Shown here in pieces: positions 1 to 64,000 of a DNA stretch of 64,000 nt (within the stretch, counting starts at the first letter, position 1; each line of letters starts with the position of its first letter). This stretch comes from Eriocheir sinensis (Eukaryota > Arthropoda > Malacostraca > Decapoda > Varunidae): contig NC_066513.1 in assembly GCF_024679095.1 (NCBI RefSeq), positions 8,836,942 through 8,900,941 of the forward strand. The letters run 5' to 3'. The position numbers and the translations under genes are program-made. Under the pieces are notes generated by a model. That model was given only the letters and a program-made list of their open reading frames with translations, did no database searches and had not been told where the DNA came from.

Positions 1-93
1 AGCTAGTACAAATTGCGCGACTGTAACATGAGTAGGTACAGTAATTTTAAAGGTGGGGTGAGTCGCGGGGTCGCGACTTTTAGGGGACCGAGC

Positions 94-97
<4 letters not shown>

Positions 98-178
<81 letters not shown>
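98..178. repeat. (TA)n microsatellite
   Basis: About 80 bases of uninterrupted TA dinucleotide. The poly-Ile/Tyr frames across it on both strands are artefacts of the repeat. Confidence 0.98.
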
Positions 179-182
<4 letters not shown>

Positions 183-185
183 TTT

Positions 186-924
186 ATCATGTATATATGA
201 ATGTATCTCTGTGTCGAAACACCAGGTCAGTATCACGCCACAGGATGTTTAACAACACGTCGTGCTTTTGGCCGTGGGAACTGTGCTGAGTTAACGGTGG
301 AATCAGCAAGACTCAGCACCGGAACCTCGTAACGTCCGGAAGCCACAACCTTCCGGACAAACCAACAAGCAAATAAAACGAGCGAGCAACGCGAAGAAGA
401 GGAGAGAAGCAGACGTGTGACGGGTGGCTGGCGGTGTTCCTCCGTCCGCGCTCTGGGTGAGGCTTGCTTTCGTTTCGTGTGACCGCTCACGTAAACTTTG
501 TAACTATAGTGTAAAATTATCAATACCATTTTTATACTAAAAAAAAAGATGTAATATATATAATATCATGTATATATGAATGTATGACTATGTGTCGAAA
601 CACCAGGTCAGTATCACGCCACAGGATGTTTAACAACACGTCGTGCTTTTGGCCGTGGGAATTGTGCTGAGCTAACGGTGGAATCAGCAAGACTCGGCAC
701 CGGAACCTTCTAAGGTCCGGAAGCCACACCCTTCCGGAAGAACCAACAAGCAAAAAAAACGAGCGAGCAACGCTTGGAAGAGGAGAGAAGCAGACGGGTG
801 ACGGATGGCGAACGGTGTTCCTCCGTCCGCGCTCTGCGTGTGGCTTGCTTTCGTTTCGTGTGACCGCTCACATAAACTTTGTAACTATAGTGTAAAATTG
901 TCAATACCATTTTTATACTAAAAA
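186..924. repeat. Tandem duplication, two 360-bp copies
   Basis: Copy A runs 186-544 and copy B 565-924, separated by about 20 A/T-rich bases. The copies differ by scattered substitutions and 1-base indels. Neither strand gives a recognisable protein; the open minus-strand frames differ in frame between copies, which argues against coding. I do not recognise the unit; it could be part of an LTR or the untranslated region of an element. Bases 925-1061 hold nothing I can identify. Confidence 0.85.
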
Positions 925-1061
925 CCACACACCTTTTAATGTCCCAGAGAGAGAGTGAGCTAAGAGAACTAAAGTGAACTTATAACGGCTCCGCTCGGCC
1001 ACACATCATCTACCTCACTTAACTAAACGCTATTGTGTTATCTCACCTACTACAATCAACT

Positions 1062-1566
1062 TGTGAAGGCTTTCGATATGTCTAGCGCAACAGAGAAAGT
1101 TTCACCGAAACGGCTAAGAGAGGATGACCAAGAGTCAGTTAAGAGAGCAAGAAGATCGCCAGTAGAACTCCCCTTGCGGAACCCATACTGGCGATCAGAT
1201 GGAAGGTTAGAAGTGGATAGGTGCTTTTGAATCTTCCGGTTAAGGATTGATTCAAAAGCTTTAGATAGACAGGAAAGTAAAGCTATAGGGCGGTAGTTTG
1301 AGGCATTGGAACGGTCACCCTTCTTAGGCACAGGCTGTACAAAGGCATACTTCCAGCAGGAAGGAAAGGTAGATGTTGATAGGCAGAGACGAAAGAGTTC
1401 GACCAGGCAGGGTGTCAGCACGGAAGCACAGTTTTTAAGGACAAGAGGAGGCACTCCATCAGGTCCATAATCATTCTGAGAGTTGAGGCCAGAGAGGGCA
1501 TAGAAAACATCATTTGGAAGAATCTTAATAACAGGCATAAAGGAGTCAGAGAGGGGGAATGAGGTT
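1062..1566 (-). pseudogene. LINE ORF2, N-terminal reverse transcriptase
   Basis: This continues the ORF2 above on the other side of the nested insertion. It is open from about 1566 to 1062 and contains GPDGVPPLVLKNC, the block NYRPIALLSCLSKAFE, QYGFRKGSS and the first catalytic Asp block VALDISKAF, at which point similarity stops. The palm with YxDD, the thumb and the 3' UTR are absent. The short plus-strand frame at 1078-1230 is only the complement of this RT. Confidence 0.85.
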
Positions 1567-1987
1567 TTTTTTTTTTTTTTTTTTTTACAACAAAGGAGAC
1601 AGCTCAAGGGCACACAAAAAAAAAAACAATAATAAAAAAAAAACTCTACTCGCTGCTCCCAAAAAAGAATCAAAAGAGATGGCCGAAAGAACGGTCAATT
1701 TCGGGGGGAGAGGTGTCCTGATACCCTCCTTTTGAAAGAGTTCAAGTAGTAGGCAGGAGGAAATACAGATGAAGGAAGATTGTTCCAAAGTTTACCACCG
1801 TGAGGGATGAAAGAGTGAAGATGCTGGTTAACCCTTGCATAAGGGGTTTGGACAGTATAGGGATGAGCATGAGTAGAAAGTCGTGTGCAGCGGGGCCGCG
1901 GGAGGGGGGAAGCATGCAGTTAGCAAGTTCAGTAGAGCAGTCAGCGTGGAAATATCGATAGAAGATAGAAAGAGAGGCAACATCGCG
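1567..1987 (-). mobile_element. Nested LINE 3' fragment with poly(A) tail
   Basis: On the minus strand this begins with a C-terminal ORF2 block (YRYFHADCSTELANCM near 1950), continues through a KLWNNLPSSVF-like block in shifting frames near 1790, and ends in an A-rich tail that appears on the plus strand as the T-run at 1567-1586. The 5' truncation and the tail are the usual marks of target-primed integration. The fragment sits between endonuclease and RT of a relative, and the flanking ORF2 resumes on both sides. I could not identify a convincing target duplication. Confidence 0.75.
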
Positions 1988-3320
1988 GAGTAGGAGGAAT
2001 ATGCCCAGAATCGTCCAGGGTGGAGTTCTTACAGAAAGTTTGAGCGAAGAGTTGAGCCTTAGAGACAGATGAGACGGCAGTGCTGCCGTCAGGGTTAAGG
2101 AGAGGAGGGAAAGAGGAAGAAGTGAAATTGGAGGAGATATTTTTAGCTAGATGCCAGAAGTCACGGGAAGAATTAGAAGAAGCATGGTGTTGACATTTTC
2201 TATTGTTAAAAAAAGTTTTGGAAAGTTGGAGAATAGATTTGGCACGATCCCGGGCAGAAATGTAAAGGTCATAGTTAGTGGGAGTTCGAGGGCTCTGGAA
2301 CCTTTTGTGAGCTGCCTCTCTATCTTTAATAGCACGAGAACAAGCATGATTAAACCAAGGCTTTTTAGCATGAGGAGTAGAGAAAGAACGTGGAATGCAT
2401 GCCTCCATTCCAGAGACAACCACCTCTGAGATGTGTTGGGCACACACAGAGGGGTCTCTCTACTGGAAGCAGTAATCATTCCACGGGAAATCGGAAAAGT
2501 ACATCCTCAGGTCGCCACACCGAACTGAAGCAAAATGCCAGAAGCATCGCCTCTTCGGTGGGTCCAGAGGATGTACAGGAGTGATAGGGCAGGAAACAGA
2601 AATAAGGTTATGATCGGAGGGGAAGAACAGTTTGGACAGAGTATGCAGAAGGATTAGAGGTAAGGAAGAGGCGTAGAATGTTGGGCCTGTCTCCAAGACG
2701 GTCGGGAATACGTGTAGGGTGCTGAACCAACTGCTCTAGGTCGTTGAGGAGAGCAAAGTTGTAGACTTGTTCACCAGGCTGGTCAGTGAAAGAGGATGAA
2801 AGCCAAAGCTGGTGGTGAACATTGAAATGTCCCAAGATGGAGATTTCAGCGAAGGGAGAGTGAGTCAAGATATGCTCCACTTTAGAATTCAAATAGTCAA
2901 AGAAATTTACTTAGTTAGTAGAGTTTGGTGAGAGATAAACAGCACAGATGTATTTAGTAATAGAATGACAATGAAGTCTTAGTCAGATGGTGGAAAATTC
3001 AGAAGAGTCAAGGTCGTGGGCACGAGAGCAAGTGATGTCGTTGCGCACGTAGGCGCAACATCCAGCTTTGGATTGAAATTTAGGATAGAGATAGTAGGAG
3101 GGAACAGATTAGAGGTTGCTGTCAGTAGCCTCAGAAACCTGTGTTTCGGTGAGGAAGAGAAGATGAGGTTTAGAGGAGGAGAGATGGTGTTCCACAGAAT
3201 GAAAATTAGAACGAAGACCACGAATGTTGCAGAAATTCATAAGGAGGAGGTTCGAGGAGTTATCAGGACACCTCTCAAGTCGGCAGCCAGAAGGGGAGTC
3301 CTTCCTGGGGGAATTTATGG
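1988..3320 (-). pseudogene. LINE ORF2, endonuclease and linker part
   Basis: The first part of a LINE ORF2, encoding the nuclease that nicks genomic DNA for target-primed reverse transcription. Visible pieces on the minus strand are the N-terminal block NIRGLRSNF near 3220, LLFLTETQ near 3150 (catalytic Glu), a degenerate GHFNVHH block near 2830 where GDFNxHH is expected (Asp changed), and SDHNLISV near 2610 (terminal SDH motif). The linker after it (SFSTPHAKKPWFNHAC near 2370) is open to 1988. The frame changes at least four times and has a stop near 2460, so no functional protein can be made. Assignment to the Jockey/CR1 group is from recalled family resemblance. Confidence 0.75.
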
Positions 3321-3615
3321 TTCCCCCCCCCCCCCAGGCGGGGACTCCGATTCAGTTATTTTTCGCCATTTTGAATTTTGAATTTTTGGAAAAGGTGTGT
3401 GTGTTGTGTGAATGTAGTGTGGTGTAGAAAGAGAGAGGAACTGTCTTTAGAGAGAATGCTGAACTGCTCTCTGGTGTTGATGAGACAAAAGGGAAACGGT
3501 TTGTGAGGACATGGAAAGGGTCTTTGAAGGGCTTCAGCACCCTCCTCGCTTCCCATATATCCTCACCGGGAGTAGCTCACGCCCGTTCGGTAGGTGTCTT
3601 CCTACCTCCTCCTCC

Positions 3616-3617
<2 letters not shown>

Positions 3618-3693
<76 letters not shown>
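3618..3693. repeat. (TA)n microsatellite
   Basis: About 75 bases of TA. The gypsy reverse-transcriptase frame starts directly at its right edge, so the repeat marks the truncation point of that element. Confidence 0.97.
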
Positions 3694-3695
<2 letters not shown>

Positions 3696-4266
3696 CACTG
3701 GGTATGAGTGGTTACTACCGCCGGTTCTGCCCCAACTTCACCCAGGCAGCAGCACCACTCACCCGGATGACCAACGGAGCGGTGCCTTTCATTTGGACTT
3801 ACGACTGTCAGACTGCCTTCAACCAACTGAAGACCTTCCTCACCAAAGACCCCATACTGCGCTCACCAGACTTCACTCTACCCTTCGTACTGCATACTGA
3901 CGCTACTGAAGAAGCAGTGGGAGCGGCCTTACTTCAACTGAAGGAAGGCATACGACATCCTGTTGCCTATCACTCTGCAAAGCTGAACCTCCATCAACGG
4001 CATTACTCAACCATCGAAAAGGAGCTACTCGCCATCATATCAGCCATCAAGAAGTTTGAGTGCTACCTGTCTCCAAGTCCAGCCCCCCTCAAAGTATTCA
4101 CTGACCACAACCCCCTCACTTTCCTGGACCGGAACAAATTCTCGAACCAACGACTGCTGAGATGGTCTTTATACCTCCAGCTGCATCACATCAAGGGCTC
4201 CGACAACGTCACCGCCGATGCCCTCAGTCGTCCCCCTCCGTCCGTCACGACACCACCACTTCCCTG
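3694..4266 (+). pseudogene. Gypsy-type RT C-terminus and RNase H
   Basis: The frame opens in the RT thumb/connection (GMSGYYRRFCPNFTQAA), continues through LTRMTNGAVPFIW, and enters a Ty3/gypsy RNase H: LHTDATEEAVGAALLQ (first catalytic Asp), STIEKELLAIISAIKKF (catalytic Glu), FTDHNPLTFL (second Asp) and the tether-like DNVTADALSRP. Stop at 4265. The N-terminal RT, protease and gag are missing, replaced by the (TA)n array. A purine-rich tract (4277-4289) and a putative 3' LTR follow within 25 bases, so no integrase lies between RNase H and the LTR. Either integrase was deleted or the element had a Gmr1-like order with integrase ahead of RT. Confidence 0.88.
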
Positions 4267-4289
4267 AGGTGTCGTCTTTAGGGGGGAGG

Positions 4290-5327
4290 TGTAACGACCC
4301 TTCAAGGCGTACGCTCGAGGGTCGTTCCGGGGCGTTCTTCCCCCTCCACTTGGCAATCTCCATCCTAATAACGAGTCCCAACCATCAGCACTAATACCCC
4401 GACACTTCGAGACTTCAACACCTCAATTCCAGCTGCTGTATCGACCACGACGCTTCAACACCTCAACACCTTGACCAAAGCAAGCCGGGCTTCATCGAAG
4501 GCTATATACAGCCCGGCCGCCAGTGAGAGTCCCAGAGACACGCCAGTCCTCGTCGACAATCCGACTCGGTCGGCTAGATTTCGATAACAGTCGGTCTGTC
4601 GGCATCCTGCTACAGGCCGCCAATCGGCTTAGCCCGTGCTCCCCTGCGCAGGGAGGGAGCATTTTTGCACTCTTACCGGGCCGTCTTAGGACGAGGGCCC
4701 GTTTCCCCTAGTGATACTAGGGGATAAATCTTTGAGGAGGAGGAGGAGGAGGAGGAGGAGGAGGAGGAGTCCAGAGACACGCCAGTCCTCGTCGACAGAC
4801 CGACTTGGTTGGCTAGATTTCGATCGCCAATAGAGTCGGTCTGTCGGCACCCTGCTACGGGCCGCCAATAGGCTAATCCCGTGCTCCCCCGCGCAGGGAG
4901 GGAGCATTTTTACCCTCTTAACGGGCCGTCTTCGGACAAGGGCCCGTTCCCCTAGTGATACTAGGGGTAAATCTTTCACAACAACAGTAAGAGACAGTCT
5001 AGTCTCACCCGGCTGTTAAATGTGACGTCTCACTGGATTTACTTCACATAGCGACATCACCTCCTTGGCGGTGAAGTACAAGGACTGATATACCGAGGAG
5101 GATACATTACCTGTTGTTGCTTGTTTCATTGTTTATTTTGTTGTTCTTCATCTCACCCTGTCACTAAGTGTACTTACTGTTTTATTATACCTGGGGATAT
5201 ATTTTTGATTTTGCTTGTATGTAAATGTAATGTAAATATAATTAAGTATAAGTCTTTAATTTAACTGTGTTGTTTTACTTTAGAGTTGTTATTCACTAAA
5301 AGCTGTCACCCCTTCTTTTGGTGACGT

Positions 5328-5331
<4 letters not shown>
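4290..5331 (+). mobile_element. Putative 3' LTR of the gypsy element
   Basis: The sequence starts TGTAACGACC immediately after a polypurine tract, as expected for a gypsy 3' LTR. It holds a TATA-like CTATATACAG near 4503 and A/T-rich sequence near 5200 suited to polyadenylation. The right end, near the start of the (TG)n at 5331, is a guess because no second LTR is present for comparison. At about 1.04 kb it is long, partly because of the internal duplication annotated separately. Confidence 0.65.
4526..4976. repeat. 210-bp tandem duplication with (GGA)n spacer
   Basis: The segment about 4528-4735 recurs at about 4768-4976; both begin GTCC(C)AGAGACACGCCAG and end with CCCTAGTGATACTAGGGG-like palindromic sequence plus TAAATCTTT. 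A run of about eleven GGA/GGAGG triplets (4735-4768) sits between them. The copies differ by about 10 percent, so the duplication is not brand new. Confidence 0.88.
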
Positions 5332-5370
<39 letters not shown>

Positions 5371-5476
5371 GTTTCAGTTGTACCCACAGATCATTCAATT
5401 GTGAGCTCCATATTTAGTTGGGAAATGGTACTAGCTGGCAATCGCAAGTCTATCGTGTGGTATGAAGATGGTGAAT

Positions 5477-5505
<29 letters not shown>
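5331..5505. repeat. (TG)n - 108-bp unit - (CA)n
   Basis: A TG run (5331-5368) and a CA run (5477-5505) bracket a 108-bp sequence beginning AAGTTTCAGTTGTACCCACAG. The same arrangement with a diverged copy of the 108-bp core occurs at 17790-17939, so this is a dispersed unit rather than two chance microsatellites. Confidence 0.85.
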
Positions 5506-5507
<2 letters not shown>

Positions 5508-5514
5508 CACACAT

Positions 5515-6153
5515 ACAGAGTTACTATGTATATCGGATAATTCGTTGCCACAGAAACACAAAGATTTGTAGGTGAAACAAACAACCTGATGAGAAACATA
5601 AAACTTGCTTTACAATATCTGAATGAGGAAATGATGGAGAAACTGATTATAACCATGATACGTCCAAGACTGGAATACGCAGCAATAGTATGGTCGCCGA
5701 GTACAATGACAAATATAAGTAGGGTTGAGAGGATTCAGAGGGCAGCAACAAAGCTGGTTCCAGGACTTAAAGTTTTAACATACGAAGAGAGATTCAAGCA
5801 GCTGAACCTACCGACAATGGAACAGAGCGGGAGAAAGGAGATCTGATTGCAGTATATAGGGTGCTGAATGGGATAGAAAAAGTGGTAAAAAAAGATCTAA
5901 TAGTATGGAATACAAGAAAATCAAGAGGACGTGAAAGTAGGATAAAAAAGGAAGCATGTAATAGAGACATAAAGAAGGACAGCTTTCCACTAAGAGTGGT
6001 GGAGGCCTGGAAAAGTGTTGTTTTACGCAAAGGCGATTCATGAATTTAATACCAAGTTGGATTATAGTAGCTATACATAGAGACGTCACAGTACCAGCGT
6101 AGCTCCTGTCCCGTATACCACAACTAGGCAAATACACCTAAGTAAATACACAC
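5515..6153 (+). mobile_element. L2-like LINE 3' end (family K), 5'-truncated
   Basis: The C-terminal part of a LINE reverse transcriptase followed by its 3' tail. Blocks visible are SDNSLPQKHK, NIKLALQYLNEEMMEKL, ITMIRPRLEYAAIVWSP, ERIQRAATKLVPG and DIKKDSFPLRVVEAW, with one frameshift near 5840. The tail reads AAATACACC then AAGTAAATACACAC, the tail typical of this family in the window (TAGGTAAATA followed by CA repeats). The catalytic palm is absent. It abuts the splice donor of the host exon at 6158-6381 and is duplicated with that exon near 21 kb. Confidence 0.85.
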
Positions 6154-6157
6154 TAAC

Positions 6158-6381
6158 CTTGATGGTGTATGAAGTGTTGGGTTTAAGGTGGTTTATAAGA
6201 AATCTCTTCTGTAGTCCCACTGTTTGCTGTTCCCGTCCTGTGGCCTCTCCTTGTACTCCCCAGGACACTTTGAAGGACTCAAACTCTCCATTATGGGGGC
6301 TGTCATGGGTGTAATCCCAAGTCACCAGCAGGGAAATCCCGTGTGCCTCCTCCGTTCGCAGATTAGTCACATTCCCAGGTT
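6158..6381 (-). CDS. FN3-domain exon of host gene (exon A)
   Basis: On the minus strand a TGCTTTACAG acceptor is followed by 224 coding bases and a GTTAGT donor. Two bases complete a split codon (phase 1 in) and the last codon is complete (phase 0 out). The translation has the FN3 A-E strand pattern: PGNVTNLRTEE, LLVTWDY (core Trp), a hydrophilic hairpin, FKVSWGVQGE and the closing LKPNTSYTIK with the conserved Tyr. The upstream exon D (17343-17415) ends in phase 1 and splices in frame to it. The next expected exon, a roughly 70-bp FN3 C-terminal exon in phase 0, is not seen between 6158 and 1. FN3 arrays of this kind occur in receptor tyrosine phosphatases and cell-adhesion receptors; I cannot say which gene this is. 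Confidence 0.8.
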
Positions 6382-6476
6382 CTGTAAAGCATAAGTGGAG
6401 TTACCTGTCCTTTGCAGTGACGCGCACCTTGCTCTAATGCCTTGGTTAGAATAGACGCCCGCCTATACAAGCTAGC

Positions 6477-6713
6477 AATTTTTAGTCATCACCGAACAGA
6501 CCAAGACTACTTACATGCTGTCCTGAAGACTACCTATCAACCCGGAATCTAGATTATTCTAAAAGATGATCAAAGATGATCTTCGGGGGTCAGTATGAGC
6601 GTAGCAAGATGGCACCACTATAAAGACATGCCTGCACCATAACAGGCTGTGGTCGACCATTAGGCTCCAGCAAGAAAGTCTACCATTGCCCTAGTCCGTA
6701 CAAAAAAAAAAAT
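6477..6713 (+). mobile_element. SINE fragment (family S1), head missing
   Basis: Matches the body and tail of the full S1 SINEs at 19107-19457 and 21852-22235: ATGCTGTCCTGAAGACNACC, AAGATGGCNCCACTATAAA and the A-run at the 3' end. The tRNA-like head with A and B boxes is absent and the copy is more diverged than the others. Confidence 0.75.
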
Positions 6714-7492
6714 GGTGTGGGTCCTGGTCTTGATTTTGGAGTCAATTACCTTAGGTTAACTTAGGTCAAGTTTGTGTGTGTGCGTGTGTGCACATACGTA
6801 ATTTAACCTATTTAAACTCACCCCAAACCAACACCAAGACCTGAGCCAAAGTGGCTCGTCCATCCTTGTATCCATTCTACCACTTACCTCTCAGTCACGT
6901 TTTTTGACCTGTGACCATTTCCCTTAATTTGGATCAAGGAGCAGTGCCATCATTCACAACTGTAGACACACACACACACACACACAGTAGAAGTAGTAGT
7001 GGTTTATTGACCACACCTTTACAATTTTTTTCTCACGTTATGTCCAGAACATGAATAAGCTGAATTCCGAGATATGCATAATCAAATTACTGCAGTCCAC
7101 AATAATTAAAAGTAATACATCACATAGAACATGCAACAAAATAATAAAAAATCTAGAAATGCAAGTCGCAAGGTTAAACTAAAACTTCAAAGCCAAGATA
7201 AACGACACAAACAAACAAGAGAAACATGGTTAAAGAAAATGGAAAGGAATATGTCTCCGATACTATACATCAATAAAACTACACTATAAAAACTTAAACT
7301 TTAAAACTTAAAGGAGTATGTAAAAACGGCTCGCTAAATGTCATAAGAAAACATAAAACTTTGAGAACATTAAAAGGAAAAACTAGCGACATATAATAAA
7401 TGAACATCCCAAGAAAACGTAAAATGAACATAAAAAGACCATAAAAAGAATCAAATTTTAGAAGTACACAAAGTATATCAAAGATTATTTTT

Positions 7493-7494
<2 letters not shown>
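6714..7494. other. A/T-rich stretch without a recognised gene
   Basis: Contains a short (CA)n at 6967-6987 and a low-complexity A/T-rich block. No open frame resembles a protein and I see no splice-bounded exon. Confidence 0.6.

Positions 7495-7548
<54 letters not shown>
7495..7548. repeat. (CA)n microsatellite
   Basis: Fifty-plus bases of CA, directly at the left edge of the repeated element that follows. Confidence 0.97.
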
Positions 7549-7550
<2 letters not shown>

Positions 7551-9320
7551 GCCTTGACCTGACCGGGTCAAAACGTAGGAGCCATGGAGCCTCGGCTCGG
7601 CGCTTTCTATAGCACCCACGGGTCAGCCTGGTGACCTACCGCCCCTTCCCATTCCTTTAAGGACTTATAATAACTTCTGGTGAAATTAAGTGAATTATAT
7701 AGACCTACTGACCACCTCCCGCAACCTGCAGGTCACGGGAAGGGAGGTCTCACATGGTCGTGCGTGCGATCGTCATGTGTCTCCGTCCGCCGTGCTACCG
7801 AAAAGGTCGTCTGGAGTTGTTGGGTGCTGCTGCACCAAAACCTCCAGCCGACCTTTCAGGTCTCTGCCCGTCGTAAAAAGGTTGCCGTCCGGTGGCCGAA
7901 TGGAATGCGTCTGGACGGTAAGCGGACTACCACCGGTGGCCGACAGATGACGGTTAATTGGTGAACGGCTACCGTATGACGGGCGGACGCCCTCTGGGTG
8001 CCCTCAGGTAGTAGGTGGTCGCCGATGTTCGCCGTCCACTTTCCTTGAGTTATTGACTCTGGTCGGCGAACGGTGGTAGGCTGGACAGAAAATGGACGCC
8101 ATCCAATAGCCACACGGTGGTCACCTAGTGGCGGTCTAATGGCCGCATGTTTGGCGCCTCCTCCCTGTCCTATTGGCTGCTGTCTGCGTCTGGGCTGAGT
8201 GCGGACTGCCACCGCTCTCAACGATTGGAGGAGACTAGGCCATCGCTGTGATGTCGTTGCTTATACTTACAGACCGGACTGGGCGTCGATCATGCGACCG
8301 GTGGTCTACTGGACGGCAACCAACATACGACCTTATACGACTGGTCGTTACGGGTGATCGCCGTCCTCATTGTGATAGACCGCGTACCGGTCACCGATCA
8401 TCGGCGAGCGGTCCTTCTCTATCGGGAACTGGTCGGTGCATGGTGGGCGTCTTGACGTGGCTCCAAGTGTGAGGTCAAGGTGCAAATCTTACCATGGTCG
8501 CAGTCCGGTCACCCACTTGACTTACACTGGACGACCTCCGGTAGCCGTTCCGTAGCACGACTGCTCGACCCCCAACGTGGTCGAGAAGCGGTGGGTGTGA
8601 ATCGCAGCATTTTGGGGTCGCTGATGGCCGTTATCAGGTCGTAGGGGCAGTGTGACTGTAGCTTAAGGGTGGGGAAGGTTATGTGTCGCCAACGCCCACC
8701 ATCTACCTGTCCATGCCGACACGTCCCTGCAGGTCCCGATGTACACCCTGCTGCTGAGGAGGGTCAGGTCAAGTGACTCTGCAGTGTTTGAGCTTCGTCA
8801 CTCAGGTTGAACATGTGCACGGCACCGCCATTAAATTTGTGCATTTGTTCCCACGGGAAATTACAACGCAAAAGCAGCTGGGGCAGAAGCCGCCCTTTGT
8901 GACTCACCGGCCCCTTTTAGATACTTCGTCGCTAAGTCGTGATCTCCCAAGAGATCGTCCACCTGTGCCCCACCGTCAACTATCACCTGACCTCGACCTG
9001 ACCCCGCGTTTGACCTGAAGATTACACCTTAGGGAGGCTGCCCTTCCCCCCCTCCTCCCGGCACCACCGACCCATGCACTTCACCCCAACGGCCACCCCT
9101 CAAATGCAACATCGCCCTAATCTACCTACAATTAAGTAAAATCCCCCTTGCCCATCCCCCTTCTAGTAATTGTATCACGCACGAACTTACTTTTCATATG
9201 TAATCATAACATGTACATTTTCAACCTAACGGCTGCCATAACTAAATAAACCGTATATTATTATTATTATTATTATTATTAGTAGTAGTAGTAGTAGTAG
9301 TAGTAGTATAATTATTATTA
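7549..9320 (+). mobile_element. Non-coding dispersed element, family A, copy 1
   Basis: A GC-rich, non-coding block that starts CTGNCCTGACCGGGTCA-like at the edge of (CA)n and ends GGCTGCCATAACTAAATAAACCG followed by TTA and AGT repeats (9254-9320). A second copy at 23208-23998 has the same left edge, a shared GGCGCT...CCAGCCTGNTGNCCT stretch, a shared CTGACCTNGACCTG stretch near the 3' end, and the same AATAAACCG(ATT)n 3' end. The AATAAA plus simple-repeat tail suggests a retrotransposed, non-autonomous element or the long 3' UTR of a LINE. Both strands are broken by stops throughout. Copy 1 is about 1.0 kb longer than copy 2 in the middle. Confidence 0.6.

Positions 9321-9321
<1 letters not shown>

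Positions 9322-9359
<38 letters not shown>
9322..9359. repeat. (CA)n microsatellite
   Basis: CA run after the ATT/AGT tail of the preceding element and immediately before the R2-like LINE fragment. Confidence 0.95.
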
Positions 9360-11446
9360 ACCGTCCTCCAGGGAAGCGGTCACCCGGATCGATCCCGGAG
9401 CAGAAACGGCGACCAATGAAGACGAACTCTCCAGGCGATTATAAAGGAAATGCGCCGACGGGGACATTCGAGCGGCCCTCCGGCTTCTGACGACCTCGGA
9501 TAGCGTCATCTCCCCCAGTGAGGAGGTCGTCGTCGCTCTCCGCGCCAAACATCTCCCCGCCGCACCTGACGAAGCCCTTTCAGAGCTCCCGACCTAGACC
9601 AGCATAGCCTCACAGTGGAGGAAGCTGACGTGCTTGCATCCATCAATTCTGCGGCCCCTGGCTCGGCCGCCGGCCTGGACGGCGTGCGGCCCCTGCACCT
9701 AAGCCAGCTGGTGGCCGGATACACCGCTGAGGCAGGCCGTAGACTGCTTAGCGCGCTGACCGAGCTCTGCAATGTTGCCCTCGCTGGGGACATCCCCGAA
9801 GACGCGAGGCAGGCGTATTTTAGCGCCAATCTCGTTGCCATCAGGAAAAAGGATGGTGGCGTAAGGCCGATAGCAGTCGGATCCATCTACCGACGACTGG
9901 CGTCCAAGGTCCTGGCTAGGCGCATGTCATCCGCCCTGGCTACGGAACTGCAACCCATTCAGCTGGGCGTTGGTGTGAGGATGTGCTGCGAGGCGGCGGT
10001 CCACGCCGTGCGGGAGTACGTCGACGCCCACAACGGAACCCCGAACCATGTCATCGCGAAACTGGACCTCACCAATGCTTTCAACACCGTTCACAGGTCG
10101 GTATTGCTCCAAGAGGTCATCCGCCGCTTCCCCGCTGCCGCACCACTGGTGTCACAAGCTTATTCACAGCCTTCGCCCCTCCACCTTGGCTCCACCCGTC
10201 TTTGGTCCAGCCGCGGCGTGCAGCAAGGCGACCCTTTGGGCCCGATACTTTTCGCCCTCGCGGTGGATCCGGCCATAAAGACCCTCAGATCGCCTCTCAA
10301 CCTGTGGTTCCTGGATGAGCTGGACCCATAGAGACCGTCACTGCCGACCCTCCAAAAACTAGGTCTCGAGATTAACTCGCGCAAATGCAAGATCACCCAT
10401 CTCGATGGCCAAGGGAGCGCCAGCACGGATGAAGAAGGCCGGACTTCGCGTGCAGAAGGAAGCGACGCTAGCAGGAGGGACGACGCCGCCTCCTACACCA
10501 ACGACGGAGCCTCCACCGATAACGACGCGAACGCCGGCCCTCACATCTACCCATTCTTCAGTGTTGCCCGCCCCACACCACTCACAAGTCTCTCCACCCT
10601 TGGTGCCCCGATTCAATGCCCACGGCAATGAAGAAGCCTTACCCAACATCGAGGACATTACCAAGACGCTCATCGATAGGACGGTCAACATCGGCAGCCA
10701 CGCGGCCCTCTTTTTTTCTTGTCCAGGTACGCAGCAGTGCCGAGAGCCACGTACCTACTGCGCGCAGCACCAGTCTACACGGCTGAAGAGTCCTTGCGGA
10801 CCATCGACGAGCTGATGCGGGATGCAACTTCACGCAGCTGCAACGTACAGCTTGATGACGACGCGTGGTCAAAGGCCTCCCTGCCGCTGCGTTTTGGAGG
10901 TTTGGGCGTGAGGCGGCTGGCCGACGTGGCACTTCCTGCCTACATCGCCTCGGTAGAAGCATCACGGGACCTGGTCTGTACCATTAACCACCGTCCCAAC
11001 GGCGACAGACCGGCCCGCCTAGCCTCTGCCATGGACGCTTTTACCACTAACCAGTGCTCTGACCTCTACCCGGAGCTCAGGCTGACGCAGCGCAACCTGG
11101 ATGAGGCAGCCTCCACGCACCGCCTGTTAGCCCATGCCAACCAGGTTGACCGTGCGCGCCTCCTCGCCGCCGCAGGACCACACAGCGGGGCCTGGCTGTC
11201 AGCCGTCCCCATTGAGGTCCTAGGCCTCCTTCTGCCCGACGAGGCGGTCCGCGTGAGCGTCGCCCTGAGGTCCAACAACCTCACCGCTGCCGCTGTGGGG
11301 CCATGTCGGACGCTATGGGTTACCATAGCCTGTCCTGCCATAGGAATCCCGGTCGCCTGCCCCGCCACGCAGCTCTCAATGACGTTATGTACCGGGCCTT
11401 GGCCGCCGCTGGCCTTGCGGCCATCCCCGAGCCGCGAGGCCTAGAC
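9360..11446 (+). pseudogene. R2-like LINE reverse transcriptase, 5' part
   Basis: A LINE ORF that begins in mid-protein after (CA)n. Visible RT blocks are GLDGVRPLHLSQL, VRPIAVGSIYRRLASK, AKLDLTNAFNTVHRS (first catalytic Asp) and GVQQGDPLGPILFALAVDP. The YxDD position reads LWFLDELDP and then stops at 10329: the second catalytic Asp is lost by a small lesion. The frame is recovered near 10720 (PRATYLLRAAPVYTAEESL, PLRFGGLGVRRLADVALPAY) through the thumb to AAGPHSGAWLSAVP, with further shifts near 11280. GC-rich codon use contrasts with the AT-rich elements around it. The protein is interrupted at 11447 by an LTR element and resumes at 16867. Confidence 0.8.
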
Positions 11447-11450
11447 CGAG
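11447..11450. repeat. Target duplication CGAG, left copy
   Basis: CGAG here matches CGAG at 16863-16866 across the LTR composite. Removing the insertion and one copy restores an open frame across the LINE (PRGLDRGDGRRPDG), which supports the boundaries. Confidence 0.85.
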
Positions 11451-11695
11451 TTTAATGACGAGATTTTCTATTCTCTTTTTTCTATTACTCTCTCCAGGTC
11501 CCACACGTCCTTCTGCGTGTATCGAAACACACGAGAAATTAATCACAACAAGGAGAGGGTATTCCCCGGCTGCCTGGGATTGAACCCGCGACCAGCGTGA
11601 CGGGAGAGCCACTCCTTACCGAGTCGGCCAAAGAGGTACCCCACTGGCTAAGTGGGTTATGGGAGGCTCGTTCATCAGGCCGTCGCCGCACTACA
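11451..11695 (-). repeat. Outer 3' LTR (LTR1a) with tRNA-like module
   Basis: In element sense it starts TGTAGTGCGG and ends CATTAAA. A polypurine tract (TAGGGGGGAAAGC, plus strand 11697-11710 complement) precedes it. Inside, in element sense, lie TGGCCGACTCGG (A-box-like) and, about 40 bases later, GGTTCAATCCC (B-box-like), the two halves of a Pol III internal promoter as in tRNA genes. Confidence 0.85.
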
Positions 11696-11894
11696 CAGCT
11701 TTCCCCCCTATGTAGATTAATTTCTGTGTGTTGACAATGTCCCTTTGAGACATAACTCCACAATGTCCCTTTGAGACATACCTCCAATATTTACATTTTC
11801 TATCAACCTCGGAGAGCATGGGCCATCCTACCTGTTACCCCTTCGGGGAAACTCAACAGAACCGCAGGATAGGATGCCCACCGCTATGCCACCA
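11696..11894 (-). mobile_element. Short LTR internal region, unit 1
   Basis: In element sense: primer site TGGTGGCATAGCGGTGGG, about 180 bases without an ORF, then the polypurine tract and LTR1a. It holds two copies of a TATGTCTCAAAGGGACATTG motif. This primer-site / tiny internal / polypurine-tract layout between LTRs is that of a TRIM-type miniature retrotransposon. Confidence 0.75.
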
Positions 11895-12145
11895 GTTTAA
11901 TGACGAGATTTTCTATTCTCTTTTTTCTATTACTCTCTCCAGGTCCCACACGTCCTTCTGCGTGTATCGAAACACACGAGAAATTAATCACAACAAGGAG
12001 AGGGTATTTATTCCCCGGCTGCCTGGGATTGAACCCGCGACCAGCGTGACGGGAGAGCCACTCCTTACCGAGTCGGCCAAAGAGGTACCCCACTGGCTAA
12101 GTGGGTTATGGGAGGCTCGTTCATCAGGCCGTCGCCGCACTACAC
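11895..12145 (-). repeat. LTR1b, shared middle LTR
   Basis: Same LTR as LTR1a with a 4-base insertion (TTTA) after GGGTA. It serves as 5' LTR of unit 1 and 3' LTR of unit 2, the tandem sharing expected from LTR-LTR recombination. Confidence 0.85.
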
Positions 12146-12356
12146 GGCTTTCCCCCCTATGTAGATTAATTTCTGTGTGTTGAGACCTTTAGACAGTGAC
12201 CCATTTCGGTGCACAATTTCACAATGTCCCCGTAGAGACATACCTCCAACTCTCCCATTTTCTATTATCCTCGGAGAGCATGGGCCATCCTACCTGTTAC
12301 CCCTTCGGGGAAACTCAACAGAACCGCAAGATAGGATGCCCACCGCTATGCCACCA
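12146..12356 (-). mobile_element. Short LTR internal region, unit 2
   Basis: Element sense: TGGTGGCATAGCGGTGGG primer-like site (12338-12356 complement), GC-rich hairpin-forming sequence, a GTCTCTACGGGGACATTGTG motif and a polypurine tract beside LTR1b. Its inverted counterpart is 15112-15322. Confidence 0.75.
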
Positions 12357-12530
12357 GTGAAATGCCTGAATTTTTTCTCTTTTCTACACTCCCACACGAC
12401 CACCGCGTGTAACGAAACACACGAGAAATTAATCCAGACAAGGAAAGGTTTGCCGGCGCAGGGGATCGAACCCGCGACCAGCGTAACGGGAGAGCCACTC
12501 CTTTACCAGTCGGCCAAAGAGGTACCCCTG
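12357..12530 (-). repeat. LTR2, left arm
   Basis: A diverged relative of LTR1, ending GGCATTTCAC in element sense and retaining TGGCCGACTGG and GGTTCGATCCC box-like sequences. It is truncated at pol and is the inverted partner of 14952-15111. Confidence 0.75.
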
Positions 12531-15039
12531 GGGATGGCAAAAAGCATAATAGCGGAGATGCTACAAGACATGGAAGACAGACAAATCATAGAAAAGTCGA
12601 CATCCGCTTGGCTTTCACCCATAGTGTTGGTCAATAAACCGGACGGGAGTAAAAGAATGTGTTTGGATTACCGTCACGTGAATAAACATCTCGCCACAGA
12701 TATTCATCCTTTACCGAGGTTAGAGGAGCTAGTAGACCAAGCAGCTAGTCATAATTTCTATGCAACCCTGGACATGCGCGAAGCTTACTTTCAAATCCTC
12801 CTGGATGAGGATAGCAGAGACCTTACAGCCTTTAGTGATGGGGTAACCTTATATAGATTCAGGAGACTTCCTTTTGGACTCAGTTGCTCCCCAGCCATAT
12901 TCACACGTCATATGGCTGTTCTTCTATCACCATTGTTAAAAGAGGGTTGGATTAAGAATTACTTGGACGACCTCATAATTTGGGCCCCCGATTTTTCTTC
13001 ACTTACTCAAAGACTGAGAAAGACCTTCACTGTACTTAAGGAAAATGGTATTAAACTAAATCTGAGCAAATGTGAAATAGCTAAAAATGAAGTTACTTTC
13101 CTTGGTTATAGAATATCTATAGAGGGCAGTCAGCCAGACCCAAAGAATGTAGAAGCAGTTCTTGAAATGAAACCACCAACTAAAGTAAAAGAAGTTAGGA
13201 GATTCTTGGGTATGACAGGGTTTTACAGAAAACATATCCCTAACTATGCAAAGATTGCCACGCCCCTAACTAATCTCACCAGAAAAACCCAACCTTTTAA
13301 ATGGACTGAACAGTGTCAAACTGCTTTTGAAACACTAAAGGAATACCTCGCTAAGGCCCCTGTTCTTGTGAGAGCCCAACCTCACCAACCATTCATTGTT
13401 ACCACCGATGCTAGCAATACCCACGTAGGAGGGGTCCTAAGTAAAGCTCAAAGTGATGGCGAGGCTAAACCTCTTGGTTATTTCTCTAAGAAATTAAACT
13501 CAACTGAAAACAGGTATTCCGCAACTGATAAAGAAGCACTAGCAGTAGTATTAGCTTGTCGCCACTTCCATCATTATTTATGGGGTACTAGATTTACCAT
13601 CCTAACTGACCACCAACCCCTCACTTGTATATTCAAGAGGAAAACAAAATCAGCTAGAATGAATCGCTGGATAATGGAAATGACAGACCAACTCTCACGA
13701 CCAGTCAGAATAGTCCAACGTTGTCCAACCACCACTATCCTAGGTCTCACTTCCGAAGAATTTATAAAATGCCAGAGAGAAGAAGTAAAGTGGAGAGAAA
13801 TGATTGAGTATCAAGGAGGAGGTTCAATCCCAACAAAGAAATATCACAAAACCATCTTGGAGCAATTCACCCTCAAAGATGGGATTCTTTACTATGTAAA
13901 GGAAGCAACTGATGGCAGTATACAATATACACTGGTAGTCCCTCATAATCTGAAACCGAAAGCTTTATCCCAAGCACAACATGTCTGGTCATCTCGGACA
14001 AAAGAAAACCATAAAGAAGGCTGAAGAATTGTTCTACTGGTGCAATCTGAAGGTTGAGGTTTCTAACTATGTAAAACAATGTGTAACTTGTCAGAGATTC
14101 AAGGGACAAGCAGGGTTACAACAACCGTTCCAAGAATTACCTTCAGTAGGAAAACCATTAGAGAGAGTAGGAATTGACCTGACTGACATGATCGCAGGAA
14201 GTCAAGGTTACAGATATGTACGTAGTGTTGTAGATCATTTCAGTAGGTATGTAAAGTTTTACCCATTAAAAACCAAACACACCCAAGGGATTATTGAGGC
14301 ACTAGCACAGTACGTGACAGACTTTGGAGCTCCACACAGCATTGTCCTTGACAACGGAGGCGAATTCACATCCCAGGCCTTCCAGCAGTTTTGTCAGCAA
14401 CACCTCATCACGCTCTACTACACGACACCTTACCATCCCCAGGGGAACGCGGTCACCGAAAGACTCCATCGCACCCTCAAAACCATCTTGGCCACACTTT
14501 GCCAAGGTCACCCTCTTCGATGGCCCAGGTTACTGCAAACGTGTCAAGCCACGATGAACGCTGCTGTTCACACCAGTACCACGCAACAACCCTACTTTGC
14601 GTTCTTTTCGAGACCTGCACCAAGGATGGTGGGTATCAGATTACCTACTATAACCGGTGAAGAGGACGATATTGACATCGCTCGCCGTGTTATTCGGGAA
14701 ACGCAGGAGAAAATGACCAGAAAATATCGCAGTGTCGCTAATCGAAAACGCAAAGAACAAAAGGTAAACCCGGGGGTATTGGTATGGATAAAACGAGTAA
14801 ATGAACCGGGAGTGTGTAAGAAACTGTGTGTCAAGTGGAACGGTCCATACCGAGTAGTGGAAGTGTTGAGAGATGGTGGAGGTTACATAGTGAAAGACCC
14901 ATTTACGGGACAAATGTTACAAAGAGCGGATGAGAAAGTGAAACCGTTCAGTGGCCGACTGGTAAAGGAGTGGCTCTCCCGTTACGCTGGTCGCGGGTTC
15001 GATCCCCGGCGCCGGCAAACCTTTCCTTGTCTGGATTAA
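12531..15039 (+). pseudogene. Gypsy pol: RT, RNase H, integrase
   Basis: Opposite in strand to the flanking gag. It starts directly inside RT (MAKSIIAEMLQDMEDRQIIE); protease is missing. RT blocks: LDYRHVNKHL, ATLDMREAYFQI (catalytic Asp), PFGLSCSPAIFTR and NYLDDLIIW (YxDD intact). RNase H: VTTDASNTHVGGVL, ATDKEALAVVLAC, TDHQPLTCIF. After EMTD the frame jumps to QLSRPVRIVQ, suggesting loss of the end of RNase H. A frameshift near 13980 separates the integrase, which keeps the HHCC-type finger (CxxC in CVTCQRFKG), the DDE residues (GIDLTDM, LDNGGEFTS, NAVTERLHRTLK) and a chromodomain-like tail (VKWNGPYRVVEVL). The last about 30 residues are read-through into LTR2 sequence. Confidence 0.88.
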
Positions 15040-15111
15040 TTTCTCGTGTGTTTCGTTACACGCGGTGGTCGTGTGGGAGTGTAGAAAAGAGAAAAAATTC
15101 AGGCATTTCAC
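14952..15111 (+). repeat. LTR2, right arm
   Basis: Inverted copy of 12357-12530, following pol in the position of a 3' LTR. Contains GTGGCCGACTGGTAAAGG and GGTTCGATCCC box-like sequences and ends GGCATTTCAC, then TGGTGGCGTAGCGGTGGG. Confidence 0.75.
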
Positions 15112-15322
15112 TGGTGGCGTAGCGGTGGGCATCCTATCCTGCGGTTCTGTTGAGTTTCCCCGAAGGGGTAACAGGTAGGATGGCCCATGCTCTCCGAGGA
15201 TAATAGAAAATGGGAGAGTTGGAGGTATGTCTCTACGGGGACATTGTGAAATTGTGCACCAAAATGGGTCACTGTCTAAAGGTCTCAACACACAGAAATT
15301 AATCTACATAGGGGGGAAAGCC
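15112..15322 (+). mobile_element. Short LTR internal region, inverted copy
   Basis: Inverted copy of 12146-12356. It begins with the primer-like site and ends with the polypurine tract ATAGGGGGGAAAG (15309-15320) directly before LTR1c. This tract is where plus-strand strong-stop DNA of LTR1c would start. Confidence 0.75.
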
Positions 15323-15564
15323 GTGTAGTGCGGCGACGGCCTGATGAACGAGCCTCCCATAACCCACTTAGCCAGTGGGGTACCTCTTTGGCCGACTCGG
15401 TAAGGAGTGGCTCTCCCGTCACGCTGGTCGCGGGTTCAATCCCAGGCAGCCGGGGAATACCCTCTCCTTGTTGTGATTATCTCGTGTTTCGATACACGCA
15501 GAAGGACGTGTGGGACCTGGAGAGAGTAATAGAAAAAAGAGAATAGAAAATCTCGTCATTAAAC
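15323..15564 (+). repeat. LTR1c, inverted relative to outer LTRs
   Basis: Same LTR in plus orientation, with small deletions near 15478-15486 relative to the others. It is preceded by a polypurine tract and followed without a gap by the 47-nt tRNA-Leu segment. Confidence 0.85.
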
Positions 15565-15611
15565 TGGTGGCAGCGGTGGGATTCGAACCCACGCCTCCGA
15601 GGAGACTGGAG
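15565..15611 (+). other. tRNA-Leu 3'-half copy (extended primer site)
   Basis: These 47 bases start TGGTGGCAGCGGTGGGATTC and are the complement of a tRNA 3' half: CCA end, acceptor strand, T arm with GGGTTCGAATCCC, variable arm and the 3' side of the anticodon stem (CTCCAG). I recognise it as metazoan tRNA-Leu (AAG/UAG type) from memory. The outer 5' LTR is followed by only 18 such bases (16599-16616), the usual primer-site length. The match stops just 3' of the position of m1G37 in tRNA-Leu. The copy is joined to the antisense of gag. Confidence 0.8.
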
Positions 15612-15986
15612 TTGTGTGGTTGCGTTGAGTCCCTGCAGTTGATGTAGTTCTAAAACAGGAATGTCGCGGGGTTTAGTTGTCGCCATTTGACGCGGGGGCG
15701 TAGGCAAGTTATCACCTAAACGTTGCAGTACTCGATTTTGTTGCGCCACTATCTGTTTAAGGCGGTCTACTTCTTGTTCCAATGTACTAAGATTATGTTC
15801 GTTCTCCTCCGATTTTACTGGACTGGATTTGAAAGGGTTAAAGTTAGTTTCATCCATTTGTTCCCCTGAACTGGCCCCCCACCTTGAGTGTATGAGTCGA
15901 TCATCCATTTTTCCACGACTGGTTGTGGTGAGGTGTAGATTACGTAAGTTTTGAGTAGAGGTTCGATCCTCATAAACCTTCGACAC
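15612..15986 (-). pseudogene. Gypsy gag, N-terminal part
   Basis: On the minus strand an open frame gives a hydrophilic N-terminus, a predicted coiled coil (VDRLKQIVAQQNRVLQRLGD) and the block RDIPVLELHQLQGLNATTQ, which resembles the start of the structural Gag domain of arthropod gypsy elements. It is cut at 15611, where it fuses to the tRNA-Leu copy; downstream capsid, nucleocapsid and protease are absent. Gag would form the particle in which reverse transcription happens. The start is uncertain: the first Met is at about 15986, a second (MDDRLIHSRWG) about 80 bases in. Confidence 0.65.
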
Positions 15987-16029
15987 AAGCGTATTCTTCA
16001 GGCCCCCACAACTTAGCGATCACTACTCC

Positions 16030-16550
16030 TCACTCAACAACCTCGTCTTCCCCAATGAATCCTTTAATTATCTTCTTAAACTTAGACTCAACTCTCATTC
16101 TGCCAGCTCCACCCAAATGCACTCCTTCACCACTTAACTCTTCCACAAAATTCACATTGTTAAAATGAATGTTAGGTGTTGTAAGTGATCTCTTGATTCT
16201 GTTATTTATCCCACATTGAATTTTCTTGTAATTTTCTGCAGGCATACCTCTAGCCTGGACTCTAGGTTCAACTTGGCAGATATACACTACAGACTGGCAG
16301 TTGGTTTCAATTTCTTGGTAAATCTCCTTGATGTCATTGAAAATTTCTAATCGGTTAGCATCAACATTTATGTCATTACTACCGATCCAAAGGATCGTTA
16401 GATCATGTTCCCATTCCAAGACTGTGTTCAGACGCTCATCTTGAAAAAAATTGCTGGCTTTGGCCCAGGGGCACGGAAAATTCTAATTTCAGTGCCTGGG
16501 AATTCAAAGTATCTAGGAATTTGACTGTGTCCCACAAAAGAAATCTTCCA
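16030..16550 (-). pseudogene. SGNH-hydrolase-like ORF upstream of gag
   Basis: Starting at an ATG near 16550 on the minus strand, the frame carries the SGNH/GDSL blocks: FVGHSQIPRYF (block I, with His in place of the usual Asp before Ser), LWIGSNDINVD (block III GxND) and GEGVHLGGAGRMRV (block V, His retained; the usual Asp before GVH is Glu-Gly). A one-base loss near 16467 breaks the frame. SGNH esterases are known in ORF1 of CR1-type LINEs and in envelope-like viral esterases; one placed between primer site and gag of a gypsy element is not something I know. The length of about 170 residues fits a compact SGNH domain. No signal peptide is seen. Confidence 0.65.
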
Positions 16551-16598
16551 CATGATTCGTGAATAATACACACTCCCGGTGAATTACAACAACTGTAA

Positions 16599-16616
16599 AT
16601 CCCACCGCTGCCACCA
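16599..16616 (-). promoter_or_regulatory. Primer binding site, tRNA-Leu
   Basis: In element sense TGGTGGCAGCGGTGGGAT follows the outer 5' LTR after one base. It is complementary to the 3' end of tRNA-Leu, including CCA, for 18 bases, and then diverges. Confidence 0.85.
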
Positions 16617-16617
16617 G

Positions 16618-16862
16618 TTTAATGACGAGATTTTCTATTCTCTTTTTTCTATTACTCTCTCCAGGTCCCACACGTCCTTCTGCGTGTATCGAAACACACG
16701 AGAAATTAATCACAACAAGGAGAGGGTATTCCCCGGCTGCCTGGGATTGAACCCGCGACCAGCGTGACGGGAGAGCCACTCCTTACCGAGTCGGCCAAAG
16801 AGGTACCCCACTGGCTAAGTGGGTTATGGGAGGCTCGTTCATCAGGCCGTCGCCGCACTACA
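16618..16862 (-). repeat. Outer 5' LTR (LTR1d)
   Basis: 245 bp, identical by eye to 11451-11695, same orientation, bordered outside by CGAG. It carries the same A-box-like and B-box-like pair. Confidence 0.9.
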
Positions 16863-17231
16863 CGAGGAGACGGACGTCGACCGGACGGCACCACAGTCTT
16901 CCCCTTCAGGCGAGGCAAGATTCTGGTGTGGGACGCCACCTGCGTCAACACATTTTCTACTACCCACACCATCAACTGCGCTTTTGCTGCGCTGCCGAAG
17001 AGCGCAAGCATCAACGCTACGCGGCCCTCGCCCAGCGCTACGATTTTGTGCCCCTTGCCGTGGAGACGAGCGGTGTGCTGGGACCTGCCTTCAGGAACCT
17101 GCTGCAGAGCATCGGCAGGCGCATCAGCCACCGCAGCGGGGAGCCTCGCGAGACAGCATGGCTGAGGCAGCGCGTCAGCATTGCCGTAGCGCGTGGTACC
17201 GCAGCGGCGATGTGTGGACCCCCGGACTTTG
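16863..17231 (+). pseudogene. R2-like LINE C-terminus, restriction-like endonuclease
   Basis: Continuation of the LINE at 9360-11446. In plus-strand frames the block RRPDGTTVFPFRRGKILVWD fits the restriction-like endonuclease signature of R2-group LINEs (RPD, about 12-14 residues, then D/E), followed in another frame by AEERKHQRYAALAQRYDF with the expected Lys-containing helix, and by ETSGVLGPAFRNLL. A shift near 16975 separates the two halves. Such a nuclease nicks the target site in site-specific LINEs. The ORF ends in a C-run (17233-17249), after which LINE similarity stops. Confidence 0.7.
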
Positions 17232-17232
17232 C

Positions 17233-17280
17233 CCCCCCCCCCCCCCCCACCACCACCACCACACACACACACGAAACAAC
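17233..17280. repeat. Poly-C, CAC and CA low complexity
   Basis: A run of C followed by CAC and CA repeats, possibly the remnant of the LINE tail. Confidence 0.85.
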
Positions 17281-17342
17281 TACTACTATCAGGTGAATGC
17301 ACGAAGAGGGGAGGCAAGGAAGGGAAGGGAAGGGAGTCTTAC

Positions 17343-17415
17343 CTCCCAGCGTGGTGGTGGCGATGATTTCAGACTCAGCACCGAACTGATCCACGCCTTT
17401 GTTCTTCCCTTGAAC
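17343..17415 (-). CDS. FN3-domain exon of host gene (exon D)
   Basis: A 73-nt minus-strand exon with a GTTCTCAG acceptor and a GTAAGA donor. Phase 0 in, phase 1 out. The translation VQGKNKGVDQFGAESEII is the F-G end of an FN3 domain. Exon B (21498-21721) ends in phase 0 with ...SYTIK, so joining gives a continuous FN3 domain; its phase-1 end matches the phase-1 start of exon A (6158-6381). These complementary phases are the best evidence that the four exons belong to one gene. Confidence 0.8.
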
Positions 17416-17437
17416 CTGAGAACGACAAAAGCATGTT

Positions 17438-17487
<50 letters not shown>

Positions 17488-17500
17488 GCACACACACACA
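17438..17500. repeat. (CA)n, TA and CA microsatellites
   Basis: CA run with a short TATATATA interruption, 20 bases upstream of exon D in gene sense. Confidence 0.95.
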
Positions 17501-17514
17501 CAGAGTTACAAAGG

Positions 17515-17690
17515 AGATCTGTAATGCAGTGGTCAGCGTGCTCGACTTACAAAAGAGATGTCCCAGGTTCGATTCTTGGGTGGAGTGGAGACGAATGGGC
17601 AGCCACCTTTACTCCGTGCCTCTGTCCACCCAGCAGTGAATGAACGGGTGCTGGGTGTCAATCGGGGGTTGCGTCCTGACTCCCGGGTGT
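17515..17690 (+). mobile_element. tRNA-derived SINE (family S2)
   Basis: The head has ATGCAGTGGTCAGCGTGCTC (A-box region) and CCAGGTTCGATTCTTGG (B box), spaced as in a tRNA gene. The body (GAATGGGCAGCCACCTTTAC, CTGTCCACCCAGCAGTGAAT, GGGTGCTGGGTGTCAATCGG) leads into (GT)n at 17690. The anticodon arm does not fold cleanly, so it is a SINE and not a working tRNA gene. Confidence 0.7.
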
Positions 17691-17723
17691 GTGTGTGTGT
17701 GTGTGTGTCTCTGTCTGTCTGTC

Positions 17724-18006
17724 GTAGGTCGAGCGAGGTGTTCCTTAGCTATACGGGAGTCGATGGGGTTAGAGTAGTCTTCCCTTTACAGTGTGTGTGT
17801 GTGTGTGTGTGAGGTTTCATCTGTACCTACAGATTCTTCACTTGTGAGCTCTATATGTAGTTGGGGAGGGTACTGGCTGGCAATGGCAAGTCTTTTGTGT
17901 GGTATGACGATTGTGAATTACACACACACACACACACACTGTAAAGGGAAGACTACTCTAACCCCATCGACTCCCGTATAGCTAAGGAACACCTCGCTCG
18001 ACCTAC
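17724..18006. repeat. Perfect 67-bp inverted repeat (foldback)
   Basis: Arms 17724-17790 and 17940-18006 are exact reverse complements; a (GT)n on the left and (CA)n on the right extend the pairing. The loop (17811-17919) is the second copy of the 108-bp unit seen at 5369-5476. The whole would form a hairpin of about 280 bases. Confidence 0.95.
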
Positions 18007-18586
18007 ACTCGTCACGGACTTCCCGCGGAGCGCTTCGGAACGCCCTGTTCGCGCCACACCGGCGCGAGTGAGGCCGCAAATGTCCGAAACGGAACCAACC
18101 TCGGACGCTCTTGAGCGGCGAAAGGGCGAACAACTTCAGGACTCGGTCGAGCCAGCTCTGCTCGTACTGGCTCCTCCCCACCACTTGACGAGTCCTCCAG
18201 CTGATGACGATCCTGCCGTGTTCCCCCCAGCCGGCACTGCCCTCCAATAATTAGCCGTGGCACCGCGGCCTTATCAACCCCTCGACGGATCTGCCTCCTC
18301 ATCGGGTCTGGGTCCATCTACAGCCTCTCTTATCACCACCTCCATCGACGCAGTGAAGACGCTGCTGGCCCCGAACTACTTACCCGGGCCGCCCGTCCTG
18401 CCGTTACCACGCCGGCGGTCATGCCTGTCACCCGTGTGCTGCTAGTGTGCTGGAGCATTTATTAAAAGCGGAGTCTACCATGTTGCTTAGCCCTCTCCTG
18501 ACTACAATGTGGGGAGTAAAAAACACCTGGCTCAGTGGGGGAACAACTGCAAGTCCTTCCCTTCGATCCCTGCAGCATCGGTTCTT

Positions 18587-18590
<4 letters not shown>
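18007..18590 (+). other. GC-rich stretch, possible element remnant
   Basis: Two adjoining plus-strand frames (18068-18250; 18257-18445) give Pro- and Ser-rich translations such as MSETEPTSDALERRKGEQLQ and GSASSSGLGPSTASLITTS. The composition contrasts with the surrounding AT-rich DNA. I recognise no domain. It could be a gag or LINE ORF1 fragment. Confidence 0.3.

Positions 18591-18622
<32 letters not shown>
18590..18622. repeat. (CA)n microsatellite
   Basis: About 30 bases of CA. The stretch from here to 19106 has no recognisable feature. Confidence 0.95.
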
Positions 18623-18624
<2 letters not shown>

Positions 18625-19106
18625 GACCTATTACCATAGTACACACACTAAAAAAGTATCGTTACAGTGGGATCCGACGAGTTCCACACTGAGCAACCCG
18701 GTAATATCGGCAGGGTTGGTTAAAAGCGCGATCACCCCCACTACTTCAGCTTTGCTGGGAGGGAGCAGGACAGTACCCCCGTAAAGGAGGGATAGAGAGG
18801 AAGGGAGACACTGAGATACCAGATATCGCCATGATGTTAACCGAGTAATTTGAGTACCACTTGTTTAAGCTTTACATTCACAAATTATATAACAATGATA
18901 TTCATATGATATACGTAACAGAGGTGGGTAGAAGTATTCCCCCATGCCAAAGACAAAAACATCAACCATCAACGCATGTCAGATATAGTCCAGTTCATAA
19001 TATGCCATCCTGGAACTAATGTTTCCATTGAACATATCTTTTCTTTCATGAACAATCTGTGGGCATCTGAAAAAAAAAAATTCAAGTTGCAATGCTAAAA
19101 GCATTG

Positions 19107-19457
19107 GGGAGGCGGTGGCTGAATCGACAGAGTAACACCACCGCGTTCAGGAGGACGCGAGTTCAATCCCCGCCCGGTGCCACCAAGCTGGGATTTTTCA
19201 GCCGCCGCCGAGTGGCTTAAAACTACCCAGAAGACCACCTATCAACCCGGACTCTAGATTCTAGGATTAAAGATGAGCTCCGGGAGGGCAGCATGAGCCA
19301 ATGCAAGATGGCGCCACTATAAATACTCGCCTGCGCCAGAACGGGCTGGGCCGACCATCAGGACCCATCGGGAAGAAGCCTTGGGCCGATCATCAGGTCC
19401 CACCGGGAAAAAGCCTACCGGCGCTATAGGCCGCGACGTAAAAAAAAAAAAAAAAAA
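19107..19457 (+). mobile_element. Full-length SINE, family S1
   Basis: tRNA-like head with GTGGCTGAATCGACAG (A box) and CGAGTTCAATCCCCG (B box), then the S1 body (GATTTTTCAGCCGCCGCCGA, AAGATGGCGCCACTATAAA, GGCTGGGCCGACCATCAGG occurring about twice) and an A-run tail. The head differs from that of the 21852 copy more than the body does. Confidence 0.85.
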
Positions 19458-19589
19458 CAATAAAAGCAACCATGCCTGTGCTGTTTTTCTAACCATGTGG
19501 AATATCTCCTATAGCGAATGTCTAACAATAACGAAAGGTCTTTATCATAATTATTGTCTCCTAAATGGACGAACTTTGTATCGTGCTGA

Positions 19590-19916
19590 ATGTGTAACGA
19601 TACTTATTTGAGTGTGTGTACATTAATATAAGTGGAATAGACGTGTTGGATAGAAATGATTTAATCGAGATAGAACGGAGGAGACAGCTAAGAGGACACA
19701 GTAAGAAATTGAGAAAGGGGACTTGTTTGAATGACATGAAGTAATGTTTTCCATACAGGGGTGTAGATACATGGACTGGACTAAGTAATGACATTGTTGA
19801 GGGGGTAGTGTCAATATAATGAAGGAAAAATTGGAGATATATAGATTGGGAGACATGACTCTCCGAACTTGAGCTCAGGATCTGTATACTTCAAATTAGT
19901 AAATACAAATACGTAA

Positions 19917-19955
<39 letters not shown>
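19590..19955 (+). mobile_element. Family K LINE tail
   Basis: C-terminal RT remnants (RGHSKKLRKGTCLNDMK-like near 19700) in shifting frames, then the family tail TTAGTAAATACAAATACGTAAATA followed by (CA)n at 19919-19954. Confidence 0.7.
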
Positions 19956-19958
<3 letters not shown>

Positions 19959-21491
19959 CAGAAGGTGGAAGGACTAATGGAAGGTCTGGACGTGAGGAAG
20001 GCACTTGGACCCGGTGGTGTGTCAGGCTGGGTCTTGGGGGTAATGCAGTAATAAGAAATTAGCTGATAAGATCCAATGTGTCATAGCCAGCTCGTCAACA
20101 GATTGGAGACGAGCAGATTCTTTACCAATTCACAAAGGAGGATGGGGCGAAGACCCTAGCTGAGAACTACAGGTCAGTCTCTGACAAGTGCGGTGGCAAA
20201 GATCTGTGAAAGGCTGATCAAAGATAAATGGATGGACTACCTGGAGAGACAGAACAGATTGACGGACAAACAGTACGGCTTTCGAGGAGAAAATCTTGTA
20301 CCATGAGCTTCATGTGCTTTTACTCACGAGTGATTGACATAGTACAGGAAAGGGAAGGTTGGGCAGATGGAATTTATTTAGACCTACAAAAAGCATTCGA
20401 TAAGGTGTCACATTAGAGACTGCTGTTTTAGATGGAGTGAAATGGAAGACTAGGAGGAGGACTCTTGAGGTGAATGAAGGACTTTTTGGAAAATAAGGAA
20501 GTGAGGACGGTGATCAGGGGTATGAGGTCCTCGTGGAGGAAAGTGATGTGGAGTCCAACAGGGGTCGGTGCTGGCTCTGGTCATATTGCAATCTACATCA
20601 ACGACACGGCGGAGGGAATGAACAGCTGTGTGAGATTGTTTGCTGATGATGCCAAGTTGGTGAGGAGGATTGGAAGTGAAAAGGACTGTCAGGCACTGCA
20701 ACAGGATATGGATAAGATATGGGAATGAAATCGTGGATGGGAAATATAATTTGATATCAGAAAGTGCAGTGTGACGGAATTTGGAAAAAGCAAAAAGAAA
20801 AATTTTGGTAATTATACATTGGGAAATAAGAGCATTAAGAAAACAACAATGGAAAAGGACCTGGGATTTTCTGTATCAGATAATTTGTCGCCAGACAAAC
20901 ACAAACAGAATTGAAGGTGAGACATATCCTGGTGAGAAACATAAAAAATGCTTTTCAATTTATGGATGAGGAAATTAATAAAAAACTGATTGTAACCATG
21001 ATAGTACGTCCAAGATTGGAATACGCACCAGTAGAATGGTCACCGAGTACAAAAATAAACACTATAAGGTAAGTAGAGAGGATTCAGAGGGCAGCAACAA
21101 AGCTGGTTCCAGGACTAAGAGACTTGACATACGAAGAGAGATTGAAGCAGCTGAACCTACCGACACTGGAACAGAGGAGGGAGAGATGAGAACTGACTGA
21201 GTGGGATGGTAAAAGTGGACAAAGAAGATCTAATAATGTGGGATACAAGAGAATCAAGAGGACGCAGAAGGAAGATGAAAAATGAAGCCTGTAGAAGAAA
21301 CATAAAAAAGAACAGCTTTCCACAGAGTAGTGGAGGCCTGGAACGGCCTGGAAAAGATGTGGTCCACGCAAAGGCCGTTCATGAATTTAAGCCCAAGCTG
21401 GATTATATATAGTAGATATAGAGACGGGCCAGTACGAGCGTAGCTCCTACCCCGTATACTACAACTAGCTAAATATAACGATTAAATACAC
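19956..21491 (+). pseudogene. Family K LINE, RT with many lesions
   Basis: Starts at the right edge of (CA)n. RT blocks in changing frames: FYSRVIDIVQEREGWADGIY, LDLQKAFDKVSH (catalytic Asp, stop right after), RLFADDAKLVRRI (xADD palm motif), CSVTEFGKSKKK, RIQRAATKLVPG and the C-terminal DIKKNSF-like block. More than ten stops or shifts. The 3' end (ACAACTAGCTAAATATAACG, ATTAAATACACAC) touches the splice donor of exon B, exactly as the 5.5-kb copy touches exon A. Confidence 0.85.
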
Positions 21492-21497
21492 ACTAAC

Positions 21498-21721
21498 CTT
21501 GATAGTGTATGAAGTGTTGGGTTTAAGGTGGTTCATAAAAAATCTTTTCTGTAGTCCCACTGTTTGCTGTTCCCGTCCTGTGGCTTCTCCTTGTACTCCC
21601 CAGGACAGTTTGAAGGACTCAAGCTCTCCTTTAAGGGGGCTGTCCTGGGGGTAATCCCAAGTCACCAGCAGGGAAGTCCCGTGTGCCTCCTCCGTTCGCA
21701 GACTGGTCACTTTCCCAGGTT
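21498..21721 (-). CDS. FN3-domain exon of host gene (exon B)
   Basis: 224-nt minus-strand exon with a CGCTTCACAG acceptor and a GTTAGT donor; phase 1 in, phase 0 out. It encodes PGKVTSLRTEEAHGTSLLVT, a core Trp, FKLSWGVQGEATGREQQ and LKPNTSYTIK: FN3 strands A-E. It is a paralogous duplicate of exon A, same length and phases, about 85 percent identical in protein. The upstream exon C ends in phase 1, the downstream exon D starts in phase 0, so C-B-D-A reads in frame. It likely lies in the extracellular part of a receptor or adhesion protein (inference). Confidence 0.82.
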
Positions 21722-21801
21722 CTGTGAAGCGTAAGTGGAGTCACCTGTCCTTTACTGTGTTAGAGGGACGCGCCGAGTCATGGTGCACACCTTGTCACAA
21801 C

Positions 21802-21802
<1 letters not shown>

Positions 21803-21846
<44 letters not shown>
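21803..21846. repeat. (CA)n microsatellite
   Basis: CA run at the left edge of the next SINE. Confidence 0.96.
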
Positions 21847-21848
<2 letters not shown>

Positions 21849-21851
21849 TAA

Positions 21852-22235
21852 CTAGGGCGGTGGCCGAACTGGTAGCGTACTGGACCCACATTCGCCGCGT
21901 GATGGACGACGCGGGTTCGAATCCTCACGCTACCACTCGGATTTTTCAGTCACCGCCGAGTGGCTTAAAACTACCCACATGCTGTCCTGAAGACCACCCA
22001 TCAACCCGGACTCTAGAGGAAGCCGTCCAAGCGAATCAAGAACGAGTTCCGGGGGGCAGCATGAGCCAACGCAAGATGGCGCCACTATAAACACTCGCCC
22101 GCGCCAGAACGGGCTGGGCCGACCATCAGGCCCCACCTGGAAGAAGCCTTGGGCCGACCATCAGGCCCCACCGGGAAGATGCCTACCGGCGCAATAGGCA
22201 ACAACGTAAAAAAAATAAATAAATAAAAAAGAAAA
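21852..22235 (+). mobile_element. Full-length SINE, family S1
   Basis: Head: GGTGGCCGAACTGGTAGCG (A box) and GCGGGTTCGAATCCTCACGC (B box), a clear tRNA-type arrangement. Body with CATGCTGTCCTGAAGACCAC, AGATGGCGCCACTATAAACA and two GGGCCGACCATCAGGCCCCA repeats; tail AAAAAAATAAATAAATAAAA. It is nearly identical to the minus-strand copy at 38786-39160, so the family was recently active. Confidence 0.9.
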
Positions 22236-22239
22236 TGAA

Positions 22240-22545
22240 GTTGATGAAAGGAAGGTTCTTAGATAATGTCATGAAATTTAGTCTCCCGTATAGCGCGGTA
22301 GAAGTGTGCTAGAATAGACTCCCGTTGCTATACTTGCCTGCACCACGAACAAGACGGGGCCGACCAGCAGGCCCCATGGAGGTAGAAATGGTGGGGTCGA
22401 CGTGGGCCGCTACTCCCATAGAAAGAGGTGAAGCCGTCGGACTGTCATCAATTGTCATTCTCAAGCCAGCAATGTGGCGCATACCCGGGTGAGAGCTCAC
22501 GCCCACCGCCTTGGTTACTGCCTTCAGGCCACGTCTTATCCATTA
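22240..22545 (+). mobile_element. Dispersed repeat family S3, copy 1
   Basis: Begins ATGAAGTTGATGAAAGGAAG and includes CTCCCGTATAGCGCGGTAG and GGGGCCGACCAGCAGGCCCC. A related copy occupies 24062-24260 and a short 3' piece lies at 23030-23100. No ORF; probably a SINE body. Confidence 0.55.
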
Positions 22546-22645
22546 TGATGGTTTTTTTTTTTTTTATTACACCCCACCCAGGACTCGAACCACATGCGTT
22601 GCGCCCGCCCCTTGCCGCCCCGCTGTACGGAGTGTACCGTATACT
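22546..22645 (-). mobile_element. Short tRNA-like SINE on minus strand
   Basis: In minus sense: GGCGCAACGCATGTGGTTCG, AGTCCTGGGTGGGGTGTAAT and an A-run (T-run at 22550-22564 on plus). GGTTCGAGTCC fits a B box; the A box is not clear. The rest to 23185 holds only a short S3 piece (about 23030-23100) and a 60-bp family K tail remnant (23127-23185). Confidence 0.5.
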
Positions 22646-23185
22646 AACTAATGTGGTAGAACTATTTCGTAAGTACTAATATTTTTTTTTACATACTAAA
22701 TGGAAACAGAAACCAGATTCAAGATTCGGCAAGCTTTTAACAACTTTTAAAGCTCTCTTCAAACTTTCCGGAAGAGGAATACCTCATATGTAAATAGGTT
22801 TCAGTAACAGCTTTGATTAATATTGCTGATGGTGTCATAGTTAAACTAAAAATGAGTTTACTGCGGTCATTCCATACCTAGGAAACCCAGGTGGCCTGTG
22901 ACCTGACGAGCCTGACCTGACTTAACACCTGGCATTTGACAGGTGTCCGCCATCTTGACGGCGAGAGAATGACAGTTAAAGACAGTTCGGCTTTACTGGT
23001 CAGGGGCTGATGTCAACTCCACCCATTATACCTTCATGGCAGGCCCCATCAGGATACGTTATTGGTGCAAGAGGCCGAACATAAAAAAAAATATAAAACA
23101 TGAAATGGGTTAAGGGAAGATGTTGTGATGGCAAAGAGCGTCACAGTAAGGAAAGACTAGATAATTATAGTTATGGAAACAGGAT

Positions 23186-23990
23186 CACACACACACACAC
23201 ACACACACGTGGCCCAGACCTGACCGAGGTCAGACGTGGGTCACGGCGCTCTGAATGGAATAGCCCGCGGCCAGCCTGTTGGCCTCTCTCCTTTCCCTAC
23301 ATCCCCCTCTCCCTTTTCATCAAAAACCCAAAATCGTAAGAAACTGTGACATCAAGCTTAATCATGGTGACAGACAGTGAGTGCAGTGCGTTTGTGGTGC
23401 CGTGAAGACACTGAGGAGTGAAAATGGCCAGTGTGACGCCGACGCGGCCTTTCCATCCAGCCGACGCCCCAGGTCCCCCCAGGTACACCAGCCCGACCAT
23501 CATGCTGCTGGGAGAAGTCGGTTTAGGTGCAGTGCAGTGTTGAAGCCCGTCATTCAGGTGCAGACGACAGACATTCCCATGCCTACTGCCGCTCGGTCCG
23601 GCTCTTCGCATCTTGTCTCGCCGGCTGCATGGATTAGCAGGTCATCGCTAAGCCCAAGCTGAGTGACGGCAGACACCGCCTCTACCTGCACCTCCGCCAT
23701 CAGCTGCGACATGACCCTTTTTGACCTGGGGTTGACCTGGGTCTTAACACCTGCCCCGCCACCCGGAAGACGACACCGCCTCTCGCACCAACGCACTGCG
23801 CTACACCGCCTCACTCCCCCCCCCCCGCCCCATTCCTCTTCTATTACATCACAACTTTCCCACAATGTAAACCACAGACCCCCTACACCTCTTTCATATT
23901 GCACTATTTCAACATTGTATTTTTAATGTGTATATTTTCAGATTAACAGCTGCAATCACTTAATAAACCGATTATTATTAATATTATTAC

Positions 23991-23998
<8 letters not shown>
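23186..23998 (+). mobile_element. Non-coding dispersed element, family A, copy 2
   Basis: After a (CA)n at 23186-23208 the sequence starts CCCAGACCTGACCGAGGTCA and ends GATTAACAGCTGCAATCACT followed by TAATAAACCG and an ATT repeat, matching the ends of 7549-9320. The middle is shorter. A C-run lies at 23817-23827. Stops in all frames. Confidence 0.6.
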
Positions 23999-24033
<35 letters not shown>

Positions 24034-24385
24034 AACACACATACAAGACAACTAGAACACAGTATGAAGCTGATGAAAGGAAGGTTCTTAAGTATTATCA
24101 TCAAATTTAATCTCCCGTATTGCGCGGTAGGCGTGTGTAGGATAGGCTTCCGCCGCTACACTTGCGGTGCACTTGTCTGCACCACGAACTGGCTGGGCCA
24201 ACCAGCAGGCCCCGTCAAGATAGCTTACCTATGCAACAGGCCGAACATGAAAAAGCCTGAAATGGGTTTAGGTGGCAAAGACTGTCAGAGTTAAAGGAAA
24301 GACTAGATAATTATAGATATGGAGACAGGATCACACAAGTGTGCATCAGGCCATGCATACTATAACTAGGTAAATACAACCAGGT

Positions 24386-24416
<31 letters not shown>
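23999..24416 (+). mobile_element. Repeat S3 copy joined to a family K LINE tail
   Basis: A (CA)n (23999-24028) is followed by S3 (24062-24260) and then by 110 bases of family K 3' end (GCAAAGACTGTCAGAGTTAA ... ACTAGGTAAATACAACCAGG) and (CA)n at 24388-24416. The family K part is identical by eye to the reverse complement of 25620-25735. Confidence 0.7.
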
Positions 24417-24421
<5 letters not shown>

Positions 24422-24558
24422 GTACAGTTCCACAGCATGTTTTCATCTTCCCGGATCCGAATAAAGTCTACATAGTGCTGGCAATCCTTGACTCAGCCTG
24501 TGTTGTTGAATGTTAAGTAATCCAGAGCACCCGTTGGCGTGCAGGACACACAACTTAC

Positions 24559-24775
24559 TGTCAGGAAGTGTTTTCACAGTGGTGCTGGTGATTGCAGAAT
24601 AACTTCCGCCTCCCACTGACTGAACCGTGACAAGGTAGTCAGTGTAGGGCTGCAGGTTGTTAATAACATCATACACCTCCTCTGTCACATGCTCTTTAAT
24701 TGAACGATTATTGCCCCATTTCTCCTCCACTGTTAGCCGGTACGGAAGATCACACTCCCACGGGTAGCTCACAGG
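24559..24775 (-). CDS. FN3-domain exon of host gene (exon C)
   Basis: 217-nt minus-strand exon with a strong polypyrimidine acceptor (CCTCTCCACTCAG) and a GTAAGT donor; phase 0 in, phase 1 out. The translation runs PVSYPWECDLPYRLTVEEKW, a hydrophilic loop, EEVYDVINNLQPYTDYLVTV (LxPxTxY E-F signature) and ends SAITSTTVKTLPD: the B-G part of an FN3 domain and the linker to the next. It splices in frame to exon B, 2.8 kb downstream in gene sense. The exon supplying the first strands of this domain is not seen upstream, where minisatellite, LINE sequence and the assembly gap lie. Confidence 0.82.
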
Positions 24776-24805
24776 CTGAGTGGAGAGGAAAAGGACCATT
24801 GAGTT

Positions 24806-25167
24806 ACGAAAATGGTGGTGGTGGTAATGGTGGTGGTGATGGTGGTGGTGATGCTGATAGTGGTGATTGTGTTGGTGGTGAGGCTACATGAAAGTAAAGG
24901 TGATGATGAAGGTATAATGATGAAAGCATAATAATGTGGGTGGTGGTGGTGGTGAAGGCGGTGTTGGTGGTGAGGCTACATCAAGGGGATGGTGATGATG
25001 AAGGTATAATGATGTGGGTGGTGGTGGTGGTAGTGAGGCTACATGAAGGGGGTAGTAATGATGTGGGTGATGGTGAAGGTGTTAATGGTGAGGGTACATG
25101 AAGGAAATGATGATGATAAAGGTATGATGATGTTGGTGGTGATGGTGTTGGTGGTGGTGAGGCAACC
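24806..25167. repeat. GGT/GAT-rich minisatellite
   Basis: Imperfect units of about 100 bases, each with GGTGGTGAGGCTACATGAA-like and TGATGATGAAGGTATAATGA-like segments. It lies 30 bases from the acceptor side of exon C. Confidence 0.85.
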
Positions 25168-25339
25168 CTTAGATTTAGGTTTTGCCGTGTAGTCGCGTGT
25201 CTTGTGTGTTGCTCCCTCCGTCAGTCCTTCCCTTACATTTTGACTCCATTCCTCATTTTTGTATTTGTTAATAATCCATACTGTAGCGTCCACGTGTTTC
25301 AGCCTGTCTCGTTAATCCCCACCGCGGGATTCCTAATGA

Positions 25340-25583
25340 CTTCTATAAAGAAGGCGGTCAAGGAGTGATAAGAGGGTCTGTATTGGTTGTTTAGAGAGAT
25401 TTGGTTAAGGGGAAAAGTGCCGGAAAGTGGAACGAGAGTAGGGTGGCAATGTTAACAAAGAGGGGCACAGGAGTACGGAAGAGTTAAAAACTACCGGCCG
25501 ATAGTTGTAACAGACATAACAGGGAAGATTTTCAGTGGGCTACCTAGTGATTAGACGAGTGGATGTTGTGAAAAAAAACAGTA

Positions 25584-25585
<2 letters not shown>
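25340..25585 (+). pseudogene. LINE RT fragment, part 1
   Basis: Decayed plus-strand RT N-terminus related to the LINE at 40.1-44.8 kb: remnants of FYKEGGQGVI, WNESRVAML and KNYRPIxVTDITGKIF in shifting frames. Continues at 25739 after an inserted family K tail. Confidence 0.55.
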
Positions 25586-25621
<36 letters not shown>

Positions 25622-25738
25622 ACCTGGTTGTATTTACCTAGTTATAGTATGCATGGCCTGATGCACACTTGTGTGATCCTGTCTCCATATCTATAATTAT
25701 CTAGTCTTTCCTTTAACTCTGACAGTCTTTGCTGTCGT
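25586..25738 (-). mobile_element. Family K LINE tail, minus strand
   Basis: A (TG)n (25586-25620) and the complement of the family K 3' end, splitting an older LINE fragment. Identical by eye over about 115 bases to 24270-24386 in opposite orientation. Confidence 0.8.
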
Positions 25739-25960
25739 AAGGATGGAAGGGGGAGTATAACATGTTTGTAGTAATCGCCATGATTGAAAGAATGAAAGGA
25801 ACGAGTGGGAAGGTATACCTTGCTTTCCTTGACATAGAAAAAAGCGTATGATAGGATACATAGGGGTTTGCTAAGTTGATTGCTGGCAAGGATAGGAGTG
25901 AGTGAGAGGGAAGTAGGGATTATAGATAGTGTACGAGAACACACGTGCAATGTATAGAGA
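25739..25960 (+). pseudogene. LINE RT fragment, part 2
   Basis: Remnants of AMIERMKGTSGKVYLAFLDI (block with catalytic Asp), then SVYENTRAMYRDRVGQRLE, matching the RT of the 40.1-44.8 kb LINE. It ends where CR1-type sequence begins. Confidence 0.6.
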
Positions 25961-25989
25961 CAGAGTAGGTCAACGCCTGGAACCATTTC

Positions 25990-26624
25990 TACGGCCAGAG
26001 TAAACTTTTCCAAAGGGACGGCATACACCTGTCCCCCATCGGGGCAGCCAGATTCGGAAGGCTCCTCAATAACGCCGTACGTAACGCCCGAACAACAAAA
26101 AACGACTCTCAGCCACGTCCTTCCACCCCGCCCGTGTAAATAGACACCATACACCACAACAGACTCGTAACATTGAACCCTCCAGTACCACCACCTCTAT
26201 TACCAAGCTTCAAGATAACCTAAGAGTTCTTAGTTTCAATGCGCGTAGCCTAAGAAACAAATTTGATGAACTGCGATGTCTTGCTCTGACAGAAAACTTT
26301 GACGTAATTGCTATAACCGAAACATTTATCGACACCACTAATATTGATTTAAGTTCCGAATACAACATAGATGGCTACAGATTCTTCAACAATGATCGTG
26401 TAAACCGTAGAGGGGGTGGCGTCGCCCTTTTTGTCAAAAGCTACTTGCAACCCACTGACAAAACACCAAGAAACAGTAACGTTGAACATTTGTGCGTGCG
26501 AGTAAACACTGCAAAAGTCAATTTAAATATATCTGTCACTTACAGGCCTCCGGGGCAATCACTCGATGCCGATCTTGAAATGTACAGCGTCTTAAGGCAA
26601 TCACTTAATAACAGCGACTCTCTG
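25990..26624 (+). pseudogene. CR1-type LINE: ORF1 end and endonuclease start
   Basis: First, the C-terminal SGNH block of a CR1-type ORF1 (RDGIHLSPIGAARFGRLLN, stop near 26139). About 70 bases on, ORF2 endonuclease starts: LRVLSFNARSLRNKFDELRC, VIAITETFID (catalytic Glu), RVNRRGGGVALFVKSY and VTYRPPGQS. The copy runs into the assembly gap at 26625. The endonuclease portion is open from about 26200, so this may be a fairly young element cut by the gap. Confidence 0.75.
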
Positions 26625-26724
26625 NNNNNNNNNNNNNNNNNNNNNNNNNNNNNNNNNNNNNNNNNNNNNNNNNNNNNNNNNNNNNNNNNNNNNNNNNNNN
26701 NNNNNNNNNNNNNNNNNNNNNNNN
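26625..26724. other. Assembly gap (100 N)
   Basis: One hundred N, probably an arbitrary gap size. Sequence right of the gap does not continue the endonuclease, so the gap hides a junction. Confidence 1.
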
Positions 26725-27494
<770 letters not shown>

Positions 27495-27648
27495 CACATA
27501 CATTCAGTGTTTCAAATACAAACAAAACATACAACATTTTATGCATGCTAGAGTACTACAGTACCTTTGCAACATGCTCATAGCTGAGTAAAAATGCCCT
27601 ACTAACTGTACAAGTGCCAGATAATGGTAAGCATTAAATACTGTTTGG

Positions 27649-27908
27649 CAGGGCAGAAAACGAAAGCTTTTAAGCATTATAACTGAAATAAACAATGACA
27701 GACATCCAAAGCTTGTTAACTGAACAGGATCTGATTTATAACAGGCAATACCAACAACGGTGCATAACTTGCGTTATCTGGCAGGGTAAATAAAAAAATT
27801 CTTGCATTACAACTGGAAAAAAAAGTGGCAGACACCCAATGCTTGTTAGCTGAACATGATCTGATTTACAACAGGTAAAACCAACAATGGTGCATTACAT
27901 ACGATAAA
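27649..27908. repeat. Two tandem 131-bp units
   Basis: 27649-27780 and 27781-27908 share GACANNCANTGCTTGTTA-like and GATCTGATTTANAACAGGNA blocks in the same order at about 75-80 percent identity. Non-coding. Confidence 0.75.
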
Positions 27909-28114
27909 AACTGTATAATAATGCTGCAAGGCACACCATTACGGGAGCAAATCATCATACAACATGCTGAAATACACTCTCAGAAGAAAAGGGTTGTAGA
28001 GGGGTAGAAAAAGGGTATTTTTAGTGATGAAATAGCGATAACCATTTACAACTCTTACAAATATACCCTTTCAAGAGCTACACAAATATACCCTTTCTCA
28101 ACCCTTTTAATACC

Positions 28115-28620
28115 CTTTGTCACCCCTTCCCCCACCCCCCTCCATGGTACCCCTTCCCCCACCCCCCTCCCTGGTACCCCTTCCCCCACCCCCCCTCCCT
28201 GGTACCCCTTCCCCCACCTCCCTCCCTGGTTCCCCTTCCCCCACCCCCCTTCCCTGGTACCCCTTCCCCCACCCCCCTCCCTGGTTACCCTTCCCCCACC
28301 CCCCTCCCTGGTACCCCCTCCCCCACCCCCCTCCCTGGTACCCCTTCCCCCACCCCCCTCCCTGGTACCCCTTCCCCCACCCCCCTCCCTGGTACCCCTT
28401 CCCCTACTTCCCTCCCTGGTACCCCTTCCCCTACCCCCCTCCCTGGTACCCCTTCCCCCATTCCCCCCCTTCCCCTGGTACCCCTTCCTCCACCCCCTCC
28501 CTCGTACCCCTACCCCATCTTCTCTCCTTAGTACCCCTACTCCCACTCCCTCCCTAGTAACCCTACCTCCAACCTCCCTGGAACCACAACCTCCACCCTC
28601 TCACTGGGACCCCTACCCAA
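28115..28620. repeat. 28-bp C-rich minisatellite
   Basis: About 13 good copies, then decaying copies, of CCCTTCCCCCACCCCCCTCC plus CTGGTACC. The complementary strand has regular runs of 3-6 G, suited to G-quadruplexes. The Pro-rich and Gly-rich frames across it are artefacts. 28621-29400 is AT-rich and featureless. Confidence 0.97.
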
Positions 28621-29400
28621 CTCGCCAGGCACCCCCTCCATAGTTCCCCAAGCACCTGGATTAGCAAAGAACAAACTGTAAGGAAAATATTTATTTACAC
28701 TGACAGTGCAATAAATACTATATGCATATTTACATAATAAATCCTACAGTAATACTTGTTGCTGTATAGACAATTAAAATCATTGCATTATTATAAAATT
28801 CAATGGATTATCTATCTGGGGACTAAAAAAAACTATATCCACTCCTTTTCACATAAGGCACCACTCTCTCCATGCAAAATGACTGTTGAAGTGACAAGGA
28901 ATACATATTTATAGACATGCTGACAGCACAGAAATTGGATTTCCAGTTTGCTATTTGTTAGAAAAATAACAACAAAATAATAACTACATTATTCCATTGA
29001 TATGACTTCAGTATTTGATTTATCAAATGACAACATTCACATCACACATCAGGAGACTAAGCTGGCGGTTATTAAAGCGAGAAAAAAAGTATTCAAGTTT
29101 TCTAGTTACATTTTTTGTGCTTAGGCTATTCCTGAATGATTATATACAAGCTATTTTTTGTATGTATAAACTAATATTTATTAGTTAAGGAACCTCAAAT
29201 TTGTGTGGTTCTGAATTATATATTATCCAACATTTAGTATCTGATCGTCCATGTCCTGTATTTGGGTCATGAGGACGATGTTTACACAAGTTTAATGAAA
29301 GGTGTGAAGTGAATAGAAACATATCATATTGAACCACCCTTCTTTTCCCACTCCATTAATTAAGACATGAAACTATATTTCTTGAAGAAAAATAGTAAAG

Positions 29401-29440
<40 letters not shown>

Positions 29441-29795
29441 ATGATGCAAAATCTAAAGGTATCACGCCATTGTATGGACAAAGAAATGAAAAAAATAATA
29501 ACACTGATAAGACCAAAACTTGCTGCAGTTCTGTGGTCACCTCACAAAAAGAAGGATATCAGAAAGGATACAGAGAATTGCAACTAAAATGGTCCCAGAA
29601 CTCTCGAATATGACATGACGTATGAAGACAGATTGAAGCAGATGGACTTGACGACACTGGAACACATTTTAGGAGAGAGATCTGATCACGCTGTATAAGT
29701 TGGTAAATAACGTTGATGAGGTGGACAGAAATGACCCCTTCTTAACTGCGAGAAGGTGCAGGGGCTGAGAGGACATGGGAAGAAACTAATAACAG
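29401..29795 (+). mobile_element. (CA)n plus family K LINE fragment
   Basis: (CA)n at 29401-29438 is followed at once by LINE RT C-terminus: RMMQNLKVS-like, IITLIRPKLAAVLWSPH, MTYEDRLKQMDLTTLE, then GLRGHGKKLI, broken by stops. It ends at a T-run (29800). Confidence 0.75.
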
Positions 29796-30215
29796 GAACT
29801 TTTTTTTTTTTTTTACAACAAAGGATACAGCCCAAGGGCAACAAAAACTAGTCAGAAGGCCCGGGTTCGATTCCTGGCACTCAGTGGTGTTCATTTGGGG
29901 ATGTTTTTCACTGTATTAATGCAGTTTCTCTAATGTATTTACACATCGTTATGTACCATAAGGGGTTGATTGAAAGCGTTTCCGTCAGTCACGGGTGTGG
30001 GCGGGGTTACCATCACCTTCATGTCCACAGTGCGGGGCTGGGGCGTCAGTTAATGGCCGCAGAAGTGGCCTCTGGCGTGGTAACCTTTTAGCCCATCGGT
30101 GATCTGGTCGGTATGCTGCCCTGACTTCTAGTCAGAAGGCCGGGTTCGATTCCTGGTACTCAGTGGTGTTCATTTGGGATGTTTTTCACTGTGTTAATAG
30201 TTTCTCTAACATAAT
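29796..30215 (+). mobile_element. tRNA-like SINE sequence, duplicated head
   Basis: AGTCAGAAGGC(CC)GGGTTCGA TTCCTGG followed by CTCAGTGGTGTTCATTTGGG occurs at 29850-29935 and again at 30127-30195. GGTTCGATTCC is a B box. Between the copies lies a GC-rich segment (29970-30110). The T-run and ACAACAAAGGATACAGCCCA at its left match the complement of the LINE tail at 1567-1610, so an antisense LINE tail abuts it. Confidence 0.6.
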
Positions 30216-31690
30216 AACATGCTCTGAATACAGGAAAAGGGACCTTAGAATGGAAGAGAGCATATATTGTACCAATTTATAAAAGTGGAGATAATACTGA
30301 ACCACTAAATTAGTATAGATAAGTCTCTCTGACAAGTGTAATGTGCATGATTTGTGAAAGTAAAATAAAAAGGAAAACATGATAAGGGACAGGTTGGATT
30401 TAAAAAAGGGAAATCGTGTTTCATTAAAAAAAAAAAGGAAAACATGATAAGGGACAGTTTGGATTTAAAAAAGGGAAATCGTGTTTCACCAACTTACTGT
30501 TTCTACTCAAGGGCAATAGACGTGGTGCAAGAGTGAAAAGGGTGGGCTGATTGTACATCTCGATTTGAAAAAAAAGATTTCGACAAGGTTCCGCACATAA
30601 GGTTAATCTGGAAACTACAGCAGTGGGGAGGAATGGGCGGAAAAGTTATCGAGTGGATGAAGGCTTACTTAATGGGAAAAGGAGAAATCAAATTGGAGGA
30701 GAGAGTGGAGTTCCCTTAAAGCTCAGTTTTGGCACCAATAATGTTTATAATATATATAAATGATATGCCAAAGGGTATGAAAAGTTATATGATCCTTTTT
30801 GCAGATGATACAAAGTTAATAAGAAAAGTGAGGCGGGAGGAAGACTGTAAAGAGCTGCTAAAATACTTGGACAGAGTGTATAGATGGAGCCAGTTATGGG
30901 AGATGGAATATAATGCAAGCAAGTGCCATGTTATGGAAATTGGGAAAAGTAAAAAAAGAAAGACCAAGGAAAACATACAGGATGGGAGAAGAAAACTTAA
31001 AGGTGGTACATGAAGACAAAAAATTAGGAGTAACGAAGGAAGACACACTATCCCCAGAGAAGCACATAAACAAGCTGTTTGAAGAAACCTACAGGATGAT
31101 GCAAAATATAAGGGTATTATTCCGTTTTATGAACAAAGAAAAAATGAAGAAAATAACAACAATGGTAAGACCAAACCTTGAAAATGCTGCAGTTGTGTGG
31201 TCAACTCGCAAAAAGGATATCAGAAAGTTGGAAATACAGAAAATTGCAACTAAAATGGTCCCAGAACTCTTGAATATGACACATGAAGACAGATTGAAGG
31301 AGATGGACTTGACGACACTGGAACAAAGAAGGGAGAAAGGAGATCTGATCACACTGCATAAGTTGGTAAATAAGTTTGATGTGGTGGATAGAGATGATCT
31401 CTTCTTAACTGCGATAAAGCAGGGGCTGAGAGGACATAGAAAGAAACTTCATAAAGGAACTTGTTTGAGTAACTTTAAAAAAAAAAGTAGTTTTCCACAA
31501 AGAAGTGTTAACACATGAAACAGCTTGCGGGAAGAGAGGTGGTGGAAGCGAACAGTATCCAAGAAATGAAGGAAAGGCTGGATAAAAGTAGATATGTAGC
31601 CAGGACTATCAGAGCTTAGCTCAGGCCCAGTAGACTATAAATAGGTAAATATGAATAGGTAAATATAAATAGGTAAACACACACACAAAA
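30216..31690 (+). pseudogene. Family K LINE, RT domain
   Basis: The longest family K copy on this side. RT blocks: YCFYSRAIDVVQE, KDFDKVPHIRLIWKL (catalytic Asp), SSVLAPIMFIIYINDMPKG, LFADDTKLIRKV (xADD), MEYNASKCHVMEIGKSKK, MMQNIRVLFRFMNKEKMKK, LENAAVVWSTRKKDIRKLE and DRLKEMDLTTLEQRREKGD. Several frameshifts. A 60-bp tandem duplication (30368-30428 / 30432-30489) lies at the start. The tail is ATAGGTAAATATGAATAGGT and so on, then a short CA run at 31677-31686. Confidence 0.85.
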
Positions 31691-31902
31691 AAATGGACGA
31701 AGCACCTAGAGGAAAATGAAATCATCACAGAAACATGGAAATGCAGGCAACATAAAGCCTATTGGCTCTTACGAGGTTGCCCGCTTTGGTGATTTAATCT
31801 GCTCGACAGCCTGGGGCCTGGGGAGCAGATGAAAGCACCTCGACATTGAGGAGCAGATGAAAGCACCTCGATATTGAGGAGCAGATGAAAGCAACTCAAT
31901 AT

Positions 31903-33754
31903 TCAGTTTACTCCCGACGCAGCGAAGTGACGGTCGATTCTATATTTGGAGGAGTTGATAGTATTCGCATTTACTACTTCTGAAGGAAGATTGTTCCAGT
32001 GACGGATGACTCGGTTTGAAAAGAAACTCCTTCCGATGTTTGTGTTACATCGACTAGACTGAATGGGTAAACCGTTATTTATAGTTCTTGAGTTGGTTTG
32101 CAATTCAAAGAAATTGGAGTAATCGACGTTATTGAATATTTTCAGATACTTGAAGACTTGAATCATATCCCCTCGTAGGCGTCTTTACTCCAACGTAAAG
32201 AGATTGAGTCGCTTGAGTCGTTCCTCGTACGGTTGAGCCCTTAAGGTTGGTATAATTTTCGTGGCTCGTCGTTGAATCCTTTCCAGTAAATCAATGTCCT
32301 TTCTGTAATTAGGAGACCAGAACGTACTGCATACTCGAGGTGCGGTCTTACCATGGAATTATACAAGGATAGCATCACGTCTGGCGCTTTACACTCGAAG
32401 TTCCTCGCTATGAACCCGAGCATAGTGTTGGCTTTGTTGTATGCTTTTTTACAGTGATTCGCGTGTTTCAGGTCACTGCTGATAGTGACTCCAAGATCCT
32501 TTTCCTCCTGCATCGCTTGCGGAGGTCTCCCATTCGTGATGTATGTGTGGTTACTATTTCTGGACCCAATGTGCATGACTTTGCATTTGTCAACATTAAA
32601 GGACATTTGCCATTTTTCCGACCATTCGATAATGTGATTGAGGTCTTTCTGAATGATTTCGCAGTCGGTCTGTGTGAGGGCCTTTCCCCCCACCTTAGTG
32701 TCATCAGCAAATTTCGATATTGTGGATTTCAGTCCTGATTCGAGGTCGTTGATATATATGATGAAGAGGATGGGTCCCAGCACTGACCCTTGAGGCACTC
32801 CACTAGTGACTGGAAGCCAATCGGAAGGCTGTCCGTTGAGTAGTACTCGTTGTTTTCTGTCGGTGAGCCAATCTCTTACCCACGCGATCAGATTGGCTCC
32901 AATGCCCGCCGAGTGCAGTTTCTTAAGGAGTCGTTCGTGCGGTACCTTGTCGAAGGCTTTCTGAAAGTCCAGGTATATAACATCACTGGGGATGTGGGCA
33001 TCCCAGTTCTTATATATACCTTGGAAGAAGTCTAATAAATTCGTTAGGCAGGAGCGCTTGTTTCTGAAGCTATGCTGGGTATCGGAGATTACATTATTGT
33101 CTTCTAGAAACTTAACAAGTTTGTCTCTAATAATCTTTTCGAGTATTTTTCCTGCCACTGATGTCAGACTTATGGGCCTGTAGTTTAATGCAACGCTTTT
33201 GTCTCCTTTTTTGAAAATCGGTGTTACGTTCGCCATCTTCCAGTCTTCCGGGACCTTTTTCAATTGAACAGACTGGTTGAATATGTTAGTGAGTGGCTGA
33301 AGTATCTGTTGTTTAAGCTCTTTTAATAACCGCGGGGACAAACCGTCAGGTCCTGTTGACTTGTTCGTGTCGAGTTTATCCAAATACTCTTTCACTTCTT
33401 GGTCGCTTATTGAGTCAATTTTCAGGGGCGTGATTCCCCTCGGCGGGTCAGGGCTCTCGGGCATGGTTTCGATGTCCTCGACTGTGAATACGGATGCGAA
33501 GTTACTGTTGAGGATTCTGGCCATCTGTTTACTGTCCTGAGTTGCAGCTCTCCAGTCTCGTCTGTCAGGGGACCAATATTGGATTTTACTTTATTTTTCA
33601 ATCTGATGTATGTGAAGAATTTTTTTGAGTTTGTCTTGATGTCACGCGCTATTTGTTTTTCGTAGTTGCGTTTACTACTCCGAATAAGGGTGCGACAAGC
33701 TCTGAGGCTGTTGTGGTACTGAGTAAGGGCTTCGGCCGTGTCATTCTCTTTCAT
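31903..33754 (-). pseudogene. LINE ORF2, reverse transcriptase
   Basis: Linker YHNSLRACRTLIRSSKRNYE, then after a shift near 33540 a 427-codon RT frame: SDQEVKEYLDKLDTNKSTGP, NYRPISLTSVAGKILEKII, DVIYLDFQKAFDKVPHERLL (Asp), SGVPQGSVLGPILFIIYIND and SKFADDTKVGG (xADD). Near 32330 a 1-base change shifts the frame after MVRPHLEYA; the C-terminal part (RRATKII..., GDMIQVFKYLKIFNNVDYSN, SFFSNRVIRHWNNLPSEVVN) ends at 31903. QHSFRNKRSCLTN differs from the usual QHGF, one sign of decay. Confidence 0.88.
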
Positions 33755-33796
33755 TAGGTTATAATTCCTTTTTTTTAAGTTTACCGCCCTTTTTAT

Positions 33797-34786
33797 TTAT
33801 CTGGTCATCCACGGTGGATCTACGGCACCATTTACTCGCCTGGGTTTCGTAGGCACTGTAGCCTTTTCTACTCCCAAAAGCTTATCTTTGAAGTTGTTCC
33901 ACACGTTGTCGATTGTATTGTCGGTTAGGTGAAGTTGGTCCCAGGTAGCAGATGGAAGCAGCTCACGGGCTAGGTTGAAATTTGCTTTTTTGTAGTCTGG
34001 TGTCACTGACGGATTGTCTACGAGTTTGTGACTTATGTTGACATTGAAACTGATTAAGTGGTGATCGCAACCGGTAATTTTTTCACCAACTTCACAGTCG
34101 CGAATGAGGTCGCGGTCGCTTACTAATACCAGATCCAGCAGATTGTTTTCTCTTGTTGGATGAGTTACAACTTGAGTGAGGAACGAATCCTCCACCATTT
34201 CTATAAGCCTGTTACCCTCTTGATCTCCAGTCAATTGTCCCCAGTCAATGTTAGGGCAATTAAAGTCCCCAATTATTATTGCTTCTTTACTTTGTGTTAA
34301 AGAGTGAAGCTCTTCGTACAGGGTAGTGTCATCGGCTGCCTGTTGTTTTGGAGGCCTGTATACGGTCGCAAGTGTTAGTTTCTTATTATTCGCAGTTATT
34401 TCCACATAGACGGAGTCGTAATTCTCTGCGTCCTGTTTGTCTATTTTTATGGCAGGGACCGTACTTTTTACGTAGCAAATTACTCCTCCTCCCTTCTTGT
34501 GCATTCGATTTTTTTGGAAGCTTTCGTACCCGGGAAATGACAGTTCAGATACTAGATGTGCAGAGTTGGCCCAAGTCTCTGTGATGGCTACCACATCTGG
34601 TTTCTCAGTTGCAATATACGCCCTAATTTCGTCCTTTTTGGGTAATAGACTGCGTGCATTTGTGTACAAAATGGAAATGTGACTCCTGGTTTGGCCGCGT
34701 CGTGTTGAATGAGTTCGCTTGTCGGAGGCATCGTTGGTTACACAGTTTCTTGCAAGCCACATCGACCCTACGGTTCGGTTGATCAA
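33797..34786 (-). CDS. LINE ORF2, apurinic-type endonuclease
   Basis: A 329-codon open frame with all expected motifs: ILYTNARSLLPKKDEIRAYI, VVAITETWANS (catalytic Glu), KGGGVICYVKS, ATVYRPPKQ, IIIGDFNCPNIDWGQL (Asp/Asn), NLLDLVLVSDRD (Asp) and GCDHHLISFNVN (His). It nicks target DNA to prime reverse transcription. It ends at a stop after DPPWMTR at 33797; the linker and RT follow in the same strand, so the stop is a lesion. The first Met may not be the true start, because ORF2 probably begins in the junction with ORF1 near 34850. Confidence 0.85.
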   Translation of the reverse strand: MINRTVGSMWLARNCVTNDASDKRTHSTRRGQTRSHISILYTNARSLLPKKDEIRAYIATEKPDVVAITETWANSAHLVSELSFPGYESFQKNRMHKKGGGVICYVKSTVPAIKIDKQDAENYDSVYVEITANNKKLTLATVYRPPKQQAADDTTLYEELHSLTQSKEAIIIGDFNCPNIDWGQLTGDQEGNRLIEMVEDSFLTQVVTHPTRENNLLDLVLVSDRDLIRDCEVGEKITGCDHHLISFNVNISHKLVDNPSVTPDYKKANFNLARELLPSATWDQLHLTDNTIDNVWNNFKDKLLGVEKATVPTKPRRVNGAVDPPWMTR

Positions 34787-34849
34787 GAGTTGCCTTTGCC
34801 TTGCCCTCGCCTCCAGTTTTTTGAATAGCTTTTCGAGAAGCTTTCAACT

Positions 34850-35905
34850 GCATCGTTCAGGAGCCTTCCTAGCCGCGCCGAACCAACCTCGTTCAAGTGG
34901 AGTCCGTCCTCCCAAAACAAATCTGGGCGCTGGTTGAAGTGATGCCATGCGTTCGTGAACCCTACGCCTTCATCGTTACATAACTGCTTTAGACTAGTGT
35001 TGACGCCGTACGCTTTACTGTTGTTGTATCCGGCGAACGTATTGACTCTCGGTAGAATTCCAGAGACGATGATGTGAGGGGACTTGGTCTTGTATTTCCG
35101 AATGACTTGATGACTTGACGGTATTTTGATAACAGGTCCTGAGATTGAGTTGACTGAAGGTCGTTGGTTCCCGCATGGATCAGATACACTGTGTCGTCCT
35201 TCGCATTTACTGAAACTGCATCGACAGCTGATTCAATATCGTCCAGTTTGGCTTCGGGGATATTGAAACGCTGCCGTGTCAACGTATTCCGACCGCAAAA
35301 CTCCGTAAGTTGGCCTCTCACCACACTGTCGCCAACTAAATTGACTCTAGTAGTTAGTTTGCCCATGCCAAGAAACAGCGTCTGGTTCGTACAAGTGACA
35401 GCTGGTAGAATGGTCTTGTGATTTCTTCTGGAAGGGCGCGAGGTACAAGAGGGAGCGCGGGCGAAGGTGGGTTTGGAAGTGGTGGTAGTGACAGTAGTGG
35501 GTGGTTGGGGAAGGGTGGAGGGTGAGGTGTGGATGGAGGGAGATGTGGTATCAGAAGTGCAGGAGGAGGCGGTGGTTGAGTTCGTGTTGGAGGTGGAAGT
35601 GGAGGATGGAGTGGTGATGAGGATAGGGGAGGAGTCAAGGGTGTTGGAGGGAGAGGAAGGGAGAGCGGGAGAAAGGGGAGTGGTACTGTGGATGGAGGTG
35701 GATGAGGTAGGAAGGGAGGTGGATGGAGTAGAAGGAATGGTAAGGGTGGCGGCGGGTTCAGGCGTTGCAGAGGAGTGGGGTGGTTGAGGCGAGGCAGAGG
35801 AGATCGTGTTGGAGGTGGAAGGGGAAGATGGAGTGGTGATGAGGATAGGGGAGGAGTCAAGGGTGGTGGAGGGAGAAGAGGGAGTGGGAGTGGATGAGGT
35901 AGCAA
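34850..35905 (-). pseudogene. LINE ORF1: Pro-rich region and SGNH domain
   Basis: The minus-strand N-terminal part (35905-35370) is almost all Pro, Leu, Ser and Thr and contains a duplicated segment of about 220 bp (near 35610 and 35830). After a frame shift near 35360 comes a SGNH hydrolase: RVNLVGDSVVRGQ (block I GDS), YLIHAGTNDLQ (block III GTND) and, after another shift near 35110, EDGLHLNEVGSARLGRLL (block V DGxH). These catalytic residues are intact though the frame is not. In CR1-type LINEs this domain has esterase activity; its role in transposition is not settled. Confidence 0.8.
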
Positions 35906-35930
35906 GGAAGGTGGATGGGGCGGAAGACAG

Positions 35931-37145
35931 TTCGGATTGAGGAAAGGAACATCATGCCTGTCAATCTTGGTGTGTTTCTATTCAAGGGTGATAGATGTGC
36001 AGGAGAAAGATGGATGGGCTGACGCTGTCTACCTGGACTTGAAAAAGGCCTTTGACAAGGTGCCGCATAGGAGGTTGATGTGGAAGCTGGAGACGGTGGG
36101 TAAATTAGGAGGAGGACTTATAAAGTGAATGGAGGATTTTCTGAAGAACAGGATGATGAGAACAACTATTAGACAAAAATTCAAGTTGGAAAAATGTCAT
36201 GAGTGGAGTTCCGCAAGGCTCTGTGTTGGCCCCAAATATGTTTGCAGTATATGTTAATGATATGATAGAAGTAGTGGATAGCTATATGAGTCTGTTTGCC
36301 GATGATGCTAAAATAATGAGAAGAGTGGAAAAAGAGGAGGACTGCTTGCTACTCCAGAGAGACCTGGACACAGTGTGGTAATGGAGCAGGAAGTGGGAAA
36401 TGGAATTTAATACCAAAAAGTGCAGTGTTATTGAATTTGGAAAGACTGGAATGAGAGTAGAGGGACATTATAAGTCGGGTAGGGATAAGTTAGACAAGAA
36501 GACAGAAGAAAAAAGACCTTGGAGTGATGATCACAGAAAACTTGTCTCCAAAAAGACACGTGAATAAAATATCAGCTGAGACATATACAGCCTGCTGAGG
36601 AACATCAGAGCAGCGTTCACATAAATTGATGAGGACATGGTAAGGAAATTAATTGTGACCTTGATACGCCCTAGACTAGAATATGCATCAGTGGCTTGGT
36701 CGCCATCACTTAAGAAACACGTTAGAAAACTGGAGAGGATACAGAGAGCGGCAACAAAAATGACACCTAGTCTGAACGACCTGCCTTATGAAGAAAGATT
36801 GCTGAAGCTGAATCTCCCAACATTGGAAATTAGAAGAGAAAGAGGAGATTTAATAGAAGTGTATAGGAAGATGAATGGTCTACAGAAATTGGATAGACAT
36901 GACCTTTTGATAAGAGAAGAGATAAACTTAAGAGGAAATGGAAAACTGTTGAGAAAAGGAAATTGTAGAAGAGATATCAAGAAGAACAGCTTCCCGCAGA
37001 GATGTGTGGGGGTCTGGAATGGGCTGGAGAGGGAAATGGTACAGCATAAGTCAATAAGCGCATTTGAGGCCAAATTAGGCGGTAGTAGTTGGAAAGATGG
37101 GCCCCGTTCCTGCAAATCACAACTAGGTAAATACAACTACGTAAA
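35931..37145 (+). pseudogene. Family K LINE, RT domain
   Basis: 5'-truncated family K copy: CVSIQGR-like start, RPLTRCRIGG in a shifted frame (Asp block), SGVPQGSVLAPNMFAVYVND, YMSLFADDAKIMRRVE (xADD), WEMEFNTKKCSVIEFGKTG, VTLIRPRLEYASVAWSPSLK, RIQRAATKMTPSLNDLPYEE, ERGDLIEVYRKMNGLQKLDR and NSFPQRCVGVWNGLE. The last 205 codons are open. The tail CAACTAGGTAAATACAACTA is followed by (CA)n. Confidence 0.85.
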
Positions 37146-37171
37146 CACACACACACACACACACACACACA
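37145..37171. repeat. (CA)n joining two LINEs
   Basis: CA run that is the 3' tail of the LINE on its left and the 5' border of the LINE on its right. Confidence 0.93.
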
Positions 37172-38192
37172 ATGGAATGGGTAGAAAGGTCACTGAGTGG
37201 ATGAAGGATTACTTAACAGAAAGAGACATGAGGACGGTGATTGGAGGAGAGTAGAGAGTGGAGTTCCTCAAGGCTCAGTTCTGGCACCAATAATGTTCAT
37301 AATATATATAAATGATATGCCGATAGGTATAAAAAGTTATATGAGCCTTTTTGCAGACGATGCAAAGTTAATAAGAAAAGTGAGGATGGAGGAAAACTGT
37401 GAAGACCTGCAAAAAAACTTGGATAGAGTGTATATATGGAGCCAGTTATGGGAGATGGAATATAATGCAAACAAATGCCATGTTATGGAAATGGGGAAAA
37501 GTGAAGAAAGACCGAGGAAAACATATAGGATGGGAGAAGAAAACTCAAAGGTGGTACTTGAAGAAAAAGATTTGGGAGTAACGATGCAAGACACACTATC
37601 CCTAGAAAAGCACATAAACAAGTTATTTGGAGAAACCTACAGGATGATGCAAAATATAAGGGTATCATTCCCCTATATGGACATATATATGATGAAGAAA
37701 ATAATAACGACACTGATAAGACCAAAACTAGAATATGCTACAGTTATCAGGAAGTTGGAAAGGATACAGAGAATTGCATCTAAAATAGTCCCAGAACTCT
37801 CGAATATGACATATGAAGACAGAGTGAGGGAGATGGACCTGACGACACCGGAACAAAGAAGGGAGAGAAGAGCTCTGATCACACTATATAAGTTGGTAAA
37901 TAAGTTTGATGAGGTGGATAGAGATGATCTCTTTTCAACTGCGAGAACGCAGGGGCTGAGAGAACATGGAAAGAAACTTAATAAAGGAACTTGTTTGAGT
38001 GACTTCAGAAAGTATAGTTTTCCACATAGAAATATTAACACATGTAACAGATTGCGGGATGAGGTGGTGGAGAAGAGCGGTGTCCACCAAATGAAGGAAA
38101 GGCTGGATGAATGTAGATATAGAGACGGGACTATGAGACCTTAACTCGGGCCCGGTAGACAAATAGGTAAATACACACACACACACACACAC
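37172..38192 (+). pseudogene. Family K LINE, RT C-terminal half
   Basis: Begins in RT just upstream of the palm (GRKVTEWMKDYLTERDMRTV), shifts frame once, then a 315-codon frame: SGVPQGSVLAPIMFIIYIND, LFADDAKLIRKVRMEENCED (xADD), MEYNANKCHVMEMGKSEERP, LEEKDLGVTMQDTLSLEKHI, LERIQRIASKIVPELSN, ITLYKLVNKFDEVDRDDLFS and NSx-like SFPHRNINTCNRL. Stop at 38142. Tail ACAAATAGGTAAATA and (CA)n 38173-38192. Closest in the window to the copy at 30216-31690. Confidence 0.87.
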
Positions 38193-38290
38193 ACATACAC
38201 GAACAGCCGTCCGGGTCACACGTGTCGACCCGTGCTCTCGCTCACTCGGGCCAGGTCAGGCCAAGCCGACCGACAGCCGCCCTGCGGCCA

Positions 38291-38516
38291 CCCTCACCTC
38301 GTCGCCCGTTGCGCTATGGGAGTCCTCTGTGGCTACGGGTAGTGGGTCAGTGAGTGCCGCCTCCCCCTCACCTCGACGCCCGTGTTGCTGTGGTTTTCCT
38401 CTGCGGCTACGGGCAGTGTGCCAGTTTATGCCGCCGTGCCCTCGCCCCGACGCTCGTGTTGCCGCTGGTGTTCTCTGTAGTTACGGGTAGTGCGCTGTCG
38501 TCAGCTGCCGTCATAA
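38291..38516. repeat. Three tandem 75-bp GC-rich units
   Basis: Units begin CCCTCACCTCGTCGCCCGTT, CCCTCACCTCGACGCCCGTG and CCCTCGCCCCGACGCTCGTG, each with a CTACGGGTAGTG-like centre. Non-coding. Confidence 0.85.
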
Positions 38517-39780
38517 GAACATAAGAACATAAGAACATAGGGAAACTGCAAGAGGCCGGGTGGCCTACACAGGGCAGCTCCAGAATCCCCCCCACTACTC
38601 ACGATGGGTGAGGTGTAGTTACAGGGGTTACAGGTAGAGGCTTGATCCTCGTTATACCGGCGGTACTAGGCACGCATCCAGTACCCCGTCACCTTACTGC
38701 ACCCACACCTCACTGCCACCTGTCATTCTCGTCCATGTAGCTATCCAGTCTACTCTTAAAACAAGCTATCGTCCCTGCACTAACTTTTTTTTTTTTTTTT
38801 CTTTTTTAACGTTGTTGCCTATAGCGCCGGTAGGCATCTTCCCGGTGGGGCCTGATGGTCGGCCCAAGGCTTCTTCCAGGTGGGGCCTGATGGTCGGCCC
38901 AGCCCGTTCTGGCGCAGGCGAGTGTTTATAGTGGCGCCATCTTGCATTGGCTCATGCTGCCCCCCGGAACTCGTTCTTGATTCGCTTGGACGGCTTCCTC
39001 TAGAGTCCGGGTTGATGGGTGGTCTTCAGGACAGCATGTGGGTAGTTTTAAGCCACTCTGCGGTGACCGAAAAATCCGAGTGGTAGCGTGAGGATTCGAA
39101 CCCGCGTCGTCCATCACGCGGCGAATGTGGGTCCAGTACGCTATCACTTCGGCCACCGCCTACCTATGTGATTGCTGAGTCTATTCCATTCCCCCACCAC
39201 CCTATTACTAAACCAATGCTTGCCTATATCTCTCCTAAATCTATACTTTTCTAATTTAAATCCATTACTGCGAGTTCTATCCTGCTGGCTAATTCTCAGT
39301 ACTTTACTTATATCGCCTTTGTTGTAACCCTTGACCCATTTGAATACTTCTATCAGATCTCCCCGCACTCTTCGTCTCTCTAGTGAATGTAAGTTTAGAT
39401 GTTTCAGCCTATTTTGATATGGGAGGTTCCTCAGCCCCTAAATCATCTTGGTCATCCTCCTCTGAACTGATTCTAGCAAGTTGATGTCCATTCTGTAGTG
39501 TGGGCACCAAAACTGGACAGCATAATCTAAGTGTGGCCTAACTAACGCTAAATAGAGTCTGAGGATGACCTCTGCACTCCTGTTGGTTACCGTCCTGTTA
39601 ATAATGCCTAATACCCTGTTAGCCCTATTCCTCGCACTAATACATTGCTTCCTTAGTTTTAGGTCAGAGTTCAACTCAATAATACAACTCAATGATTTGG
39701 CCCACACTCGCCTGGTAAGGTTAGCTTAATTCTACGGTGTTCTACCTACTACTGTTGTATTTCTCTAGTTTTACGAAATA
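38514..39780 (-). mobile_element. CR1/L2-type LINE 3' part with ATGTTCTT tail
   Basis: Minus-strand RT C-terminus (CISARNRANRVLGIINRTVT, YLALVRPHLDYAVQFWCPHY, RRRVRGDLIEVFKWVKGYNK, FRRDIGKHWFSNRVVGEWNR) with one stop near 39438. It is interrupted by a SINE (38786-39160); the ORF end and 3' UTR continue to the 8-bp tail repeat (CATAAGAA on plus, three copies at 38514-38540). Such an octamer tail is characteristic of CR1/L2-type LINEs. Confidence 0.82.
38786..39160 (-). mobile_element. Full-length SINE S1, nested in LINE
   Basis: Minus-sense head GGCGGTGGCCGAAGTGATAG (A box) and GCGGGTTCGAATCCTCACGC (B box), S1 body and an A-rich tail. Nearly identical to 21852-22235. It sits in the last codons of the LINE ORF. 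Confidence 0.9.
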
Positions 39781-39824
39781 ATTACGGCTACCACCATGGA
39801 GGAGCTACCTCCATGGCTACCACT

Positions 39825-40074
39825 TTTTTTTTTTTTTTTTGGTATTTCGTTGGGGATATACCCCAGTGGAGGAAGGCGGAGCATGCCGCGCAACCCCCCA
39901 GACGGCTGGTAGAGAGATACCCAATTCCTACAAGGAGGAGGCCCAACAACGGGGCTGAGGGTGTCGGAAAGAGCCCACCTTTCCACCACCATGGTAACTG
40001 ATAGGTCTCGAACCCCAGGCACCCTGCCGAAGCGCAAGGCCGAGACGCTACCACGGGACCACGGGAGCCCCCCT
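39825..40074 (-). mobile_element. tRNA-derived SINE (family S4) with 11-bp TSD
   Basis: Minus-sense head CGTGGTCCCGTGGTAGCGTC (A-box region) and CCTGGGGTTCGAGACC (B box), body with GGTGGGCTCTTTCCGACACC and TGGGGTATATCCCCAACG, and an A-run. Flanked by TGGCTACCACT at 39814-39824 and 40075-40085, a perfect 11-bp target duplication. Confidence 0.9.
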
Positions 40075-40165
40075 TGGCTACCACTGTGCCATATATGACT
40101 GTAAAAAAACAAAAAAAAACAAGCAGTATCCATTATAGATCTTCCAATTCCCTATTTCTTGCACA

Positions 40166-42460
40166 TCACATCTTTTCCAGAAAACTCTTCATGGCTTCTA
40201 TAATTCTCTCATTTGCTTCAGCACTCGGTCCCAGCAGCAGCAGCATCCATTCCCTCTCCGTTCTTGCAATCCTCCCATTCACATCCCAGCCCATCTCACT
40301 CAGTGCCACCCTCATCATCTCCGTCCTTTCTCTCCGGTACCTCCCACACACCAGTATCACATGCACGACAGTTTCATCCACACCCCAGTCACACATCTGA
40401 CACACTTTGCTGAGGGACTCAGACCACCTGTAATTTCTTGCATTCACATTCATACACTGCGCTCGAGCTTGGAAGAGAAGATCACCACCCAGGCTTCCAT
40501 CATACCAGCTGACACACTGCGAGGCTTCCTTTTCCCTGTACCACTCCAAAGTACTCTTTCGCTCCATCGCATGTTTCCACCTCCTCAGACCGTCACCTTT
40601 CACTGCACTGTCTATCTCTCTCTTCCACTTTCTCACATCCCATTCTAGACCCTCACTGTTCCTGTCAGTCACCCTCCATTCAAAGAAACGCCTCCCTTCC
40701 TCTCTGTCCACCCACCTGACTCGCATACCACTATCACCAACCATTCTCATGCAGTTCTTAATCCATTTGCTCTCATGCACACTCCATAAGTAAACCTTCC
40801 GTGCCAGTCTCGCGTCATCCATTCGTTCTAGTCTGACTTTGTATCTAAGGGTAGCCTTCCTAAATCTTTCCCCAAAGGTACTCCACCCCACATCATCCCT
40901 CAAAGCTTCCACCGCCGCATACCTTGGTGCATTCAAAGCTAACCTACCGATCCTATTTTGCCCTACTTCCAGTTTATCCATTTCCAACTCACTCCATGTA
41001 ATCACCTCCATCCCATACATCACACTTGGCACTGCTACACTCTTCCACACCTCTCAGCACATCATACTTACATGCTCTCATTCTTGCCGCACTTCCCAGA
41101 TGGCCCACCCATTGATTCACTAGACTAATCTTCTCATTCTTTGTCCTTTCACATCCGCTTGGACTCATCCATACACCCAGGTACTTGTATGCATCTGTTT
41201 GCCCTAGCTCTGTGTCTCCTAGCCTCCAGGTCCTATTTCTCTCATCTTCTGCCCCATTCACAACCATTATCTGACTTTTCTCACTACTATATTTCACTCC
41301 AAAATCTCTCCCATATTCATTCACCACATATAATAGTTCCTGCAGTTCCTCCGCTGACTCACTCATGACTACCACGTCATCTGCATACAGAAGCACACTT
41401 ACCCTGTCTTCTCCCACTTTTACTCCTGCATTCTTTCTCCTCATCCTGGCTGCCAACTCCTCAGTATACAGACTGAAGAGAATTGGAGACAGGATGCAGC
41501 CCTGCCTAACACCTCTTTCACTCCTCACCCACTCTGTCTCTAATGCTCCTAACCTATACCTGGCTCTCGTATCCACATACATACTCCTAATGATTCGCAC
41601 TATCTTATCACTCAAACCTACTTTCTCCAGTACCTTGCACATCACCTCCCTGTTTACTCTATCATACGCTTTCTCAATATCAAGAAACCCAAGATACAAC
41701 GGACTTCCATTCCTCTTTTTCCTCTCTATCATCTCATTCACCACATACATATTGTCCTCTGCCCTCCTGTCTGTGTGAAAACCATTCTGCTCCTCACCCA
41801 GCACTCTCTCTCTCTTTCAATCCACTTACACAGCCTTTCATTCAACACAGCACAGAAAATCTTTCCCACCGTATTCGCCAGGGCTATCGGCCTATAATTC
41901 TTCAGCTCTTTCTTACTCTTATGTCCTCCCTTGTGTATCAGAGTCACTCTGCATTCGTTCCATTCCCGAGGCACTCTCTCATTTTCCCATACACAGTTGA
42001 ACAGCTCATTCATCCTGTCTATCACCACCTCACCTCCATTCTTATACAATTCATACGGGATCTCATCCAGCCCTGCTGTCTTGCAATTCTTCTGCTTCTT
42101 CAAACATACCTCGACTTCCTCTCTGCTAATTCTCTCATTCAGCTCATCCGCATCCTTCCTCTCCAGCGTTACACATCCCTCTCTCACCTCAAAAACTTCA
42201 CCCAACCCTCCAATCTCTTCCCAGAAACATTTTATACACTCTTTCATTCTATCTGTGTCCCTGATATCCTCAACATTTACTTTCAGGCACTCTACGTTTT
42301 CACTATCAGTCACACTCTCACCCCTCAAGAATTTATACCATTCACGCCCCCCTTCTAATGTCCGACCAAATTGTCGAGTCCGTTTGGGCGGAGGCTCCTG
42401 CGGGTCCTTTTCTCCCCTCTGCTCTGCCACACAGTCCCAACACCTATCTCTTCCTCTCAT
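40166..42460 (-). pseudogene. LINE ORF2: RT and C-terminal zinc domain
   Basis: After the palindrome: EVCLKKQKNCKTAGLDEIPY, HKGGHKSKKELKNYRPIALA, frame change near 41790, NGFHTDRRAEDNMYVVNEMI, LYLGFLDIEKAYDRVNREVM (Asp), RGVRQGCILSPILFSLYTEE and VSVLLYADDVVVMSES (YADD intact). Another shift near 41040 leads to the thumb and a C-terminal CQMCDWGVDETVVHVILVC (CxxC, HxxxxC), a zinc-binding motif common in LINE C-termini. Stop at 40166. Confidence 0.87.
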
Positions 42461-42532
42461 ATGTAAGGTAAAGGTAACATATGAGAGGAAAAAATAGGTG
42501 TTGGGACTGTGTGGCAGAGCAGAGGGGAGAAA
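42409..42532. repeat. 56-bp snap-back palindrome inside LINE ORF2
   Basis: Arms 42409-42464 and 42477-42532 are inverted copies with two mismatches and a 12-base loop (AAGGTAAAGGTA). The left arm is native ORF2; the right arm is an inverted copy inserted at the linker-RT boundary, and part of its continuation (GACAATTTGGTTGGAC) is also inverted ORF2 after a 34-base deletion. Confidence 0.92.
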
Positions 42533-42549
42533 TGGACAATTTGGTTGGA

Positions 42550-43715
42550 CTATAGGCCTTTTTCTTTCAGAGCCTCAATCACACTCCTCTCACACCTAAC
42601 CTTGGCCTCCCTAATCTTCCGTTTAGTGATCCTCTGTTGCCTTACATACTCTGACCATGTATTCTGATATTCATTCTCTGCCTCAATATTTTCATGTCTC
42701 TCTTTCCTCAGTCTCCTACAAACCTTATTCAGCCTCTTTCGCTCCTTCCTAGCATCCCTGATCTCCCCATTCCACCACGGCTTGCACTTTTTCTTCCTTC
42801 CATTCGTACTCAAGTACCCAATCCGTCGAGTTGCGGCTCTCCTTACACTCCCTACAAACTTACTATTGGCTCCATCCATGCCATGCACACTTCCATTCAT
42901 CCAGTCTAATTCCCTCAGGTCTACCTGGAAATCTTCCCATCTAACATCCCTCAACCTCCATTTCTTTCTTTCCCTCTTCACTTCACTTTCATTCCACCAG
43001 CATAATCAGACACCACATCAATCATTCCGTCCTCATCTATCCACATACGAGACGCACGCTCACCCATTCTCACATTCACTAACACATAATCAATAGCAGA
43101 CTCCTGATCCCTCGCACTCCACGTCACACGTCCCTCAGCCATCGTCACATTCAGGTTTTCCAGATTCATTTCATCCACAAACTCATCCAGCATTTCCCCA
43201 TTCCGGTTCATTCTCTCCCCAAGCACACCCACATGTGCATTCATATCTCCCATGACCATAACTTTCTCTCCGGCATACTCCCTCACAACTTTCCTCACCA
43301 CGCCATACTTCCCTCTGTTCTCCCTCATGGCTCTCTCACCTTCCACCGTCATGTACACCACAATCACTATCAACCTATCAGACTTACCCTTGGCATTCAC
43401 ACACTCCACTTTCATTGCTAGCACATCTTCACTGTCCGCACTGGTCCCTACATTTACTTCTTCTACTCTGAAACCCTTACTTTTCCTGTGGAGTAGGGCT
43501 ACGCCTCCTCCCCGTGTATTCTGCTTCTTTCTGCCCTTACCAATCATAGCAAACACTTCCCCATCTACACGCACATCATCTCTTAACTGAGTCTCAGTCA
43601 CACCAACTAGATCAAATTCCACTCATCCTCTTTACTTAAGTCACCCAGCTTACCTGTACCCCATCCTCTCACATTTACACAACCAATGTTCATACAGTTC
43701 ATATGCTTCACTGCC
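42550..43715 (-). pseudogene. LINE ORF2: endonuclease and linker
   Basis: ORF2 begins near 43715 (MNIGCVNVRGWGTGKLGDLS), shifts once near 43615, then DLVGVTETQLRDDVRV (Glu), NTRGGGVALLHRKSKGFRVE, VMVMGDMNAHVGVLGERMNR (GDxN), ESAIDYVLVNVRM (Asp) and DVVSDYAGGMKVK. The last motif should be SDH; a CAT-to-TAT change makes it SDY, removing the catalytic His. After a stop at 42978 the linker (WRLRDVRWEDFQVDLRELDW, KPWWNGEIRDARKERKRLNK) runs to 42550. Confidence 0.85.
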
Positions 43716-43750
43716 TGGTTGGTCGTTTATCTTCCTTGCTCTCTAGCATC

Positions 43751-44749
43751 TCAAGCATTCACACACTGGACGGACCTAGCATTCCTCCACTCCCTCAGCC
43801 TCCTGCCCATCCTCTCGTGTCCTGACTGGTTCAGGTGGACCCCATCTACGTTGAAGTCCAGCCCTTCCCGTAGCACACCATCCAGATCTACAAAGCTAAC
43901 ATTCCCTTTCTTACCCCTCAGCCACTCCACCTTCAACTGTAGCAGTGCCTCTTGAAGTCTAACGTTCGTTCTCTGCCTCACTCTCTCATACCTCTCCCCT
44001 TCTCTAGGGCGCCTCATAACCCCAACCACTGCCACACTCACATTCTTACCCTCCACTACCTTCACTGCCTCTACCACCTCTCTTACCGTGTCTTCCGTGC
44101 CTACATTCTCAAAATCATTCCCCCCACCCTGAATGATCAAGAGGCCATCCTTAAGCTCTCCTGCCTTCTCCTCAACCTTCCTCCTCACTTCTCCAATCCT
44201 GGCACCACTCAAACTCTCCACACCACTCCCCTCGGCCTTACACCCCAACTGACTATTTAAATTCTTCATCATACTGTCCCCAACGACACGAATGGGGGGC
44301 ATACTCTTAATCGCCTTCCTCACCTGTGGCCTGTCCTTCTGCTTCACACACTTTTCACACCCATCCCAACCTCCCCCAGCATCCTCGACCTGCATCTCCA
44401 CTTCCCTGGACTCCACAGTGATCTTGGGGGCAGTAGGCTCACTCGCAGGGGCGGCTTGCACGCTGGTTGTCTGGGTAGCCTTCTCCACCATGTTGGCCTC
44501 TGTTTGCACCTCCTTGTCCTCTTTCGTCCTTCTCCATTCCTTCTTGCTCGTGTCGAGGCACACCGTGCACAGGAACACGATCAGGGTATGGTCTAGGATC
44601 CGTGAGGCGGTCCTGATGTTAACGCAGGTCAGGTGGGACCACTCCTCACACCTTTCAAAGCACAATCCATTGTCACTCACAACCTTCCCACACACACCAC
44701 AGTCGTCCTTGCCCATCTCTGCATAACTCTTAGGTAAAGTGCTCACCAA
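43751..44749 (-). CDS. LINE ORF1: PHD-like finger plus SGNH domain
   Basis: 332 codons, uninterrupted. Residues about 15-65 form a Cys/His cluster (CGVCGKVV, CFERCEEWSHLTCV, FLCTVCLD) of PHD-finger type. A hydrophilic linker with a Cys pair follows (GCEKCVKQK). Residues about 155-330 are SGNH hydrolase: IRVVGDSMMKNLNSQ (block I), LLIIQGGGNDFENVG (block III) and FNVDGVHLNQSGHERMGRRL (block V with DxxH). The finger may bind chromatin or nucleic acid (inference); the esterase fold is shared with CR1-type ORF1. A Met a few codons in (MGKDDCGVCG) is an alternative start. Confidence 0.8.
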   Translation of the reverse strand: MVSTLPKSYAEMGKDDCGVCGKVVSDNGLCFERCEEWSHLTCVNIRTASRILDHTLIVFLCTVCLDTSKKEWRRTKEDKEVQTEANMVEKATQTTSVQAAPASEPTAPKITVESREVEMQVEDAGGGWDGCEKCVKQKDRPQVRKAIKSMPPIRVVGDSMMKNLNSQLGCKAEGSGVESLSGARIGEVRRKVEEKAGELKDGLLIIQGGGNDFENVGTEDTVREVVEAVKVVEGKNVSVAVVGVMRRPREGERYERVRQRTNVRLQEALLQLKVEWLRGKKGNVSFVDLDGVLREGLDFNVDGVHLNQSGHERMGRRLREWRNARSVQCVNA

Positions 44750-44790
44750 AATACTGCAGACAGACGGAAAATCCTCACAAAAACTCCGAG

Positions 44791-45143
44791 CCGCCAGTGT
44801 TGCGAGAAATACCTCCTCGCAGAAGTAAGTCTCATATACATGTGGGAGGGGTCCAGGGGAGGGCGGACCCCCCCCTGGTTAGAAGGGGGTCGAGGGGGGC
44901 GAATCCCCCCGTTAGCTGTTGGGTGGTAAATTTCGGTTGGGATAGTTTAAATATGTTCCCCCACCCTAAACCCTCAGCGAGCTATTTTGCGGCTGAGGCG
45001 GCGGATGATGAAATTGCAATGTCACTTTTTAGTAGTTTCCGAAGAAAAAAACTATCTCCAAATGAAAAAGCACAATATTTATTCCCGAAATAAATAGCCA
45101 GTGTATCAAATTTTGAGATGGGCAACTCTCTGAACATTTATCT
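44791..45143. other. Stretch without a recognised gene
   Basis: Contains G- and C-run hairpin-prone sequence (44845-44915: GGAGGGGTCCAGGGGAGGGC and GGGGTCGAGGGGGGCGAATC) followed by AT-rich DNA. Possibly the 5' end of the LINE on its left or another element end. Confidence 0.45.
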
Positions 45144-45568
45144 TTGTAACAAACCTTTCACTGCTAGACATATTATTTTAATCAAATTTAGACATTAAAT
45201 TCCCCCAAGAGGTACAGATCATAGTCTTTTGAATGTTTATTATTTAAAAATTTAATTATTCAGCAAGTGCAAAAAAACACGAAGTACTTCTTATCTAAAG
45301 CAAGTATATGAAATTTAGCATAATGAGCAGTATTGTTCGTCATGTATGTACTATGTGTCATTTTCAAAGTGATGAGTTTAGGAGATTCAAATCTATGTAT
45401 TGAGAATGCATAGAAACAGCCCAGACTTCTTGGTTTCCTGTTCTTTTGGAGCTTGTCCATATTCCACAAAAAGTTGGAATGCCTTTAAAATGCATGTACA
45501 TAGATATCACAGTGAAATCAGTCAAGTCATGGATGGAGATGAGCAGTTAGCTGCGGACTTTGCTTCTG
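45144..45568 (+). repeat. Tandem unit U1, left part
   Basis: First part of the first of three 3.5-kb tandem units; matches 55043-55470 and 58569-59000. The left boundary TTTGTAACAAACCTTTCACT coincides with the unit junctions at 55043 and 58569. The zinc-finger frame in this copy carries a 1-base deletion near 45393. The unit continues at 51988 after a LINE insertion. Confidence 0.85.
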
Positions 45569-45796
45569 ATTGATTGATTGATTGATAGTTTATTGTTGCA
45601 AGTAAAAACAACAAAGGAGAAGGGAGGAGCATGCCATCCCAACCCCCAGGTAGTACAGAGTGTGATTATACAACTAAGGATACATGTGTAAGTAGCACCA
45701 GGAAACTAAAAAGATACAATGGTAGGGGACAAGTGCTAAAAAAATAAAGGCCATGATTTAGTCAAGGGAGCAGACATAAGGGACTGTGCATATGGA

Positions 45797-47229
45797 CTAC
45801 AATCTAGGGGCAAATGCAGGATACTCACTAAGCACAGCTGAAAGAACATTATTGTTAATGAACCAGCCCACCAGCCCAGGCAGGTCCCAGTAGCCCTGTG
45901 GGCGGTAGGTACTAATAGCAGAACATTGCAGGACATAGTGTTTGAGCGTGTGTTCCCCTGGCCTGGCACACAAGCGGCAAGGTACAGGGTCAGCGCCACT
46001 GACCTCCCAGTAATATCTATAGCCCAGCCTCAGCCGCATCACCACCAGATCATAGGATGCACTAAGCCTACCATAAGTGTGGGTGCAGATACTTGATACC
46101 TGGGCATAGTGAATGCTGGAGGGACTACCATCCTGACACCTCAAGGCAAGCTGATTGGTAACAGACTCACTCTAAGTCTATTCTTAACATAATTATAGGT
46201 GTATTCAACACCTGGGTGTACATTGAGATCATCAGAGGCAGCACGAGCAAGTCTGTCTGCCTTTTCATTATGGGGCAGCCCAACATGTGAGGGCACCCAG
46301 ATGAAGTGTGCAGTAGCACCACAGCGCTCCAGCAGGCTAAGGGCACTAAGGCACTTATTGACTATATCACAGTCAGAAGGGGAGGAGGACAGAAGTGCAT
46401 ACAAGGCACATTGACTATCAACAAACAGGTACACATCTTTCCCGAGAGCTACAGTGATATGGAGGGCTTCATATATGGCATAGAGTTCTGCCCTTGTGGA
46501 AGACAGATGATCAGGAAGCCTCTTAGAAACCTCAGTGTCAGTGTATTCAGAGGGGGTGGCATAGTCCCTAATAAATAATCCACAACCAGTCTTGGTGCCA
46601 TTGACAGATCCATCACAAAACACATGGACAGCCTGGGTGCAGGGATATGCAGACAATTTGGTCAGAAAATGGTCCTGCAGGACTTGAGAAAGCCAAGAAT
46701 CTTTAGGTTTATCTAATTTTTCTATATCAACACTGACTCTATGAGGTTTCCAAGAGGGATAACAAGGGCTGCTAATGAGGGCAAGACACGGTTCAAGGAC
46801 ACCAAGGTCAGATAAGAGCTTGTGAAGCTTTCTAAGGTACGATTTGGCTGGAATGTTAGGGGTGGGCTGAAAGTTACCAAGAGCCTGCCTAAGCTGAGTG
46901 TCCCCGTGACAAATCATGCGGCAGACTGTGCGGCAAGTAATTTCCTGAATTTTGCAGACAACACTGGGCAGTTCCAACTCAGCTCGGAGGACTTCAAGCT
47001 TTGCCGTCCTGGGACAACCTAGAATAATCCGCATTGCCTCATTTTGTATGAGCTCCAAGGGCTTCAGTTGAGAAGGGGCTACAACGCACCAGAACTGGTG
47101 CAGCATAATCAATCAGAGACCGAATGACAGAGATGGAACATCCTAAGATTGGGAATTCCTGCTCCAAGACCTCTGTTTGCTAATGCACGTAACGGGGCAA
47201 GGCGAGGTAGACAGAGATTGCGTACATAG
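45797..47229 (-). pseudogene. I-type LINE ORF2: thumb, RNase H, zinc tail
   Basis: After the shift, 47112-46141 is open: QLKPLELIQNEAMRIILGCP (thumb), then RNase H with VHVFCDGSVNGTKTGCGLFI (Asp), SSTRAELYAIYEALHI (Glu), YLFVDSQCALYALL (Asp) and FIWVPSHVGLPHNEKADRLA (His, Asp). All four catalytic acids and the His are present. A second shift at 46140 leads to the C-terminal CRLCARPGEHTLKHYVLQC (CxxC, H, C), stop at 45797. RNase H is diagnostic for the I group of LINEs. Confidence 0.9.
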
Positions 47230-49386
47230 TCAACGCAATGGGTATACTTCTTTCACTACTAAATACTTATAACATTGTACTCGGCCTAAGGGGACAGTAT
47301 TAAAGCTCGGTGAACGACATATTTTGAGACTTGTCTGATATTTAGTTTTTGAGGCATTGACAATCAGACCCATATGTATACAAAGGTCCTCAAGGTGCTG
47401 CAGGGCTGTGGTCAGGGTTCCAGGGGAATCACACTGAATGAGGATGTCGTCGGCATAAATGACAATTTCAGTGCTCCGAGGAAAGGAGTGCCGGGGAATC
47501 TTATCCATAAGGATATTGAATAACATGGGGCTGAGGACTCCATCTTGAGGGGTGCCTAGGTCAAAGGACTCTTCAGTTGATACTGCACCCTGGAACCATA
47601 CCCTAGCCCGTCTGTTGTACAAATACTCCCTGATCCACCCTAAAAGTCTCCCTTTCACACCTTTCATGATGAGTTCCTCCATGATAACATCTTTATTGGC
47701 CATATCAAAGGCACCCTTAAGGTCCATAAAAACTCTGCAGGTGACAGTGTCATTGCTCAAACATTTAACGAAACAATTGGCAGTGGAGCGACCCTTCATA
47801 AACCCATGGAGATTAGGGGACATCAAGTCACCCACCTTATAAATGAGTCGTTGCAGGATGACCCTTTCCATTAGCTTGCATAAACAACTGGTGAGAGAAA
47901 TTGGACGAAAAGTGCCGTCACCCTTAGGGATGGGAACAATGAGAGCAGATTTCCATGAAGGAGGCAAAACACTGGAGGAATACGACATGTTAAAGAGATC
48001 AAGAATGGGGTTATCAGGCAGGGCAAGGAGAGGGTAAAGGACGTCATAGGTTAAACCATCCTGACCAGGGGCCGTCGACTTGCCAGGCCGAATAGCGCGG
48101 AGGAGCTCATCCAAAGTAAGAGGAACACAAGTGTCGTCTACCAGGGCCACATTATGATGTACAAGGGCCATGCGCCGCAGCTGATGGCTAGCAAGAGCAT
48201 CTCGATGGGCGGCAGGCAGCCCAGCCACAGCAGAGGCATTCGTCCATGTTTGCAATAAAATTTGTGCCCTCCCAGCAGGATCAGGATCCCTAACGGGATG
48301 GTTAGGTTTGCCCCTGACCCTGTTGACATGGAGCCAAATCCTCTGCAGTGTCTGAGTCTTACGCAGCCGCCCCAAGAAGTCACCCCAGTATCGCTGCCGA
48401 GCCTGTTGACGAAGGTCAGTGAGGTGTCGAGCAACAGACACCATTGCATCATAGTCGGTGGGGTCACGCTGCCATCGCCGCTGATAGGTGGCAAGAGTTT
48501 GCTGGCAAGAAAGTATGACAGGATCCTTAGCATAAGAGGAGGAGCAATGAGTGACGGCACATACCCTAGGAGCCCTATAAGATGGGGACACAAAGCCTTC
48601 AATAACTGCAACAAGGCCCTGATACAAGGAATTAACATCAGAGAAGGTAGCCTTGTCAACAGTGTACCAAGGCTCAACACATGAAACAAGCCTTGGCACT
48701 CGGGCAGCAGGAACAGTAAGCCTCTTTCTAGGTGTAATAGGCACAAAAGACCAAGGGAGAGTAGTTTCCAGAGCAAAGTGGTCGCTGAGTAAAGTAGGCA
48801 ACAAGCAAGTCTCAATAGAGCACGGGGGCATGTTGGACAGGGCTACATAGTCTAACCTGCCACCTTGAATGTGTGTAGGAACACTGTCACCTGTGAGCGT
48901 TACAGTATCTGTGGCGTCAAGAAAAGCTTTCCAACGAATCCCATTTACATTGGTGGTCAAATGACTGCCTAGGTCCTTATGACGAGCATTGAGATCCCCC
49001 ATTAGCAATGATTTTTCTTCCAAGAAGCAACCTGGGAGGCTGTCAGCACGAAAGGCACAAGCATGAACATACAAATTTATATAATACAGGGGACCATTAC
49101 GAACATGCAGACACACAATAAGAAACTCCATACCCCCCGTAACCCCCATCTCATGAAAAGTAACAGGAAGTCCATGTTTGACATACGTTGTTAACCCTCT
49201 ATTGCTACCATCTCCAGGTCCTAGAGAGTGATTCACATAACCTCTCAACTGTGGCACCTCGGGCCCGACCTCTTGTAGGGCAATGACGTCGGGTTTCTGC
49301 GTTATAACATATGAGTGGAAATCAGTGAACCGGGCACGCAGCCCGTTAATGTTCCAGGTCAGGAAGCGATAGGTCGTGCAGGCCAT
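47230..49386 (-). CDS. I-type LINE ORF2: endonuclease and RT
   Basis: 718-codon open frame. Endonuclease: YRFLTWNINGLRARF, VIALQEVGPEV (Glu), LLMGDLNARHKDLGSH (GDxN), GGRLDYVALSN (Asp), LLSDHFALET (SDH). All catalytic residues are present. RT from about residue 400: GKSTAPGQDGLTYDVLYPLL, FRPISLTSCLCKLMERVILQ, CRVFMDLKGAFDMANKDVIM (Asp), GTPQDGVLSPMLFNILMDKI (Gln-Asp where Gln-Gly is usual) and EIVIYADDILIQCDS (YADD). Ends by frameshift after GRVQCYKYL. The start overlaps the ORF1 stop, a classic reinitiation arrangement. Confidence 0.92.
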   Translation of the reverse strand: MACTTYRFLTWNINGLRARFTDFHSYVITQKPDVIALQEVGPEVPQLRGYVNHSLGPGDGSNRGLTTYVKHGLPVTFHEMGVTGGMEFLIVCLHVRNGPLYYINLYVHACAFRADSLPGCFLEEKSLLMGDLNARHKDLGSHLTTNVNGIRWKAFLDATDTVTLTGDSVPTHIQGGRLDYVALSNMPPCSIETCLLPTLLSDHFALETTLPWSFVPITPRKRLTVPAARVPRLVSCVEPWYTVDKATFSDVNSLYQGLVAVIEGFVSPSYRAPRVCAVTHCSSSYAKDPVILSCQQTLATYQRRWQRDPTDYDAMVSVARHLTDLRQQARQRYWGDFLGRLRKTQTLQRIWLHVNRVRGKPNHPVRDPDPAGRAQILLQTWTNASAVAGLPAAHRDALASHQLRRMALVHHNVALVDDTCVPLTLDELLRAIRPGKSTAPGQDGLTYDVLYPLLALPDNPILDLFNMSYSSSVLPPSWKSALIVPIPKGDGTFRPISLTSCLCKLMERVILQRLIYKVGDLMSPNLHGFMKGRSTANCFVKCLSNDTVTCRVFMDLKGAFDMANKDVIMEELIMKGVKGRLLGWIREYLYNRRARVWFQGAVSTEESFDLGTPQDGVLSPMLFNILMDKIPRHSFPRSTEIVIYADDILIQCDSPGTLTTALQHLEDLCIHMGLIVNASKTKYQTSLKICRSPSFNTVPLGRVQCYKYLVVKEVYPLR

Positions 49387-51921
49387 TATGAGGTCAAGGA
49401 GATATCCAGGGGCTGCTGCTGAATGCCATACATTTTTGCAAGGATGGCCTGCATGGTAGTATGTATGCCCGCTACCGAAGTCTCCAGTGAATCCAGCCGA
49501 GAGTAGACTGCGGTCAGGCCAAAGTCACCCACAATCTGGGCACCGCTGCCGAAGGTGTGCGAAGCTACATGGATTCCCGTAGCCTGCACAGGAGGAACTG
49601 AGCTGAGAGGAGTACTGGCTGTGGCCTGAGGCTGGGGATCGGCCGCCGGCGAGAGCGGCAGAGAAGAGGACCCTCCAGCGTCAGCAGTCACAGGAGCCGG
49701 GCCAGGAGGAGGACATGGAGCAGGGGGAACAGGGCGAGCTTCCACAGCAGTGAGGTGCACAGAAACTTGAGCCAGGACAACTGTTGTAACCCGTAATCCG
49801 GGCACACAGGGTAGACGACACACTGTTTGTATTAGTGACACTTGACTTAAAATTCTGGTACTTTAGGAGTATTTAAAGGAGTTCGTAAATGGGGTGATGA
49901 AACGGTGTCGCCTTTCTTATATGTATTTTATTCTACCTTAATACTACTTAATATTACAGAGGGTAAAAATATTGTTTAAACCAGCGACTGGCTTACTAGA
50001 CTCAATGAGTCTTCAGGTTTTCTTTCACTATTGGTTACTGACGTTAACACTGGTATAATATTGAGTAAAAACTCACACAATAAAGTATCATAGAAATATA
50101 ATCCTAAGTAAAACTAAGATAATAGAACACAATAGATATGTTAGATACGCTTTCCTCTATGGTACCACATTACTCCATACTCACAGTAGCAAAGATGAAT
50201 GTTCTACCCATGTTGTCTAGGGAAGGACAACTGAGTGTCCAGCAACGAACAGAGTGCTGGTTGATCTGAGGTCAAGCCTGAATAAATGCTTCTTATATAG
50301 GCAGACATACATACAGACATCGCGAGGGTAATACGTCAGGCGTGTGAGTCATACATCAAACTCACACCGAGCTCATACAATAATCTACCTAACCGACATG
50401 CTTAATTCACGCGGTGACGCAGCTTTGTTTTCATAACATTTTGTTCCGCGGTTGATCGTGTTTTGGCCGCGGTTGATTGTGTTTTGGCTTAGAGATAATC
50501 GGGTGCATTAATGGTCAATTGCAAGTGTGTATAGGTTGGTAAATGAACAGTGTGTGTGGGGACAATCATGTCCTGGAGTCCGTGTTGTGTTTTAGCGGTC
50601 GATACCGCTGTTGTCATCGGAAAATATTGCCGGAGAAGATGATGATGACACGAGTGGTGTCGCGGCTCGCGGGGCACCACACAACTGAGAGGTTGGCTAT
50701 TTCCTTTTGTAGGGAAAGCAGAATACTACTAGAGAGGTCAGCAGAAGCGGAGACTAGTGGACCCCCAGCGGGGACTGCAGGGGCAGGTGAGGACTCACTG
50801 ACAGTGCCAGCGGAGGGTTGTCGAGGTCCAGAGCTTGGTAAAGGAGTTTCCCAGGCATTATGGGCAGGGGGCGGTGCAGGGCGGTAGGCTGCAGGAGGGA
50901 CAGTTTGATGGGTGTAGGGGTCCGACTGCTCCCGAAGGGGGCTGAAGAAGGGGGCAGGTTTCACAGGACACGCCCTGGAGTGGGCATTATGAGGGCCACC
51001 ACAATTGCAGCACCGAGGAGGAATGGAGGCACCGTCCTGGATACGTTTCCGACACTCCTCCGAAAGGTGGCGGCCAGCACAGAACCGACACCGAGGCAAG
51101 GATCTACACTTCCAGTCCTTATGACCCCAGCGACTGCAATGGTGGCAGAGGTCAGGCTCATGTCGGTAAGGAGTGACCCGCTTCCTGCCCAGACCACATA
51201 TCCACACTTCATCAGGAATGTCACCCTGCACTGAACCAAGTAGTTGTGGACGCGCCTCCTGTCCCACAAACCGCCTCTTCAGTGACAGAAAGCCCGGAGG
51301 AGTGGCTAAGCAGTTCACCGACACATAGGTATACATGTAGGTGGGCACACCATGAACAAAAACAGTTCTTGGGACCAGGACCTCCCCCAGAAAGCCCTGC
51401 GTCACAAGCTGGTCGTACACTGGTCCAGTATCCAGCGTGATGTAAGGAACGTTCCTACCTTCCTTGAACAGCGGGTTGGCCTCTGGGTGCTGTTGGAGGA
51501 GTCCCATGAGCCACAGGTGTTTGGCAGCCGTCGTGTTCTGACCTGTGGTGAGGGGCCACAACAAACTGCGCCGTGTCTTGGGCACCTGTCCCTGTGTAGC
51601 AGTAACACCCGCAGCTGCTGAGACATCCATACTGTGACCCTCTTCCGGGGCAGGAGGGACGATAGCCGCTTCTGCCGGACCGGGAGGACTCAGCTGAGGC
51701 ACGGGCGGCGAGGAGGGTGACTCCGAGGGTGACTTTTTTTCCATGGCGTCGGGCGATGGCGAGGAGGTGGAGGAGGCGTCACTGGTTGTGCTACCGGCTT
51801 GACTGTTGGCAGGACTCCATGAACGGTCTCCGGGCTCATGCCCAGGAAGGGAGGAAGCACGCTCCCGCCGGAGAAGCTGCCTGGACCGAGCAAGGCGACG
51901 TTTTTTGGCTTTGCTTGTCAT
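49386..51921 (-). pseudogene. I-type LINE ORF1, split by a solo LTR
   Basis: Nucleic-acid-binding ORF1. A basic start (MTSKAKKRRLARSRQLLRRE), a Ser/Pro-rich region, then a domain with DTGPVYDQLVTQGFLGE and VFVHGVPTYMYTYVSVNCLA, and three CCHC zinc knuckles (CHHCSRWGHKDWKC, CRFCAGRHLSEEC, CCNCGGPHNAHSRAC). After EIANLSV the LTR at 49782-50681 interrupts it; the rest resumes as VLAQVSVHLTAVEARP and ends in a predicted coiled coil (YSRLDSLETSVAGIHTTMQA) and a stop at 49386. Without the LTR and one TSD copy the frame is continuous. It would coat the RNA and aid strand annealing. Confidence 0.9.
49782..50681 (-). mobile_element. Solo LTR in LINE ORF1
   Basis: A 900-bp non-coding insertion with TG...CA ends in minus sense (TGTGGTGCCC ... 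TTACAACA) and a 4-bp duplication, CAAC, at 49778-49781 and 50682-50685. Promoter-like TATATAAGAAGC (50289-50300 complement) and AATAAAATACAT (near 49925 complement) give minus orientation. No primer site or internal region remains, so it is a solo LTR left by recombination. Confidence 0.9.
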
Positions 51922-52189
51922 AACAAAGTCAACGTGGGGGACGGGAGCGTAAACCAAGCAACCCGCATGCGGGCAGCAGGAGAACTGTTTGCTTCTGCTG
52001 GATTCAGAGGACTTTGTGGAAAGTGATGCAATAACTTCCAAAGTACATAATGTAACAGAAATAAAAAATTAGAGACAGTGCACAAAATTCCAAAGGTGGC
52101 CATTGATGATATAATACAGCATACATCACATCTGATTTCACATCATGTTTCAGAAGTAGTTAATAGTAAAGTTTCATTTACAACCAAAA

Positions 52190-54172
52190 ATGTCATCTGA
52201 AGACTTGAGGTTCATAAACAGCTTTGAGTACAGTAGAAGAAAATACTATTCTAATCACTGCAATCTTGTAGAACCTCAGGAAGTACTCCTTGGAACAGAA
52301 TTTAAAAAAAATAAAAGGGCGCATGACACAGGTGAAAAGGTAAGGATATTGCATTCCATTGCAAAAGACTCTCCAGGCTCTGCTTAATCTCCCTGAAATA
52401 CGTACAGCAGTTTCAACTTCTCATTACTCGGAATCCAGTATGATGAAAGATGTTTGTGATGGGATGTACATTCGCACACATCCATTGTTTTTAAAGGACC
52501 CAAATGCTCTGGCAATAGTTCTGAATCACAATGACATGAAATTGCTAAGCCTCTTGGGAGTCGTGTTAAGAAAAATAAACTTTCAATGTTTTATTTTTAT
52601 CTTGCAAATATTCCACAACAGTTTCGCTCCAAGCTGGTCGCAATTCAGCTAGTCGCAATTGCTAGAAGTAGGGAACTTAGGAAGTATGGAGTTGACAAGC
52701 TATTGGAAGATATTGTTACCACCTTGAATGAATTTCAATGCAGAGGAATTAAATTCAAGATAGGCACCTCAGAACGCCTTGTGTATGGAACCTTAGTAAT
52801 GGCACCGTGTGACACTTTTGCAGCTCAGTGGATAGGGGTTTTTAAGGAAGGAGTAGGCTTTGCAGTTAAGCCATGCATAACTTGTGAAGTAACACAGACT
52901 GAGGCAAAGAGAACATTTTTCCTTGAATCTAATGAACAAATTATGGAAACGTACATTGAAAGAATTGAAATTATTGAGTCAGTGAATAAAAAGTCTAAAA
53001 CTTACTGGAGTAAAATGTGAGGCATTAATGCAAGAAGTGTGTTGTGCAAGATATAAAATTTTCCCTTGAACAAGTGATTTGTGCATGATCCAATGCACAT
53101 TTTATCAGAAGGAATTGTCCCCTATGAAGCAGCATTAATGCTACATGAGTTTATCTTTGTGAAGAAATATTTCACATTTATTTACCTGAATAATCAAATA
53201 GATAGCTTCTCTTATAGTTACTTAGATAAATTCAACAAACCTGAACACATAGAACAAAAGGACATACTAGTCAAGAAATTGAAACAGACCTCTGCTTCAA
53301 TAATGACTTTGTGTTATATCATGCTATTCTTGATTGGTGAGGTGAGGAAGGACAATGAAATGTGGAAAAACTTTGTAAGACTAGTTCAAATAGCAATACT
53401 GGCTACTTCTCTATATGCAGATCTTGATACCGTGGGCCAACTAGATCAGCTAGTTAGCAGCCATCACTATAAATTTCAAGAATTGTATCCCACAGAAACT
53501 ATCAAACCAAAGTTCCATTACGGTTTGCATTTGGGAAATCAGATTAAGCATCTTGGTCCAGGTCGTAATCAGTGGTGCCTGCGTTTTGAAGGAAAGCAAA
53601 ATAAGTGGCACAATTTAAAAAAACAAAAACAAAATCAGTGGCAGATTTTCACCAAAAATACATGTGTTACAGAATGCTGACCTCTAGTTCCATGCTTGGA
53701 AATGATACGTACAGACAATTTCCTTTACTCAGGTGATGTAGTGAAAGATGGTAGTGTCATAGATATTGAGAAAGATCTCCCAGGGCTTAAAGAACAGTGC
53801 CTTACTTTATTCTTAAAGCACCATTTGGCTATTGCTTACCCACTGACAGGTTACATATCACCTGCAGTTTGCATTCATGGGCACACCTACAAACCTGGAA
53901 TTGCATTGCAGCTAAATTATGTGGAAGGTGTCCCAGTCTTTGGCCTTCTGCATCAAAACCTCATATATGACAGCATGAAATTTTTCATCTTTGAGAACTT
54001 GGTTACTTTAGGATTTGATAGCTATTATAAGGCATATGTTTTGAAAGCTACTGGAAATGAAGTAGTAGAGAGTTTTCTTGATATTGAAAACATATGGCCT
54101 TTGAGTGTATACCATTTAAAGAAAGAAATGTATGTGACTAACCAGTACAGTCACTTTGTTGAGCATGTATAG
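52190..54172 (+). pseudogene. C2H2/transposase-like gene, copy U1
   Basis: Broken frames in order: RRKYYSNHCNLVEPQEVLLG; LQALLNLPEIRTAVSTSHYS; FYFYLANIPQQFRSKLVAIQ, YGTLVMAPCDTFAAQWIGVF; MHDPMHILSEGIVPYEAALM, KPKFHYGLHLGNQIKHLGPG, NQWCLRFEGKQNKW; then an intact 158-codon C-terminal frame (53696-54172: FLYSGDVVKDGSVIDIEKDL to NQYSHFVEHV). HDPMHILSEGIVPYE and FHYGLH...WCLRFEGK resemble blocks in a widespread animal protein family of uncharacterised, possibly transposon-derived proteins that also start with C2H2 fingers (recalled). Function unknown. Confidence 0.65.
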
Positions 54173-54833
54173 GCCCAGGAACAAACTAGTACATACTGTA
54201 ATGTAATTAGGCAAATACTGTCTGGGAGGAAGAAGATAAACCACACCTAGTAGACAACGCTCGGCCCGCACAGTACTATGACTTAAGAAGCTAAGGAAGG
54301 TGATTCAGATTGTGGCTTTTGATAGTACATACATGATGTCTGATATAAACATTATTATTATTATTTTTTTACCTTTTTGCATTTTGTATTTTCCCTTTAA
54401 AAGATAAATGGTGAGACCACAATATTTACTGATTTCCTATGTTTACTGATCAGTGGTGCCTTGGTGGGAGGCTGAGGATTTTTTTGGGATTATAATTCCT
54501 GACGCTGAGTCCTATGTTTATAGGTTAGGCTGATGTTACAAAACTAAATGATTTTGCACAGTTTAAAGTGGAAAATTAAGGTTTATAATCACGCTTATAT
54601 TAATACACTTGTACTAGTAGCAAACTATTTGAAAGTCACATCTATGGTACCGGTTGTGGTTTTATTAATTTAAATAATTTATTGTACCTCAGAAGAAGAG
54701 AGAAGAACGTGGTTATATGAGTTAGACTGTCCTGCCTACCACCTGACGCCGTCAACTACCCTCACCACATAGCTTCTTGAGAACAAACTGGGCTGGTCTT
54801 TTGAGTTCAGGTATGGTTGTAAACAGTCAATGT

Positions 54834-54943
<110 letters not shown>

Positions 54944-54944
54944 T

Positions 54945-55072
54945 TGCACTGTGAACACAAAGTCATCATAATTTTCTTCACTACTTACATATCTCTCAGC
55001 AGTGAGCTCCGCAGTGGCCGAGGTATTTTCATCGGTTACGTGGTTTGTAACAAACCTTTCACTGCTAGACAT
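54945..55072 (-). pseudogene. Small conserved minus-strand frame, U1/U2 junction
   Basis: Minus-strand [20 protein letters not shown] and so on, reading into (TA)n. The same frame is at 58465-58599, where 43 of 45 residues agree. It lies head-to-head with the zinc-finger frame. It may be a first exon of a divergent gene, or only the complement of untranslated sequence; I see no homologue. Confidence 0.3.
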
Positions 55073-55189
55073 ATTATTTTAATCAAATTTAGACAATAAA
55101 TTCCCCCAAGAGGTACAGATCATAGTCATTTGATTGTTTATTACTTGAAAATGTAATTATTCAACAGGTGCAAAAAAACACGTAGTACT

Positions 55190-57704
55190 TCTTATCTAAA
55201 GCAAGTTTATGAAATTTAGCATAATGAGCAGTATTGTTCGTCATGTATGTACTATGTGTCATTTTCAAAGTGATGAGTTTAGGAGGTTTAAATCTCATGT
55301 TTTGAGAATGCAGAGAAACAGCCCAGACTTCTTGGTTTCCTGTTCTTATGGAGCTTGCGCATATTCCACAAAAAGCTAGAGTGCCTTTAAAATGCATGTA
55401 TATAGATATCACAGTGAAATCAATCAAGTTATGGATGGAAATGAACAGTTAGCTGCGGACTTTGCTTCTGATGATTTGCTGGATTCAGAGGACTTTGTGG
55501 AGAGTGATGCAATAAGTTCCAATGTACATAATGTAACAGAAATAAAAAAATGCAGAATTTACTTTGAAATTAGAGACAGTGCACAAAATTCCAAAGGTGG
55601 CCATTGATAATATAATACAGCATACATCACATCTGACTTCACATCATGTTTCAGAAGTAGTTAATAGTATTAAGACTCATTTACAACCAAAAATGTCATC
55701 TTAAGACTTGAGGTTCATAAACAGCTTTAATAAAGGTATTAAACTTAATAATGTTGAGAGTGAGTACAGTAGAAGAAAATACTATTCAAATCACTGCAAT
55801 CTTGTAGAACCTCAGGAAGTACTCCTTGGAACAGAATTTAAAAAAAATAAAAGGGCGGATGACACAGGTGAGAAGGTAAGGATATTGCATTCCATTGCAA
55901 AAGACTCTCCAGGCTCTGCTTAATCTCCCTGAAATACGTACAGCAGTTTCAACTTCTCATTACTCGGAATCCAGTATGATGAAAGATGTTTGTGATGGGA
56001 TGTACATTCGCACACATCCATTGTTTTTAAAGGACCCAAATGCTCTGGCAATAGTTCTGAATCACAATGACATGACATTGCTAAGCCTCTTGGGAGTCGT
56101 GTTAAGAAAAATAAACTTTCAATGTTTTATTTTTATCTTGCAAATATTCCACCACAGTTTCGCTCCAAGCTGGTCGCAATTCAGCTAGTCGCAATTGCTA
56201 GAAGTAGAGAACTTAGGAAGTATGGAGTTGACAAGCTATTGGATGATTTTGTTACCACCTTGAATGAATTTCAATGCAGAGGAATTAAATTCAAGATAGG
56301 CACCTCAGAACGCCTTGTGTATGGAACCTTAGTAATGGCACCGTGTGACACTTTTGCAGCTCAGTGGATAGGGGGTTTTAAGGAAGGAGTAGGCTTTGCA
56401 GTTAAGCCATGCATAACTTGTGAAGTAACACAGACTGAGGCAAAGAGAACATTTTTCCTTGAATCCAGTGAACAAATTATGGAAACGTACATTGAAAGAA
56501 TTGAAATTATTGAGTCAGTGAATAAAAAGTCTAAAACTTACTGGAGTAAAATGTGGGGCATTAATGCAAGAAGTGTGTTGTGCAAGATATAAAATTTTCC
56601 CTTGAACAAGTGATTTGTGCATGATCCAATGCACATTTTATCAGAAGGAATTGTCCCCTATGAAGCAGCATTAATGCTACATGAGTTTATCTTTGTGAAG
56701 AAATAATTCACACTTATTTACCTGAATAATCAAATAAATAGCTTCTCTTATAGTTACTTAGATAAATTCAACAAATCTGAACACATAGAACAAAAGGACA
56801 TACTAGTCAAGAAATTGAAACAGACCTCTGCTTCAGTAATGACTTTGTGTTATATCATGCCATTCTTGATTGGTGAGGTGAGGGAGGACAATGAAATGTG
56901 GAAAACTTTGTAAGACTAGTTCAAATAACAATACTGGCTACTTCTCTATATGCAGATCTTGATACCGTGGGCCAACTAGATCAGCTAGTTAGCAGCCATC
57001 ACTATAAATTTCAAGAATTGTATCCCACAGAAACTATCAAACCAAAGTTCCATTACGGTTTGCATTTGAAATCATATTAAGCATCGTGGTCCAGGTCGTA
57101 ATCATTGGTGCCTGCGTTTTGAAGGAAATCAAAATAAGTGGAACAATTTAAAAAAAAAAAAAAAAATCAGTGGCAGATTTTCACCAAAAATACATGTGTT
57201 ACAGAATGCTGACCTCTAGTTCCATGCTTGGAAATGATACGTACAGACAATTTCCTTTACTCAGGTGATGTAGTGAAAGATGGTAGTGTCATAGATATTG
57301 AGAAAGATCTCCCAGGGCTTAAAGAACAGTGCCTTACTTTATTCTTAAAGCACTATTTGGCTATTGCTTACCCACTGACAGGTTACATATCACCTGCAGT
57401 TTGCATTCATGGGCACACCTACAAACCTGGAATTGCATTGCAGCTAAATTATGTGGAAGGTATCCCAGTCTTTGGCCTTCTGCATCAAAACCTCATATAT
57501 GACAGCATGAAATTTTTCATCTTTGAGAACTTGGTTACTTTAGGATTTGATAGCTATTATAAGGCATATGTTTTGAAAGCTACTGGAAATGAAGTAGTAG
57601 AGAGTTTTCTTGATATTGAAAACATATGGCCTTTGAGTGTATACCATTTAAAGAAAGAAATGTATGTGACTAACCAGTACAGTCACTTTGTTGAGCATGT
57701 ATAG
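55190..57704 (+). pseudogene. C2H2/transposase-like gene, copy U2
   Basis: Same order of pieces as in U1. Finger 1 has lost its last His (CAT to CAG) and finger 2 carries a stop (TGG to TAG near 55379). Frames at 55895-56188, 56122-56592, 56898-57080 and 57228-57704 match the U1 set. Breaks within LQALLNLPEI/KPLGSRVKKN and after ARSVLCKI are shared with U1 and U3, so the gene was already broken before the array formed. Extra lesion: AAATAATTC (stop) at about 56702 where U1 and U3 have AAATATTTC. Confidence 0.65.
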
Positions 57705-58369
57705 GCCCAGGAACAAACTAGTACATACTGTAATGTAATTGAGCAATACTGTCTGGGAGGAAGAAGATAAACCACACCTAGTAGACAACGCTCGGCCCGC
57801 ACAGTACTATGACTTAAGAAGCTAAGGAAGGTGATTCAGATTGTGGCTTTTGATAGTACATACATAATGTCTGATATAAACATTATTATTATTATTATTT
57901 TTTTACCTTTTTGCATTTTGTATTTTCCCTTTAAAAGATAAATGGTGAGACCACAATATTTACTGATTTCCTATGTTTACTGATCAGTGGTGCCTTGGTG
58001 GGAGGCTGAGGATTTTTTTGGGATTATAATTCCTGACGCTGAGTCCTATGTTTATAGGTTAGGCTGATGTTACAAAACTAAATGATTTTGCACAGTTTAA
58101 AGTGGAAAATTAAGGTTTATAATCACGCTTATATTAATACACTTGTACTAGTAGCAAACTATTTGAAAGTCACATCTATGGTACCGGTTGTGGTTTTATT
58201 AATTTAAATAATTTATTGTACCTCAGAAGAAGAGAGAAGAACGTGGTTATATGAGTTAGACTGTCCTGCCTACCACCTGACGCCGTCAACTACCCTCACC
58301 ACATAGCTTCTTGAGAACAAACTGGGCTGGTCTTTTGAGTTCAGGTATGGTTGTAAACAGTCAATGTCA

Positions 58370-58372
<3 letters not shown>

Positions 58373-58463
<91 letters not shown>
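58373..58463. repeat. (TA)n microsatellite in U2
   Basis: About 90 bases of TA at the unit end. Confidence 0.98.
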
Positions 58464-58464
<1 letters not shown>

Positions 58465-58468
<4 letters not shown>

Positions 58469-58599
58469 GCTTGCACTGTGATCACAAAGTCATCATAATT
58501 TTCTTCACTACTGACATATCTCTCAGCAGTGAGCTCCGCAGTGGCCGAGGTATTTTCATCGGTTACGTGGTTTGTAACAAACCTTTCACTGCTAGACAT
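58465..58599 (-). pseudogene. Small conserved minus-strand frame, U2/U3 junction
   Basis: Counterpart of 54945-55072: [20 protein letters not shown], then [20 protein letters not shown]. Acidic and Ser/Thr-rich, no recognised domain. Confidence 0.3.
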
Positions 58600-60895
58600 A
58601 TTATTTTAATCAAATTTAGACAATAAATTCCCCCAAGAGGTACAGATCATAGTCATTTGATTGTTTATTACTTGAAAATGTAATTATTCAACAGGTGCAA
58701 AAAAACACGTAGTACTTCTTATCTAAAGCAAGTTTATGAAATTTAGCATAATGAGCAGTATTGTTCGTCATGTATGTACTATGTGTCATTTTCAAAGTGA
58801 TGAGTTTAGGAGGTTTAAATCTCATGTTTTGAGAATGCATAGAAACAGCCCAGACTTCTTGGTTTCCTGTTCTTATGGAGCTTGTGCATATTCCACAAAA
58901 AGCTGGAGTGCCTTTAAAATGCATGTATATAGATATCACAGTGAAATCAATCAAGTTATGGATGGAAATGAACAGTTAGCTGCGGACTTTGCTTCTGATG
59001 ATTTGCTGGATTCAGAGGACTTTGTGGAGAGTGATGCAATAAGTTCCAATGTACATAATGTAACAGAAATAAAAAAATGCAGAATTTACTTTGAAATTAG
59101 AGACAGTGCACAAAATTCCAAAGGTGGCCATTGATAATATAATACAGCATACATCATATCTGATTTCACATCATGTTTCAGAAGTAGTTAATAGTATTAA
59201 GACTCATTTACAACCAAAAATGTCATCTTAAGACTTGAGGTTCATAAACAGCTTTAATAAAGGTATTAAACTTAATAATGTTGAGAGTGAGTACAGTAGA
59301 AGAAAATACTATTCAAATCACTGCAATCTTGTAGAACCTCAGGAAGTACTCCTTGGAACAGAATTTAAAAAAAAATAATAAAAGGGTACATGACAGAGGT
59401 GAAAAGGTATGGATATTGCATTCCATTGCAAAAGACTCTCCAGGCTCTGCTTAATCTCCCTGAAATACGTACAGCAGTTTCAACTTCTCATTACTCGGAA
59501 TCCAGTATGATGAAAGATGTTTGTGATGGGATGTACATTCGCACACATCCATTGTTTTTAAAGGACCCAAATGCTCTGGCAATAGTTCTGAATCACAATG
59601 ACATGACATTGCTAAGCCTCTTGGGAGTCGTGTTAAGAAAAATAAACTTTCAATGTTTTATTTTTATCTTGCAAATATTCCACCACAGTTTTGCTCCAAG
59701 CTAGTTGCAATTCAGCTAGTTGCAATTGCTAGAAGTAGAGAACTTAGGAAGTATGGAGTTGACAAGCTATTGGATGATTTTGTTACCACCTTGAATGAAT
59801 TGCAATGCAGAGGAATTAAATTCAAGATAGGCACCTTAGAACGCCTTGTGTATGGAACCTTAGTAATGGCACCGTGTGACACTCTTGCAGCTCAGTGGAT
59901 AGGGGTTTTTAAGGAAGGAGTAGGCTTTGCAGTTAAGCCATGCATAACTTGTGAAGTAACACAGACTGAGGCAAAGAGAACATTTTTCCTTGAATCTAAT
60001 GAACGAATTCTGGAAACGCACATTGAAAGACTTGAAAATAATGAGTCAGTGAGTAAAAAGTCTAAAACTTACTGGAGTAAAATGTGGGGCATTAATGCAA
60101 GAAGTGTGTTGTGCAAGATATAAAATTTTCCCTTGAACAAGTGATTTGTGCATGATCCAATGCACATTTTATCAGAAGGAATTGTCCCCTATGAAGCAGC
60201 ATTAATGCTACATGAGTTTATCTTTGTGAAGAAATATTTCACACTTATTTACCTGAATAATCAAATAGATAGCTTCTCTTATAGTTACTTAGATAAATTC
60301 AACAAACCTGAACACATAGAACAAAAGGACATACTAGTCAAGAAATTGAAACAGACCTCTGCTTCAATAATGACTTTGTGTTATATCATGCCATTCTTGA
60401 TTGGTGAGAAGGTGAGGGAGGACAATGAAATGTGGAAAACTTTGTAAGACTAGTTCAAATAACAATACTGGCTACTTCTCTATATGCAGATCTTGATACT
60501 ATGGGCCAACTAGATCAGCAAGTTAGCAGCCATCACTATAAATTTCAAGAATTGTATCTCACAGAAACTATCAAACCAAAGTTCCATTACTGTTTGCATT
60601 TGGGAAATCAGATTAAGCATCTTGGTCCAGGTTGTAATCAGTGGTGCCTGCGTTTTGAGGGAAAGCAAAATAAGTGGCACAATTTTTAAAAAAATACCAA
60701 AATCAATGACAGATTTTCACCAGAAATACATGTGTTACAGAATGCTGACCTCTAGTTCCATGCATGGAAATGATAAAGACAATTTTCTTTACTCAGGTGA
60801 TGCAGTGAAAGATGGTAGTGTCATAGATATAGAGAAAGATCTCCCAGGGCTTAAAGAACAGTGCCTTACTTTATTCTTAAAGCACCATTTGACTA
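58569..60895 (+). repeat. Tandem unit U3, truncated
   Basis: Third unit, cut at about 60895 within the C-terminal frame (FLKHHLTM), where unrelated sequence beginning TGTAACGGTG starts. More diverged from U1 and U2 than they are from each other. Confidence 0.9.
58736..59134 (+). CDS. Two-finger C2H2 protein fragment (U3)
   Basis: 132 codons, the only intact version in the array. Finger 1 CTMCHFQSDEFRRFKSHVLR + MH fits C-x2-C-x12-H-x4-H; finger 2 CSYGACAYSTKSWSAFKMHV + YRYH fits C-x4-C-x12-H-x4-H. An acidic Asp/Ser/Glu region (FASDDLLDSEDFVESDAISS) follows. It would be the N-terminal DNA-binding part of the larger protein whose remaining pieces lie downstream. The first Met (MKFSIMSS) could be preceded by another exon. 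Function unknown. Confidence 0.6.
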   Translation: MKFSIMSSIVRHVCTMCHFQSDEFRRFKSHVLRMHRNSPDFLVSCSYGACAYSTKSWSAFKMHVYRYHSEINQVMDGNEQLAADFASDDLLDSEDFVESDAISSNVHNVTEIKKCRIYFEIRDSAQNSKGGH

Positions 60896-60900
60896 TGTAA
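59250..60900 (+). pseudogene. C2H2/transposase-like gene, copy U3, rest
   Basis: Pieces: RYGYCIPLQKTLQALLNLPE (here in a frame that extends further 5' than in U1 and U2), FYFYLANIPPQFCSKLVAIQ, MHDPMHILSEGIVPYEAALM, FHYCLHLGNQIKHLGPGCNQ + WCLRFEGK, and DNFLYSGDAVKDGSVIDIEK, ending at 60895. Lesions shared with U1/U2 plus private ones. Confidence 0.6.
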
Positions 60901-61254
60901 CGGTGTACCGGGGGGCGTTGAAGGGCGTTGATTAAGACTCAGCTTCCTTTAAGGCGAATATATTCTTAAGCCAATATGTACAGGAGCGTCTGAGCGAGAG
61001 AGACTGCAGGTGTGTGCCAGTCGGACTCTCGTGAAGGAGTGACGAGTTATAGATTGGAAAATAATGAAGTTACAATTGGTCATGTATGTCAAGGTGACCT
61101 CTAAGCTTGATGAAATGCTTTGAATACAAACTGAGACGGTAAACACTGACGGACGACATTCCTATAAGGTGGCGTGATCTATCTGTCGTGGGTTTTTTCC
61201 ATTGACAATTGTATGCCTAATTCGTGGTGATACTAAATAATAATAATAATAATA
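60896..61254 (+). other. Unrecognised element end, possibly LTR-like
   Basis: Starts TGTAACGGTGTACCGGGGGG, similar in its first bases to the LTR at 4290, and ends in AAT repeats (61229-61252). No ORF. It may be an LTR fragment or a LINE 3' UTR with an AAT tail, abutting the next LINE. Confidence 0.35.
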
Positions 61255-61862
61255 CATTGATATCCTACCCCGTCGAAGGGGAGTCACCTTGTCGTGGTGA
61301 CGGGGCTTGAAGCGAGGTCGGCGGCACCACCTACCGTGGTGGCTTGCCCACCTCGATAGGGCTCGATGTCCGTTGGCCTCGTGGACCAAGTGCTCCCCCC
61401 TCATCACCGGTAGAGGAGGCCTACTGGTGGTGTTGCCTTCTCCCGCCCTGCCCTTTTACCACCCAGGGCAGGGCTACTGTCTCCCCACGTGTTTGCCGTG
61501 CGTGGCGTCCCGTATACTCCCCGTGCCCTCTCATCTGGGGGTTGAGTCCATCGCGGGGTAGGGTGTAGTTCCCCTCGGTGGGCAACACGCTCCTTTGGTG
61601 GGAGGGTTGGCTTAAGACGGGTGGTTCAGTGTGGCCCCACTGAATCAATCGGCTGGTCATGCGATGGCTAGGGTCAAGTGGTCATTGCCGGGTGGGCGGT
61701 CGCAACGGTCCCGCGGCCGCCGTTAAACACCTGGCAGTGGATGCGTATACTTCCCCATTACCCCTGGGGCTGTTGGGTGCGGTCTGGCCCCAACATTCAG
61801 CTTCCCCTTGTTGGGCTCCGTGGTGGGTGGGGGTGTGGGTGAGTGAAACACCTCCCCTGTGT

Positions 61863-63842
61863 ATGGGTAAGTTTCCCTTGCCTCGGCCCGCCTCTTTTCC
61901 TGACGTCCGCCTGTCCCCGATTACCCCTACATGGTCCTCTCTCGTCGCCACCTTGGAGCCTTTCACCGTTCCTGGTGGTGCCGCTGGAAAGTCCCTACCT
62001 CCTAGAGGGGCTGACCAAAACAAGTCCGTGCGACTCAAAAGTCCACGCGTGTCTGACGAGGCTGCCTCCCTTTCCGAGGGTAGCTCTGATGTGCGTCCCT
62101 CTTCCAAGCTGGACGCACTTCAGATGGTGAATATCGATCCATCGTTTTTCTACCGTGCCTTGCACTCCTTACTCAAGCCATTTGGCACAGTCCTTCGTAT
62201 CCGTCTCATTTATGATGGAGACTTCAAGTCAAACAGATGCTATGTGACCTTTGCTTCCAGCGCTGAAGCCCAGTCGGCGTGTGCTGCTGTTGCGACTCTG
62301 CCTATCGCAGGTGCTGGATTTCAAGCGAAACTTCTTCGCTCTTCCAATATTTCTGACAGTGACATGGACTATGTCCCGAATCTCTTTGAAGACGCTTTGT
62401 TAGAGCCAACTCCCAGGGACAGCCAGGTCCCTCCCCCTCTTTGGTTTGTTGCATACTATAGGAATGGGCGGGGCAACTTCATTCATGCTGCTAGGTACCT
62501 CGCCAAAGAAATTGGCACGATCCCTGAGGGGAATCTGAAAAATTATGGGAAGGGAGTTTTAGTCAGGGCTAAAGATATTACTCAAGCTAAAATGCTGCAA
62601 CATCTACCATGCCCTGCTGACAACATGTTTGAAACGGTCAAAGCACACCATACCTTCAATTATAGTAAAGGCAGTATATATAATCATGACCTCTATGAGT
62701 TCTCTGAGGAGGAAATACTTGGGATGTGCCCTAGTTCTGTTCATAAGGTGTCCAAGATGAAGGGTTCAGCTAACATGATACTTCTCACTTTTTTTGGTTC
62801 TACCCTCCATGACCGTGTCAGTATTGGCCCCCTCCATCTTCGGGTAAAGCCTTTTGTTGATCGCCCTCTACAGTGTTTTTCATGTTACGGGTATGGTCAT
62901 GGTAAGAAATACTGCACTGAGCCTTCTCGGTGTGGTAATTGTTCTGCATTAGGCTCACACTCCACGGCGGAATGTGAGTCAGATGCTTATTGCTTCTATT
63001 GCCAGGATGCTCACCAGTTGCCTTCCAGACAGTGCCCACGATATCGCCTGGAACAGGGTATTTTGCAACTAGCAAATAGTCAGTTTATCAGCCTTGGTAG
63101 TGCGCGCCGTGAACTCCTCTACCGCCAGAAGGCCGGTACTGGAGCAAAGACGTACACCTCATCGCTAGGCACTCGCTCTTCTGCCCAGCCCGCTGCTCAG
63201 GTGTCCTCTACGGTTTCCTCCCGGCCCTTTGAAGCTACTGTTATTACGTCCCATAATAGATTTTCCCTTTTGTCCTGTGATTCTGTCGAGTCACCTCCAG
63301 GTTCTGATGGGGCTTCTCCGGCCTCGTCCCAGGTGATGCATGTTGATGTACATGCACCTCACATTGCTTCGCCGAAGTCCGCCAGAGGTATGAAGAAGCG
63401 ACATCGCGGTTCTACAGATTCAGTTGAATCTGTTCCGCCAACTAAGATTACTGTAGGTATACATGATTCTGGGGTCTCTCAGGATAGGCCTATGGAGGAA
63501 GATGCGGAGGCTCATATTGAGCCTGCTGAGACCCCCTCTGTTCCAGTTCCTGTTGCTTCTAGTGGTTTTCCTGATCGGGATATGGAAACTGAGGAATCCC
63601 TTGGATATAGTGTTGGGAATCCTCCCCGTGAGCATGTAGCTTCGGGGAGTGGTGTGCGGTCTGGCTCTAGTAGTGGGGCGTCCGGAGGGGGCGCAGGTTC
63701 CTTTGTTGGGAGAAACCTCGAGGTCCCTCGACCCGGCTTCTCTCGGGTCCCAGTCTCCTCTTCTCGTCGTATTACCGTACCGAATCAGGTGGGTAGAAGG
63801 CAGTCTCTTCCAGGGGCTCGCCTGGAGCGCACTCGAAAATAG
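61863..63842 (+). CDS. LINE ORF1: RRM and zinc knuckles
   Basis: The open frame extends upstream to 61659, but residues before the ATG at 61863 look like translated UTR, so I take 61863 as start. It has a Ser/Pro-rich N-terminus; an RRM-like fold (FYRALHSLLKPFGTVLRIRL, SNRCYVTFASSAEAQSACAA); a middle domain (IHAARYLAKEIGTIPEGNLK, YGKGVLVRAKDITQAKMLQH); three zinc knuckles (CFSCYGYGHGKKYC, CGNCSALGSHSTAEC, CFYCQDAHQLPSRQC); and a long Ser/Glu/Pro tail ending in basic residues. It would package LINE RNA. The RRM plus knuckles layout is known for Jockey/I-group ORF1. Stop TAG at 63840-63842. Confidence 0.85.
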   Translation: MGKFPLPRPASFPDVRLSPITPTWSSLVATLEPFTVPGGAAGKSLPPRGADQNKSVRLKSPRVSDEAASLSEGSSDVRPSSKLDALQMVNIDPSFFYRALHSLLKPFGTVLRIRLIYDGDFKSNRCYVTFASSAEAQSACAAVATLPIAGAGFQAKLLRSSNISDSDMDYVPNLFEDALLEPTPRDSQVPPPLWFVAYYRNGRGNFIHAARYLAKEIGTIPEGNLKNYGKGVLVRAKDITQAKMLQHLPCPADNMFETVKAHHTFNYSKGSIYNHDLYEFSEEEILGMCPSSVHKVSKMKGSANMILLTFFGSTLHDRVSIGPLHLRVKPFVDRPLQCFSCYGYGHGKKYCTEPSRCGNCSALGSHSTAECESDAYCFYCQDAHQLPSRQCPRYRLEQGILQLANSQFISLGSARRELLYRQKAGTGAKTYTSSLGTRSSAQPAAQVSSTVSSRPFEATVITSHNRFSLLSCDSVESPPGSDGASPASSQVMHVDVHAPHIASPKSARGMKKRHRGSTDSVESVPPTKITVGIHDSGVSQDRPMEEDAEAHIEPAETPSVPVPVASSGFPDRDMETEESLGYSVGNPPREHVASGSGVRSGSSSGASGGGAGSFVGRNLEVPRPGFSRVPVSSSRRITVPNQVGRRQSLPGARLERTRK

Positions 63843-64000
63843 ACATCTTCCTACTCCTCCAGTGGAATTGTAGAGGCCTACGGGCCTCGTGGGAGGAACT
63901 CCGAGCATTGATATCTCGGTTTTCTCCTGCTTGCCTTTGTTTACAGGAGACAATGCTCAGAGACTACACTCACTCTAGTCCTCCTGGGTATCGTGCCGTT
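63838..64000 (+). CDS. LINE ORF2, endonuclease start (partial)
   Basis: In the -1 frame relative to ORF1, IDIFLLLQWNCRGLRASWEE, LRALISRFSPACLCLQETML and RDYTHSSPPGYRAV are open to the window end. QWNCRGL and LQETM are the first two motifs of apurinic-type endonuclease. No ATG precedes the domain in this frame; it overlaps the ORF1 end at GAAAATAG. Confidence 0.8.

Follow-up and report, generated by a model that had tools for sequence, protein, structure and literature searches.

At the LTR-LTR junctions of retroviral circles, tRNA primer sequence is retained beyond the end of the LTR. A review of HIV-1 reverse transcription describes a minor plus-strand strong-stop product (P5), known in vitro, which ends at ms2t6A37 of tRNA-Lys,3 and which it does not count among the active templates (PMC13191261). 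Zebrafish tRNA-Lys reads have likewise been reported to end at position 38, which was ascribed to ms2t6A37 (PMC11417395). Another close known system is Helenus/TRIMp3 (Kojima 2024, PMC10886601), a short element whose LTRs contain tRNA-like A and B boxes (motifs TRGCY, YGG, and GGTTC) and which has a primer-binding site (PBS), a polypurine tract (PPT), a 4-bp target-site duplication (TSD) in animals, and a tRNA-Leu primer in some families. According to the same source, the dependence of TRIMs on autonomous elements is unknown, and their partners are inferred from sequence similarity (PMC10886601).

The structure described here shares with Helenus the A and B boxes, the short interior with PBS and PPT, and the 4-bp duplication, and may have used a tRNA-Leu primer as some Helenus families do; unlike the elements of that account (PMC10886601) it is fused to parts of a Gypsy-like element (gag, SGNH, and pol), and its counterpart at a second locus is fused to another LTR family. 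It would also resemble HIV-1 P5, since a plus-strand LTR copy would have passed A58 and halted at a modified tRNA position 37, while it differs from that in vitro, tRNA-Lys,3-primed product in comprising two integrated copies, in its use of tRNA-Leu, and in a proposed mispriming step (PMC13191261). Unlike retroviral circle junctions, internal mispriming would here have given rise to integrated inverted units, with no LTR-LTR circle. Among open-licence papers, which hold part of the literature, no published genomic copy of this structure was found.

The window is a 64,000-nt stretch of the Eriocheir sinensis genome (contig NC_066513.1), and all coordinates refer to it. The original prediction was centred on 15323-15986; it had missed that 11451-16862 is one integrated unit with the target duplication CGAG on both flanks, and that a pol fragment lies at 12529-14951 between inverted LTR copies. 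When the unit is removed and the flanks are rejoined with one CGAG, an open frame runs across the 299 nt tested, and on the strand of this frame the upstream ORF, which we take to be R2-like, matches RVT_1. The unit contains the following features, including three joins (J1, J2, and J3).

11447-11450, no strand, target-site duplication CGAG, left
11451-11695, minus strand, outer LTR, U5 side (E14), 245 nt, identical to 16618-16862
11696-11895, minus strand, short TRIM internal region X', with a primer-site-like start and a polypurine tract
11896-12144, minus strand, LTR (E12) with a 4-nt AATA insertion
12145-12357, minus strand, internal region X
12358-12528, minus strand, LTR-B, truncated at GGGGTACC (LTR position 54)
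12522-12528, no strand, join J1 of antisense LTR-B to pol, at RYP codons of RT conserved in relatives
12529-14951, plus strand, pol fragment (RT, RNase H, integrase) with a frameshift and a truncated 5' end
14952-14954, no strand, join J2 of the integrase C-terminus to LTR-B, TGG
14952-15110, plus strand, LTR-B, 5'-truncated
15111-15309, plus strand, internal region X
15310-15320, plus strand, polypurine tract, AGGGGGGAAAG
15324-15563, plus strand, LTR (E6) that has a 5-nt deletion and precedes the tRNA copy
15565-15611, plus strand, 47 nt antisense to tRNA-Leu positions 76-38, including CCA
15606-15611, no strand, join J3, CTGGAG (sense CTCCAG), common to tRNA 38-43 and gag codons LQ
15606-15908 (end about), minus strand, gag N-terminus, cut after LQ
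16030-16482, minus strand, SGNH/GDSL-like ORF, Pfam match under the curated cut-off
16598-16616, minus strand, primer site, 19 nt, TGGTGGCAGCGGTGGGATT
16618-16862, minus strand, outer LTR, U3 side (E1), 245 nt
16863-16866, no strand, target-site duplication CGAG, right

In the composite thus listed, a Helenus-type TRIM is mixed with pieces of a Gypsy-like element, namely SGNH-gag and pol. The pol fragment is 2.4 kb long, runs opposite to gag, and is flanked by inverted LTR-B-X-LTR copies; an alignment of these copies over 620 columns has 4 mismatches and 3 gap openings. The Pfam domains of the pol fragment follow in the order RVT_1, RT_RNaseH, Integrase_H2C2, and rve, and this part is likely Gypsy (Ty3-type), the order being one that excludes copia and fits BEL/Pao or retroviruses too. 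In addition, the pol copy lacks, at 13675-13695 (plus strand), about 17 residues found in relatives between RNase H and DQLSRP, and its integrase is in a different frame. At J1, TACCC is held in common with the relative L001; at J2, TGG is probably common to LTR-B and native pol.

The two outer LTRs are identical across 245 nt, which fits ordinary completion after the joins, as it fits other histories. All four full LTRs of the window carry a 2-nt (TG) insertion that occurs in none of the 50 other LTR sequences compared, all distinct though some are haplotype copies of one locus, and this private insertion points to one recent source. Beyond it, E12 has its one 4-nt insertion, and E6 has two mismatched columns beside its 5-nt deletion.

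Along the plus strand, junction J3 is embedded in the order polypurine tract, LTR, a single C (between the LTR end at 15563 and the tRNA copy at 15565), tRNA copy, and then, all in antisense, gag, the SGNH-like ORF, the primer site (16598-16616), and an LTR whose last base is 16862. The order of LTR, 47-nt tRNA-Leu complement with CCA, and antisense gag had been noted before, and it is confirmed. The polypurine tract and the primer site were also located correctly, with small corrections to the extent of the tract (15310-15320, not 15309-15320) and the length of the site (19 nt, not 18). Joined to a 5' half which we take to be that of vertebrate tRNA-Leu(AAG), the 47 nt are called by ARAGORN as tRNA-Leu(aag) with paired stems, so that the comparison at this junction is based on that 5' half and on stem pairing. 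ARAGORN called no tRNA on the window itself or on the other loci scanned. In the window no Rfam family reached its gathering score; there are two sub-threshold matches in 14900-16900, of which one is to the tmRNA model and lies across the T arm and acceptor. The 28 nt of tRNA sequence past the 19-nt primer site are not due to chance, and A58 is copied faithfully.

The tRNA copy and gag share the hexamer CTCCAG, which is found at this one place in the retained sense sequence from LTR to gag (1257 nt). It is preceded by A in gag, as against G37 in tRNA-Leu (base 37 being presumed G, as in tRNA-Leu(AAG)), and the homology therefore ends at nucleotide 38; the switch itself may lie at any place in the hexamer. 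That CTCCAG is native gag coding, as had been proposed, is borne out by relatives of the gag part. A search of 5.8 billion proteins gave nine relatives at E <=0.01 among 195 candidates. Each of the ten alignment rows (the window and the nine relatives) has L and Q at the join, after which every relative (9/9) goes on as [IM]F[FLY]E and the window goes on as antisense tRNA. The invariant LQ and the differing continuation imply that CTCCAG belongs to gag and tRNA alike. In the DNA of L001, a distant relative, gag at this place reads CTC CAA ATG TTC TTC, with five of six bases in common with CTCCAG.

The SGNH-like ORF, placed between the primer site and gag, looks like a conserved 5' gene of the gag/pol element family. 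It has 19 relatives of 101-181 aa; an SGNH fragment occupies the equivalent place in L001, and the longest contig is 4409 for both an SGNH relative (P0135) and a gag relative (P0006). L001 is the one hit in the prokaryote collection; its contig is listed as part of an Aquifex MAG, where it is presumably a eukaryotic contaminant. Among viral contigs, 10 and 14 stretches matched the gag and pol patterns, respectively, and none was confirmed as a relative, and the tRNA pattern gave no match.

The LTR of the window, with a reference length of 245 nt (TGTAG...TTAAA), belongs to a multi-copy family. It carries a tRNA-like, Pol III-like A box (TGGCCGACTCGG, LTR position 66) and B box (GGTTCAATCCC, LTR position 110); two-LTR copies of about 650-700 bp are present at many loci, with an interior of about 200 nt between the short LTRs, and interior X carries the PPT. 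A 4-bp duplication was found in 22 of 29 non-duplicate LTR rows (seven are without one), these being drawn from 48 after leaving out duplicates and the rows of the window and of L005/L006; the unit in the window thus agrees with the family in its LTR ends and in the length of its duplication. The primer site of the 18 non-duplicate rows with an interior is CATA-type in 15, with extra bases relative to tRNA-Leu, a near or exact tRNA-Leu match in two (L010 and L023), and another sequence in one. Judged by sequence, the LTR, the boxes, the short interior with PBS and PPT, and the 4-bp duplications fit the Helenus TRIM class. The predicted retroelement junction is real, with the correction that its LTR is that of a Helenus-type TRIM and not clearly that of the gag/pol element. 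Other family members were expected to lack the 47 nt, and none of the 29 rows, apart from the window and L005/L006, has tRNA sequence past the primer site; 40 of 1864 candidates in this LTR search were scored, and further joins with other boundaries could exist.

A second junction of LTR, long tRNA copy, and antisense sequence, of the kind that had been anticipated elsewhere in the genome, was found at L005/L006, with a different target and the same tRNA boundary. L005 and L006 are two contigs that carry the same join and are 99% alike across 2.5 to 4 kb, so they are counted as one event. Here 45 nt complementary to tRNA-Leu 76-40 come after a Helenus LTR, and the next 186 nt, whose end is GTTACA, are the antisense of the first part (U3) of a second LTR, LTR2. 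The unit is flanked by a TAGG duplication; it begins at a U3 start beside the duplication, and its other end coincides exactly with the U3 start of LTR2. When the flanks are joined, one frame gives QFWYPY*RKDLEKLERVQ and contains stops, and the host sequence is a decayed reverse-transcriptase frame, which we take to be CR1-like.

The search for native LTR2 gave 40 scored matches from 108 candidates, two of which are L005/L006 themselves. At the place of the join, native LTR2 reads CTCCAGTCT, or in the longer reading CATCTCCAGTCT, in 10/10 loci examined (with seven or eight distinct flanks), and CTCCAGTCTC, the tRNA-Leu sequence from position 38 on, in 9/10. The homology between LTR2 and the tRNA is CTCCAGTCT(C), ending at nucleotide 38; since the LTR2 base before CTCCAG is T, not G37, the homology again ends between 38 and 37. 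The L005 unit reads CTGGTG, not CTGGAG, through one substitution that lies within the homology and corresponds to position 39 of the tRNA. The divergence of its LTR is about 5%, and its tRNA copy has A changed to T at position 58. We considered this change as a mark of read-through at m1A58 and rejected it as such, a single change being explicable by background divergence; it is suggestive only and may be chance. For comparison, one report counted 499 reads with U and 453 with A at the place of position 58 and judged such misreading improbable (PMC2359750).

LTR2 measures 1.23 to 1.33 kb in the five of eight copies where the GTTACA-type end was found, and two of these five end-defined copies (L060 and L061) have 4-bp duplications. 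The possibility that the gag/pol element owns LTR2 was rejected for the eight copies compared, as all eight 9.9-kb stretches were without a match to one SGNH, one gag, and one pol relative. One of the eight stretches (L059) has downstream an ORF, a candidate part of the LTR2 element, with a match to DUF1759, a domain which we associate with BEL/Pao gag.

The best explanation for these structures, and in our judgement a probable one, is that an over-extended plus-strand copy stalled before m1G37, misprimed at CTCCAG, and was integrated. The template would be minus-strand Helenus-type TRIM DNA with its tRNA-Leu primer still attached, on which the plus strand would be copied through the LTR, into the tRNA, and past A58. 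Synthesis would halt at nucleotide 38, G37 being methylated (m1G37), and the free 3' end ...CTGGAG would anneal to CTCCAG of another plus-sense retroelement strand. Extension of the annealed end would then yield antisense sequence back to the LTR of the target element, namely from gag of a Gypsy-like element in the window, and from the U3 of LTR2 at L005/L006, where copying to the 5' end would place a U3 terminus at both ends of the product. Finally, the products would be integrated with 4-bp duplications.

What is directly seen at these loci is the anatomy, the shared hexamer, the nt-38 homology boundary at two loci, the duplications, the empty sites, and a single recent origin of the four LTRs of the window. 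LTR sequence runs into tRNA complement with CCA well beyond 18 nt (47 nt in the window and 45 nt at L005/L006), and the switch point is free within 6 shared nt in the window or 10 nt in LTR2, only the homology boundary being in common. A stall before m1G37 and subsequent mispriming are favoured because two joins, whose targets are unrelated, have the tRNA boundary in common; the boundary is known from these two events. That the L005 product ends at the LTR2 U3 start fits a plus-strand DNA template, and would explain the integration of both ends. From these observations we infer that m1G37 was the stop, that reverse transcriptase made the joins, and that the templates were plus-strand DNA; the joins of the window would have arisen in one particle, and Helenus and LTR2 may have shared a particle. 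The original reading as plus-strand strong-stop DNA is supported in its over-copying and mispriming, while a start at the polypurine tract is not seen, as X, LTR-B, and pol extend upstream of the tract on the same strand.

The same boundary at both loci is also predicted if the primer was a 3' half of tRNA-Leu cut between 37 and 38, from which the copy ran off before mispriming. We consider this unlikely, because cleavage exactly after G37 would be unusual for a ribonuclease. The primer site of the family, moreover, may fit an ordinary tRNA 3' end, although internal parts of tRNAs do prime elsewhere, as the anticodon-loop primer sites reported for most fungal Helenus indicate (PMC10886601).

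Joining at the DNA level, in which tRNA-ended retroelement DNA was attached elsewhere by microhomology-mediated end joining, gains from the short shared sequences at J1 and J2 and from a switch point that is not fixed inside the shared stretch. However, both homologies are bounded at nt 38, as priming by a stopped end predicts, and the L005 unit stops precisely where the U3 of LTR2 starts, next to a 4-bp duplication; random end joining would hardly produce two nt-38 joins that both start at the hexamer, and we regard this route as quite improbable. If instead the primer site had recombined with a chromosomal tRNA-Leu gene, with no mature tRNA copied, the event could use the roughly 15 nt that the site has in common with any matching tRNA-Leu gene, but it would have to occur twice with one nt-38 boundary, which makes it very improbable. 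An assembly artefact is just as improbable, for although inverted repeats are error-prone and the joins are known from an assembly, both units have matching duplications and empty-site frames, and two contigs 99% alike (L005 and L006) carry the same join.

If stalling before m1G37 and mispriming are correct, a dead-end product of the test tube forms in living cells and enters genomes, and the genome stores tRNA modification as a DNA record of a reverse transcriptase stop on a modified tRNA. It would also be a route by which retroelements become inverted or chimeric, and would show physically that reverse transcription of a Helenus TRIM took place together with that of a particular Gypsy-like family. 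The broader proposal, that over-extension to the modified position 37 is a recurrent in vivo source of new retroelement structures through CTGGAG mispriming, inverted units accepted by integrase, and TRIM-LTR recombination, seems to us evenly balanced.

The TRIM itself, seen at 11451-12528 and at loci L008-L046, occurs in two-LTR, three-LTR, and solo forms, and a second LTR variant, LTR-B, coexists within the window. L012 and L019 contain, near 1782, an LTR copy inside the element that starts at about LTR position 51-54 (TGGGGTACC). This start is near the truncation of LTR-B at 12528 and 12 nt upstream of the A box, and LTR position ~51-54 may, judging from these sequences, correspond to the 5' end of the TRIM RNA.
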